Assembly (NCBI GenBank): GCA_031277915.1
Contig: JAITLL010000025.1
Coordinates: 1 to 40,363 of the forward strand
Reading direction: 5' to 3'
DNA: 40,363 nt
DNA from: Acinetobacter sp.
Lineage (GTDB): Bacteria > Pseudomonadota > Gammaproteobacteria > Pseudomonadales > Moraxellaceae
A model generated the notes under the pieces. It was not told the DNA's origin, made no database searches, and saw nothing but the letters and a program-made list of their open reading frames with translations. Both the position numbers and the translations under genes were made by a program. This document shows positions 1-40,363 of the stretch, one piece after another (within the stretch, counting starts at the first letter, position 1; each line of letters begins with the position of its first letter).

Positions 1-63
1 TTTACCCATTGCAGAACGTACGCCATCAACGATGACAACGTCACGTGGATTTAAAGTAGCCAT
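1..63 (-). CDS. fadA: 3-ketoacyl-CoA thiolase FadA (5' end only)
   Basis: Only the first 21 codons are in the window; they read MATLNPRDVVIVDGVRSAMG followed by K, and the gene runs off the left edge. This is the typical N-terminus of the FadA thiolase, with the V-x-G-x-R-[ST] start of the thiolase fold. FadA is the beta subunit of the fatty acid oxidation complex and cleaves 3-ketoacyl-CoA to acetyl-CoA plus a shortened acyl-CoA. The start lies 12 nt after the fadB stop codon on the same strand, which is the usual fadBA operon layout. A purine-rich AAGGAGC stretch between the two genes can serve as its ribosome binding site. The identity rests on a short stretch plus strong context. Confidence 0.9.
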   Translation of the reverse strand, partial: MATLNPRDVVIVDGVRSAMGK

Positions 64-75
64 TCACGTTGCTCC

Positions 76-2229
76 TTAACCGTAGAATTTTTTGTTGTTA
101 GCAGCCATGTCACGCAACATTTGTGGCGCTTCATAAGCCTTACCTAAGTGTGCATATTTGTCGCAAAGCGCAACGTATTCAGCAACACCTGTCTGGTCGA
201 TATAACGACATGGACCACCACGGAATGGAGGGAAACCTACACCCATAATCATTGCCATGTCTGCTTCAGCAGCAGTTGCAACAATCTTGTCTTCTAAGCA
301 ACGAACTGTTTCGTTACAGAAAGCAAGCATCATGCGGTCAATGATTTCTTGGTTATCAAACTCGCGTTTTTCACCCGTTACGAAAGGAGCAATCACTTCA
401 TATGCTGTCGGATCAACAGTTTTTGCTTTCTTGCCTTTCTTATCGAGTTCGTATTTGTAGAAACCAACGTCATTCTTTTGACCAAGACGATTAGCTTCGT
501 ACATTGCTTGGATTGAACCCTTGTAGTCTGGCTTCATACGGTCAGGGAAACCTTCCGCCATCACTTCAGCACCATGTACACCTGTATCGATACCTACAAC
601 ATCGATGAGGTAAGCAGGGCCCATTGGCCAGCCAAACTTAGACATTACATTGTCAACTTGCTGGAAGTCTGCACCGTCTTTTACAAGAAGGTCAAACGCA
701 CCAAAGTAAGGGAACAATACACGGTTAACCAAGAACCCTGGGCAGTCGTTTACAACGATTGGTGTTTTACCCATTTTTTGAGCAAGAACAACAGTGGTTG
801 CAATCGCTTCTTCAGAAGTTTTTTCACCACGAATAACTTCTACAAGCGGCATCATGTGAACTGGGTTGAAGAAGTGCATACCAACGAAGTTTTCAGGACG
901 TTGCAATGCTTTTGCTAAACGTGTGATTGAAATCGTAGACGTGTTAGACGCAATAATCGTATTTTCACGAACATTCTTTTCAGTATCCGCAAGTACCATT
1001 TCTTTAACTTTTGGATTTTCGGTTACTGCTTCGATCACGATATCGACTTCTTTAAACTCATCGTAGCTTAAAGTAGGACGGATACGTGCAAGTGTTTCAC
1101 CCATTTGCGCAGGTTTCATTTTCTTACGTTCAACTTGTTTAGTTAACAAGCTGTTCGCTTCTGACATACCTAGAGCAAGTTGTGGGTTACCAATATCTTT
1201 CATGATAATTGGAGTGCCTTTGCTTGCCGCTTGGTAAGCAATACCACCACCCATAATACCAGCGCCAAGTACAGCTGCTTGGTTGACAGGGTGTGCACCT
1301 TTTTCATGTTTTTTAGCAGTTTTCTTAACAACTTGGTCATTGAGGAATAAACCAATCAATGCACCAGCTTGTGGAGTAATCGCAGCTTTAGCAAAACCTT
1401 CCGCTTCCGCTTTTAATGCTTCGTCACGCGCAAGGCTTGCACCTGCTTGTAATGAATCAAGTAATAATTTTGGAGCAGGGTATTGAGCAGGGTTTGCTTT
1501 AGCAAGTACTGCACCTTTTGCTGTATTGAACGCCATCATTTGTTCGAGTGGGTTCAATTTTACAGCATCAAGTTTTTCTTGGCGTTTTGCTTTCCAGTTT
1601 AAACGACCAGAAATTGCTTGCTTCACTAAATTAGTTGCAGCATCAAGTAATTTGTCAGCAGCGACAACCGCATCTACAGCACCATCTTTAAGTGCAGCAG
1701 CCGGTTTTTTAGGAACAGCCATTGCCATCCATTCAACTGCGTTGTCGATACCGATAACGCGGCTTAGACGAACACTACCACCGAAACCAGGGTAAATACC
1801 GAGTTTGATTTCTGGTAAGCCCACTTGCGCAGCTTCTGACATCACACGATAGTCACAAACTAAACACATTTCAAAACCGCCACCCAAAGCCATGCCATTA
1901 ATAGCAGCAACTTTTGGAAGGTCTAAATCTTCAAAGCTATTGAAGATCTCGTGAACAGGCATAAGCCAGTCAACAATCGCTTTTTCGCCTTGTGCGAAGT
2001 TCTCGCCAAATTCAGTAATGTCTGCACCAACAATAAATGTTGATTTGCCTGAGGTAACAACTAAGCCTTTAATATCGTTATTGGCTTTTACCGCAGCAAT
2101 AGCAGCTTGGAAATCTTCAATTGTTGCACGGTTAAATTTATTGACCGACTCACCTTGTAAGTCAAAGCGGAATTCTGCAATTCCGTCCGCAAGCATTTGG
2201 ACGGTAATGGCATTGCCAGCGTGGATCAT
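76..2229 (-). CDS. fadB: Fatty acid oxidation complex subunit alpha FadB
   Basis: This 717-residue protein matches the full length of FadB, the multifunctional alpha subunit that carries enoyl-CoA hydratase/isomerase and 3-hydroxyacyl-CoA dehydrogenase activities. The N-terminal crotonase domain shows the oxyanion-hole region with the two acidic catalytic residues at E120 (GGGFEM) and E140 (GLPEIKLG). The NAD-binding fingerprint GAGIMGG is at residues 322–328, and the dehydrogenase catalytic histidine lies in MHFFNPVH (H452). A second dehydrogenase C-terminal domain follows. These positions are shifted by one or two from E. coli FadB, so the enzyme looks complete. It is the promoter-proximal gene of fadBA. 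The start ATG has an AAGGAG-type ribosome site (CTAAGGAGATC) just upstream. Confidence 0.97.
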
Positions 2230-2618
2230 GCCTGATCTCCTTAGTTTTGGAGGATTTCTAAGTTGATGTTATGAAGCGTGTGTACAGCTCTAGTACACAT
2301 TTATGCTTCGCTAATCTTACGATAACTATATCTAAAAAAAACCTGACAAGTTGTATCAAGCCGTGACGCAAGGGTCATCAATTATTTTTTAATATTTTTT
2401 TTAATCTATATTTATGAAAAATATATTTTTAATTATAAGAGTTGCTTATTAATAAAGGTTCAAGATAAAGCTAAAGAAATGCAGTAGACAATTATTAAAT
2501 TATTGTTGGACTGGTAATAAAAATAAGATTCTTTGTGAATTATTAGACAGAAAGGGTTGTCTGTTTTTTTATCTTTGGATAAACTTTGTGTTATAAAAAC
2601 GTTAGATAAAGTAATATT
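2230..2618. other. Intergenic region between divergent fadB and lipoprotein genes
   Basis: This 389-nt AT-rich spacer holds the fadB leader on the minus strand and the promoter area of the lipoprotein gene on the plus strand. It contains a strong inverted repeat near fadB (2273–2309, listed separately). A weaker hairpin with arms AGACA/TGTCT (2545–2562) is followed by a run of seven T. No reading frame or sharp sigma70 promoter was found. Confidence 0.5.
2273..2309 (-). promoter_or_regulatory. Inverted repeat in fadB leader
   Basis: The arms TGTGTAC (2279–2285) and GTACACA (2293–2299) are perfect and separated by 7 nt. Outer arms GAAGC (2273–2277) and GCTTC (2305–2309) extend the symmetry. 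It sits about 45–80 nt upstream of the fadB start, so it could be an operator for a fatty-acid-responsive repressor or a hairpin in the leader. The sequence does not match the PsrA-type G/CAAAC-N-GTTTG/C box known from Pseudomonas. The function is inferred only from symmetry and position. Confidence 0.4.
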
Positions 2619-3623
2619 ATGTTAAAAAATAAGTTTGTAATTTTAGCCATCCTACCAATGATGTTGAGTGCATGTGGTGGCGGTGGTTCTAGTGATAATA
2701 ATTCCATAAATAATGATCAAAGTAGTGCATCACAAGATTCTACGACGAATGGAAGTCGTTACTATTTTATGGATTACAATGCGAATGAAACAGACGCATT
2801 AAATATTTCTTATTTTGAAATCTTCAATAAAAAATCAATAGATGGATCTTCTAATCAAGCTTTAGGTGAGTATTTACTCACAGAGAAAAAGCTCTATTTG
2901 CCAACTGATATAGCGATTAATGTTATGAATATTAATTCGCTAACAGATTGGACACTGGATCTTATTGGTGATGTGAAAGAGGATTGGAAACTTCAGAGAG
3001 TTAATCTGTCTGGTCAAAACATGTTTGATGCTGTTTTACCTGGTTATCGAGCAGTAGGATTTCCAGTAAATAATGAGACTACGACTTATGGACGTATATT
3101 CCTTAATACTTATGGGCAGAATAAATTTCCTGAAGGAAGTAGTTGTTATCGTTTAATTTCAAAAAAATCTAATCAAGAGTCATTTGCATTTAATGTCGGT
3201 CAAGATTATGAAATTAACCAGAGTTTTGAAGAGTTCGATGCTGACAATGCTTCGTACCTTAATTATTTGAATCAAACCAATCCATTCGGCTTTACCTATA
3301 AAGCAGTGAAGGGGACATGGCAAACGGTTCAGTGGACTACAATTTATAATACTAGTTTAGGTTTTGCTGCGAACGATAGTGTTGCAGTGCAATATCAAGG
3401 TAAGCCATATACAGCAAGTTATACAGGTAACATTGGTTGGACTGCTGATCAAGAAGTTAAACACTGGGAAACATACTTAAAAAATGCCAATGATTCTGAC
3501 AGTATTCGTTTTGCTCAGTTAAGAATTGCACAATTGAAATCAGGCTGTTATGTCTACAATGAAACTGCTGCAAGGGCACTTGTTTCTCTGAATGCGTTAA
3601 ATTGGAAACCTTATCAAAACTAA
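2619..3623 (+). CDS. Putative lipoprotein, unknown function
   Basis: The 334-residue product begins with a classic lipoprotein signal peptide: a short positive n-region (LKNK), a hydrophobic core and the lipobox LSAC with the modified cysteine at C19. A glycine/serine/asparagine-rich linker follows (CGGGGSSDNN). The signal should direct it to the cell envelope, probably the outer membrane because no Asp follows the cysteine. The mature part is polar, rich in Asn, Tyr and Trp, with two later cysteines (in SSCYRL and SGCYVY) that could form a disulfide. I do not recognise a domain. The gene stands alone, with a strong terminator directly after it and fadB divergent upstream. The low GC content and lone position suggest an accessory or lineage-specific envelope protein. 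Confidence 0.75.
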   Translation: MLKNKFVILAILPMMLSACGGGGSSDNNSINNDQSSASQDSTTNGSRYYFMDYNANETDALNISYFEIFNKKSIDGSSNQALGEYLLTEKKLYLPTDIAINVMNINSLTDWTLDLIGDVKEDWKLQRVNLSGQNMFDAVLPGYRAVGFPVNNETTTYGRIFLNTYGQNKFPEGSSCYRLISKKSNQESFAFNVGQDYEINQSFEEFDADNASYLNYLNQTNPFGFTYKAVKGTWQTVQWTTIYNTSLGFAANDSVAVQYQGKPYTASYTGNIGWTADQEVKHWETYLKNANDSDSIRFAQLRIAQLKSGCYVYNETAARALVSLNALNWKPYQN

Positions 3624-3643
3624 TTTAAAAACCTAGGTTTGAG

Positions 3644-3676
3644 AAATCTCAAGAATACTTATTCTTGAGATTTTTA
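3644..3676 (+). terminator. Rho-independent terminator after lipoprotein gene
   Basis: The arms AAATCTCAAGAAT (3644–3656) and ATTCTTGAGATTT (3661–3673) are perfectly complementary around a 4-nt loop and run into TTTTTATTT. The A-rich left side means it may also work in the reverse direction. It isolates the lipoprotein gene from the hydroxylase gene downstream. Confidence 0.88.
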
Positions 3677-3794
3677 TTTGCTAAAAATAATAGTTGTTCA
3701 TCTAGGTCTGAATTTTCTCTAAGAGTTTGTTATTATTTCCCCAATTTCAAACTTCTTCAAAGTATTTAAAAGATGCTTAAATGCGAGTAAATAT

Positions 3795-4709
3795 ATGATT
3801 AAGTGGATCATATTAGCGGTTTTTGTGATATCGGCATTGTATATCCAATATCGTGGCAAAGTGCGTCACTCGTTTTATCGTCAATTTTTTGACCATTCGA
3901 CCTTGCTCGCACCGATTAACTTTTTAATGTACATCTTTTCAAAGGTACCGAACCAGCCTTATATCGACACTCAACACTTTAAAGATTTAAAAGTGTTGGA
4001 TGAAAATTGGGAAATGATTCGAGATGAAGCAAAATCTTTATATGACCAAGGTGGGATTAAAGCTTCGAGTACCTATAATGATTTAGGCTTTAACTCGTTC
4101 TTTAAAACGGGTTGGAAACGGTTCTACCTTAAATGGTATGAGTCAAGTCATCCTTCGGCTGCTGAGCTTTGTCCAAAAACGACTGCATTACTCAAAACAT
4201 TACCGACCATTAAAGCGGCAATGTTTACCGAGCTTGCTCCTGACAGCCGTTTGGTAAGACACCGTGACCCGTATGCAGGTTCACTTCGTTATCACTTGGG
4301 TTTAATTACTCCAAATGATGATCGTTGTTTTATTGATGTAGACGGCCAAAAATACTCTTGGCGTGATGGTCAAAGTGTGGTGTTTGATGAAACTTACATT
4401 CACTATGCTGAAAATAAGACTGATCAAAACCGTATCATTTTCTTTGCAGATGTTGAACGTCCGATGAAAGTGAAATGGATGGCGCGTTTCAATCACTGGT
4501 TTGGCCGTAATGTCATGACTGCTGCAAGTTCACCGAATGAAACAGGTGACCAAACAGGTGGTTTAAATAAAGTTTTTGGTTATGTTTATCAAGTTCGTAT
4601 TAAAGCCAAAGCGTTAAAAGCGAAAAATCGTAAGTTATATTACTTCTTGAAATGGTTCCTCATGCTTGGGATTTTCTTCCTGATTTTTGTTCGACCATAC
4701 GTGTTTTAA
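3795..4709 (+). CDS. lpxO: Aspartyl/asparaginyl beta-hydroxylase family protein, LpxO-like lipid A hydroxylase
   Basis: The 304-residue protein has the aspartyl/asparaginyl beta-hydroxylase fold, an Fe(II)/2-oxoglutarate-dependent dioxygenase. Likely metal ligands are H156 in RHRDPYAGS and H203 in YIHYAEN, with R213 (QNRIIFF) positioned to bind 2-oxoglutarate. The N-terminus (residues 2–17) is a membrane anchor, and a second hydrophobic segment closes the C-terminus (about residues 283–303), so the enzyme should be held at the inner membrane facing the cytoplasm. That architecture and length match LpxO, which 2-hydroxylates a secondary acyl chain of lipid A. Acinetobacter lipid A is known to carry 2-hydroxylaurate. 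It is a single-gene unit with terminators on both sides. The family call is firm; the exact substrate is inferred. Confidence 0.85.
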   Translation: MIKWIILAVFVISALYIQYRGKVRHSFYRQFFDHSTLLAPINFLMYIFSKVPNQPYIDTQHFKDLKVLDENWEMIRDEAKSLYDQGGIKASSTYNDLGFNSFFKTGWKRFYLKWYESSHPSAAELCPKTTALLKTLPTIKAAMFTELAPDSRLVRHRDPYAGSLRYHLGLITPNDDRCFIDVDGQKYSWRDGQSVVFDETYIHYAENKTDQNRIIFFADVERPMKVKWMARFNHWFGRNVMTAASSPNETGDQTGGLNKVFGYVYQVRIKAKALKAKNRKLYYFLKWFLMLGIFFLIFVRPYVF

Positions 4710-4747
4710 TTAAAACGCCTGAAATAAAATTCTACGTGATTGAACTA

Positions 4748-4776
4748 AGCCACACCTTCGAGTGTGGTTTCTTTTT
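4748..4776 (+). terminator. Terminator after lpxO-like gene
   Basis: A CCACAC/GTGTGG stem closes a loop containing the stable TTCG tetraloop sequence and is followed by TTTCTTTTTG. It lies about 40 nt after the hydroxylase stop codon. Confidence 0.75.
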
Positions 4777-4796
4777 GTGTAAATTTTCTGCGAGGC

Positions 4797-4862
4797 CTCT
4801 GTGTCACAACAGACTTTAATCTTTTGCGCTGATTTAAAGTAAGAAACCATTGCAACACAGAG
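4797..4862. repeat. Nested inverted repeats
   Basis: The outer arms CTCTGTGT (4797–4804) and ACACAGAG (4855–4862) enclose inner arms ACTTTAA (4813–4819) and TTAAAGT (4834–4840). Both pairs are perfect. The structure ends 22 nt from the stop codon of the small lipoprotein gene on the minus strand, but there is no T-run on either side, so a simple terminator does not explain it. It could be a 3' UTR structure, a small RNA or an operator. No function can be assigned. Confidence 0.4.
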
Positions 4863-4884
4863 ATAAAGGAACTAAGCCAAACGC

Positions 4885-5169
4885 TTAGCCCAGACTACTT
4901 TTGTCACATCGCTGCATGGTGCTCAAAAAAGTAGGGGCAAAGTCCTGTGGGAGAACAGGACTTTGCAAACTGACATGTTCTAGGCGCTGCATGAGCTTGG
5001 GGGAGTAGGCTTGTTTAAGACGCTGGTAAATACATTCGCAACTAGTTTTGCTGTGCTCACCTGACAGGCAAATTTTTTCAAACTCCTGTTGCGTGTGTAA
5101 ATTGCAACCCGAAATATCCAAGCTACCTAGAACCAAACTAAAAGTTAAAATAGATTTATAAATTGTCAT
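4885..5169 (-). CDS. Small putative lipoprotein
   Basis: This 94-residue protein has a lipoprotein-type signal peptide (YKSILTFSLVLGSLDISGC) with the predicted lipidated cysteine at C22. The mature part is only about 70 residues and carries four further cysteines (C34, C44, C46, C88), with a CxC pair in SCECIYQ, suggesting disulfides in the periplasm. I recognise no domain, although the KICLSG...CECIYQRL layout resembles small cysteine-containing Acinetobacter proteins of unknown function. The gene is alone on its strand, facing away from the AT-rich region at 5170–5970. The reading frame has a convincing start and a plausible export signal, but a function cannot be given. Confidence 0.65.
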   Translation of the reverse strand: MTIYKSILTFSLVLGSLDISGCNLHTQQEFEKICLSGEHSKTSCECIYQRLKQAYSPKLMQRLEHVSLQSPVLPQDFAPTFLSTMQRCDKSSLG

Positions 5170-5360
5170 ATTATTCTCATAATGATTTATATCTATGAGT
5201 GGAGTAAAATATAATTTGTTTTAAATTTTAAAATAATTTTAAGGCAATAATTAATCCTTCCATAAAAAATGGGAAAATAAAATAATTGAAATTTTAAAAT
5301 AAAAGTAATTTATAAATTTAAAAAATAAAGGCGTAAAAACCCAAACTTTAAATAGAATAA

Positions 5361-5396
5361 TTAATTGAGAAAGAAAACGAGTTTGAATAATGGCAT
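5361..5396 (-). other. 11-codon mini reading frame downstream of structured RNA
   Basis: An ATG at 5396 (minus strand) is preceded at good spacing by AAGGAG, and encodes MPLFKLVFFLN before a stop. The Shine-Dalgarno bases fall in a short hairpin formed by ACTCC (5402–5406 on the plus strand) and GGAGT (5415–5419). In P1/P4-type phages a C4/CI antisense RNA controls translation of a short downstream gene (icd/ash type). This frame could be the truncated start of such a gene, or a leader peptide. The ribosome site and frame are visible; the rest is inference. Confidence 0.3.
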
Positions 5397-5399
5397 GGT

Positions 5400-5628
5400 C
5401 AACTCCTTAAAAATGGAGTCCTACCACCAGATCACCGTCAATTGATTATGGTGGTAGAACGAAAGGGGGTTAGCAGACTGGACTCGTAGAAACCAGCACG
5501 CGCGGGGCGTCCCCCTCCCGTCCTACCGCAAAGAAAAGGGGACGCAAGGGTCTAACGACTTATAGTAGAACTATAATCCGCTACGAGGTTACGGTCTGCT
5601 AAAACCGTCTGGCAATGTAGGCCAGCAA
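5400..5628 (-). ncRNA. Structured RNA, possibly C4/CI-like phage antisense RNA remnant
   Basis: A GC-rich block shows nested complementary arms. The outer arms are TTAGCAGAC (5470–5478) with GTCTGCTAA (5594–5602), then CTCGTAG (5483–5489) with CTACGAG (5581–5587). Inside are GCGTCCCC (5507–5514) with GGGGACGC (5538–5545), and TTATAG (5560–5565) with CTATAA (5571–5576). Separate hairpins are CTGGC/GCCAG (5609–5625) and CTACCACCA/TGGTGGTAG (5421–5457). A promoter at 5633–5661 points to minus-strand transcription starting near 5626. The layout (constitutive promoter, compact multi-stem RNA, then a ribosome site for a short frame) resembles the C4 RNA of phage P1 and CI RNA of P4, but I could not check this against a covariance model. 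Ends are approximate. Confidence 0.5.
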
Positions 5629-5632
5629 TGAG

Positions 5633-5661
5633 ATAATAATAGTTAAAATGAAAAGCGTCAA
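5633..5661 (-). promoter_or_regulatory. Sigma70 promoter of the structured RNA
   Basis: Read on the minus strand, TTGACG (5661–5656) is separated by 17 nt from TATTAT (5638–5633). Both hexamers match the sigma70 consensus well (5/6 each) and the spacing is optimal. Transcription would begin near 5626, at the edge of the GC-rich structured block. Confidence 0.65.
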
Positions 5662-6027
5662 TTATTAAAAAGGGTTTTTATTTAAAATAAATGTAGTTTA
5701 TTTTTTATTAAATTTTCTATTTTAAATATTATTTATAGAGATATTTATAATGTTTAAAAATTCTAATTAATCTAAAATTTTATATAAATACTTGGCCAAT
5801 TACAGATAATTACTCTGATTTTATAAGGGGAGGTCTTTGCCTCAATATTTATAGAAAGATTGAAGCGCCAGAATGGGTGTTTTTTATAAAATAAAAACGA
5901 TAGATTCATTTTGTGACTCACTTCACAGTGCTGGAAATTTGTTACAACTATTAAAAGCCAACATATAATTTTGGTTCTACAATTGCCCAGTTTTTTCGAA
6001 GACTGGTTAGCGCAAGTAGGTTTTACA

Positions 6028-6558
6028 ATGGCTCATGCTCATCACGCAGCTCATGCATATGTTCAGCATATTAGATTGAGAGAAGAAGAAAGTTCTCAGG
6101 ATGACCTAAAAACGAAGGCAATGTTAAGCAAAGCATCTTCGGAGTCTAAAAAGCATAATCGATCGACTTCTAAAAGACATAAAGAAGAAGATCAGAACAT
6201 TGATTTACATAAGTTCTCAAGCAAACTTGAAAGTATGTCTGCAAAATACAGTAAAGAAAAATGCGCCAAAAATATTCGTATTGCTTTACAGGCCGCAGGA
6301 GCAGATGTATCCAAACATCCGGTAGCTGCATCTGACTGGGGGCATACCTTGGAAAAGAATGGCTATAAGAAAATCAAACCAGCATTTAGTCGTCCTCAAG
6401 AAGGGGATATCTACATTATTGAACGTACCAGTGATCATACTTACGGGCATATTGCTGGTTATACAGGAAATGGTTGGTTCTCAGATTTTCGTCAAAAAAC
6501 TTATGCCGTGTATAAAGAAAAAGACGTGAAATATAGTTACTATCGTCTCGATTCTTAA
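6028..6558 (+). CDS. Orphan CHAP/NlpC-P60-like putative peptidoglycan amidase
   Basis: From ATG 6028 the product is 176 residues; a longer form from TTG 5971 (195 residues) is possible, but only the ATG has a recognisable ribosome site (AAGTAGG). The N-terminal third is His-, Ser- and Lys-rich and looks disordered. The C-terminal ~100 residues look like a papain-fold amidase: a candidate nucleophile Cys79 in KEKCAKNIR, then QEGDIYII, a candidate His141 in YGHIAGY, and a candidate acid Asp153 in WFSDFRQ. This C…GD…GH…SDF pattern is typical of CHAP/Tae-type peptidoglycan hydrolases. No signal peptide is visible, so export would need a dedicated system such as type VI secretion, or lysis. No immunity gene is adjacent. 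The family assignment is by motif only. Confidence 0.6.
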   Translation: MAHAHHAAHAYVQHIRLREEESSQDDLKTKAMLSKASSESKKHNRSTSKRHKEEDQNIDLHKFSSKLESMSAKYSKEKCAKNIRIALQAAGADVSKHPVAASDWGHTLEKNGYKKIKPAFSRPQEGDIYIIERTSDHTYGHIAGYTGNGWFSDFRQKTYAVYKEKDVKYSYYRLDS

Positions 6559-6683
6559 AGATGTACGACACATTTTGTCGGTCTACTTTGTCATCCCTTG
6601 TCAAATTTAGGTTCTGGCACAGTAAAGCACTTGAAAAGTAAGGATGAAAACATCACATTAGGTATTCAGTATTAAAGCCATGC

Positions 6684-8492
6684 ATGCCAATAGTGAATCA
6701 AAACGCTCGTCCTCATATTGAAAAAATTTTAGCCCATATGACCCAGCTTCCAGGCGTTTATAAAATGCTAGGGAAAGAGGGGGAGTTGTTATATGTTGGT
6801 AAAGCTAAAAATCTAAAAAATCGGGTGTCGAGTTATTTTGTTAAAACCATTGAGCACCCGAAAACTCAAGCTTTAGTTGCTCGAATTTATGATATTAAAA
6901 CGCTAGTTACGCGTTCAGAAACCGAAGCGCTGCTTTTAGAACAAAACTTAATTAAACAACATCGTCCGCCTTATAACATTATGCTGCGTGACGATAAGTC
7001 ATATGTTTATATCTTTGTATCGGCAGATAAACCGTATCCACGAATTGCTAGTGGGCGTGGCAAAGGTAAACATCAAATTGGTAAGTTCTTTGGGCCTTAT
7101 CCAAGTGCTTATAGTGCCCGAGACACCTTACTGGTTTTACAAAAACTTTTTAATGTCCGTCAGTGTGAAAATAGTTACTTCTCACAGCGCAAACGTCCAT
7201 GTTTGCAATATCAAATCAAGCGTTGTTCGGCCCCTTGTGTAGGGTTGGTCTCGCCAGAAGATTACAAAGAAGATGTGAATAATAGTATTCGTTTCTTACA
7301 AGGTGATACCAAAGAGTTAAACCAAGAGCTGATTGCGAAAATGGAACAGGCAGCAGCAGATCTTGAATTTGAAAAAGCTGTTTTTTATCGAGATCGATTG
7401 TCTTTGCTTCGTGAAGTACAGGCACAACAAGCCGTTTTCAAAGTGAAAGGTGAAGCTGACATTTTGGCTATTGCCTATCAGGCTGGCGTGACATGTGTGC
7501 AGATTATGCATGTACGTAATGGACGTATGTTGGGAGGTAAAAGCTATTTCCCTGATATGTTAGGCGATGACCTTGGTCAAATGCTGAGTGACTTTATGGC
7601 AAACTTTTACTTTCAGGTTGCCGATGAAGTACCAAGCGAACTGATTGTGAATACTGCCTTACCTGACCGTAAAGAGTTGGAAGAAGCCTTAGCACAGCAA
7701 TTTGGAAAGAAAGTCCACATTAAGAGCAGTGTACGAGAAACACGTGCTGAATGGTTAGAACTTGCCGAAATGAATGTTCAGCATGCGATTAAAGGGCAGT
7801 TGAGTAACCACTTAGAACTCAATGAGCGTTTCCACCAGCTTGAGCAGGTGGTTGGCCGTCCAATTGATCGTATCGAATGTTTTGATATTAGTCATACCAT
7901 GGGCGAAGCACCGATCGCATCATGCGTGGTGTTCGACCAAGGCGGTGCACGTAAACGAGACTACCGACAATTTGCCATTCAAGATATTACCGCGGGCGAT
8001 GATTATGCTGCGATGCGACAAGCTTTAACGCGTCGTTATAAAAAGGCAATGCTGCCTGATTTGCTTTTAATTGATGGTGGTAAAGGCCAGCTTCATATGG
8101 CAATGGAAGTTATGCAAGAACTTGGACTTGATGCTTTCATGATTGGTGTATCAAAGGGTGAAGGACGTAAACCGGGCCTTGAAACGCTTCATTTTACTGA
8201 CGGTACAAAAATTCAGTTACCCGAAGATCATAAGGCTCTACATTTGATTCAACAGGTGCGTGATGAAGCTCACCGTTTTGCCATTACCAAACACCGAGCT
8301 AAGCGTGATAAACGCCGTAGTACCTCAGTTTTAGAAGCAATTCCGGGCTTAGGGCCTAAACGCCGTCGAGATTTGTTAACACATTTTGGTGGGATTCAAG
8401 GCGTGTTAAAAGCATCGGAAAAAGAGTTGACGGTAGTGCCGGGCTTAGGTGAAGTGATGGCAAGAACGATTTATAAAATTTTGCATGAGTAG
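6684..8492 (+). CDS. uvrC: UvrABC system protein C (excinuclease subunit)
   Basis: The 602-residue protein is a full-length UvrC, which makes the 3' and 5' incisions around DNA lesions bound by UvrB. The GIY-YIG nuclease domain lies at the N-terminus (LPGVYKML then LLYVGKAK, tyrosines 26 and 37, conserved R47). The UvrB-binding UVR motif follows ([18 protein letters not shown]). The RNase H-like second nuclease domain includes ECFDISH and [10 protein letters not shown], and tandem helix-hairpin-helix motifs end the protein ([13 protein letters not shown] and [10 protein letters not shown]). It starts a plus-strand cluster with a thioesterase gene and pgsA. uvrC next to pgsA is a common gammaproteobacterial arrangement, here with one gene inserted between them. 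Confidence 0.97.
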
Positions 8493-8612
8493 CCACGTAT
8501 TTAAAATTTGAGTGACAAAAGCGCTCGTAAATTAATAGCTGAATGATCATTCACATGATGGTCAAAATAATGAAAGATACTTTCTAATCACACACATGAC
8601 TTAGGGATATGC

Positions 8613-9407
8613 ATGTCATTCTTACAACTATTTGAAGATGTAAAACAACAGGAAGAAATTGAAATTCCCGAAGGATGGTTACAAGGACGCACAGTGTTTG
8701 GTGGGCTTGTTGCCGGGTTGTTAATGCAAAAGGCATGTTCAAATATTCAAGATCCAGACAAAAGATTATTAAGTTGTAGTGTTACTTTTGTGGGGCCAGT
8801 ACAGCAGGGTACTGCCCGATTGACGATTGAGATTTTAAGAGAGGGGAAGTCGGTCACTACGCTTGAAGCTCGGTTATGGCAAGATGGTGCAGTCCAAACC
8901 ATTTTGGTTGCAAGTTTTGGGGTGTCTCGTACATCGAATATTGAGGTGAAACAAGAGCCAGTTGTTCCACTCTATGCGCAGCCCGAAAATTTAAAGACGA
9001 TTCCTTTTTCGAAACATATGCCTGAATGCTTTCAGCATTTTGATGTCTGTTGGGCTGAGGGAAATTATCCGGTGACGGCAAGTGAACAACCAGACTTTGG
9101 TGGCTGGTCACGGTTTTCATCTCGGCAGTATGAAAATCGTCAAATGACAGTGCCTGATTTAGTTGTGCTTATGGATATTTGGCCGCCAGGTGTGTTGCCG
9201 ATGTTTAAACAAATAGCTCCTGCAAGTTCTTTGACGTGGCATATTACTTATGTACGCCCAATTCAGCACCAGTTATATGATTGGTTTAAATATAAAGTTG
9301 TCACTGAATATGCTGGTGAAGGTTATTCAACAGAATATGCTTATCTTTGGGACCAAAATGATCATTTAATTGCGATCTTGCGGCAAACTGTTACCGTATT
9401 TACCTAA
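8613..9407 (+). CDS. Acyl-CoA thioesterase family protein (TesB-like double hotdog)
   Basis: The 264-residue protein has the layout of a double-hotdog thioesterase. An N-terminal segment GRTVFGGLVAGLLMQKA corresponds to the first hotdog helix. SVTFVGPVQQGTARLTIEIL and the following EGKSVTTLEARLWQDG carry the usual 'G+S ... +Q+G' beta-strand signature. The second half (SSLTWHITYVRP, YSTEYAYLWDQN, LIAILRQTV) repeats the pattern. Such enzymes hydrolyse acyl-CoA to free acid and CoA in the cytoplasm. The chain-length preference cannot be read from sequence. It lies between uvrC and pgsA on the same strand, with gaps of about 120 nt on each side, so co-transcription is possible but not certain. 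Confidence 0.82.
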   Translation: MSFLQLFEDVKQQEEIEIPEGWLQGRTVFGGLVAGLLMQKACSNIQDPDKRLLSCSVTFVGPVQQGTARLTIEILREGKSVTTLEARLWQDGAVQTILVASFGVSRTSNIEVKQEPVVPLYAQPENLKTIPFSKHMPECFQHFDVCWAEGNYPVTASEQPDFGGWSRFSSRQYENRQMTVPDLVVLMDIWPPGVLPMFKQIAPASSLTWHITYVRPIQHQLYDWFKYKVVTEYAGEGYSTEYAYLWDQNDHLIAILRQTVTVFT

Positions 9408-9525
9408 GTAATCTACTTCCTCGATACACATATTTCGTATAAAGTGGCCGTTACAGATAGATACAATATTGAAGTATGTGTCTTTGTCTGTTAAAAGATG
9501 CGTGAAGACTAAATTGGCGGTGTTT

Positions 9526-10113
9526 ATGACCACAGGGCGAATCCTGAATATCCCAAATATCCTAACTTTGGCGCGTATAGCGCTTATTCCTGTATTTTTG
9601 GTGATTGCATATTGGCCGCCTGCAATAGGTATTGGTGAGCATGTAGGAAGTATGACTCGTCATATTATCTTGACTGCAATTTTTGTGCTGGCAGCCATAA
9701 CCGATTGGTTCGATGGTTATTTAGCACGAACTTTAAATCAGACTTCAGCATTTGGCCGTTTCCTAGATCCAGTTGCAGACAAACTTATGGTGGCAGCTGC
9801 ACTTATTGTATTAGTGCAGTGGAAACCTACAATTGCGATGGCTTTTGCAGCAATCGTGATTATTTCTCGAGAAATTACTGTTTCTGCTTTACGTGAGTGG
9901 ATGGCAGAACTCGGCGCACGAACCAATGTGGCTGTATCAACTGTAGGTAAATATAAAACTGCATTTCAAATGATTGCGATTAGTGTTTTTCTACTCAATT
10001 GGCAGCCTTTAGAAATGTTGGCATATGCTTTGTTATATACCGCTGTTATTCTTACTTTGTGGTCAATGTTTATTTATTTAAAAGCAGCTTGGCCATATCT
10101 AAAGCAGCCATAA
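9526..10113 (+). CDS. pgsA: CDP-diacylglycerol–glycerol-3-phosphate 3-phosphatidyltransferase
   Basis: PgsA makes phosphatidylglycerol phosphate from CDP-diacylglycerol and glycerol-3-phosphate at the inner membrane, the committed step to phosphatidylglycerol and cardiolipin. The CDP-alcohol phosphatidyltransferase signature is complete: D60-x2-D63-G64-x2-A67-R68-x8-G77-x3-D81-x3-D85. Several hydrophobic helices surround it, and the 195-residue length is normal. I chose the ATG at 9526, giving the usual MTTGRILNIPN start; it is preceded by GGCGGTG. An upstream TTG at 9469 would add 19 atypical residues. A terminator follows the gene. Confidence 0.95.
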   Translation: MTTGRILNIPNILTLARIALIPVFLVIAYWPPAIGIGEHVGSMTRHIILTAIFVLAAITDWFDGYLARTLNQTSAFGRFLDPVADKLMVAAALIVLVQWKPTIAMAFAAIVIISREITVSALREWMAELGARTNVAVSTVGKYKTAFQMIAISVFLLNWQPLEMLAYALLYTAVILTLWSMFIYLKAAWPYLKQP

Positions 10114-10130
10114 ATCTAATTATGTTGATA

Positions 10131-10160
10131 AAAGCCTTTCCTAGATGAAAGGCTTTTTTT
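10131..10160 (+). terminator. Terminator after pgsA
   Basis: AAAGCCTTTC and GAAAGGCTTT form a near-perfect stem around a short loop (CTAGAT) followed by a long T-run. It lies 18 nt after the pgsA stop. Confidence 0.9.
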
Positions 10161-10262
10161 ATTGCAAAGTACGAAAGTCTGATCATTGAATACCATTGGC
10201 AAAAAGAGCGTAAACTGGCATTGTTAGTTTGGGATATGCCTAAGCAGCAAGGGGAGATTGCC

Positions 10263-10874
10263 ATGACATTAGATTTATTTTCTCCGCAACCTTGTGCAAA
10301 TCTGTTGCCGTATGAGGGCGAGGTGCAAGACTATGGCTGTATTTTAAGTGCTGAGGACGCTGAAAAATATTTTCACTATCTGTACAAGCATTTGGCATGG
10401 CGGCATGATGAGGCCAAGCTATACGGTCAGCATTTTATTACCCCACGAAAAGTCGCATGGTATGGGGATGAACATTATCGATATAAATATTCTGGTGTAT
10501 ATCGTGATTCTTTGCCGTGGGACAAAGCGCTCGCCAAGCTAAAACAGCAGGTAGAACAGATTCTTTCAGAAAAATTTAATTCCTGTTTAGCAAATCTGTA
10601 TGAGGATGGGACGCAAGGAATGGCTTGGCATAGTGATTCGGATGTGTCTTTGGCAAAAACAACAACCATTGCTTCTTTAAGTTTCGGAGCCACCCGAAAA
10701 TTTTCTTTTAGACATATTCAAACGAAAGAGAAAGTTGAACTCTTGCTACAACCGGGGCAGCTTATTGTGATGCGCGGTGAAACCCAGCAACATTGGCAAC
10801 ACAGGTTAAATCGTTCAACAAAGATTTTACAACCACGTATTAATCTGACTTTCCGTCAATTCAAGTTTTCATAA
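10263..10874 (+). CDS. AlkB-type alpha-ketoglutarate-dependent DNA/RNA dioxygenase
   Basis: The 203-residue protein belongs to the AlkB family of Fe(II)/2-oxoglutarate dioxygenases, which oxidatively remove alkyl groups from nucleobases. The metal ligands are H123 and D125 (GMAWHSDSD) and H180 (HWQHRLN). R192 and R198 (QPRINLTFRQF) match the pair that binds 2-oxoglutarate, and YRYKYSGVY and FGATRKFSFRH resemble the ALKBH2/3-type lid and core. It is closer in layout to human ALKBH2/3 than to E. coli AlkB. The ATG at 10263 has a good ribosome site (AAGGGGAG); a longer reading from 10221 lacks support. It is a single gene with no ada-like neighbour in the window. Confidence 0.9.
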   Translation: MTLDLFSPQPCANLLPYEGEVQDYGCILSAEDAEKYFHYLYKHLAWRHDEAKLYGQHFITPRKVAWYGDEHYRYKYSGVYRDSLPWDKALAKLKQQVEQILSEKFNSCLANLYEDGTQGMAWHSDSDVSLAKTTTIASLSFGATRKFSFRHIQTKEKVELLLQPGQLIVMRGETQQHWQHRLNRSTKILQPRINLTFRQFKFS

Positions 10875-10895
10875 GTTTTATAAAAATTGGGTAAG

Positions 10896-10924
10896 AAAAA
10901 AGCCCATGATGGCAACATGAGCTT
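10896..10924 (-). terminator. Terminator, minus strand, below the IclR-type gene
   Basis: On the minus strand, AAGCTCATG and CATGGGCTT pair (one mismatch) around TTGCCAT and run into TTTTTTC. It lies about 140 nt downstream of the regulator stop codon and may also protect against transcription from the convergent alkB-like gene. Confidence 0.6.
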
Positions 10925-11067
10925 ATTCCTCTGAGGGGGATGCTTCTATTGATGAGCTGCTGATGAAAAGAATCACCAATAAGAGCTAAAATCATAATAT
11001 GAGAATATTGTGAAAAATTCAACATTTTAAAGTGTAAGAAATGGTTAAATTATCATAAGGTGGGGTT

Positions 11068-11841
11068 TTAAATTTCACCTTTTTCAGATAACTCCATAAA
11101 ACGTTGCTCAATAAGTGCTGCATTTTCTTGTAAAATTTCGATGAGTTTTTCAATATTGAGAAAATCAAATCTATTCTTTGATGCTACTAGCGTTAAGGCT
11201 AAAGGAACTTCTTTATTTGAAAAGCGAACGGGTACAGCAAGACCAGAAACACTTGGGTCAATCTCACCTTGAGAGAAATAGAAGCCTTGTTTCTTTATTT
11301 TACGCATGCGCTGAATGAAGCTTGGCTCATCTTGGGCAAAGCCAGATTGTTTTAATTCCTGATGAAAACGTTCGTAGTAGTCATGTATGCGCTGTTTACT
11401 TAAATGCGAAACCATCGTTTTTGGAGACGAGCCAACGTAAATCGGTCGTGGGCAGCCTCGGCCATATGACAGTAATTCGGTGTCTTTAAATATTTCATGA
11501 TGTATGTCAATGCAATAATCATCATTTAAATAGGTGAGTAAACAACAAAGTTCGGTACGCTCTACAATATTGCGCATAAATGGTGTGCTGATTTGAACTA
11601 GAGGGTCCGTTGTTCTAGATATATAGTCAAGAACTGCAATTTTTGAGCCTAAGGTATAATCGCCAGAAGTGCCATTAATGCGTTTTAATAGGTCGGCTGA
11701 TACGAGTTCTTTTAGATAACGGTAGCTAGTCGGTTTAGACAAGCCAAGTTCTTCGCAAATAATATCGACATTAATCACTGGACGTGAAACTGAAAATAGG
11801 TCCAGAACGGTTAAAATTTTGCCAAAACTTGAAATTGCCAT
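11068..11841 (-). CDS. IclR family transcriptional regulator
   Basis: The 257-residue protein has the IclR layout: an N-terminal winged helix-turn-helix (about residues 9–65, with ICEELGLSKPTSYRYLKELV as recognition region) followed by a GAF-like effector-binding domain. The signature near CCLLTYLNDDYCIDIHH and the C-terminal REVxVPLALTLVA-like strand (SGLAVPVRFSNKEVPLALTL) fit the effector domain. IclR proteins bind short palindromes and usually control adjacent catabolic or transport operons in response to a small aromatic or organic acid. Here it is divergent from a FUSC/HlyD efflux operon, which is its most likely target. Palindromes in the 495-nt spacer support this. The effector is unknown. 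Confidence 0.92.
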   Translation of the reverse strand: MAISSFGKILTVLDLFSVSRPVINVDIICEELGLSKPTSYRYLKELVSADLLKRINGTSGDYTLGSKIAVLDYISRTTDPLVQISTPFMRNIVERTELCCLLTYLNDDYCIDIHHEIFKDTELLSYGRGCPRPIYVGSSPKTMVSHLSKQRIHDYYERFHQELKQSGFAQDEPSFIQRMRKIKKQGFYFSQGEIDPSVSGLAVPVRFSNKEVPLALTLVASKNRFDFLNIEKLIEILQENAALIEQRFMELSEKGEI

Positions 11842-11958
11842 AGTGTCTTGTTCGTATCCTTTAACAGCGAGTCATCTTTGAGTTTTTATAACAGAAAAAA
11901 AAGAAGATTTGTCTCAATTCTAAAATAAATGCCTAATTTGAGTATTTTACTCTGACAA

Positions 11959-11973
11959 AGAGAAAACTTCTCT
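11959..11973. promoter_or_regulatory. Candidate IclR operator palindrome
   Basis: AGAGAA and TTCTCT flank AAC as a perfect 15-bp palindrome. Its size is like known IclR-family operators, and it lies 118 nt upstream of the regulator start. This is inferred from symmetry and context only. Confidence 0.4.
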
Positions 11974-12029
11974 TAATCCATACATGATATACGATAATCA
12001 AAAAACATATCAAATTATCAAATAGAGAT

Positions 12030-12047
12030 ATTTTAGTTGACTAAAAT
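12030..12047. promoter_or_regulatory. Candidate operator palindrome
   Basis: ATTTTAG and CTAAAAT are perfect arms around TTGA, in the middle of the spacer between the divergent genes. It is a possible regulator-binding site; the AT-rich arms make chance symmetry more likely than for the other sites. Confidence 0.3.
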
Positions 12048-12290
12048 GCTTTATTTTGAAAAAATTGCCAAACAAAATATCTAATCGAGAAATTGGTCGG
12101 TTCTAGACGAGTTTTTTGATACCTCTTCTTTCCAGAGTTTGGCCGTTTAGATAGCGCCCAAACTAAAATCATCTCGGTACATCATATTAGAGATGTGGAA
12201 AAATCATTGTATTGAAGGATGCTCTCATACCTCATTTGTTTATAAGGCAAATGACAAAGCCGTATTGCCTTTTAAAAAGGTAATTGGGCA

Positions 12291-12310
12291 CTGATGAGCA
12301 TGCTCCTCAG
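12291..12310. promoter_or_regulatory. Palindrome just upstream of the efflux operon start
   Basis: The element CTGAtGAGCA/TGCTCctCAG is centred on a perfect GAGCATGCTC and ends 26 nt before the FUSC start codon. It is well placed for a repressor site or a leader hairpin. A second inverted repeat, AAGGCAA/TTGCCTT (12244–12271), lies just before it. Confidence 0.4.
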
Positions 12311-12336
12311 TTCAAATCTGTATTTGAGATGAGTTC

Positions 12337-14436
12337 ATGTTATTAAAGCAAATACTGGCGTTTCGCCCGAGTAAGCTTGATCTGATTTTTGCAATAAAGA
12401 CATTTATTGCCGGTATGTTGGCATTATTTGTTTCATTTGAATTAGATCTGATTAACCCGATGTGGTCGATCGGTACAGTCCTGATTATTGCCAATCCTTA
12501 TTCGGGCATGGTTTCTTCTAAGTGTGTCTATCGTGTGTTAGGGACAGTAGGGGGGGCTATTGTTGCCTTAACAATAACACCTCATCTGATCAATACACCC
12601 TGGTTATTTACGATAGTGTTATCACTCTGGGTTGGTTTTGCACTTTACGTGTCTTTACTTGACCGGACTCCTCGTAGTTATGCTTTTATGCTGGCGGGTT
12701 ACTCGACAGCCATGATTGTCTTCAACTCGATTACTTATATTGATCAATACAATATTTTTGATATTGCTTTAGCTCGAGTCATAGAGATTTCGATTGGGGT
12801 GATTTCAAGTGCCGTGGTTTCTGCCACTATTCTTCCAATGCATATTGGTTCTGCGATTAAACAACGGGTAATCAAAACCCTCAAAGATACAGAAAATCTG
12901 TTTGCTAATTTATTAACTACAGATTTGCAGCAGAACAATACTCAGCTTTTGGCTGCAATTACGCGTGATACTACAGATATTCACGCTTTGGCAGTACATT
13001 TGAGTTATGAAAAGGGTGAGCTGCATGGCATGACCAAACCCTTGCAGGAAATGCTGCATCAAATCTCAATGGTCGTGGCCAACTTAGTCGCTTTATCTGA
13101 ACGTATTAAGCAGCTTCAAGAACTTCGGTTTATCGAAACTCATGCAGAAAAAATGCAACTACTTTCAGCTCACGTTGTCCAGTTTTTAGAACAAAAAGAT
13201 CTGATTGTTGATGAAAATATTTTGCAGTTGCCTGATGAGTTTGAAAGTGATTTTTCAAGTTTGATGGAATCGGCTTCTACACATCAGCAGGTTTTAGTGG
13301 CTGCAATGAAAATGGACGTGCGTCATTTCATTAGCAATGTTTTAGCGGTTAAAGTCTTGTGGCAACGAATTCAGCAAGGGAATAAAGACATTCCTGACAA
13401 CATTACACCAATGACGACCAAGTATCCAAGTTTACACCGTGACCATGGGGTGGCAATACGAGGTGGTATTAGTGCAGTCCTTATTACCTTTATTGTGACT
13501 GGGGTCTGGATTGTTTCTGGGTGGAAAGCTGGATTTATGATGGCACAAATGGGTGCAGTGACTGCCTGTATTTTAACGGCCTTAGATAACCCAGTTCCGG
13601 TTTTGCGTATTTTTATCTGGGGTAGTATTGCTTCAGCAGTTTTAGTCTTCGTTTATGCATTTGGTATTTTTCCACATGTCACAACTTTCTGGGAACTTGG
13701 ACTGGTGTTGTTACCAATGTTCTTGTTCGCAGTGTCTATGATGGCCAACCAGATGCTTATGCCAGTAGGCATGGTTTTAGGTATTAACACCATGATGGGA
13801 CTAAATTTGCATAATGCGTATAGCATGGATGCAGTGTCTTATCTTGATGGTTCTTTTGCCATGATTTTGGGTGTTTTAGTGTCTTTAATTGTCATTGACG
13901 TTGTTCGTGCCATGTCTCCGGATACAAGTGCAAGCCGCATTTTAGCGTTACATTATCGTGCCATGCGACAAGCAATCTATCTGCCATATGGGCTTGATTT
14001 CAAAGTTCATCTACGCAGTATGTTAGACCGGATTGGGATTCTAAACAGTAAAATGGTGCAATCTGACGAGATTAAAACCTCAATTCATCAAGCATTAATT
14101 GAGTCGAGTAGTATTGTTGATTTAAGCCGATTACAAGAATTGGCAAGTCAATTCCCTCAAACCTCTGAGCTCACTCAGCATATTGGTGATTTGCAACAAA
14201 ATCTGGATGAACTGTTTAGAGCGAAAGAAAATGATGGAAACGATACGACGGCTTTAGTAGAGCAAATTTATCGAGCGTTATTTGAATTAAAACAGCTTGC
14301 TTCAAACGTTGAAGATATGACTATGCGACAAAGACTACTTATTTCACTTAACAATATTGCTTATAGCATGTGTCATGTTTCATCAGACCAAATGAATGAA
14401 AACAGCACCTTAAGAGGAGCTACAGCAAATGGGTGA
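12337..14436 (+). CDS. FUSC family inner-membrane efflux protein (AaeB-like)
   Basis: The 699-residue protein has the architecture of the fusaric acid resistance/aromatic acid exporter (FUSC) family. An N-terminal membrane block (about residues 20–175) starts with FAIKTFIAGMLALFVSFEL and the PMWSIGTVLIIANP segment. A soluble helical middle follows (about 185–360), then a second membrane block (about 370–535) and a helical cytoplasmic tail. The two-fold layout and length fit AaeB-type pumps, which export hydroxylated aromatic carboxylates with a periplasmic adaptor. It overlaps the DUF1656 gene by 8 bp and leads the operon. The substrate cannot be determined; the divergent IclR regulator hints at a small acid. 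Confidence 0.88.
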   Translation: MLLKQILAFRPSKLDLIFAIKTFIAGMLALFVSFELDLINPMWSIGTVLIIANPYSGMVSSKCVYRVLGTVGGAIVALTITPHLINTPWLFTIVLSLWVGFALYVSLLDRTPRSYAFMLAGYSTAMIVFNSITYIDQYNIFDIALARVIEISIGVISSAVVSATILPMHIGSAIKQRVIKTLKDTENLFANLLTTDLQQNNTQLLAAITRDTTDIHALAVHLSYEKGELHGMTKPLQEMLHQISMVVANLVALSERIKQLQELRFIETHAEKMQLLSAHVVQFLEQKDLIVDENILQLPDEFESDFSSLMESASTHQQVLVAAMKMDVRHFISNVLAVKVLWQRIQQGNKDIPDNITPMTTKYPSLHRDHGVAIRGGISAVLITFIVTGVWIVSGWKAGFMMAQMGAVTACILTALDNPVPVLRIFIWGSIASAVLVFVYAFGIFPHVTTFWELGLVLLPMFLFAVSMMANQMLMPVGMVLGINTMMGLNLHNAYSMDAVSYLDGSFAMILGVLVSLIVIDVVRAMSPDTSASRILALHYRAMRQAIYLPYGLDFKVHLRSMLDRIGILNSKMVQSDEIKTSIHQALIESSSIVDLSRLQELASQFPQTSELTQHIGDLQQNLDELFRAKENDGNDTTALVEQIYRALFELKQLASNVEDMTMRQRLLISLNNIAYSMCHVSSDQMNENSTLRGATANG

Positions 14437-14635
14437 GTTTAATATTTATGGGATTTATGTGCCTTCTTTGCTCGTTCAAGCCCTCTTGGCATATATATGT
14501 TTTCGTGGGTTAAGTCCTTTGACAAACAAGTTAATTACACAAGGTTGGATTGCATTACCTAGCATTTTCAATTTGTGTTTTTACCTCTTATTGCTTTTGG
14601 TAATACATCAAATCTTTGTCGGGGTTGGTGCGTAG
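14429..14635 (+). CDS. DUF1656 small membrane protein (AaeX-like)
   Basis: The 68-residue protein has two predicted membrane helices (roughly residues 10–26 and 43–63) and the DUF1656 hallmark of an N-terminal GEFNIYGIYVPSLL segment. AaeX-like proteins are encoded between or beside the pump and adaptor genes of FUSC efflux systems, and their role is unknown. The ATG lies inside the last codons of the FUSC gene (ATGGGTGA overlap), so translation is probably coupled. The ribosome site AAGAGGAG lies just upstream within the FUSC reading frame. Confidence 0.88.
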   Translation: MGEFNIYGIYVPSLLVQALLAYICFRGLSPLTNKLITQGWIALPSIFNLCFYLLLLLVIHQIFVGVGA

Positions 14636-14674
14636 AGATGATTGCGAAATTAAAGATTGAGTTAGGTGAGTGAA

Positions 14675-15676
14675 ATGAATCAGGTGGATTTGAAAAAAGT
14701 CATCCGTCCAGTAATTTTGATTGTCGCATTAATGGTCGCTGTTTATACCATTGTGCATTTGTGGAATTACTATAATGCAGCGCCGTGGACACGCGATGGT
14801 CGAGTGCGTGGTGACGTTATTCAAGTATCTTCGGATGTAGCGGGTCTTGTCACAGAAGTATTGGTTCAAGATAACCAGACTGTGAAAAAAGGTCAGGTAC
14901 TCTTTAAGATTGATGTTTCTCGCCGAGCCTTAGATGTAGAGCAGGCAAAGTCTGATTTGGCAAAAGCGAAAGCTGCATTTGCTCAAGCAGAAGCAGGTCT
15001 AGCCCAAGCAAAAGCAAACTTGATTAAATCGAGTACTAACATCCAGCTCGCTGAAAAGAATGCAAGTCGTTATTCAAACTTAATGGATGGTGCGATTTCT
15101 AAACAAGAACAAGATCAAGTCCTTGCAACTCGTGACCAATCGCATGCAGAACATGAGCAACTCCAAGCAGCGATTCAACAGGCACAAGCAACAGTTAAAC
15201 AGCAACAAGCACTGATTGATGTCGCAATAAGTAATTTACATTTAGCTGAACTCAATATGCACCGTGCGGCTGTTGTTGCACCAGCCGATGGAGCACTCTC
15301 TAACTTTGATTTACGTCCAGGTAATTATGTTCAAGTTGGTCAAGCAGTTGCCGCATTGTTAGATCGTAAACAACTTTATGTTGTGGGATATTTTGAAGAA
15401 ACAAAATTAGACCGCATTCATATTGGCGATCAGGCAAGTGTACAATTAATGGGTGACAGTCAGAAAATTAAAGGTCATGTCCAAGGTATTGCATCAGGTA
15501 TTGAAGATCGTGAGCGCTCAAGTAGTTCTAAATTGCTTGCAAACGTAAACCCGACTTTTAGCTGGGTTCGTTTAGCGCAGCGCGTACCTGTAAAAATTGT
15601 ATTAGATGAAGCACCAAAAAATCAGCTTGCTTTTGTCTCTGGTCGTACCGCTACCGTACATATTATTGAAAAATAA
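14675..15676 (+). CDS. HlyD family periplasmic adaptor (AaeA-like)
   Basis: The 333-residue protein is a membrane fusion (adaptor) protein. One N-terminal membrane helix (about residues 8–28) is followed by a biotinyl-lipoyl-like half (APWTRDGRVRGDVIQVSSDV, then VSGLV-type GLVTEVLVQDNQTVKKGQ). A long coiled-coil hairpin rich in Ala/Gln follows (about 85–185), then the second lipoyl half (AVVAPADGALSNF) and a beta-barrel domain. It links the FUSC inner-membrane pump to the outer membrane. I prefer ATG 14675, which has TTAGGTGAG at good spacing; GTG 14666 would add three residues. The gene ends the operon and is followed by a terminator. Confidence 0.9.
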   Translation: MNQVDLKKVIRPVILIVALMVAVYTIVHLWNYYNAAPWTRDGRVRGDVIQVSSDVAGLVTEVLVQDNQTVKKGQVLFKIDVSRRALDVEQAKSDLAKAKAAFAQAEAGLAQAKANLIKSSTNIQLAEKNASRYSNLMDGAISKQEQDQVLATRDQSHAEHEQLQAAIQQAQATVKQQQALIDVAISNLHLAELNMHRAAVVAPADGALSNFDLRPGNYVQVGQAVAALLDRKQLYVVGYFEETKLDRIHIGDQASVQLMGDSQKIKGHVQGIASGIEDRERSSSSKLLANVNPTFSWVRLAQRVPVKIVLDEAPKNQLAFVSGRTATVHIIEK

Positions 15677-15700
15677 AATCTTTAGTTTTAAACGCAATAA

Positions 15701-15727
15701 AAAAGCATGTATAAAACATGCTTTTTT
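15701..15727. terminator. Bidirectional terminator between HlyD gene and ruvX
   Basis: AAAAGCATGT and ACATGCTTTT form a perfect stem around ATAAA, with an A-run on the left and a T-run on the right. It can serve both the efflux operon on the plus strand and ruvX on the minus strand, which converge here. Confidence 0.88.
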
Positions 15728-15730
15728 ATT

Positions 15731-16171
15731 TTATGGTGTTAAGCCGATGGGATTACGATACCAGCTCTGGATGAGCAAAGCCGCTGCAAAACTATCTGCT
15801 GATAATTTCTTAGCGCGGCCTTGTTCTTGGTAGAAACCAAGTTCCTCTCTGGCTTCACGGGTAGTTAAACGCTCATCTACCATCCATGTTTCAATATTGG
15901 TTTGATGGCGTAAACGTCGCGCAAATTTACGTGCACGTGTAGAAAGTTCCGACTCGCTATCATCCATGTTTAATGGAAGACCAACAAGGAACATATCTGG
16001 CTGCCATTCTTTCACGATTTTTAACAGTTGATCCCAATTAGGAATCCCATCTTTCATCACAAATAACGGTAGGGGATTTGCACTTTCAATGGATGACTGA
16101 CCTATAGCAATTCCCATTTTTTGGGTGCCAAAGTCAAAAGCCATAATTGATTTTGATTGTGTTGCTGTCAT
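15731..16171 (-). CDS. ruvX: Putative pre-16S rRNA nuclease / Holliday junction resolvase-like YqgF
   Basis: The 146-residue protein is YqgF/RuvX, an RNase H-fold nuclease needed for 16S rRNA 5' end maturation. The likely catalytic acids are D13 (AFDFGTQKMG), E100 (VDERLTTREA) and D126 (SADSFAAALL). The conserved VGLPLNMD motif is present. The ATG at 16171 overlaps the yqgE stop codon by one base (TGATG), so the two genes are translationally coupled; a TTG three bases further upstream is less likely. yqgE–yqgF pairing is widely conserved in gammaproteobacteria. A bidirectional terminator lies right after the gene. Confidence 0.95.
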   Translation of the reverse strand: MTATQSKSIMAFDFGTQKMGIAIGQSSIESANPLPLFVMKDGIPNWDQLLKIVKEWQPDMFLVGLPLNMDDSESELSTRARKFARRLRHQTNIETWMVDERLTTREAREELGFYQEQGRAKKLSADSFAAALLIQSWYRNPIGLTP

Positions 16172-16725
16172 CAAGCATGTCCGATTTCAGAAGCCAGCCA
16201 TGTACGATCTACCCCAATTTTTTTATAAGCTGCATCCCAACGGTCGTCATAAGGCAAGTTAAAGATCAGGTCCATATCTGCATCACAAATAAGCCAGTCA
16301 CCGCGAGCGATTTCATCTTCTAACTGGTTTTTACCCCAACTCGCATAACCTAGCGCAATTTGGTAGCGACCAACACCTTCATTATGGGCAATTGCATCAA
16401 GAATATCTTTACTGGTGGTAATACATACATTTTCACCCACCGCAATAGAAGAGTGCCATGTCGGTTGTCCAGTATGAAGAACGAATCCAGCTTCAGGACG
16501 TAAAGGTCCGCCTTGTAAAACTTCATGTGGATTTACATTATCTGCATCAATGTCTAAATCATTGAGGAGTTCTTTAATTTGGATACCAGCAGGGCGATTG
16601 ATAATAATACCTTGAGCACCTTCTTCATCATGGCGGGCAAGATAAATTACAGTATTTGCAAAAAATTCATCTGCCAGTTCTGGCGGGGCAATTAAACAAC
16701 GGTGAGTCATATATTGTTTGGTCAC
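16171..16725 (-). CDS. yqgE: UPF0301/AlgH family protein YqgE
   Basis: The 184-residue protein belongs to the YqgE/AlgH (UPF0301) family, with the conserved [10 protein letters not shown] start, [12 protein letters not shown], the [13 protein letters not shown] segment and the [19 protein letters not shown] core. Structures of the family are known, but its biochemical role is not settled; AlgH was named for an effect on alginate genes in Pseudomonas. The GTG at 16725 has GGGAG at about 10 nt and gives the length usual for the genus; an ATG at 16710 is the alternative. It is co-transcribed with ruvX, with the stop and start overlapping. Confidence 0.93.
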
Positions 16726-16849
16726 CTAAGCGGTTCTCCCTCAAAAATGTCGCTAGAGGGTCTCACGACCCTTTTATCTATATAGGTTCTTTTTATCAAC
16801 ATACAAGAGTTAATCGGATTTCGCCAATCTTTTTCTCTCATTTTCTTTA

Positions 16850-18517
16850 TTAATTTGAAGAAGCCTGAAATTTAAGTTGCCGTAATTGTTTGGCATGTTG
16901 CAAGGTTGTTTCATTAATTTCCACACCACCTGACATGCGTGCTAACTCAAAAATAATCTGATTTTCATCGAGTCCAACAATAGTACTGCTGGCCGGATCT
17001 GTTTGTTGTTTTTTAACTAGCAAATGTTGGTCAGATTGTGCAGCGACTTGTGCTTGGTGGGTAATACATAAAAGTTGTACATGTTGAGCTAAGTCGGCAA
17101 GTAAGCGTCCAACCACTTCAGCCGTACCACCACTAATCCCGACATCAATTTCATCAAATACTAAAACTTCAGATTCAGTTTTTTCAGCATTCATCACTTG
17201 CATGACGAGTGCAATACGTGAAAGCTCACCACCTGAGGCCACTCGTGCTAATGGTTGTGGTGGAATACCTTTATTGGCAGTAAATAAAAGTTGAATAAAG
17301 CTTAAACCTTCCGCACCTGGTTGTTCTAATGGTTCAAACTTAAACTCAAAGTGTGCCTCAGGTAATGCTAAAGGTTTCACTTGTTCAGTTAATTGCTTAG
17401 CAAGTGGGGCAGAAGCTTCACGACGAATATGGTCTAAATGTTGGGCTTTCTCTAAAAACTCCTCATGCGATTTTTCAACTTGCTCTGCCAGTGTTTCTGG
17501 GTCTTCAAGCTGATGTAATTGCTCAAGCTCATTTTGCCAAGTTTCATATTCTTGTTTGAGGGTCTCCGGTTGAGTCCGGTATTTTCGTGCCAGACGATGG
17601 AAAACTTCCAGCTTAGAGTTGAGCTCTTCCATCCGTTCAGGGTCAAAACTCTGACGATCAATAAATTGACGCAAGTTTGCTGTTGCATCATCTATTTCAC
17701 TTTGGGCATTTAATAAAGAATTATAAATTTCCGAAAGCTGTTCACTACGACCTGCATGAGATTCTAGCCGACGAATGATGGATGACATTTCTTGAGTAAT
17801 ATTTTGTTCAGCTTCATCAAGTGCATTCAAACTATAGCTACAGTCTTGCATGATATGTTCATGATGACTAAGACGATCGAACTCTTGCTCGATTTCTTTG
17901 TAATCAGTTTGAATGACTTCTTCCAGTTCTTCGATTTGCAGCTCTAAAGTCGCGATACGTTGCAAACGAGTGGCTTGGGCATCAAGAGCGGCCTGATGTT
18001 GACGAATATTACGTTGCCATGTGCTATAGGCTTCACGGACATCATTTGCTTCGACATAAAAATTGTTATAACGGTCTAACCAATGCTTTGGATAAGGTGG
18101 TTCAAGAAGTTGTTGCTGGCTATGTTGGCTATATAACTGAACCAATAAACGGCCTAATTCTTTGAGCTCAGATAGACTGCTCGGACGACCATTGACCCAT
18201 GCCTTGCTACGGCCAGTTGCAAAAATAACACGACGTAAATGAATTTCCCCTGAGTCATCATCTAGTTCGTGTTCTTTTAACCATTTTGCTTCAGGACTAT
18301 TGTCCTGATAAGTAAAAACCGCAGTCACATCTGCTTTGTCCGAACCATAGCGGACATAATTTGTATCTGTACGTTCTCCTAAACAGGCAGAGAGTGCATC
18401 CAGTAATAATGATTTTCCTGCACCCGTTTCACCTGTTAGAACATTAAATCCTTGTTCTATATCAATGGCTAAATGATCAGCTAATGCAAAATTAATTAAA
18501 GTTAAATGTGTGAGCAT
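16850..18517 (-). CDS. recN: DNA repair protein RecN
   Basis: The 555-residue protein is the SMC-like ATPase RecN, which acts at DNA double-strand breaks. The N-terminus MLTHLTLINFAL matches RecN starts, so I use ATG 18517 rather than a TTG four codons upstream. The Walker A motif GETGAGKS is at residues 29–36. A long coiled-coil centre (about 155–365, Gln/Glu/Leu-rich) follows. The ABC signature (VASGGELSRIALVMQ) and Walker B (EVLVFDEIDVGISGG) are near the C-terminus. It is transcribed alone, with yqgE downstream on the same strand after 124 nt that include a short GGGTC/GACCC hairpin. No LexA box was expected or seen; Acinetobacter lacks a canonical LexA. Confidence 0.96.
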   Translation of the reverse strand: MLTHLTLINFALADHLAIDIEQGFNVLTGETGAGKSLLLDALSACLGERTDTNYVRYGSDKADVTAVFTYQDNSPEAKWLKEHELDDDSGEIHLRRVIFATGRSKAWVNGRPSSLSELKELGRLLVQLYSQHSQQQLLEPPYPKHWLDRYNNFYVEANDVREAYSTWQRNIRQHQAALDAQATRLQRIATLELQIEELEEVIQTDYKEIEQEFDRLSHHEHIMQDCSYSLNALDEAEQNITQEMSSIIRRLESHAGRSEQLSEIYNSLLNAQSEIDDATANLRQFIDRQSFDPERMEELNSKLEVFHRLARKYRTQPETLKQEYETWQNELEQLHQLEDPETLAEQVEKSHEEFLEKAQHLDHIRREASAPLAKQLTEQVKPLALPEAHFEFKFEPLEQPGAEGLSFIQLLFTANKGIPPQPLARVASGGELSRIALVMQVMNAEKTESEVLVFDEIDVGISGGTAEVVGRLLADLAQHVQLLCITHQAQVAAQSDQHLLVKKQQTDPASSTIVGLDENQIIFELARMSGGVEINETTLQHAKQLRQLKFQASSN

Positions 18518-18631
18518 AAACGCATCCAACGCGCCAAATTATGGGTTAAAGATAGAGAAGTTTTGAATTTGCTACAAGTGATCTATTATTCTAACTGAAA
18601 TTATATAACAGCAAGATTGCGGATCTTTACA

Positions 18632-19942
18632 ATGAAAAAAACATTAAGCTTACCGAAAGCACCCATAGGGATGATGAATCGCCATAAAAAAACCAATCCT
18701 GCTGAAATGAATAAAATTTTAAATCAGCATTTTAATGCATTTAAACAAGCTGCTGCACAAGGCGATTATCTCAAAGCTTATCAACATGTAAAAAAAGCGG
18801 TGAGCTTGGTTCCCCAGCACTCTGGAGCATTGTCTGATTTAGCTTATACCGAGTTACGTTTACGCCGTTATGACGATGCTTATCAACATTATATGCAAGC
18901 TATCAAAGCAAGTGGTTCTAACGTCAATACAAATCTATATGATGGATTAACCGAAGTTTGTCATCATTTAAATAAAAAAGAAGAGAAAATAAAATTTGGG
19001 CGTTTAGCCATTTCAACAAAAAAAGAACTTACCAGGAATGAGCCTATATTGTCGATTCCAAATTATGCACCACCAGTATTTAGCCCAAACCCTCAAGAAA
19101 ATATTATTGCTTTTTCATTATTTGGAGCAAACCCGCGTTACTGTGAGACATCAATTTTAAATACCAAATTAGCAAAAGAAATATACCCGGAATGGACATG
19201 CCGGTTCTATGTCGATGATACCGTACCTGAACTTATTCAGAAGCGTTTACAAGCAAATGGTGCTCAAGTGGTACAGGTGAATGCTTCACAAAAACAATTG
19301 TCAGGTTTATTTTGGCGATTTTTTGTTATAGATGATTTAGCAGTTAAGCGCTTTTTGATACGTGATGCTGACTCTATAGTGTCTTATCGTGAAAAAGCTG
19401 CTGTTGAGGCATGGCTTAAGAGTGATCAATGGTTTCATTTAATGCGAGATAGCTACTCTCATACTGAGCTTATTTTGGCGGGTATGTGGGGTGGTTGTTC
19501 AGGTATTTTTCATAATATTGAAGCACATATCAGAGAGTATGTTGCCACTGGACGATATCCGGACAATCGAGTTATAGATCAGCATTACCTGCGTTATTGC
19601 ATTTGGCCGACTTTAAAACAAAGTGTGCTTGTACATGATAGCCAGCAGTTTGATGAAAATAGTGTCGGTTTTCCGGCTTATGATTCAGTTTCAATACAAA
19701 ATAACCCAGACAATTTTCATGTAGGGATGGATCATGGCTCACCTGTGGTTACAATGCCAGTGACTCACCCCACGGCGAAGAAAGTTTGTTGGGTTTTACT
19801 CGATGAAAATCACGATGAAGTTTGCAAATATGATGCAATTGTGTCGAAGAGTCGAAATATTGAAGTAAATTTGCCCCACGCTTTCGCTAAAAAAATTCAG
19901 TTACAGCAGTGGAAATTACAAGTCTATCCGTATGAAAACTGA
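18632..19942 (+). CDS. TPR-containing glycosyltransferase-like protein
   Basis: From ATG 18632 the product has 436 residues (a TTG at 18617 would add five). Residues about 20–115 contain two or three tetratricopeptide-like repeats (DYLKAYQHVKKAVSLVPQHS, then RYDDAYQHYMQAIKASGSN). The C-terminal two thirds look like a GT-A glycosyltransferase. NIIAFSLFGANPRYCETSIL starts the fold, FLIRDADSIVSYRE carries a DxD motif at D245–D247 for metal/nucleotide-sugar binding, and MWGGCSGIFHN plus DQHYLRYCIWP resemble the acceptor-side motifs of short capsular/LPS-type transferases. No signal peptide or membrane helix is seen, so it is probably cytoplasmic. It stands alone, divergent from recN, outside any polysaccharide cluster. 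The substrate is unknown. Confidence 0.75.
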   Translation: MKKTLSLPKAPIGMMNRHKKTNPAEMNKILNQHFNAFKQAAAQGDYLKAYQHVKKAVSLVPQHSGALSDLAYTELRLRRYDDAYQHYMQAIKASGSNVNTNLYDGLTEVCHHLNKKEEKIKFGRLAISTKKELTRNEPILSIPNYAPPVFSPNPQENIIAFSLFGANPRYCETSILNTKLAKEIYPEWTCRFYVDDTVPELIQKRLQANGAQVVQVNASQKQLSGLFWRFFVIDDLAVKRFLIRDADSIVSYREKAAVEAWLKSDQWFHLMRDSYSHTELILAGMWGGCSGIFHNIEAHIREYVATGRYPDNRVIDQHYLRYCIWPTLKQSVLVHDSQQFDENSVGFPAYDSVSIQNNPDNFHVGMDHGSPVVTMPVTHPTAKKVCWVLLDENHDEVCKYDAIVSKSRNIEVNLPHAFAKKIQLQQWKLQVYPYEN

Positions 19943-20018
19943 TTGATTAGTTATTTAGGCACAATTAAACTACATTCATCATAATTTATATATATGCGGC
20001 ATTATCTGGAGAATGTGC

Positions 20019-20345
20019 ATGAGTTCAACCCAATTTGATCATGTAACGGTCATCAAAAAATCAAATGTTTATTTTGGTGGAGCATGTATCAGCCATACCG
20101 TGCAATTTGAAGATGGAACGAAAAAAACACTAGGTGTTATTTTGCCGACAGAGCAGCCTTTAACATTTGAAACACATGTTCCTGAGCGTATGGAAATTAT
20201 TTCAGGTGAGTGCCGCGTTAAAATTGCGGACAGCAATGAAAGTGAGTTGTTCCGCGCTGGTCAATCATTTTATGTACCTGGCAATAGTGTTTTCAAAATC
20301 GAGACTGATGAAGTACTCGATTATGTTTGCCACTTAGAAGGCTAA
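20019..20345 (+). CDS. ppnP: Pyrimidine/purine nucleoside phosphorylase PpnP
   Basis: The 108-residue protein is a single-domain cupin of the YaiE/PpnP (DUF1255) family, which phosphorolyses many nucleosides to base plus ribose-1-phosphate. Conserved segments seen are [26 protein letters not shown], the [15 protein letters not shown] strand pair and [16 protein letters not shown]. The ATG at 20019 is favoured because GGAG lies 7 nt upstream; an ATG at 20013 would be only one base from it. It is 14 residues longer than the E. coli protein, mainly at the N-terminus. A strong terminator follows. Confidence 0.93.
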
Positions 20346-20382
20346 GAAATTACTGTTTAAATCGGGTACACTATGCCCAAAG

Positions 20383-20418
20383 AAATCCTGTGAAGTTGGC
20401 TTTACAGGATTTTTATTT
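20383..20418 (+). terminator. Terminator after ppnP
   Basis: AAATCCTGT and ACAGGATTT pair perfectly, with additional AA/TT pairing, and the stem is followed by TTTATTTTTTT. It lies just upstream of rlmB, so rlmB needs its own promoter or readthrough. Confidence 0.85.
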
Positions 20419-20447
20419 TTTTGCTCAAACGTTGTTAGAGGTCATGC

Positions 20448-21197
20448 ATGGCAAAACCGGAATATTATTATGGCGTTCACTCAGTGGAGTCATTGTTAGA
20501 ACTTGAGCCGGAGCGTGTGCTGACCCTGTTTACATTGAAAGGGCGGGATGATCAACGGTTACAAAAGATTTTACAATTGGCAGAGCCTTTTGGAATTAGC
20601 GTACAAAAAGCAAGCCGCGATAGTCTTGAGAAACTTGCGGGTTTGCCGTTCCACCAAGGTGTGGTCGCAGCAGTACGTCCACACCCGACCTTAAATGAAA
20701 AAGATCTTGATCAGATTTTGGCTGAAACTCCAGATGCCTTATTGCTTGCATTAGATCAGGTAACAGACCCACATAACTTAGGTGCTTGTATTCGTACTGC
20801 CGCTGCAATGGGTGTTCAGGTAGTGATTGTGCCTCGTGACCGTTCAGCGAGTTTAACTCCTACAGCGCGTAAAGTTGCAGCGGGTGGAGCTGAGAAAGTT
20901 AAGTTCATTCAAGTAACAAATTTAGCTCGTACATTAGCCCATTTAAAAGAGACCACTCATACACGTGTGATTGGCACCATGCTTGATGAAAGCGCATTAC
21001 CAATTCAAAAATGCGATTTCTCTGGCCCAGTCGTGATTGTAATGGGAGCTGAAGATACAGGTTTGCGCCCAATTACACAGGCGCAGTGTGACCATAAAGT
21101 TTATATTCCGATGTCTGGAAACTTGCAGAGTTTAAATGTGAGTGTGGCAACAGGTATGGCACTTTATGAAGCTTGCCGTCAGCGTTCTGAGGTATAA
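20448..21197 (+). CDS. rlmB: 23S rRNA (guanosine-2'-O)-methyltransferase RlmB
   Basis: The 249-residue protein is a SpoU-class (SPOUT) methyltransferase. A small N-terminal substrate-binding domain begins YYYGVHSVESLLELEPER. The trefoil-knot catalytic domain has motif 1 (LDQVTDPHNLGACIRTAAAMG), motif 2 (VIVMGAEDTGLRP) and motif 3 (IPMSGNLQSLNVSVATGMAL). RlmB methylates the 2'-O of G2251 in the peptidyl transferase P-loop of 23S rRNA. The length fits E. coli RlmB (243). The start ATG has AGAGGT upstream. The EamA transporter gene follows after 35 nt on the same strand. Confidence 0.95.
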   Translation: MAKPEYYYGVHSVESLLELEPERVLTLFTLKGRDDQRLQKILQLAEPFGISVQKASRDSLEKLAGLPFHQGVVAAVRPHPTLNEKDLDQILAETPDALLLALDQVTDPHNLGACIRTAAAMGVQVVIVPRDRSASLTPTARKVAAGGAEKVKFIQVTNLARTLAHLKETTHTRVIGTMLDESALPIQKCDFSGPVVIVMGAEDTGLRPITQAQCDHKVYIPMSGNLQSLNVSVATGMALYEACRQRSEV

Positions 21198-21232
21198 TTG
21201 AGCTGCCTTTCTAGTATTTAAGCAGTCTGAAT

Positions 21233-22147
21233 ATGTCTCCCCGTAAGCAAGGTTATTTTTTTGTATTGGTGACCATGTGCATTTGGGGCGGGTTTACGCT
21301 TTTTGCCCGTTTAAATGCACAGTGGCACATCAGTGCTTGGGACATTGCTGCACTGCGCTTCGCTATTGCCTTCCTCATTTTAATGCCTATCTTAATTTAT
21401 AAAAAAGATCTCGCTTTTTTATGGAGTAAGCATGCTGTTATTTTGGCATTGATTGGCGGGGTTATTTATTGCCTTACCGTCTACACCGCATTTCTTTATG
21501 CACCAGCCGCACATGCTGCAATATTTTTAAATGGCTGCATACCAATCTGTACCGCGATAGCTGCTTATATTTTATTTAGACAACCGTTTGATAAACACAC
21601 ATGGGCTAGTCTCGCAATCATGATCGCTGCCTTAGCACTCATGAGCGCTTTGATGCTACGTACAAGTACCTCTGCGTTTGGAATTGGAGACTTACTACTT
21701 TTCATTAGCGCGATTTGGTGGGGTATTTTCACTGTATTACTTAAACAGTGGAAATTGTCTGCTTGGCACTCTATGGCCAGTGTGGCAATTTGGTCAGCAA
21801 TTATTTATTTACCTATCTATGTTTTATTTTTGCCTAAGCACTTCATGGAAGTAGATCCTGTACATTTGGCTGTACAAGGTATTTTTCATGGCGTATTTGT
21901 CGTGATTATTGCGACATTAGCCTATGTTGCGGCTATTCAAAGACTAGGGGCTTTTAAAACTGGAAGTATTGTGACTCTGGCACCGTTTATTGCAGCTATT
22001 TTAGCGGTGCCTTTACTTGGTGAGTCATTAAGCCCATCGATTGTGGTGGGCTTAGTGGGTATGGGGGTAGGTGCTCTACAACCTTGGCGCTGGTTTAGAC
22101 AAGACAGCTTGGCACAAAAGATTAAGGAGCAAAAGCAACAAAATTAG
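21233..22147 (+). CDS. EamA/DMT family transporter
   Basis: The 304-residue protein has ten predicted membrane helices arranged as two EamA repeats (about residues 8–138 and 150–285), the layout of the drug/metabolite transporter superfamily. Typical segments are FFVLVTMCIWGGFTLFARL at the start and VTLAPFIAAILAVPLLGESL in the second repeat. The substrate cannot be told from sequence; members export amino acids, metabolites or drugs. Its stop codon overlaps that of the convergent coaE gene by four bases, with no terminator between them, so antisense readthrough is likely. Confidence 0.88.
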   Translation: MSPRKQGYFFVLVTMCIWGGFTLFARLNAQWHISAWDIAALRFAIAFLILMPILIYKKDLAFLWSKHAVILALIGGVIYCLTVYTAFLYAPAAHAAIFLNGCIPICTAIAAYILFRQPFDKHTWASLAIMIAALALMSALMLRTSTSAFGIGDLLLFISAIWWGIFTVLLKQWKLSAWHSMASVAIWSAIIYLPIYVLFLPKHFMEVDPVHLAVQGIFHGVFVVIIATLAYVAAIQRLGAFKTGSIVTLAPFIAAILAVPLLGESLSPSIVVGLVGMGVGALQPWRWFRQDSLAQKIKEQKQQN

Positions 22148-22740
22148 TTTGCACGCTTCAAATAGCTATGGTGTAAAGGTTCTAACTGCTGATATAGGTG
22201 TTCAAGTAATCCATCATTAAACACAATGTCATTTGCAAGTTCACGTTTTCGATCACGTGGCATTTGTGCCGCCATAATTTTCTGAATTTGTTCTTGGTTC
22301 TGCCCATCGCGTTGACTTGCACGCTGAATTTGAGTTTGTTCACTCGCATCAACCAGTAGCGTGTGATTGACCAGCTCATGTTGGTTGGTCTCAAAAAGTA
22401 ATGGTGAAACTAAAATCACATAGGGACTTTTGGGATTTTGTAGCTGTTGAATGATAGATTGACGAATGGCTGGATGCGTAATTTTTTCAAGTGTTTGTCT
22501 TGCTTCCGGATTTTGGAAAATATATTCACGTAAGGCACGACGGTCTAAACTTCCATCAGGTTGAAGGACCCAATCTCCAAAAGTTTGTTGTATCTGTTGA
22601 AGAGTAGGTTGGCCTTTCTCAACGACTTCACGTGCAACAATATCGGCATCGACGACTTGGATTCCTTGGGACTCAAACCATTGTGTTGCAGCAGATTTAC
22701 CACTACCAATTCCACCTGTGATTCCCAAAATAAACGCCAT
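22144..22740 (-). CDS. coaE: Dephospho-CoA kinase
   Basis: The 198-residue protein phosphorylates dephospho-CoA at the 3' hydroxyl, the last step of coenzyme A synthesis. The P-loop GGIGSGKS is at residues 9–16, the substrate motif VVDADIVAREVVEKG follows, and LVSPLLFE and DASEQTQIQRASQRD are the usual CoA-binding and lid segments. It is the last gene of the pilBCD–coaE cluster, one nucleotide after pilD, a layout shared with Pseudomonas. The yacG (gyrase inhibitor) gene often found next in Pseudomonas is not present here; the convergent transporter gene comes instead. Confidence 0.96.
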   Translation of the reverse strand: MAFILGITGGIGSGKSAATQWFESQGIQVVDADIVAREVVEKGQPTLQQIQQTFGDWVLQPDGSLDRRALREYIFQNPEARQTLEKITHPAIRQSIIQQLQNPKSPYVILVSPLLFETNQHELVNHTLLVDASEQTQIQRASQRDGQNQEQIQKIMAAQMPRDRKRELANDIVFNDGLLEHLYQQLEPLHHSYLKRAN

Positions 22741-22741
22741 C

Positions 22742-23602
22742 TTAACCTCCCAAATAAATTTTCATGATCTGGTCACCCCATAAAAAGGCAACCCAACCAG
22801 CAATCGCAATATATGGTCCAAAAGCAAAAGGCTGATTTTCATTACGCAACTTTAATAAAATGATGCCAATAATTGCACCCAGTAAAGATGACAATAGCAC
22901 AATTAACGGTAGCATCAATGGCCCCATCCATGCCCCTAAAGCCGCAAGCAACTTAAAGTCGCCGTAACCCATGCCTTCTTTGCCAGTAATCACTTTAAAT
23001 AAGTAATACACAATCCAAAGACATAAAAAACCAATCAGGTAACCCCAAATAGCTGAGTTAGGTGAGGTGTAGATATTAAAGGTGTTAATACCTAAACCGA
23101 GTGCAGCCAAAGGCAGTGTGAAACGATCAGGTAATAATTGTGTATCGAAATCAATAAAGGTAAGGGCGATTAGTACCCATGTGAGGATGAGTCCAAACAG
23201 CATTTGTATGGTTGGGCCAAATATCATGACCACTACCAGTGAACATAGCATGGTGAGTAGTTCAATAGCTGGATAACGTATGCTAATGGGGTGCTGACAT
23301 TGTCCGCACTTTCCTCTTAATACGAGCCAACTTATGACAGGAATGTTTTGATACCAACGAATGGGATGGTGGCACTCAGGACATGATGAAGCAGGCTTAC
23401 TTAATGTCAGCTTCTCATGATCAATAATCGGTTGTTCTGGATTGAGCAGCATTTGACATTCTTGCTGCCAATCTTGTTCCATCATTTTGGGAGTGCGATA
23501 AATCACTACATTAAGAAAGCTACCAATACATAGGCTCATGAGTGCAACTGCAATATAAAGAGCAGTTAAGTTTTGAATAAAATAAGCAATGATTTCTTGC
23601 AT
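22742..23602 (-). CDS. pilD: Prepilin peptidase / N-methyltransferase PilD
   Basis: The 286-residue polytopic inner-membrane protein cleaves and N-methylates type IV prepilins and type II secretion pseudopilins. The cytoplasmic zinc-binding cysteines are C74, C77, C99 and C102 (CPECHHP and CGQCQHP). The two catalytic aspartates of the GxGD-type protease are D151 (FIDFDTQLLPD) and D215 (GMGYGDFK). About eight membrane helices are visible. The start overlaps the pilC stop by one base, and coaE follows directly. All key residues are intact, so the enzyme should be active on both pilus and secretion substrates. Confidence 0.97.
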   Translation of the reverse strand: MQEIIAYFIQNLTALYIAVALMSLCIGSFLNVVIYRTPKMMEQDWQQECQMLLNPEQPIIDHEKLTLSKPASSCPECHHPIRWYQNIPVISWLVLRGKCGQCQHPISIRYPAIELLTMLCSLVVVMIFGPTIQMLFGLILTWVLIALTFIDFDTQLLPDRFTLPLAALGLGINTFNIYTSPNSAIWGYLIGFLCLWIVYYLFKVITGKEGMGYGDFKLLAALGAWMGPLMLPLIVLLSSLLGAIIGIILLKLRNENQPFAFGPYIAIAGWVAFLWGDQIMKIYLGG

Positions 23603-24828
23603 TATACAACTGAGCCCATTTGGAAAATTGGAAGATACATAGCAATCACCAGACCCCCTACAAGCACCCCTAAAATCGCCATAATTAAAGGTTCCATCAT
23701 TGAAGTTAAACCATCAACAGCATTATCAACTTCATTTTCATAATAGGTAGCAACTTTGTCGAGCATGCTGTCTAGAGCACCAGATTCTTCACCAATTGCA
23801 ACCATTTGTATAGCCATAGAAGGAAAACGGTTAGATATACGCATAGCAAACTGAAGTTGTTGTCCTGTCGCAACATCTTCACGAATTTTCATAACGGCTT
23901 TCTCATAGATGACATTGTTAGTTGCTCCGGCAGTTGACTCAAGCGCATCAATGAGTGGAACACCTGCTGCAAATGTTGTGGCAAGCGTACGGCTATAACG
24001 GGCAATGATTGCTTTATAGACCAAGTCCCCAAAAATAGGTAATTTAAGCGCGAGTTTATCTAAGCCATCACGAAACTTTTTACTGCGCTTTTTAGCTTCT
24101 AAAAAGGCAGCAATGATTGCCCCAATCACAATAATCATAATGAACCAGTATTCTTGCATCCACTTCGACATATTTACGACCATTTGCGTAAAGGCTGGTA
24201 ATTGTGCGCCGAAAGATGAAAATAGATCTTGGAAAACGGGTACGACTTTAACCATCAAAATAATAGTCACCACAATAGCGACTACAATAACCGTCGCAGG
24301 GTATTTCATGGCTTTCTTGATTTTCTGTTTTAACAATTCACTTTTTTCTTTGTAAATTGCAACGCGGTCCAGCATGGTTTCAAGAGCACCTGATTGTTCG
24401 CCAGACTCAACAAGCGAACAAAATAGGTTATCAAAATGTTGAGGATACTTTTTTAAAGCGGAAGCAAAAGTACTACCACCTTCGACTTCACTTTTAATGC
24501 CAAGTACGACTTCACGCATGGCAGGATTTTCCAAACCTTCAGCAACAATTTCAAAACCTTGTACGAGTGGTACACCCGCTTTCATCATGGTCGCAAGTTG
24601 TCGAGTAAAAATCGTAATATCGAGTGTTGATACCTTTTTCTTAAATAAACCTTCAAGAATATTTTTACGCTTTTCACGAATAGTTCGAACAGTGACGCCT
24701 TGTTTACGTAAGGTTACTTTAGCTAAAGCCATATTTTTAGCTGGAAGTTCTCCCTTAATTTTTACGCCTTTACGGTCAACCCCTTCATAAGCAAAAGTCG
24801 GCATCATTTGTGCCTTTTTGACAGCCAT
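23602..24828 (-). CDS. pilC: Type IV pilus inner-membrane platform protein PilC
   Basis: The 408-residue protein is the type IV pilus/type II secretion F-family platform protein. It has two T2SF domains (about residues 70–195 and 275–400), each with an EGGSTFASAL- or TGQQLQFAMR-type helix, and membrane helices at about 172–192, 220–240 and 380–402. The short N-terminal part begins PTFAYEGVDRKGVKIKGE, the usual PilC opening. PilC couples the PilB motor to pilus subunit assembly. The gene lies 27 nt after pilB and overlaps pilD, forming one operon. Confidence 0.97.
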   Translation of the reverse strand: MAVKKAQMMPTFAYEGVDRKGVKIKGELPAKNMALAKVTLRKQGVTVRTIREKRKNILEGLFKKKVSTLDITIFTRQLATMMKAGVPLVQGFEIVAEGLENPAMREVVLGIKSEVEGGSTFASALKKYPQHFDNLFCSLVESGEQSGALETMLDRVAIYKEKSELLKQKIKKAMKYPATVIVVAIVVTIILMVKVVPVFQDLFSSFGAQLPAFTQMVVNMSKWMQEYWFIMIIVIGAIIAAFLEAKKRSKKFRDGLDKLALKLPIFGDLVYKAIIARYSRTLATTFAAGVPLIDALESTAGATNNVIYEKAVMKIREDVATGQQLQFAMRISNRFPSMAIQMVAIGEESGALDSMLDKVATYYENEVDNAVDGLTSMMEPLIMAILGVLVGGLVIAMYLPIFQMGSVV

Positions 24829-24855
24829 TAGATTATCCTTATTTTAAATAGTGTC

Positions 24856-26568
24856 TTATTCACTGGTCACACGGTTGATTTCCTGTAAGGAAGTCACACC
24901 TTGCATCACCTTTTTTAAACCTGAACGCCGTAGATTATTAAACCCCAATTTTTCAGAAGCAGCCGCGATTTCTAGAGCGTTGCCATCTTCCATAATAATC
25001 TTGGAAATTTCAGGAGTAACTTTCATTACCTCATAAATACCAACACGGCCTTTATAGCCTTCACGACATTCAGGACAACCAACAGGTTGAAAAATCCGAA
25101 AGTCTGGATGTGCTATGTCTTGTTCAGTAAAGCCCATTTCTAATAGGCTTTGTTTAGGAATATCCGCTGGTATTTTACATTGAGTACAAAGACGACGTGC
25201 TAAACGCTGTGCAATAACCAAGTTGACTGATGTTGCAATATTGAAAGAGGGAACACCCATATTACGTAAGCGAGTCAGCGTTTCTGGAGCACTATTGGTA
25301 TGCAGTGTTGACATGACCATATGACCAGTTTGTGCTGCCTTAATCGCAATTTCTGCTGTTTCTAAGTCACGAATCTCACCGACCATAATAATGTCGGGGT
25401 CTTGACGTAAAAAAGATTTAAGTGCAGCAGCAAAAGTAAGGCCTACTTTTGGGTTTACGTTAACCTGATTAATCCCTTCTAAGTTAATTTCCACCGGATC
25501 TTCGGCAGTGGAAATATTGGAACTTTCAGTATTTAAAATATTCAAGCCTGTATATAAAGATACGGTTTTACCAGAACCTGTGGGTCCAGTAATCAAAAGC
25601 ATGCCTTGTGGTTTATCCAAAGCCTCCATAAACAAAGCTTTTTGTTCTTCTTCATAACCTAAGGCATCAATTCCAAGCATTGCACTGGATGGATCAAGAA
25701 TACGTAGAACTAGTTTCTCACCAAATAAAGTAGGGAGTGAGTTCACACGAAAATCAATGGCCTTGGTTTTTGATAGCTTAAGCTTGATACGACCATCTTG
25801 TGGAACACGTTTTTCAGAAATGTCCATTTGAGACATAACTTTTAATCGTGAAGCCAAACGGTTTGCCAGTTGTAAAGGGGGATTGGCAATTTGACGTAAT
25901 ACCCCATCGACACGATAACGTACCCGATAGGACTTTTCATACGGTTCAAAATGTAAATCTGAAGCGCCCATACGAATGGCATCAATCAATAACTTATTAA
26001 TATATTTAACGATCGGTGCTTCATCACCTTGAGGCGTTTCCTCTTCATCCTCTTGAGTCACAGGCCCATCAAGACTGACGTCGAGATCAAATTCCTCATC
26101 ATTAAATTCAAAGCCGCTTTCTTCTGCAAAATGCTGACCTAAAACTTTTTCTAGTTTATGGTGCTCAACAATGACAGGTTCAACGAGCAATTTACTATTA
26201 AAACGGATTGCATCAATCGCCTCAATATTACTTGGATTGCTGGTCGCGACATATAAAATTTGCCCTCTTTGAATAAGTGGCAAAATTCGATGTTTTAAAA
26301 TCAGTTTTTGATCGACCAAATCTTTAGGAATCTGAGAAGTGTCATAAACATCCAGATCGAAATATGGTTCGGCGAACTCAGCAGAAATTGTTTCAGCCAA
26401 TAAAGAAGGGGAGAGATGAACCTCTTCAATTAAATAGGCGACTGTATCCTGCTTAGCTCTTTTTGCTGCATCTAATGCAGTTTGCATGGTCGCTGCCGAC
26501 ACATGCTTTTCTTCGACTAAACGTCGAAAAAACCCCGTAAATTTTGGAGATGTGTGTAATGCTGACAT
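24856..26568 (-). CDS. pilB: Type IV pilus assembly ATPase PilB
   Basis: The 570-residue protein is the extension motor of the type IV pilus. An N-terminal MshEN/T2SSE_N domain (about residues 5–155) is followed by the secretion ATPase core with Walker A (GPTGSGKT, about residue 330), an Asp box (GEKLVLRIL region), Walker B (DPDIIMVGEIRD) and His box (GHMVMSTLHTN). A tetracysteine zinc motif (RLCTQCKIP and CPECREG) is present, as in PilB and GspE. An acidic stretch near residues 150–180 (EFNDEEFDLDVS) links the domains. It is the first gene of pilBCD–coaE; the promoter should lie in the 290-nt spacer shared with the divergent tpiA. Confidence 0.97.
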   Translation of the reverse strand: MSALHTSPKFTGFFRRLVEEKHVSAATMQTALDAAKRAKQDTVAYLIEEVHLSPSLLAETISAEFAEPYFDLDVYDTSQIPKDLVDQKLILKHRILPLIQRGQILYVATSNPSNIEAIDAIRFNSKLLVEPVIVEHHKLEKVLGQHFAEESGFEFNDEEFDLDVSLDGPVTQEDEEETPQGDEAPIVKYINKLLIDAIRMGASDLHFEPYEKSYRVRYRVDGVLRQIANPPLQLANRLASRLKVMSQMDISEKRVPQDGRIKLKLSKTKAIDFRVNSLPTLFGEKLVLRILDPSSAMLGIDALGYEEEQKALFMEALDKPQGMLLITGPTGSGKTVSLYTGLNILNTESSNISTAEDPVEINLEGINQVNVNPKVGLTFAAALKSFLRQDPDIIMVGEIRDLETAEIAIKAAQTGHMVMSTLHTNSAPETLTRLRNMGVPSFNIATSVNLVIAQRLARRLCTQCKIPADIPKQSLLEMGFTEQDIAHPDFRIFQPVGCPECREGYKGRVGIYEVMKVTPEISKIIMEDGNALEIAAASEKLGFNNLRRSGLKKVMQGVTSLQEINRVTSE

Positions 26569-26858
26569 CTGCCTGCCTATGCTAATGTGTTTATAATTGG
26601 TATAGGAAAAATTATACTTTTGTTATGTAAAAATACTACCTTAGAAAGTGTTGCTCTAGTCCTAATCAGCTTATTAAAGCTTGAACTAGTCGAAGTTTTT
26701 ATAGATTAATTTTTAAAATGTTCAACTTGGAACGTTATAAAGTTTTTTCTTAATTTCAAACACTAGAAAAGATATCAGCAATCCCATTAAAGAAAAGTAT
26801 CTGAAATTTGTATAAATGCGTGTAGAATGTGCTGCATTTTTGATGAAAGGTGAGCAGT

Positions 26859-27653
26859 ATGTCGGGTACGACGATTACGCCTTGGGTAGTTGGCAACTGG
26901 AAAATGAACCCAGTGCGTGCTAACGCCAACCAACTTATAGAAGAATTTAAACAATTATTGCAACAAAACCAAATTGCAGATGAAAGCTGCCATGTGGGCG
27001 TTGCCCCTGTTTCTATTGCACTGACAACAGTACAGGCACAGTTACAGGATGCTGTAAGAGCGGTATATACAGTTGCACAAGACGTATCTCGTGTTGCAGG
27101 TACTGGTGCTTATACTGGCGAAGTTAGTGCAGAATTATTAAAAGACAGCCAGATTGATTTTGTGTTGGTTGGGCACTCTGAACGTCGTGATATTTTTGGC
27201 GACAACGTTGAAATTTTGAAGGCGAAACTCCAAAATGCATTAAATGCAGGCTTAACTGTTATTTATTGTGTTGGCGAAAGTCTTGATCAGCGCGAACAAG
27301 GCCAAGCAGAGCAAGTTGTTTTACAACAAATTTGTGATATTGCACCTGTAGTAACGGCAGAACAATGGCAAAAACAGGTTGTCATTGCTTATGAGCCAAT
27401 TTGGGCGATTGGTACAGGTAAAACAGCTTCGCCACAAGATGCTCAAGCGATGCATGCTAAAATTCGTGAAGGTTTATGCCAGCTCACACCAACAGGTTCA
27501 AGCATTGCTATTTTATATGGCGGCAGCGTGAAAGCTGAAAATGCTGTTGAGTTAGCTGCATGTCCAGATATTAATGGTGCGTTGGTGGGTGGTGCTTCAT
27601 TAAATGCAGCATCTTTTTATCAGATCGTACAAGCCTTCGCGCAAAGCAAATAA
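26859..27653 (+). CDS. tpiA: Triosephosphate isomerase
   Basis: The 264-residue TIM-barrel enzyme interconverts glyceraldehyde-3-phosphate and dihydroxyacetone phosphate. The catalytic residues are in place: N13 and K15 in VGNWKMN, H106 in VGHSERR and E179 in [15 protein letters not shown]. The phosphate-binding loops ([20 protein letters not shown]) are present. I chose ATG 26859, which has AAAGG 8 nt upstream; a GTG at 26850 would add three residues. secG follows after 12 nt, an arrangement common in Acinetobacter and Pseudomonas relatives. The divergent spacer to pilB (26569–26858) contains a TAGAAT -10-like element at 26823–26828 but no good -35. Confidence 0.97.
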
Positions 27654-27665
27654 CGAGGATAGGGT

Positions 27666-27995
27666 ATGCACTCTTTTGTACTTGTTGTACATATTATTTT
27701 AGCAGTACTGATGATTGCATTAATTTTAGTGCAACACGGTAAAGGCGCAGATGCCGGAGCCTCTTTTGGTGGGGGCGGTGCAGCAACTGTATTTGGTGCA
27801 TCTGGTTCAGGTAATTTCCTGACTCGCCTTACAGCTGTTTTAACAGCATTGTTTTTCGTGACAAGTTTGACTTTAGCTGTTTTTGCGAAAAAACAAACAA
27901 CTGAGGCGTATAGTTTAAAAACCGTACAAACCACAGCGCCGGTTCAAACGACATTGCCTGAAACTTCACCAAATGCACCAAAATCGAGTCAATAA
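27666..27995 (+). CDS. secG: Protein translocase subunit SecG
   Basis: The 109-residue protein has two membrane helices (about residues 3–21 and 54–74) flanking the conserved cytoplasmic loop (VQHGKGADAGASFGGGGAAT and VFGASGSGNFLTR), the hallmark of SecG. It stabilises SecYEG during preprotein export. The C-terminal tail is Thr/Pro/Ser-rich and variable. The order tpiA–secG–tRNA-Leu–tRNA-fMet–rimP–nusA–infB matches the E. coli secG–leuU–metY–rimP–nusA–infB block apart from tpiA. Confidence 0.96.
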   Translation: MHSFVLVVHIILAVLMIALILVQHGKGADAGASFGGGGAATVFGASGSGNFLTRLTAVLTALFFVTSLTLAVFAKKQTTEAYSLKTVQTTAPVQTTLPETSPNAPKSSQ

Positions 27996-28051
27996 TTCGA
28001 AATAGGGCTTTCCTTTTGCAGTTAGAGGGACTAGAATGCGTCCCACAAGCT

Positions 28052-28136
28052 GCGGTGGTGGTGGAATTGGTAGACACGCTACCTTGAGGTGGTAGTGCCT
28101 TCGGGCGTGGGGGTTCAAGTCCCCCCTTCCGCACCA
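28052..28136 (+). tRNA. leuU: tRNA-Leu (GAG)
   Basis: The 85-nt gene folds as a class II tRNA with a long variable arm (TGCCTTCGGGCGT). The anticodon stem CTACC/GGTAG encloses TTGAGGT, giving anticodon GAG. The T arm is GGGGG-TTCAAGT-CCCCC and CCA is encoded. The acceptor stem has an unusual U5·U68 mismatch next to a G6·U67 wobble. A TAGAAT hexamer at 28032–28037 followed by GC-rich sequence may be its -10, though the -35 is poor and transcription may also come from secG. It sits in the same place as E. coli leuU. Confidence 0.95.
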
Positions 28137-28174
28137 ACTTTGAACCAGAAAGTTGAGTGCAAGCAGTTTTTTGA

Positions 28175-28251
<77 letters not shown>

Positions 28252-28299
28252 ATTTGATTAAGGTGCAACTTAATCAAGCTAATATTGGATAAGTTTACA

Positions 28300-28327
28300 T
28301 TGACTTTCTTCAATATTTGTATATAAT
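28300..28327 (+). promoter_or_regulatory. Sigma70 promoter of second initiator tRNA
   Basis: TTGACT (28300–28305) and a perfect TATAAT (28322–28327) are separated by 16 nt. The predicted start lies about 7 nt downstream, just before the tRNA at 28341. It gives the second copy its own supply, independent of secG and copy 1. Confidence 0.8.
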
Positions 28328-28340
28328 TTTTGCACGTTGA

Positions 28341-28417
<77 letters not shown>

Positions 28418-28430
28418 AGTTTCTTAAAAG

Positions 28431-28456
28431 AGGCTCACAGACAAGTGGGCCTTTTT
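28431..28456 (+). terminator. Terminator after initiator tRNAs
   Basis: AGGCTCAC (28431–28438) pairs with GTGGGCCT (28445–28452), with one T·G wobble, around AGACAA and is followed by TTTT. It ends the tRNA transcript 14 nt after the CCA. Confidence 0.75.
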
Positions 28457-28488
28457 GCACAGTGGACTATTGTTTTCTGTGCAACATA

Positions 28489-28511
28489 GGGGCGATTAAC
28501 GCCCTTTTTTA
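28489..28511 (+). terminator. Second tandem terminator in rimP leader
   Basis: GGGCG and CGCCC pair around ATTAA and are followed directly by TTTTTT. A GCACAG/CTGTGC hairpin precedes it. Together with the terminator at 28431–28456 it separates the tRNA transcript from the rimP–nusA operon. Confidence 0.75.
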
Positions 28512-28549
28512 TTGGTTATCGTATCGCTATCGTGTAGTGTCGACATCAA

Positions 28550-28578
28550 TTGGTCAAATAGTCATGCTTCACTATAGT
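28550..28578 (+). promoter_or_regulatory. Sigma70 promoter of the rimP–nusA–infB–rbfA operon
   Basis: TTGGTC (28550–28555) is 17 nt from TATAGT (28573–28578). It lies after the two terminators and about 55 nt before the rimP start. A small TCGGTT/AACCGA hairpin (28588–28604) falls in the resulting leader. Confidence 0.6.
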
Positions 28579-28632
28579 AGGTCTGTGTCGGTTAAAACAA
28601 CCGATTGAATCGCACGAGAATGACGAGAGTAA

Positions 28633-29157
28633 ATGAAATTATCAAATAAATCCCAAGCATTGTATGACATGATTGTTCCAGCGGTACAAGCATGTGGTGT
28701 TGACCTGTGGGGAATTGAATTCCTTCCACAAGGTAAACGTTCATTATTGCGTATTTATATCGATAGACCAGTTGATGAAAATGCTGAGCCAGTGATTAAT
28801 GAAGATGGTGAAGTAGAGCTAGGTCGTGGCATTGGTGTACAAGATTGTGTCCGTGTTACACAACAAGTCGGCGCAATGTTGGATGTTCATGATCCGATTT
28901 CAGGTGAGTACTCATTAGAAGTTTCTTCACCAGGTTGGGATCGTCCATTTTTTCAACTCGAACAGTTGCAAGGCTACATTGGTCAACAGGTTGCTTTGCG
29001 TTTAATTGCAGCAGTAGAAAATCGTCGTAAATTTCAAGCAAAACTCCTTGCTGTAGACCTTGAAAATGAAGAGATTCAGGTTGAAGTTGAAGGAAAGCAT
29101 GTGCTTGATATCGACAGCAACAATATCGATAAAGCAAACTTGATCTATCAAGATTAA
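28633..29157 (+). CDS. rimP: Ribosome maturation factor RimP
   Basis: The 174-residue protein is RimP, needed for 30S subunit maturation. The N-terminal domain ([20 protein letters not shown]) is followed by the conserved [15 protein letters not shown] and the [15 protein letters not shown] signature, then the C-terminal SH3-like domain. It is about 24 residues longer than E. coli RimP because of an acidic insertion ([16 protein letters not shown]) inside the N-terminal domain. It opens the operon with nusA 37 nt downstream, under its own promoter after the tandem terminators. Confidence 0.96.
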
Positions 29158-29194
29158 ATTTATTTAAATTATATAAGAAATCGGTAGGTGACTT

Positions 29195-30679
29195 ATGGGC
29201 CGCGAAATTCTTACCGTTGCAGAAACGGTTAGTAATGAAAAAGGTGTTAGTCGTGAAGCGATCTTCGAAGCTTTAGAACAAGCTCTAGTTGCTGCAACGA
29301 AGAAAAAATTTTACGAAGGTACGAATTCTGAAGAAGCTCAGCTTCGTGTGGAAATTGATCGTAAAACTGGTGATTACAGCACGTTCCGTCAATGGACTGT
29401 TGTGGCAGATGAAGATCATGAAATGCCAGCTTGCCAGGATGCGATTTCCGATGTTGACCCATCTAAATGGTCAATTGGTGACGTGCGTGAACTCGAAGTA
29501 GAATCTATTGAGTTTGGTCGTATCGCTGCGCAAATTGCGAAACAAGTGATTGTACAAAAAATTCGTGAAGCTGAGCGCGCTTTAGTTGCTGATGCCTACG
29601 AGTCTAAAGTCGGTGAGTTGATTTACGGTGAAGTGAAAAAACAAACCAAAGATGGCTTTATTATCGACTTAGGTGACAACGCAGAAGCTTATCTTGCTCG
29701 CGAAGAAATGATTCCTAAAGAAATTCTTCGTCCAAAGCAACGTGTAAACGCTATTTTATATAATGTTAACCGTGAAGGTCGTGGCGCTCAGTTGTTGTTA
29801 TCACGCGCTAAGCCTGAAATGTTAATTGCTTTAATGAAAAAAGAAATTCCTGAAATTTCTGAAGAAATTATTGAAATTAAAGCAGCGGCACGTCAACCGG
29901 GTGTTCGTGCTAAAATTGCAGTGAAAACAAATGATCACCGTATTGACCCTGTAGGTGCATGTATTGGTATGCGTGGTACACGTATCCAAGCTGTACAACA
30001 AGAGTTAAATGGTGAGCGTATTGATGTAGTAGTTTGGTCTGATGATCCAGCTCAATACATTGCAAGTGCATTAGAACCAGCTGATGTTTCAGGCATCGTG
30101 CTTGATGAAGATGCAAGAAGTGCCGATATTATTTTTGCAACCAGCGATCAATTGGCTCGTGCGATTGGCTCACAAGGTCAAAACGTTCGCTTAGCTTCTG
30201 ATTTAACTGGCTACAAACTCGACATGATGCTTGAAGAAGAGTATCGTGCTCGTCAGCAAAATGAAGCTCAACAATATCTCGACATGTTTGTATCACGTTT
30301 AGATATTGAAGAAGATTTAGCAATGGCATTGGTAGAAATGGGCTTCACTTCTTTAGAAGAGATTGCTTATGTTCCTGCTGAAACTTTTGACGAAATTGAG
30401 CTTGATGCTGAATTAGTTGAGTTATTGCAAAGTCGTGCAAAAGAAGCAGCTCTTACTGATGCTTTGAAACAGCAAGAAAATATTCAAGAACCGAGCGCAG
30501 ACCTTCTCACTATGGAAGGCATGACTTCTGAGATCGCTTACTCGCTTGCCGCTCGCGGTATTATTACCGTTGATGATTTGGCAGATCAGGCTACTGACGA
30601 TATCTCTGATATTGAAGGTCTTGGTCATGAAAAAGCAGGTCAATTGATCATGAAAGCTCGCGAATCATGGTTTAACTAG
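29195..30679 (+). CDS. nusA: Transcription termination/antitermination protein NusA
   Basis: The 494-residue NusA binds RNA polymerase and nascent RNA to control pausing, termination and antitermination. In order it has the N-terminal RNAP-binding domain (MGREILTVAETVSNEKGVSR), an S1 domain (about 135–200, EVKKQTKDGFIIDLGDNAEA), two KH domains (about 205–345, with DPVGACIGMRGTRIQAV and RAIGSQGQNVRLASDLTG) and two acidic C-terminal repeats (about 365–490) like those of E. coli that bind the alpha C-terminal domain and lambda N. The gene sits 10 nt before infB. Confidence 0.98.
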   Translation: MGREILTVAETVSNEKGVSREAIFEALEQALVAATKKKFYEGTNSEEAQLRVEIDRKTGDYSTFRQWTVVADEDHEMPACQDAISDVDPSKWSIGDVRELEVESIEFGRIAAQIAKQVIVQKIREAERALVADAYESKVGELIYGEVKKQTKDGFIIDLGDNAEAYLAREEMIPKEILRPKQRVNAILYNVNREGRGAQLLLSRAKPEMLIALMKKEIPEISEEIIEIKAAARQPGVRAKIAVKTNDHRIDPVGACIGMRGTRIQAVQQELNGERIDVVVWSDDPAQYIASALEPADVSGIVLDEDARSADIIFATSDQLARAIGSQGQNVRLASDLTGYKLDMMLEEEYRARQQNEAQQYLDMFVSRLDIEEDLAMALVEMGFTSLEEIAYVPAETFDEIELDAELVELLQSRAKEAALTDALKQQENIQEPSADLLTMEGMTSEIAYSLAARGIITVDDLADQATDDISDIEGLGHEKAGQLIMKARESWFN

Positions 30680-30689
30680 GAGATGAAAT

Positions 30690-33389
30690 ATGACGGACAA
30701 GTCGATTAAAGAGTTAGCTCTCAATGTAGGACGTCCTGTTGAGAAGCTCCTAGAACAGGCTCGTGAAGCAGGTTTGCCTCAACGTACAGCAGACGACATT
30801 ATTACCACTGAACAACAGGACACTTTAGTCAATCATTTGAAAAAAGTGCATGGTCAGGAAGGTGGTAACACAGGAAAAATTGCGTTGAAACGTAAAACAA
30901 CCAGTACCGCTAAAGTTGCAAGTACTTCAGGTAAAGCAAAAACAATTAACGTAGAAGTACGTAAAAAACAGGTTTTTGCTAAACCAAATCCAGAACAGAT
31001 TGCAGCAGAAGCTAAAGCACGTGCAGAAGCAGACGCTAAAACACGTGCAGATCAACAAGCGCGTGAAACTGCAGAGCAAAAAGCGCGTCTTCAAACAGAG
31101 CAAAAAGCAAAAGCAACTTTAGATGCAATGCGTGCTGCTCATCAACAAGATAGCGCTGCCCAGTCTGCTCCTAAAGCTGCTGTTGTAGTGAAAAAACGTG
31201 GTGGTGGTACAGTAAAACCTGCACCAAAACCAGCAGAAACATTAGAGCAAAAGAAAGCGCGTGAAGCACAAACAGCTCAGTTAAAAGCAACTGAAGAAGC
31301 TGCGCGTCGTAAAGCGGCTGAAGAAGCTCAGCAACGTACACTTGAACAAATGCGCAAAATGGCGTCTAAGTATTCAAATGACGAAGCTACTACGACAATT
31401 CGTGTGATTGATGACTCTCCACTTGCTTCAGGTTTAGTTGGCCAAGCTTATGAAGATTCATTTAAGCAAGAAGACCGTGAAATTAAACGCGGTGGCGCAA
31501 CTACTAACCCACGTGCGGGTAAGAAAGGTGGTCGTCGTGGTCAAGAAGAGCAAAGCTTTGTTAACCATAACAAACGTGGTTTAAAATCAAGCCAAGCAAA
31601 CAAACATGGTTTTGAAAAGCCAGTTAAAAAGCAAGTTTATGATGTAGAAATCGGTTCAAGTATTGTCGTTGCCGATCTTGCTCAGAAAATGGCGATTAAA
31701 GTACGTGAAGTTATCAAAACACTTATGAAAATGGGTGAGTTGGTTAATCAAGATCAAGCTATTGATCAAGATACAGCAGCACTTGTTGTAGAAGAAATGG
31801 GCCACAACCCAGTTTTAGTTTCTGATACACAAGCGGAAGATAACTTGCTTGAAGCGGCTGAAGAAGCACGTGGTGAGCAAACAACTCGTCCGCCAGTGGT
31901 TACCATTATGGGTCACGTTGACCATGGTAAAACATCATTGCTTGACCGTATCCGTCGTTCGAAAGTGGCGGCTGGTGAAGCAGGTGGTATTACCCAGCAT
32001 ATTGGTGCATATCACGTTGAAACAGATAAAGGAATCATTACATTCCTTGATACACCGGGACACGCTGCATTTACTTCAATGCGTGCACGTGGTGCTAAAG
32101 CAACGGATATCGTTGTGTTGGTTGTTGCAGCAGATGATGGTGTAATGCCGCAAACTGCGGAAGCAATTGACCATGCACGTGCAGCAGGTACTCCAATTAT
32201 TGTTGCAATCAACAAAATGGATAAAGAATCTGCTGATCCAGACCGTGTGTTAAATGAATTAACAACGAAACAAATCGTTCCAGAAGAATGGGGTGGTGAT
32301 GTTCCGATTGCTAAGGTTTCTGCACACAGCGGACAAGGTATTGATGAACTCCTTGATTTAATTCTTATTCAATCAGAATTGATGGAATTAAAAGCATCTG
32401 CTGAAGGTGCTGCGCAAGGTGTGGTTATTGAAGCACGTGTTGATAAAGGTCGTGGTGCAGTAACGTCTATTCTTGTTCAAAACGGTACATTAAATATTGG
32501 TGACCTTGTTCTTGCAGGTTCATCATATGGCCGTGTTCGTGCAATGTCTGATGAAAACGGTAAGCCGATTAAATCAGCAGGGCCATCTATTCCAGTAGAA
32601 ATTTTGGGTCTTCCTGAAGCTCCAATGGCTGGTGATGAAGTTCTTGTTGTAAATGACGAGAAGAAAGCACGTGAAGTTGCCGATGCTCGTGCTGACCGTG
32701 AGCGTCAAAAACGTATTGATCGTCAAAGCGCAATGCGTCTTGAAAATATTATGTCGTCAATGGGCAAAAAAGACGTTCCTACAGTGAACGTTGTTCTAAG
32801 AACAGACGTACGTGGTACTTTAGAAGCATTAAATGCAGCTTTATATGAACTATCTACTGATGAAGTAAAAGTTCGTGTAATTAGTTCTGGTGTTGGTGCG
32901 ATTACTGAGTCTGATGTAATTCTTGCTGAATCTTCAGAAGCTGTATTGTTAGGCTTTAACGTTCGTGCAGATACGACTGCTCGTCAGAGAAGTGACCAAG
33001 ACGGTATCGATATTCGTTATTACAGCATCATCTATGAATTGATTGATGATGTGAAAGATGCCATGAGTGGTAAACTTGCTCCTGAACATCGTGAAACAAT
33101 CTTGGGTGTTGCTGAAGTACGTGAAGTATTCCACTCAAGTAAGTTTGGTGCAGCAGCTGGCTGTATGGTGCTTGAAGGTACATTGCATCGTAATAAACCG
33201 ATTCGCGTATTACGTGATGATGTGGTTGTATTCCAAGGTGAGCTTGAATCTCTGCGTCGCTATAAAGACGTGGTTGAAGAAGTTCGTGCTGGTATGGAAT
33301 GTGGTCTTGCGGTGAAAGGTTATAAAGACATCAAAGTAAACGACAAGATCGAAGTCTATGATGTTCAATTGATTAAACGGAGTCTTTAA
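30690..33389 (+). CDS. infB: Translation initiation factor IF-2
   Basis: The 899-residue GTPase brings fMet-tRNA to the 30S P site and promotes subunit joining. An N-terminal IF2N domain (about 1–55) leads into a long, highly charged Ala/Lys/Glu-rich linker (about 80–300), a second IF2N-like domain ([20 protein letters not shown]) and the G domain with G1 GHVDHGKT (residues 408–415), G3 DTPGHAAF and G4 NKMD. C-terminal domains II–IV follow, including the [19 protein letters not shown] region of the fMet-tRNA binding domain. Internal starts giving shorter isoforms, as in E. coli, are possible but not evident. The stop overlaps the rbfA start by one base (TAATG). Confidence 0.98.
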
Positions 33390-33790
33390 TGGCGGGTAGC
33401 CAACGCTTAAAGCGCATGGCGGATTCAGTGCAACGTGAGTTGTCTGAGCTGATCCGTCAGGAGCTTAAAGATCCCCGCTTAGGTGGTCTAGTGACCATCT
33501 CTGCGGTGAAAGTCAGTGCAGATATGGGTTATGCTGAAGTTTATGTCACTGTAATGGGACGTGAGCTTGGCGATGAACAAAGTGAAGTCGCGAACAAAGA
33601 AACTTTAGAGGTATTAAACAAGGCTTCTGGTTTCTTGCGTCATGAACTAAGTCGCCGTATCAAGACTCGTATTACGCCTCGCTTACGTTTCCATTATGAT
33701 AAGACGAATGCATATGGTAACTATATGTTCGGTCTAATCGAAAAAGCGGTACAAGATTTACCGGAACGTAAGACAGATGACGAAGAGTAA
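33389..33790 (+). CDS. rbfA: 30S ribosome-binding factor RbfA
   Basis: The 133-residue RbfA is a KH-like protein that binds immature 30S subunits and helps 16S rRNA 5' end processing and cold adaptation. Its N-terminus (QRLKRMADSVQRELSELIRQ), the DPRLGGLVTISAVKVSADMG segment, VLNKASGFLRHELSRR and TPRLRFHYD are standard. Its ATG shares a base with the infB stop. A terminator follows directly, so truB, rpsO and pnp, which continue this operon in E. coli, are not adjacent here. Confidence 0.97.
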   Translation: MAGSQRLKRMADSVQRELSELIRQELKDPRLGGLVTISAVKVSADMGYAEVYVTVMGRELGDEQSEVANKETLEVLNKASGFLRHELSRRIKTRITPRLRFHYDKTNAYGNYMFGLIEKAVQDLPERKTDDEE

Positions 33791-33804
33791 GTAGAACTCA
33801 AAAT

Positions 33805-33833
33805 AAAAAAGCCACCTTGGGGTGGCTTTTTTA
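33805..33833. terminator. Bidirectional terminator between rbfA and mrpG
   Basis: GCCACC and GGTGGC form a stem around TTGG, with six A on the left and T-rich sequence on the right. It closes the nusA operon on the plus strand and the mrp operon on the minus strand. Confidence 0.9.
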
Positions 33834-33845
33834 TTGGCTCAATTT

Positions 33846-34250
33846 TTATTCTTTAGGAGGTTCCATTGGCGGTTTGTTTTGTGAAAACCGCTGTCCGATT
33901 TTATAGCGATCCCAAGGGAGTGGGCGTTCAATTGCTTCGGGGACTTCACCGCTGAGTGAGCGTAAGCGTAGATGTAGTGCTGCTTGTGCAATTAAATTGG
34001 CTGAAACAGGAGCGGTAATGAAAGCTAAAAGAGTAATCAGCAGCTCAGCGAAACCAAAGCGGCCTTGAAAGGCAAAAAAGATCATCGAAGCGATTAAAAA
34101 GCTACCTAAACCTAACGTACTCGATTTGGTGGGTGCATGTAAACGCATGAATAAATCGGGTAGGCGTACCATTCCGATCGATCCAACTAGCATAAAGAAC
34201 GCACCAAAAATCAGAAAGATCGAAACAATAATTTCCATTGTAAATTGCAT
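33846..34250 (-). CDS. mrpG: Mrp-type Na+/H+ antiporter subunit G
   Basis: The 134-residue membrane protein has three helices. Its typical MrpG/PhaG opening includes GAFFMLVGSIGMVRLPDLFMRLHAPTKSSTLG (helix I plus conserved RLPD-RLHAPTK motif), and the second and third helices follow to about residue 90. The C-terminal ~45 residues are cytoplasmic and proline-rich. It is the last gene of the mrp operon, 12 nt after mrpF, and precedes a bidirectional terminator. Confidence 0.94.
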   Translation of the reverse strand: MQFTMEIIVSIFLIFGAFFMLVGSIGMVRLPDLFMRLHAPTKSSTLGLGSFLIASMIFFAFQGRFGFAELLITLLAFITAPVSANLIAQAALHLRLRSLSGEVPEAIERPLPWDRYKIGQRFSQNKPPMEPPKE

Positions 34251-34262
34251 TTTGACCTCCCT

Positions 34263-34538
34263 TTAATCGACCACATGACCAGTTGTGAAATAACGTGCTA
34301 AAGCAGCAGTTGAAACAAACCCTAGCATAGCAACCAATAAAGCCCCCTCAAATAAAGAAGTGGTTGACCAATAAATACCTAGTACAACAATAAGACAAGT
34401 TGCATTTAAAAAAAGAGTATCGAGTGCTAAAAGACGATCTACAATTGATGGCCCCATCACCATCCGAAACAGACAAAGTAGCATAGAGATAGTGATTGCA
34501 ATCAAACTAATGCCAAGCGCATAAGGTAGGATAGTCAT
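34263..34538 (-). CDS. mrpF: Mrp-type Na+/H+ antiporter subunit F
   Basis: The 91-residue protein has three membrane helices with the conserved MVMGPSIVDRLLALDTLFLN segment between helices I and II, where the Asp is implicated in Na+/cholate handling in studied MrpF proteins. Its start overlaps the mrpE stop by four bases (ATGA), showing translational coupling within the antiporter operon. Confidence 0.94.
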   Translation of the reverse strand: MTILPYALGISLIAITISMLLCLFRMVMGPSIVDRLLALDTLFLNATCLIVVLGIYWSTTSLFEGALLVAMLGFVSTAALARYFTTGHVVD

Positions 34539-35062
34539 GTGTTGCCCTCCGATTTGCTTTTTACATCAAAAATTTCCATGAGAGGGGCCTCATAGCGTTG
34601 TTTGATGTCTTGCACATCACTTTCAGTATTTTCTGTGCTAAGTGAGTGCACCAAGATGTCACCACGTTCTTGATCAATACCAGCAGACACCGTGCCAGGT
34701 GTAGTGGTAATGATCATTGCTAATAATGAGTTGACTTGCTCATGCTCTGTTTCTAATGGAACACGGTACCATTTGGGATGCAATTTTTTAGGTGACCCTA
34801 ATACCAGTTTAGCAACTCGAAAATTGGAAATAATAATGTCCCACAGTACGACAAAACACAGTTTTACTGCCGGTTTCCAATGGATATGAGGTGTTCTGGT
34901 AATAAAAGGCCGAACTAAACGTGGAATCACAAGACCCAGGATTATAGCCATAAGTAAGTCGCTTGCATCAAGACTATGCGAGAGCATTAACCAGAAGATA
35001 ATAATTAAAAAAGAAACAAATGGATGTGGAAACCAACGTTCAAGCAATTTAGATAGCTGCAT
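34535..35062 (-). CDS. mrpE: Mrp-type Na+/H+ antiporter subunit E
   Basis: The 175-residue protein belongs to the MnhE family: an N-terminal membrane part (about residues 15–75) is followed by the conserved cytoplasmic domain with VLGSPKKLHPKWYRVPLETE, LLAMIITTTPGTVSAGID and ILVHSLSTEN. The TPGT motif is characteristic. It lies two nucleotides after mrpD and overlaps mrpF by four bases. It ends with a variable acidic/charged tail. Confidence 0.94.
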   Translation of the reverse strand: MQLSKLLERWFPHPFVSFLIIIFWLMLSHSLDASDLLMAIILGLVIPRLVRPFITRTPHIHWKPAVKLCFVVLWDIIISNFRVAKLVLGSPKKLHPKWYRVPLETEHEQVNSLLAMIITTTPGTVSAGIDQERGDILVHSLSTENTESDVQDIKQRYEAPLMEIFDVKSKSEGNT

Positions 35063-35064
35063 TG

Positions 35065-36879
35065 TTATGGCTCCATAGGTTTCAGTTGACTTTCATCAGC
35101 AATCGTTGGTGTTAGCATTTTTTCTTGCTGCTGAATTTGGCGGTGTTTATATTCTGAAATATGCTTACCGTTGAAAGTATCTTTTGAAATAATATCAGGA
35201 ATAAGATACGCATTATGATCTTCAACCTCTCCACCATATTTTGTTTCTGGTAAATAAGTTGAGTCATAAGGTTGAACACTAATGACTTCGCCATTTCGAT
35301 CAGTTTTAAGAATAGATTGCTGATATAGCGCATGATTTTGAATTTGTTGAGCCGTACCAGTGGTGTAGTGCAATACAGGTGAAGCAAACACTACATAAGC
35401 GATCAAGCCTGCAAGCAGAATATAAATGACCGAATCATTACGTGGCGGTGCTTTCACAGGTAGAGCTTGATAACTCACGTAAGCAGGATTCTTTGGGTCT
35501 TCTTCTGGTGCTGAAGCTCGCCAGAATAAAATAAACCCGACACGTGTTAACGCAATAATGCTTAATAGGCTTACAACAAGCACAACTCCAATGATCCAGC
35601 CTTGATATACAGTCTCAACAGTCGCTTGCAAAATAAATACTTTCCCAAAGAAGCCGCTAAAAGGCGGTAATCCGGCAAGCATCATCGCAATTAAAAAATA
35701 AGTCAGCATTGCTGCTTTTTCTTGCTTGATTCTTGGAGCAATCTTTAAGTGATCTTTAAAGTCACCGCGCTGTGAAGTTATCCAGCCACAGAACAGATAA
35801 AATGCAGCACCAATCAGTGTACTGTGTACTAGATAGAATAATGCTCCTGACCACGCTTGCGTATTTGACATGGCTATCGCGGTCAATAGCGTACCAATCG
35901 AAGACAGCACCATAAAACCGACAAAACGTCTGAGGCGATCTGCACCAATCGCTGCAATCACACCATATAAAGAAGTCACTAAACCAATTGGAAGCAACCA
36001 GCTTTTAAAGATTTCCTGACTGATTACATCGTTAAATACCGTGCCATTGACACGTAAAATGGCATAAATCCCCACTTTGGTCATAATGGTAAAAATTGCT
36101 GCAACTGGTGTGCTTGCAACGGCATAAGTTTTTGGTAGCCAAAAACCAACCGGTAACATGGCCGCTTTAATACCAAATACAACAAATAAGAGTAGGGCAC
36201 CAGCGACTGCTAATTTGTGCTGATCTGCATCTAAAGTTGGTAAAAGGCGTGAAACGTCAGTCATATTTAGACTGCCTACGCTGCCATAGATCATACCCAG
36301 ACCAATTAAGAAGAGGGCAGAGGCAAATAGGTTAATAATGACATAGTGCACACCAAGCTGAAATCGTGGTTTTCCTTGTCCATGTAACAGTAGGACATAA
36401 GACGCCATAAGCAAAATTTCAAAAAAAACAAATAAATTGAATAAGTCGCCTGTGAGGAATGCTCCGCATAGTCCCATTAAAAGAAAATGGAATATGGCGT
36501 GGAAATAGCGTCCACGTGTATCCCAGTTTGCGCTGGCATACCATAGAACCGGAACCGCTAATGCATAGGTTAAAACCAGCATAAATGCAGAGAGTCGGTC
36601 GAGTACTAGCACAATACCAAATGGGGCTGACCACTCACTGAGCTGATAAACCGTAATTTGTCCAGTATTTGCAACAATAAGATAATTAACAGCAGTGACT
36701 AAGCCTGCAATTGCTGAGACCAAGCTGATGCCACGGCGCCAAGGTTGTCGCCAATCTTTTTTTAATGCCCCAGCTCCAGGGTTGCCTAAAAGTAATAAGA
36801 TAAAACCCGTAAAGGCTGGAATGAGGATGCTAAAAATGGGGGTATTTGCTTGCCAAAAAGATAAAAAATCAAACATCAC
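35065..36879 (-). CDS. mrpD: Mrp-type Na+/H+ antiporter subunit D
   Basis: The 604-residue protein is a proton-pumping NuoM/N-like subunit with about 14 membrane helices. The proton-antiporter core (about residues 120–420) includes the acidic FFEILLMASYVLL helix and the lysine-bearing VVFGIKAAMLPVGFWLPKTYAVASTPVAAIF segment, equivalent to the conserved Glu and Lys of complex I antiporter-like subunits. A polar tail of about 95 residues (from ALYQQSILKTDRNG onward) is unusual compared with ~500-residue MrpD proteins and is discussed as a finding. It overlaps mrpC by four bases. Confidence 0.93.
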   Translation of the reverse strand: MMFDFLSFWQANTPIFSILIPAFTGFILLLLGNPGAGALKKDWRQPWRRGISLVSAIAGLVTAVNYLIVANTGQITVYQLSEWSAPFGIVLVLDRLSAFMLVLTYALAVPVLWYASANWDTRGRYFHAIFHFLLMGLCGAFLTGDLFNLFVFFEILLMASYVLLLHGQGKPRFQLGVHYVIINLFASALFLIGLGMIYGSVGSLNMTDVSRLLPTLDADQHKLAVAGALLLFVVFGIKAAMLPVGFWLPKTYAVASTPVAAIFTIMTKVGIYAILRVNGTVFNDVISQEIFKSWLLPIGLVTSLYGVIAAIGADRLRRFVGFMVLSSIGTLLTAIAMSNTQAWSGALFYLVHSTLIGAAFYLFCGWITSQRGDFKDHLKIAPRIKQEKAAMLTYFLIAMMLAGLPPFSGFFGKVFILQATVETVYQGWIIGVVLVVSLLSIIALTRVGFILFWRASAPEEDPKNPAYVSYQALPVKAPPRNDSVIYILLAGLIAYVVFASPVLHYTTGTAQQIQNHALYQQSILKTDRNGEVISVQPYDSTYLPETKYGGEVEDHNAYLIPDIISKDTFNGKHISEYKHRQIQQQEKMLTPTIADESQLKPMEP

Positions 36880-37244
36880 GGCTCATCCTCGCGTGGGTCG
36901 TATGTTGGAGAAACATCTTCTTTAGCATCAACATGATCGCTACCTGATTCATAACGGCTGCGTAATGCCAGCTGAACAATAAAGGCTGTAGTCGCAAAAC
37001 CGATCACGATAGCCGTTAAAACAAGTGCTTGTGGAAGTGGATCTGTAATATTAGTCGTTTCAGTTAAGATGGCAGGTGAGTTGACTTGTAAACGACCCAT
37101 TGCAAACAAAAATAAGTTAACTGCGTAACCCAGTACGGCCAACCCAAGTACAACAGGGAAAGTCCGCGCACGCAAAATTAGATAAATGCCTGTAGCAGCA
37201 AGTAACCCAATGGCAGAGGCGAGTAAGAATTCTAAACTGATCAT
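36876..37244 (-). CDS. mrpC: Mrp-type Na+/H+ antiporter subunit C
   Basis: The 122-residue protein resembles NuoK: three membrane helices with LLAATGIYLILRARTFPVVLG (helix I with the conserved Gly/Arg loop), a second helix with NLFLFAMGRL and the PLPQALVLTAIVIGFATTAF third helix, which carries the conserved PQALVLTAIVI motif of MrpC. The polar C-terminus is cytoplasmic. Four-base overlaps with mrpA upstream and mrpD downstream show tight coupling. Confidence 0.95.
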   Translation of the reverse strand: MISLEFLLASAIGLLAATGIYLILRARTFPVVLGLAVLGYAVNLFLFAMGRLQVNSPAILTETTNITDPLPQALVLTAIVIGFATTAFIVQLALRSRYESGSDHVDAKEDVSPTYDPREDEP

Positions 37245-40090
37245 GATGATTCCTCCCCATGAAGTACAGGACCAGACATACTTGAGTGGCGAGAGTCCCC
37301 TAATACAGAGATGAGTAGCATGGTGGCTCCCACGACTGTGATATATACACCCAAGTCAAAACTTGCTGCTGAAGCCAAATGTAGTTTGCCTAAGACAGGT
37401 AATTCGACATAAACATGTGCACTGGTCAGAAATGGACGTGCCCAGAACCATGCTGCAATACCCGTGAGGCCTGCAATCGTTAATCCTGAACCAATCCAGA
37501 CTTCATAAAGACGTCCAGATTGTGCCCTTAACATGTATTCAGTTTGATCTTGTCCTAAAGCAATGTATTGGATAATCAGAGCCATTGAGGTAATAAGGCC
37601 TGCAATGAAGCCGCCGCCTGGATAGTTGTGTCCACGCATAAAGATATAGACACTCACGACAAGCGCTAAAGGTAACACCCATGATGCTGTAATACGGAAC
37701 ATAAGTGGAGATGGATTGAAGCGATAGGTGAGGCCTTGAGTCATGGTTGTACCATGTACCCGCATGCCATCCATTAAACATAAAGCACCAATCGCAGCAA
37801 TGCCTAGTACTGTAATTTCACCGAAGGTATCGAAGCCACGGAAGTCAACTAAAATAACATTTACAATGTTTGAGCCACCGCCAAGAGGCAATGCTTGCTG
37901 AGCAAAGAACCATGAAATTGAATTGTGATCACGCGTTAAAATGAGCCAGGCAATCCAGCCAATACCTAAGCCCCCGATAATTGCTAAAGCTGCATCTCTT
38001 AAACGTCTAGAGCGGCTAGATTCATAAGGGGTAAGCTGTGGCAGTAAAGATAAACTCATCAGCAACAGCACTGTAGTCACTACATCGACTGTAATTTGTG
38101 TCAGTGCTAAATCTGGTGCCGACATGGTGACAAACACCATCGTTACCACTAGACCAATTGCACCGCTAATCAGTACTGCTTTAATACGTTCATGATGAAA
38201 CCAGAGCATCATCCAGCAACCTGAGAATAAAGTCAGCCAAAGCACTACTGCAATCCATGGCGCGTGAGTGAGTTCACGTGTACCTGTGGTGAGACCTTGG
38301 TTGAGTAAAGGCATCGTGACCATAATGACGCTAAAAGCAATCATTAAGAACAGGTAGCTTTGCAATGAGCCATTCTCGGTTTTTTGTTTGATTTTACGGC
38401 TAGTTAATAGCAAATTTTTTAAAAACAAATCAAATAAAATGCGACCTTGTAAGCGACCAAGTCTTGGGTCGAGATCGATTTTACGAATCATGCCATCTTT
38501 TGCTAAAGCAAAGTAGAAAAGCGTACCGCCAACCAAAGCAATAATACTCATGACTAATGGCGCATTAAAACCATGCCAGATTGCAAGATGAGTTCCTGCA
38601 AACTCTGGTTGCATCAGACTTGCACGTGTCACACTGTTGACTAAAGGTTCAACCAATAGAGAAGGGAGAATACCCACTAAAATACACAGTGTCGCAAGTA
38701 GTATTGCTGGTGCACGCATACCTATAGGAGGTTCATGTGCATCTTTATTTGGCACTTGTTTACCCACAGGGCCATCAAAAAATACGCCGTGTACTAAACG
38801 AATTGAATAACTGACCGCAAAAATACCAGCAAGAGTCGCAATAACACTGGCAAAAATAACTGCTGAACCTGAAAGATTTGCTAATAATTCGGTAAAGAAC
38901 ATTTCTTTAGAAATAAAGCCGTTGGTCAGTGGAACGCCTGCCATCGATGCTGCGGTAATCATAGTGAGCGTTGCAGTAAAAGGTAATAACTGCCAAATCC
39001 CGCTTAGTTTTCTAAGATCACGTGTACCTGTTTCATGGTCGATAATACCGGCAATCATAAACAGTGCAGCTTTAAAGGTAGCGTGGTTAATAATATGGAA
39101 AATTGCAGCAGCTACAGCTAAAGGTGAACCAATACCTAATAAGCAGACAATCAGACCCAAATGACTAATTGTAGAGTAAGCCAATAGCCCTTTTAAATCT
39201 TCTTTAAAAATCGCAAAGCAAGCGGCCATACATAGGGTAAACAGGCCTATGAAGGTAACAATATTATGATAAAGCGCAGCACCAATAAAAATTGGAAGTA
39301 AGCGGGCAAGTAAAAAAATCCCAGCTTTTACCATGGTTGCAGAGTGTAAATAAGCTGACACCGGAGTAGGTGCTGCCATTGCATTGGGTAACCAAAAATG
39401 AAACGGAAACTGAGCACTTTTAGTAAAGGCACCGAGTAAAATAAGCAAAAGCGCCGGAACGAAAAGATGATGACTTTGAATAAGATCTTTCATGCCGACA
39501 ATGGCATTAATTTCGTAGGTGCCAGTGATTTGCCCTAGTAAGACAAACCCACCTAGCATAGCGAGTCCACCCATTCCTGTAATGGTCAGTGCCATACGCG
39601 AACCGCGTTGGGCTGCCTCGTAATGACTCCAGTAACCTACCAATAGAAATGATGAAATACTGGTAAGTTCCCAAAAGACTAATAAAATAATTAAATTATT
39701 GGAAAGAGAAATACCCAACATAGCTGCCATAAACAGCATGAGTAATAAATAGAGTTTACTTAATGAATTTTTAGGGCCTAAATAATAATAGGCATAAATA
39801 TAAATGAGTGTACCGATACCGGTAATGAGAAGAGAAAATAATAAACCAAGGGCATCAAGTCTAAAGCTCAGATTAATACCTAATTGTGGTAACCAATCCC
39901 AACTTTGTTGAATGCTTGCACCACCAAGCACAGTTTTAGCTTGAGTCAGTAATAAACCAAAACTGGTTAAACTGACTCCGATCGCCCCTAAAGCCGTTAC
40001 TCCACGTGAAAACCGTTGAAGCAATGAAACAAGGGTGGTGCCTAATATTAACGGTAATAAGATAATTATCGGTAGCACACTCGTATCCAT
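37241..40090 (-). CDS. mrpA: Mrp-type Na+/H+ antiporter subunit A fused with B (MrpA')
   Basis: The 949-residue protein combines a NuoL-like proton-antiporter domain (about residues 60–480; FWELTSISSFLLVGYW, then KSAQFPFHFWLPNAM with the conserved lysine and histidine region) with an MrpA C-terminal/DUF4040 part (about 600–690) and a MnhB-type domain (about 800–940; MRGHNYPGGGFIAGLITSMA). Fusion of A and B, with no separate mrpB, defines the group-2 operon layout (A', C, D, E, F, G). The complex exchanges Na+ (or Li+/K+) for protons at the inner membrane. It is the first gene of the operon; the promoter should be in 40091–40363. Confidence 0.95.
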   Translation of the reverse strand: MDTSVLPIIILLPLILGTTLVSLLQRFSRGVTALGAIGVSLTSFGLLLTQAKTVLGGASIQQSWDWLPQLGINLSFRLDALGLLFSLLITGIGTLIYIYAYYYLGPKNSLSKLYLLLMLFMAAMLGISLSNNLIILLVFWELTSISSFLLVGYWSHYEAAQRGSRMALTITGMGGLAMLGGFVLLGQITGTYEINAIVGMKDLIQSHHLFVPALLLILLGAFTKSAQFPFHFWLPNAMAAPTPVSAYLHSATMVKAGIFLLARLLPIFIGAALYHNIVTFIGLFTLCMAACFAIFKEDLKGLLAYSTISHLGLIVCLLGIGSPLAVAAAIFHIINHATFKAALFMIAGIIDHETGTRDLRKLSGIWQLLPFTATLTMITAASMAGVPLTNGFISKEMFFTELLANLSGSAVIFASVIATLAGIFAVSYSIRLVHGVFFDGPVGKQVPNKDAHEPPIGMRAPAILLATLCILVGILPSLLVEPLVNSVTRASLMQPEFAGTHLAIWHGFNAPLVMSIIALVGGTLFYFALAKDGMIRKIDLDPRLGRLQGRILFDLFLKNLLLTSRKIKQKTENGSLQSYLFLMIAFSVIMVTMPLLNQGLTTGTRELTHAPWIAVVLWLTLFSGCWMMLWFHHERIKAVLISGAIGLVVTMVFVTMSAPDLALTQITVDVVTTVLLLMSLSLLPQLTPYESSRSRRLRDAALAIIGGLGIGWIAWLILTRDHNSISWFFAQQALPLGGGSNIVNVILVDFRGFDTFGEITVLGIAAIGALCLMDGMRVHGTTMTQGLTYRFNPSPLMFRITASWVLPLALVVSVYIFMRGHNYPGGGFIAGLITSMALIIQYIALGQDQTEYMLRAQSGRLYEVWIGSGLTIAGLTGIAAWFWARPFLTSAHVYVELPVLGKLHLASAASFDLGVYITVVGATMLLISVLGDSRHSSMSGPVLHGEESS

Positions 40091-40210
40091 ATATAATTTA
40101 GACCGAAGCCTAAAGGTGAAATTTTCATTTCAGAATAGATAGGAATTCAAAGAGATTTCCAAAGCTTATATTCTGAAAACCCGACCAAAATAGAAAAGTA
40201 AAGCGAGAAA

Positions 40211-40231
40211 CAAGTTGTATTGCGCAACTTG
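40211..40231 (-). promoter_or_regulatory. Inverted repeat in the mrp leader
   Basis: Perfect arms CAAGTTG (40211–40217) and CAACTTG (40225–40231) are separated by TATTGCG. It lies about 120–140 nt upstream of the mrpA start and downstream of the candidate -10 at 40258–40263, so in RNA it would form a leader hairpin; in DNA it could be an operator. Confidence 0.35.
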
Positions 40232-40278
40232 AATAATAAAAACGCAAAATGAAATTTATTGTACACTAAAAAATCATT

Positions 40279-40324
40279 AAAAATCTGATGTTATTACATG
40301 CGGTAACAACATCTAGTGATTTTT
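40279..40324. terminator. Bidirectional terminator upstream of mrpA
   Basis: GATGTTATTAC (40287–40297) pairs with GTAACAACATC (40303–40313), with one wobble, around ATGCG. The outer arms AAAAATC (40279–40285) and GATTTTT (40318–40324) extend the stem and provide the A-run and T-run. It likely ends a gene lying outside the right edge of the window. Confidence 0.6.
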
Positions 40325-40363
40325 CAGCTTAAAAACCAGATTTCATCGTATATTTAGCGAATG

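What the first reader, a model, noticed from the sequence alone, without database searches (positions are those of the whole stretch)
5400..5661. GC-rich, multi-stem RNA with its own strong promoter in an AT-rich intergenic desert
In about 800 nt of AT-rich sequence sits a compact block with at least six perfect complementary arm pairs: an 8–9 bp outer stem (5470–5478 with 5594–5602), a 7 bp continuation (5483–5489 with 5581–5587), an 8 bp GC-rich inner stem (5507–5514 with 5538–5545), a small hairpin (5560–5576), and flanking hairpins at 5421–5457 and 5609–5625. A TTGACG-N17-TATTAT promoter on the minus strand places the transcription start at the edge of the block. Phage P1 C4 and P4 CI RNAs have this kind of layout and act as antisense immunity regulators. 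No phage gene remains nearby, so this may be a solo immunity RNA that could still act in trans against incoming related phages or satellites.
Basis: partly seen in the sequence, partly recalled or inferred. Interest (0 to 1): 0.72.

Follow-up and report, generated by a model that had tools for sequence, protein, structure and literature searches.

The report
Phage-type antisense RNA leading lipoprotein gene
The structured RNA is a real C4 antisense RNA of the phage P1 type, but it does not stand alone: it is the leader of a small envelope-protein gene, one of about two dozen copies in this Acinetobacter genome, each matched to its own target sequence and most placed before a regulator gene.

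Summary
In detail: arm pairs and promoter are at the stated coordinates. Rfam finds a C4 antisense RNA at 5533-5447, minus strand (59.9 bits, cut-off 45). The genome holds 26 C4 matches. Of these, 22 are followed on the same strand by a TetR-family regulator (17) or a ~94-aa lipoprotein-like gene (5, including the window's 4885-5169); two end at contig edges, two are tandem relics. At shared sites between species, a1 and a' change together. Holding a1b1 unpaired lets C4 fold in 19 of 25 leaders. Two published tables, joined by approximate position, suggest the TetR genes are the A. baumannii "TTTR" regulators, whose stochastic switching is unexplained. C4-like RNAs in A. baumannii are known; my searches of the held library found no report of the TTTR link. 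Most likely: a self-addressed C4 leader switch controlling its downstream gene; regulation itself is not shown. Phage immunity in trans is not excluded.

The parts
5633..5661 (-). sigma-70-like promoter (TTGACG, 17 nt, TATTAT)
   Evidence: TTGAC box recurs in paralogous leaders
5609..5625 (-). 5' leader hairpin with a CUACAUU loop ('Region 1' of published A. baumannii Group 1 sRNAs)
   Evidence: motif described in PMC5320573 (passage)
5594..5602 (-). b1: 9-nt target of b'
5581..5587 (-). a1: target of the a' loop; changes together with a' at the same site in A. nosocomialis (L072)
5560..5576 (-). small leader hairpin
5538..5545 (-). anti-C4 arm: pairs with the C4 5' arm (5507-5514), competing with the C4 main stem
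5447..5533 (-). C4 antisense RNA domain (RF01695)
5483..5489 (-). a' loop (specificity loop)
5470..5478 (-). b' segment
5421..5457 (-). downstream hairpin that re-uses the C4 3' arm, alternative to the C4 main stem
5402..5419 (-). hairpin that hides the ribosome-binding site (ACTCC/GGAGT) of the leader ORF
5361..5396 (-). short leader ORF MPLFKLVFFLN (icd-like position); translation not shown
5166..5180 (-). four-codon ORF whose stop overlaps the lipoprotein gene start; present in 4 of 5 lipoprotein-type own copies (one of them with a base change)
4885..5169 (-). cargo: 94-aa small lipoprotein-like protein; no Pfam, PHROGs or PADLOC family; homologues in 44 of 120 genus genomes
   Evidence: C4 present in 17 of the 20 homologue loci scanned, of 30 fetched
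4725..5862 (.). inserted cassette (about 1.14 kb), absent from the same site in A. baumannii X4-300 and Acinetobacter sp. WC-141
4710..4724 (.). left copy of a degenerate 15-bp direct repeat at the insertion site (terminator of the upstream gene)
   Evidence: compared by eye
5860..5874 (.). right copy of the degenerate 15-bp direct repeat
   Evidence: compared by eye

Best explanation
It is the 5' leader, with an embedded C4-family antisense RNA, of the small lipoprotein-like gene 4885-5169, and one of about 24 non-relic C4 leader cassettes in this genome. Proposed working: the transcript starts near 5626 and carries a target (b1, a1) and then the C4 domain, whose b' and a' are complementary to that target. 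With no free C4, the target pairs with its own a'b', the anti-C4 arm ties up the C4 5' arm, and C4 mostly does not form. When mature C4 (released by RNase P-like cleavage) covers a1b1 of a new transcript, that transcript's C4 folds and is released in turn, the ribosome-binding site of the leader ORF is closed, and the downstream gene stays off. Because each copy has its own a/b address, the copies act mostly independently. Shown here: C4 identity, cargo association, self-complementarity, joint change of target and loop, and a computed fold switch in most leaders. From published work on other copies: expression and processing. Inferred: repression of the cargo, the feedback, and independence in vivo.
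For: C4. Cargo: 22 of 26 own C4 matches have one downstream on the same strand (17 TetR, 5 lipoprotein-like; the other 4 are 2 contig-end copies and 2 tandem relics). A. baumannii X4-300: of 19 C4, 14 precede TetR, 3 a lipoprotein-like gene, 2 neither. Reverse test in X4-300: 14 of 15 TetR hits with E<1e-30 have a C4 280-319 nt upstream, 0 of 11 weaker hits do. C4 in 17 of 20 lipoprotein homologue loci scanned. Self-match: 24 own copies -25.7 against -15.2 kcal/mol, 0 of 100,000 permutations reach it; 18 X4-300 copies -26.1 against -15.9, best of 50,000 permutations -20.9. Address pairs distinct in 24 of 24 and 19 of 19. Joint change at the same site: L014/L072, L017/L119, and whole-cassette swaps L002/L114 and L005/L110. 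Fold switch over 25 leaders: C4 probability 0.04 free, 0.47 with a1b1 held unpaired, up in 19, down in 0; two control blocks raise it in 1 of 25 each; ribosome-site opening 0.18 to 0.06, lower in 14, higher in 1. Published on AB5075: Group 1 C4 RNAs show higher coverage from a GGW site; Northern probe ABUWs042 matches L116 and L004 at 25 and 24 of 26 nt.
Against: No expression data for this locus. The lipoprotein-like gene starts about 280 nt after the C4 end with AT-rich sequence between, and the window copy has no terminator-like hairpin there, unlike 12 of 17 own TetR copies. The downstream a2b2 target, the site of action in P1/P7 (recalled), is not found here: b2 reads TTGACGG while b' calls for TTAGCAG. 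In 6 of 25 leaders the fold switch does not appear. In the window copy the alternatives are close: the lowest-energy fold of the 249-nt leader already has the C4 form (C4 probability 0.20 free, 0.85 blocked), whereas the lowest-energy fold of 5630-5400 has the anti-C4 form; its ribosome site is nearly closed either way (0.07, 0.01). Self was the best row match in only 16 of 24 own copies, and 16 of 552 non-self pairs lie within 2 kcal of self or better. One strong TetR hit in each of the two genomes lacks a C4.
Confidence: 0.7

Rival explanations
1. Solo phage-immunity RNA: a C4 left from a lost prophage or satellite that represses incoming phages carrying a matching C4 target.
For: True C4 family. 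Some Acinetobacter loci carry C4 between Ant-like and replication-initiation genes (L045, L053). The window's C4 pairs with both targets of prophage-like locus L044 at -20.5 and -22.8 kcal/mol, 1.9-2.6 sd beyond background; 4 of 24 own C4s pair with the best of 16 prophage-like targets at least as strongly as with their own leader.
Against: Not solo: a cargo gene in the 22 own copies that could be tested. The a' loop tracks its own leader. blastn of the element against 50,697 phage records matched 42: 28 Acinetobacter records, all named MD-2021a and apparently a mislabelled bacterial assembly, and 14 enterobacterial phage records including P1 and P7, over the C4 core only.
Confidence: 0.14
2. 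The variable a' loop has been retargeted, so that each C4 is a trans-acting sRNA on unrelated host mRNAs (the role that PMC5320573 calls potentially more likely; passage).
For: The loops vary between copies and the RNAs are well expressed in A. baumannii AB5075 (passages).
Against: The loops stay matched to the leader of the same copy: an a1:a' run of 6 nt or more in 72 of 73 elements and b1:b' of 7 nt or more in 73 of 73 (longest run, G-U allowed, no chance control, so short runs include chance matches). Same-site pairs change both sides. Term searches in two interactome papers found no C4 antisense mention (PMC11472050; PMC12802169, where 'antisense' has no hit and 'C4' itself could not be searched).
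Confidence: 0.1
3. Non-functional or purely selfish cassette: the leader is carried along with mobile cargo and regulates nothing now.
For: The window's cassette is present at this site in 1 of 12 named genomes fetched and missing in A. baumannii X4-300; a 15-bp repeat flanks it; two tandem relics exist (L018, L026).
Against: Drift would break a1:a' and b1:b'; instead both sides change together, and the leader, ribosome-site hairpin and cargo frame are kept between paralogues.
Confidence: 0.06

Closest known systems
Phage P1/P7 C4 - icd - ant immunity operon (P7: AF503408)
   Same: C4 core 76-77% identical by blastn; P7 has a1b1 upstream, C4 with matching a'b', and the icd ORF downstream (targets read by eye).
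   Different: P7 has a second target (b2, a2) over the icd ribosome site; in the window copy none was found. The cargo is a lipoprotein-like gene instead of icd/ant, on a chromosome, one of about two dozen copies with distinct addresses.
A. baumannii AB5075 'Group 1' C4-like sRNAs (PMC5320573)
   Same: Same family, 21 copies, Region 1 hairpin; the Northern-detected ABUWs042 corresponds to own copy L004 and X4-300 copy L116 by its probe sequence.
   Different: In the passages and section read, the paper treats them as sRNAs with variable targets and does not discuss downstream genes or matched a1/a' change. Its Table S1 lists neighbouring genes but could not be read.
TTTR family of A. baumannii (PMC9802203)
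   Same: A set of TetR regulators with similar HTH regions. By approximate position all 12 named loci (11 plus a pseudogene) lie within 25 kb of a Group 1 C4 sRNA (null mean 2.5, maximum 9 in 20,000 draws).
   Different: The paper reports stochastic activation and a plasmid-encoded sRNA, SrvS; the parts read (abstract, sections 6, 8, 16, 18) do not mention C4 leaders. The window copy carries a lipoprotein-like gene, not a TTTR.
Satellite P4 CI RNA (recalled)
   Same: Processed antisense RNA that pairs with leader targets of its own transcript and stops operon expression (recalled).
   Different: Not compared by any search.

Membership tests
C4 antisense RNA (Rfam RF01695) | Covariance-model score over the curated cut-off, full length | tested here: met
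   59.9 bits over 45, model 1-87 of 87
C4 antisense RNA (Rfam RF01695) | Upstream target a1b1 complementary to a'b' | tested here: met
   a1 7 nt and b1 9 nt complementary; Rfam's own a1b1 model RF03163 scores only 12.8 bits, below its cut-off 46.7
C4 antisense RNA (Rfam RF01695) | Downstream target a2b2 over the ribosome site of the next ORF, as in P1/P7 | tested here: not met
   Not found in the window copy by a run-length rule; by the same rule found in 2 of 24 own copies, 5 of 19 in X4-300, 21 of 29 genus loci, 0 of 1 A. nosocomialis copy
C4 antisense RNA (Rfam RF01695) | 5' end made by RNase P at a GG(W) site | not testable with these tools
   GGT present at the start of the main stem; cleavage inferred by others for AB5075 copies (passage)
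P1/P7 c4-icd-ant immunity operon | icd and ant genes downstream, phage-borne | tested here: not met
   Downstream are an 11-codon ORF and a lipoprotein-like gene without Pfam or PHROGs family
A. baumannii Group 1 C4-like sRNA | Region 1 hairpin plus C4 regions, transcribed and processed | tested here: inconclusive
   Architecture met; transcription of this copy not testable here
C4-led cassette as defined here | C4 leader followed on the same strand by one cargo gene, about 360-415 nt from C4 start to gene start | tested here: met
   cargo at +364 in the window copy

The most novel reading that the evidence does not exclude
The C4 leaders are individually addressed, self-reinforcing RNA switches. 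Mature C4 covering a1b1 makes the next transcript fold and release more C4 (off breeds off), while without C4 the leader folds on itself and lets the gene be expressed (on breeds on). About two dozen such switches with different addresses, most before TetR regulators and often with an intrinsic terminator just ahead of the gene, would be the missing heritable element behind the stochastic, combinatorial TTTR activation and phenotypic heterogeneity of the A. baumannii group: a phage lysogeny switch multiplied and turned into a bank of bet-hedging switches.
Probability: 0.35. Interest if true: 0.9.

Novelty: new variant of a known kind. Interest (0 to 1): 0.72.

Why it matters
C4-like RNAs of A. 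baumannii were described in 2016 (PMC5320573) without a proven target. The evidence here points to a target: each RNA's own leader, and through it the downstream gene. It also supplies a concrete candidate mechanism for a reported behaviour whose cause is open in the sections I read, the stochastic activation of a family of TetR regulators (PMC9802203). Single-cell reporters in harmless strains could test it directly. Some two dozen distinct natural antisense/target pairs in one genome would also be a ready set of largely orthogonal RNA switches.

Tried and rejected
Rejected: new RNA family (Rfam C4 is significant). Rejected as main reading: solo immunity RNA and retargeted trans-acting sRNA (see rivals). 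Phage origin of this cassette from phage collections: no match outside MD-2021a and enterobacterial phages; the six viral-contig hits of the lipoprotein gene all lie within about 1.6 kb of a contig end, which suggests host flanks. Rfam c4-a1b1 as a target finder: too divergent (0 of 14 own-genome matches over its cut-off, and at that E-value limit all 14 control genomes ring). Lipoprotein function: no family in Pfam, PHROGs, PADLOC or PDB sequences; one NCBIfam hit below cut-off (PatX, 15.5 against 30 bits); AlphaFold model helical but mean pLDDT only 60.9 from 5 sequences, so I did not search with it. Table join: rates and windows were tried after the fact; at 1018 bp per locus the listed distances are worse and no null was run. 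For two further own cassettes (L011, L020) a search of X4-300 gave no clean empty site; one search placed L021 in the same neighbourhood as L123. SrvS complementarity to the leaders was not tested.

Limits: RNA energies are predictions. Dropped rows: L018 and L026; L108 from the duplex test (pattern not parsed). Scripts used fixed segments, control blocks of up to the same width, hand-set start codons for four TetR copies, and a P7 row that was misplaced and is not used. The output was cut: L039-L043 and the start of L044 were not seen there. 'Prophage-like' rests on a family search for proteins of L045, L049 and L053; for L044, L047, L050, L051 and L108 it rests on reading ORFs or target sequences by eye. 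TetR identity rests on Pfam for two copies and on the search for the other own copies. The permutation tests do not correct for relatedness.

Full report
1. Observation. The block is GC-rich in an AT-rich surround and folds better than each of 200 shuffles (z -4.27).

2. What it is. In the whole-window Rfam scan the region has one match over a curated cut-off: C4 antisense RNA, 5533-5447, minus strand, 59.9 bits over 45, E 2.9e-9. A weak match to the C4 target model c4-a1b1 lies just upstream, 12.8 bits, far below its cut-off of 46.7. By blastn the element reaches 14 enterobacterial phage records, P1 and P7 among them, at 76-77% over the C4 core.

3. It is not solo. The genome has 26 C4 matches, 25 over the cut-off. 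Oriented on the C4 strand, 22 of the 26 are followed by a co-directional gene: 17 TetR-family regulators and 5 small lipoprotein-like proteins. Gene starts lie 357-414 nt after the C4 start, taking for four TetR copies (L006, L007, L020, L023), whose listed ORFs begin at +269 to +296, the start codon aligned with the others. Of the other four matches, L001 and L019 run off a contig, and L018 and L026 are tandem copies upstream of L002 and L005. The window's cargo is gene 4885-5169. The leader of about 600 nt, from promoter to TetR start, aligns over 18 copies (17 plus L001).

4. In A. baumannii X4-300 (a 3.97-Mb record filed as a plasmid) 19 C4 were found: 14 before TetR, 3 before lipoprotein-like genes, 2 before neither; of these two, L108 has prophage-type targets by eye. 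In the reverse direction, 14 of 15 TetR hits at E<1e-30 have a C4 280-319 nt upstream, and 0 of 11 weaker hits do. In the own genome, comparing, 17 of 20 such hits have one; two are contig-end fragments and one (C40:4289) has none. For the lipoprotein-like gene, 44 of 120 genus genomes have a homologue, and 17 of the 20 loci scanned, of 30 fetched, carry a C4 over the cut-off (L133, L137 and L147 do not).

5. Across the genus, 102 of 120 genomes have a C4; 12, the own one included, have 19-26 copies, two have 15 and 10, the rest 8 or fewer (stricter filters). Of the 11 other genomes with 19 or more copies, nine gave a locus for their best C4, and in all nine a TetR lies downstream. In few-copy genomes, as far as the cut listing shows, the best C4 precedes other small secreted or membrane proteins, or lies in a prophage-like locus; two of these have an Ant-like gene upstream and a replication-initiation gene downstream (L045, L053).

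6. Self-addressing. Each C4's a' and b' segments match a1 and b1 of the same leader. Over 24 own copies the mean duplex energy is -25.7 kcal/mol with its own leader and -15.2 with others; none of 100,000 permutations reaches it, and the a part and the b part each exceed all their permutations. Self is the best row match in 16 of 24; for the a part alone in 18 of 24. Of 552 non-self pairs, 16 are within 2 kcal of self or better. Over 18 X4-300 copies: -26.1 against -15.9. As pairs of a and b strings, all 24 and all 19 addresses differ. These permutations do not correct for relatedness; the next point does not depend on them.

7. Joint change at one place. At the window's site, A. nosocomialis NIPH 2119 has the same cassette (90.5% over the element); a1 and a' differ together while the C4 stems between them change little. 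Same-site pairs, own genome against X4-300, compared: L017/L119 (both flanks, TetR 77%) change a1 with a' and b1 with b'; L002/L114 and L005/L110 (both flanks) look like swaps of whole cassettes, in which a2 changes too, and in L002/L114 also b1, b' and b2; L023/L125 share only the upstream flank, and L125's TetR is closest to L020's. L021/L123 lie in the same neighbourhood and also differ jointly. L004/L116 keep one address.

8. Fold switch. Over 25 leaders (24 own plus L072), the C4 domain forms with mean probability 0.04 when free and 0.47 with a1b1 held unpaired, as if covered by C4; it rises in 19 and falls in none; blocks of up to the same width at two control places raise it in 1 of 25 each. 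The ribosome site of the leader ORF opens less (0.18 to 0.06; lower in 14, higher in 1). Against the model, 6 of 25 show no switch. The window copy is a close case: C4 goes from 0.20 to 0.85, but the single lowest-energy fold of its 249-nt leader already has the C4 form, while that of 5630-5400 has the anti-C4 form, and its ribosome site is nearly closed in both states.

9. Two kinds of leader. In P7 a second target, b2 and a2, lies over the icd ribosome site (by eye). By a run-length rule such a2b2 is found in 21 of 29 genus loci, 5 of 19 X4-300 copies and 2 of 24 own copies, and not in the window copy, where a local hairpin covers the ribosome site. Eleven of 17 own TetR copies have a terminator-like hairpin of 12-14 bp ahead of the TetR start, and L011 one of 8 bp; among the 5 lipoprotein-type copies L021 has one of 9 bp and the window copy none. 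In all, 13 of 22 elements have a stem of at least 7 bp, 0.4 expected from mononucleotide shuffles.

10. Link to a known phenotype. PMC5320573 gives positions of 21 Group 1 (C4-like) sRNAs in AB5075, which I took as 18 clusters. PMC9802203 lists 11 TetR regulators and one pseudogene; four are reported as stochastically activated in phenotypic switching. At 1004.7 bp per locus number, a rate taken from one locus with a known place, all 12 lie within 25 kb of a Group 1 cluster; random sets of 12 average 2.5, maximum 9, in 20,000 draws. Tighter windows fit less well: 5 of 12 within 10 kb at that rate (59 of 20,000 draws as good), 7 of 12 within 8 kb at 1000 bp per locus (0 of 20,000). I could not read AB5075 sequence or the supplementary neighbour table, so the identity is inferred.

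11. What is in print. Searches of the held library listed no paper that I could see joining C4 RNAs to these regulators. Papers seen: PMC5320573 (passages and section 11), PMC9802203 (abstract and sections 6, 8, 16, 18), PMC11472050, PMC12802169, PMC10878099 and PMC6978653 (passages found by term); the rest as search listings. Most subscription papers are not held.

12. Immunity in trans. The window's C4 pairs with both targets of prophage-like locus L044 somewhat better than background, and 4 of 24 own C4s pair with the best of 16 prophage-like targets at least as well as with their own leader.

13. Mobility. The window's cassette (about 1.14 kb) is missing at the same site in A. baumannii X4-300 and Acinetobacter sp. 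WC-141; of 12 named loci, one has it and seven have other ORFs there. A degenerate 15-bp direct repeat from the neighbouring terminator flanks it (13 of 15 identical in L072, 11 of 15 in the window, by eye). The ORF list shows no recombinase-sized gene in the cassette. How it moves is open.

14. Verdict. A C4-family, self-addressed leader switch for a small lipoprotein-like gene, one of a bank of about two dozen. The family is known; the cassette form, the matched addresses and the likely tie to stochastic TetR switching are the new part. Regulation itself is not shown.

Noticed in passing
phages records CAKLQF02..., CAKLQH02... They distort phage searches for this genus.
   Followed up: partly
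NZ_CP064203.1, NZ_CP077849.1, NZ_CP104448.1: A. baumannii records of 3.7-4.1 Mb are filed as plasmids; the first behaves like a chromosome in the searches made here.
   Followed up: partly
window 4710-5874 and L070-L081: The gap between the aspartyl/asparaginyl hydroxylase gene and the amidase-like gene is variable: nearly empty, C4 plus lipoprotein, a 347-aa protein, a pair of small genes or another gene, depending on species.
   Followed up: partly
window 4710-4724 and 5860-5874; L072: A degenerate 15-bp direct repeat from a terminator hairpin flanks the cassette, like a target-site duplication.
   Followed up: partly
G083:C1:255684-256181; L018, L026: Tandem C4 copies, two or three in a row, like the ABUWs066-069 cluster of AB5075.
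   Followed up: no
G000:C40:4289-4828: A TetR of the same subfamily (64% to the query) without a C4 match upstream.
   Followed up: no
TetR of L010 type: Matches phage family phrog_21633 (unknown function) over nearly its full length, E 3e-35: the regulators may be phage-derived, or the family may include mislabelled records.
   Followed up: no
L045, L053: Loci with an Ant-like gene, then C4, a small ORF and a replication-initiation gene: C4 may guard replication genes there rather than ant.
   Followed up: partly
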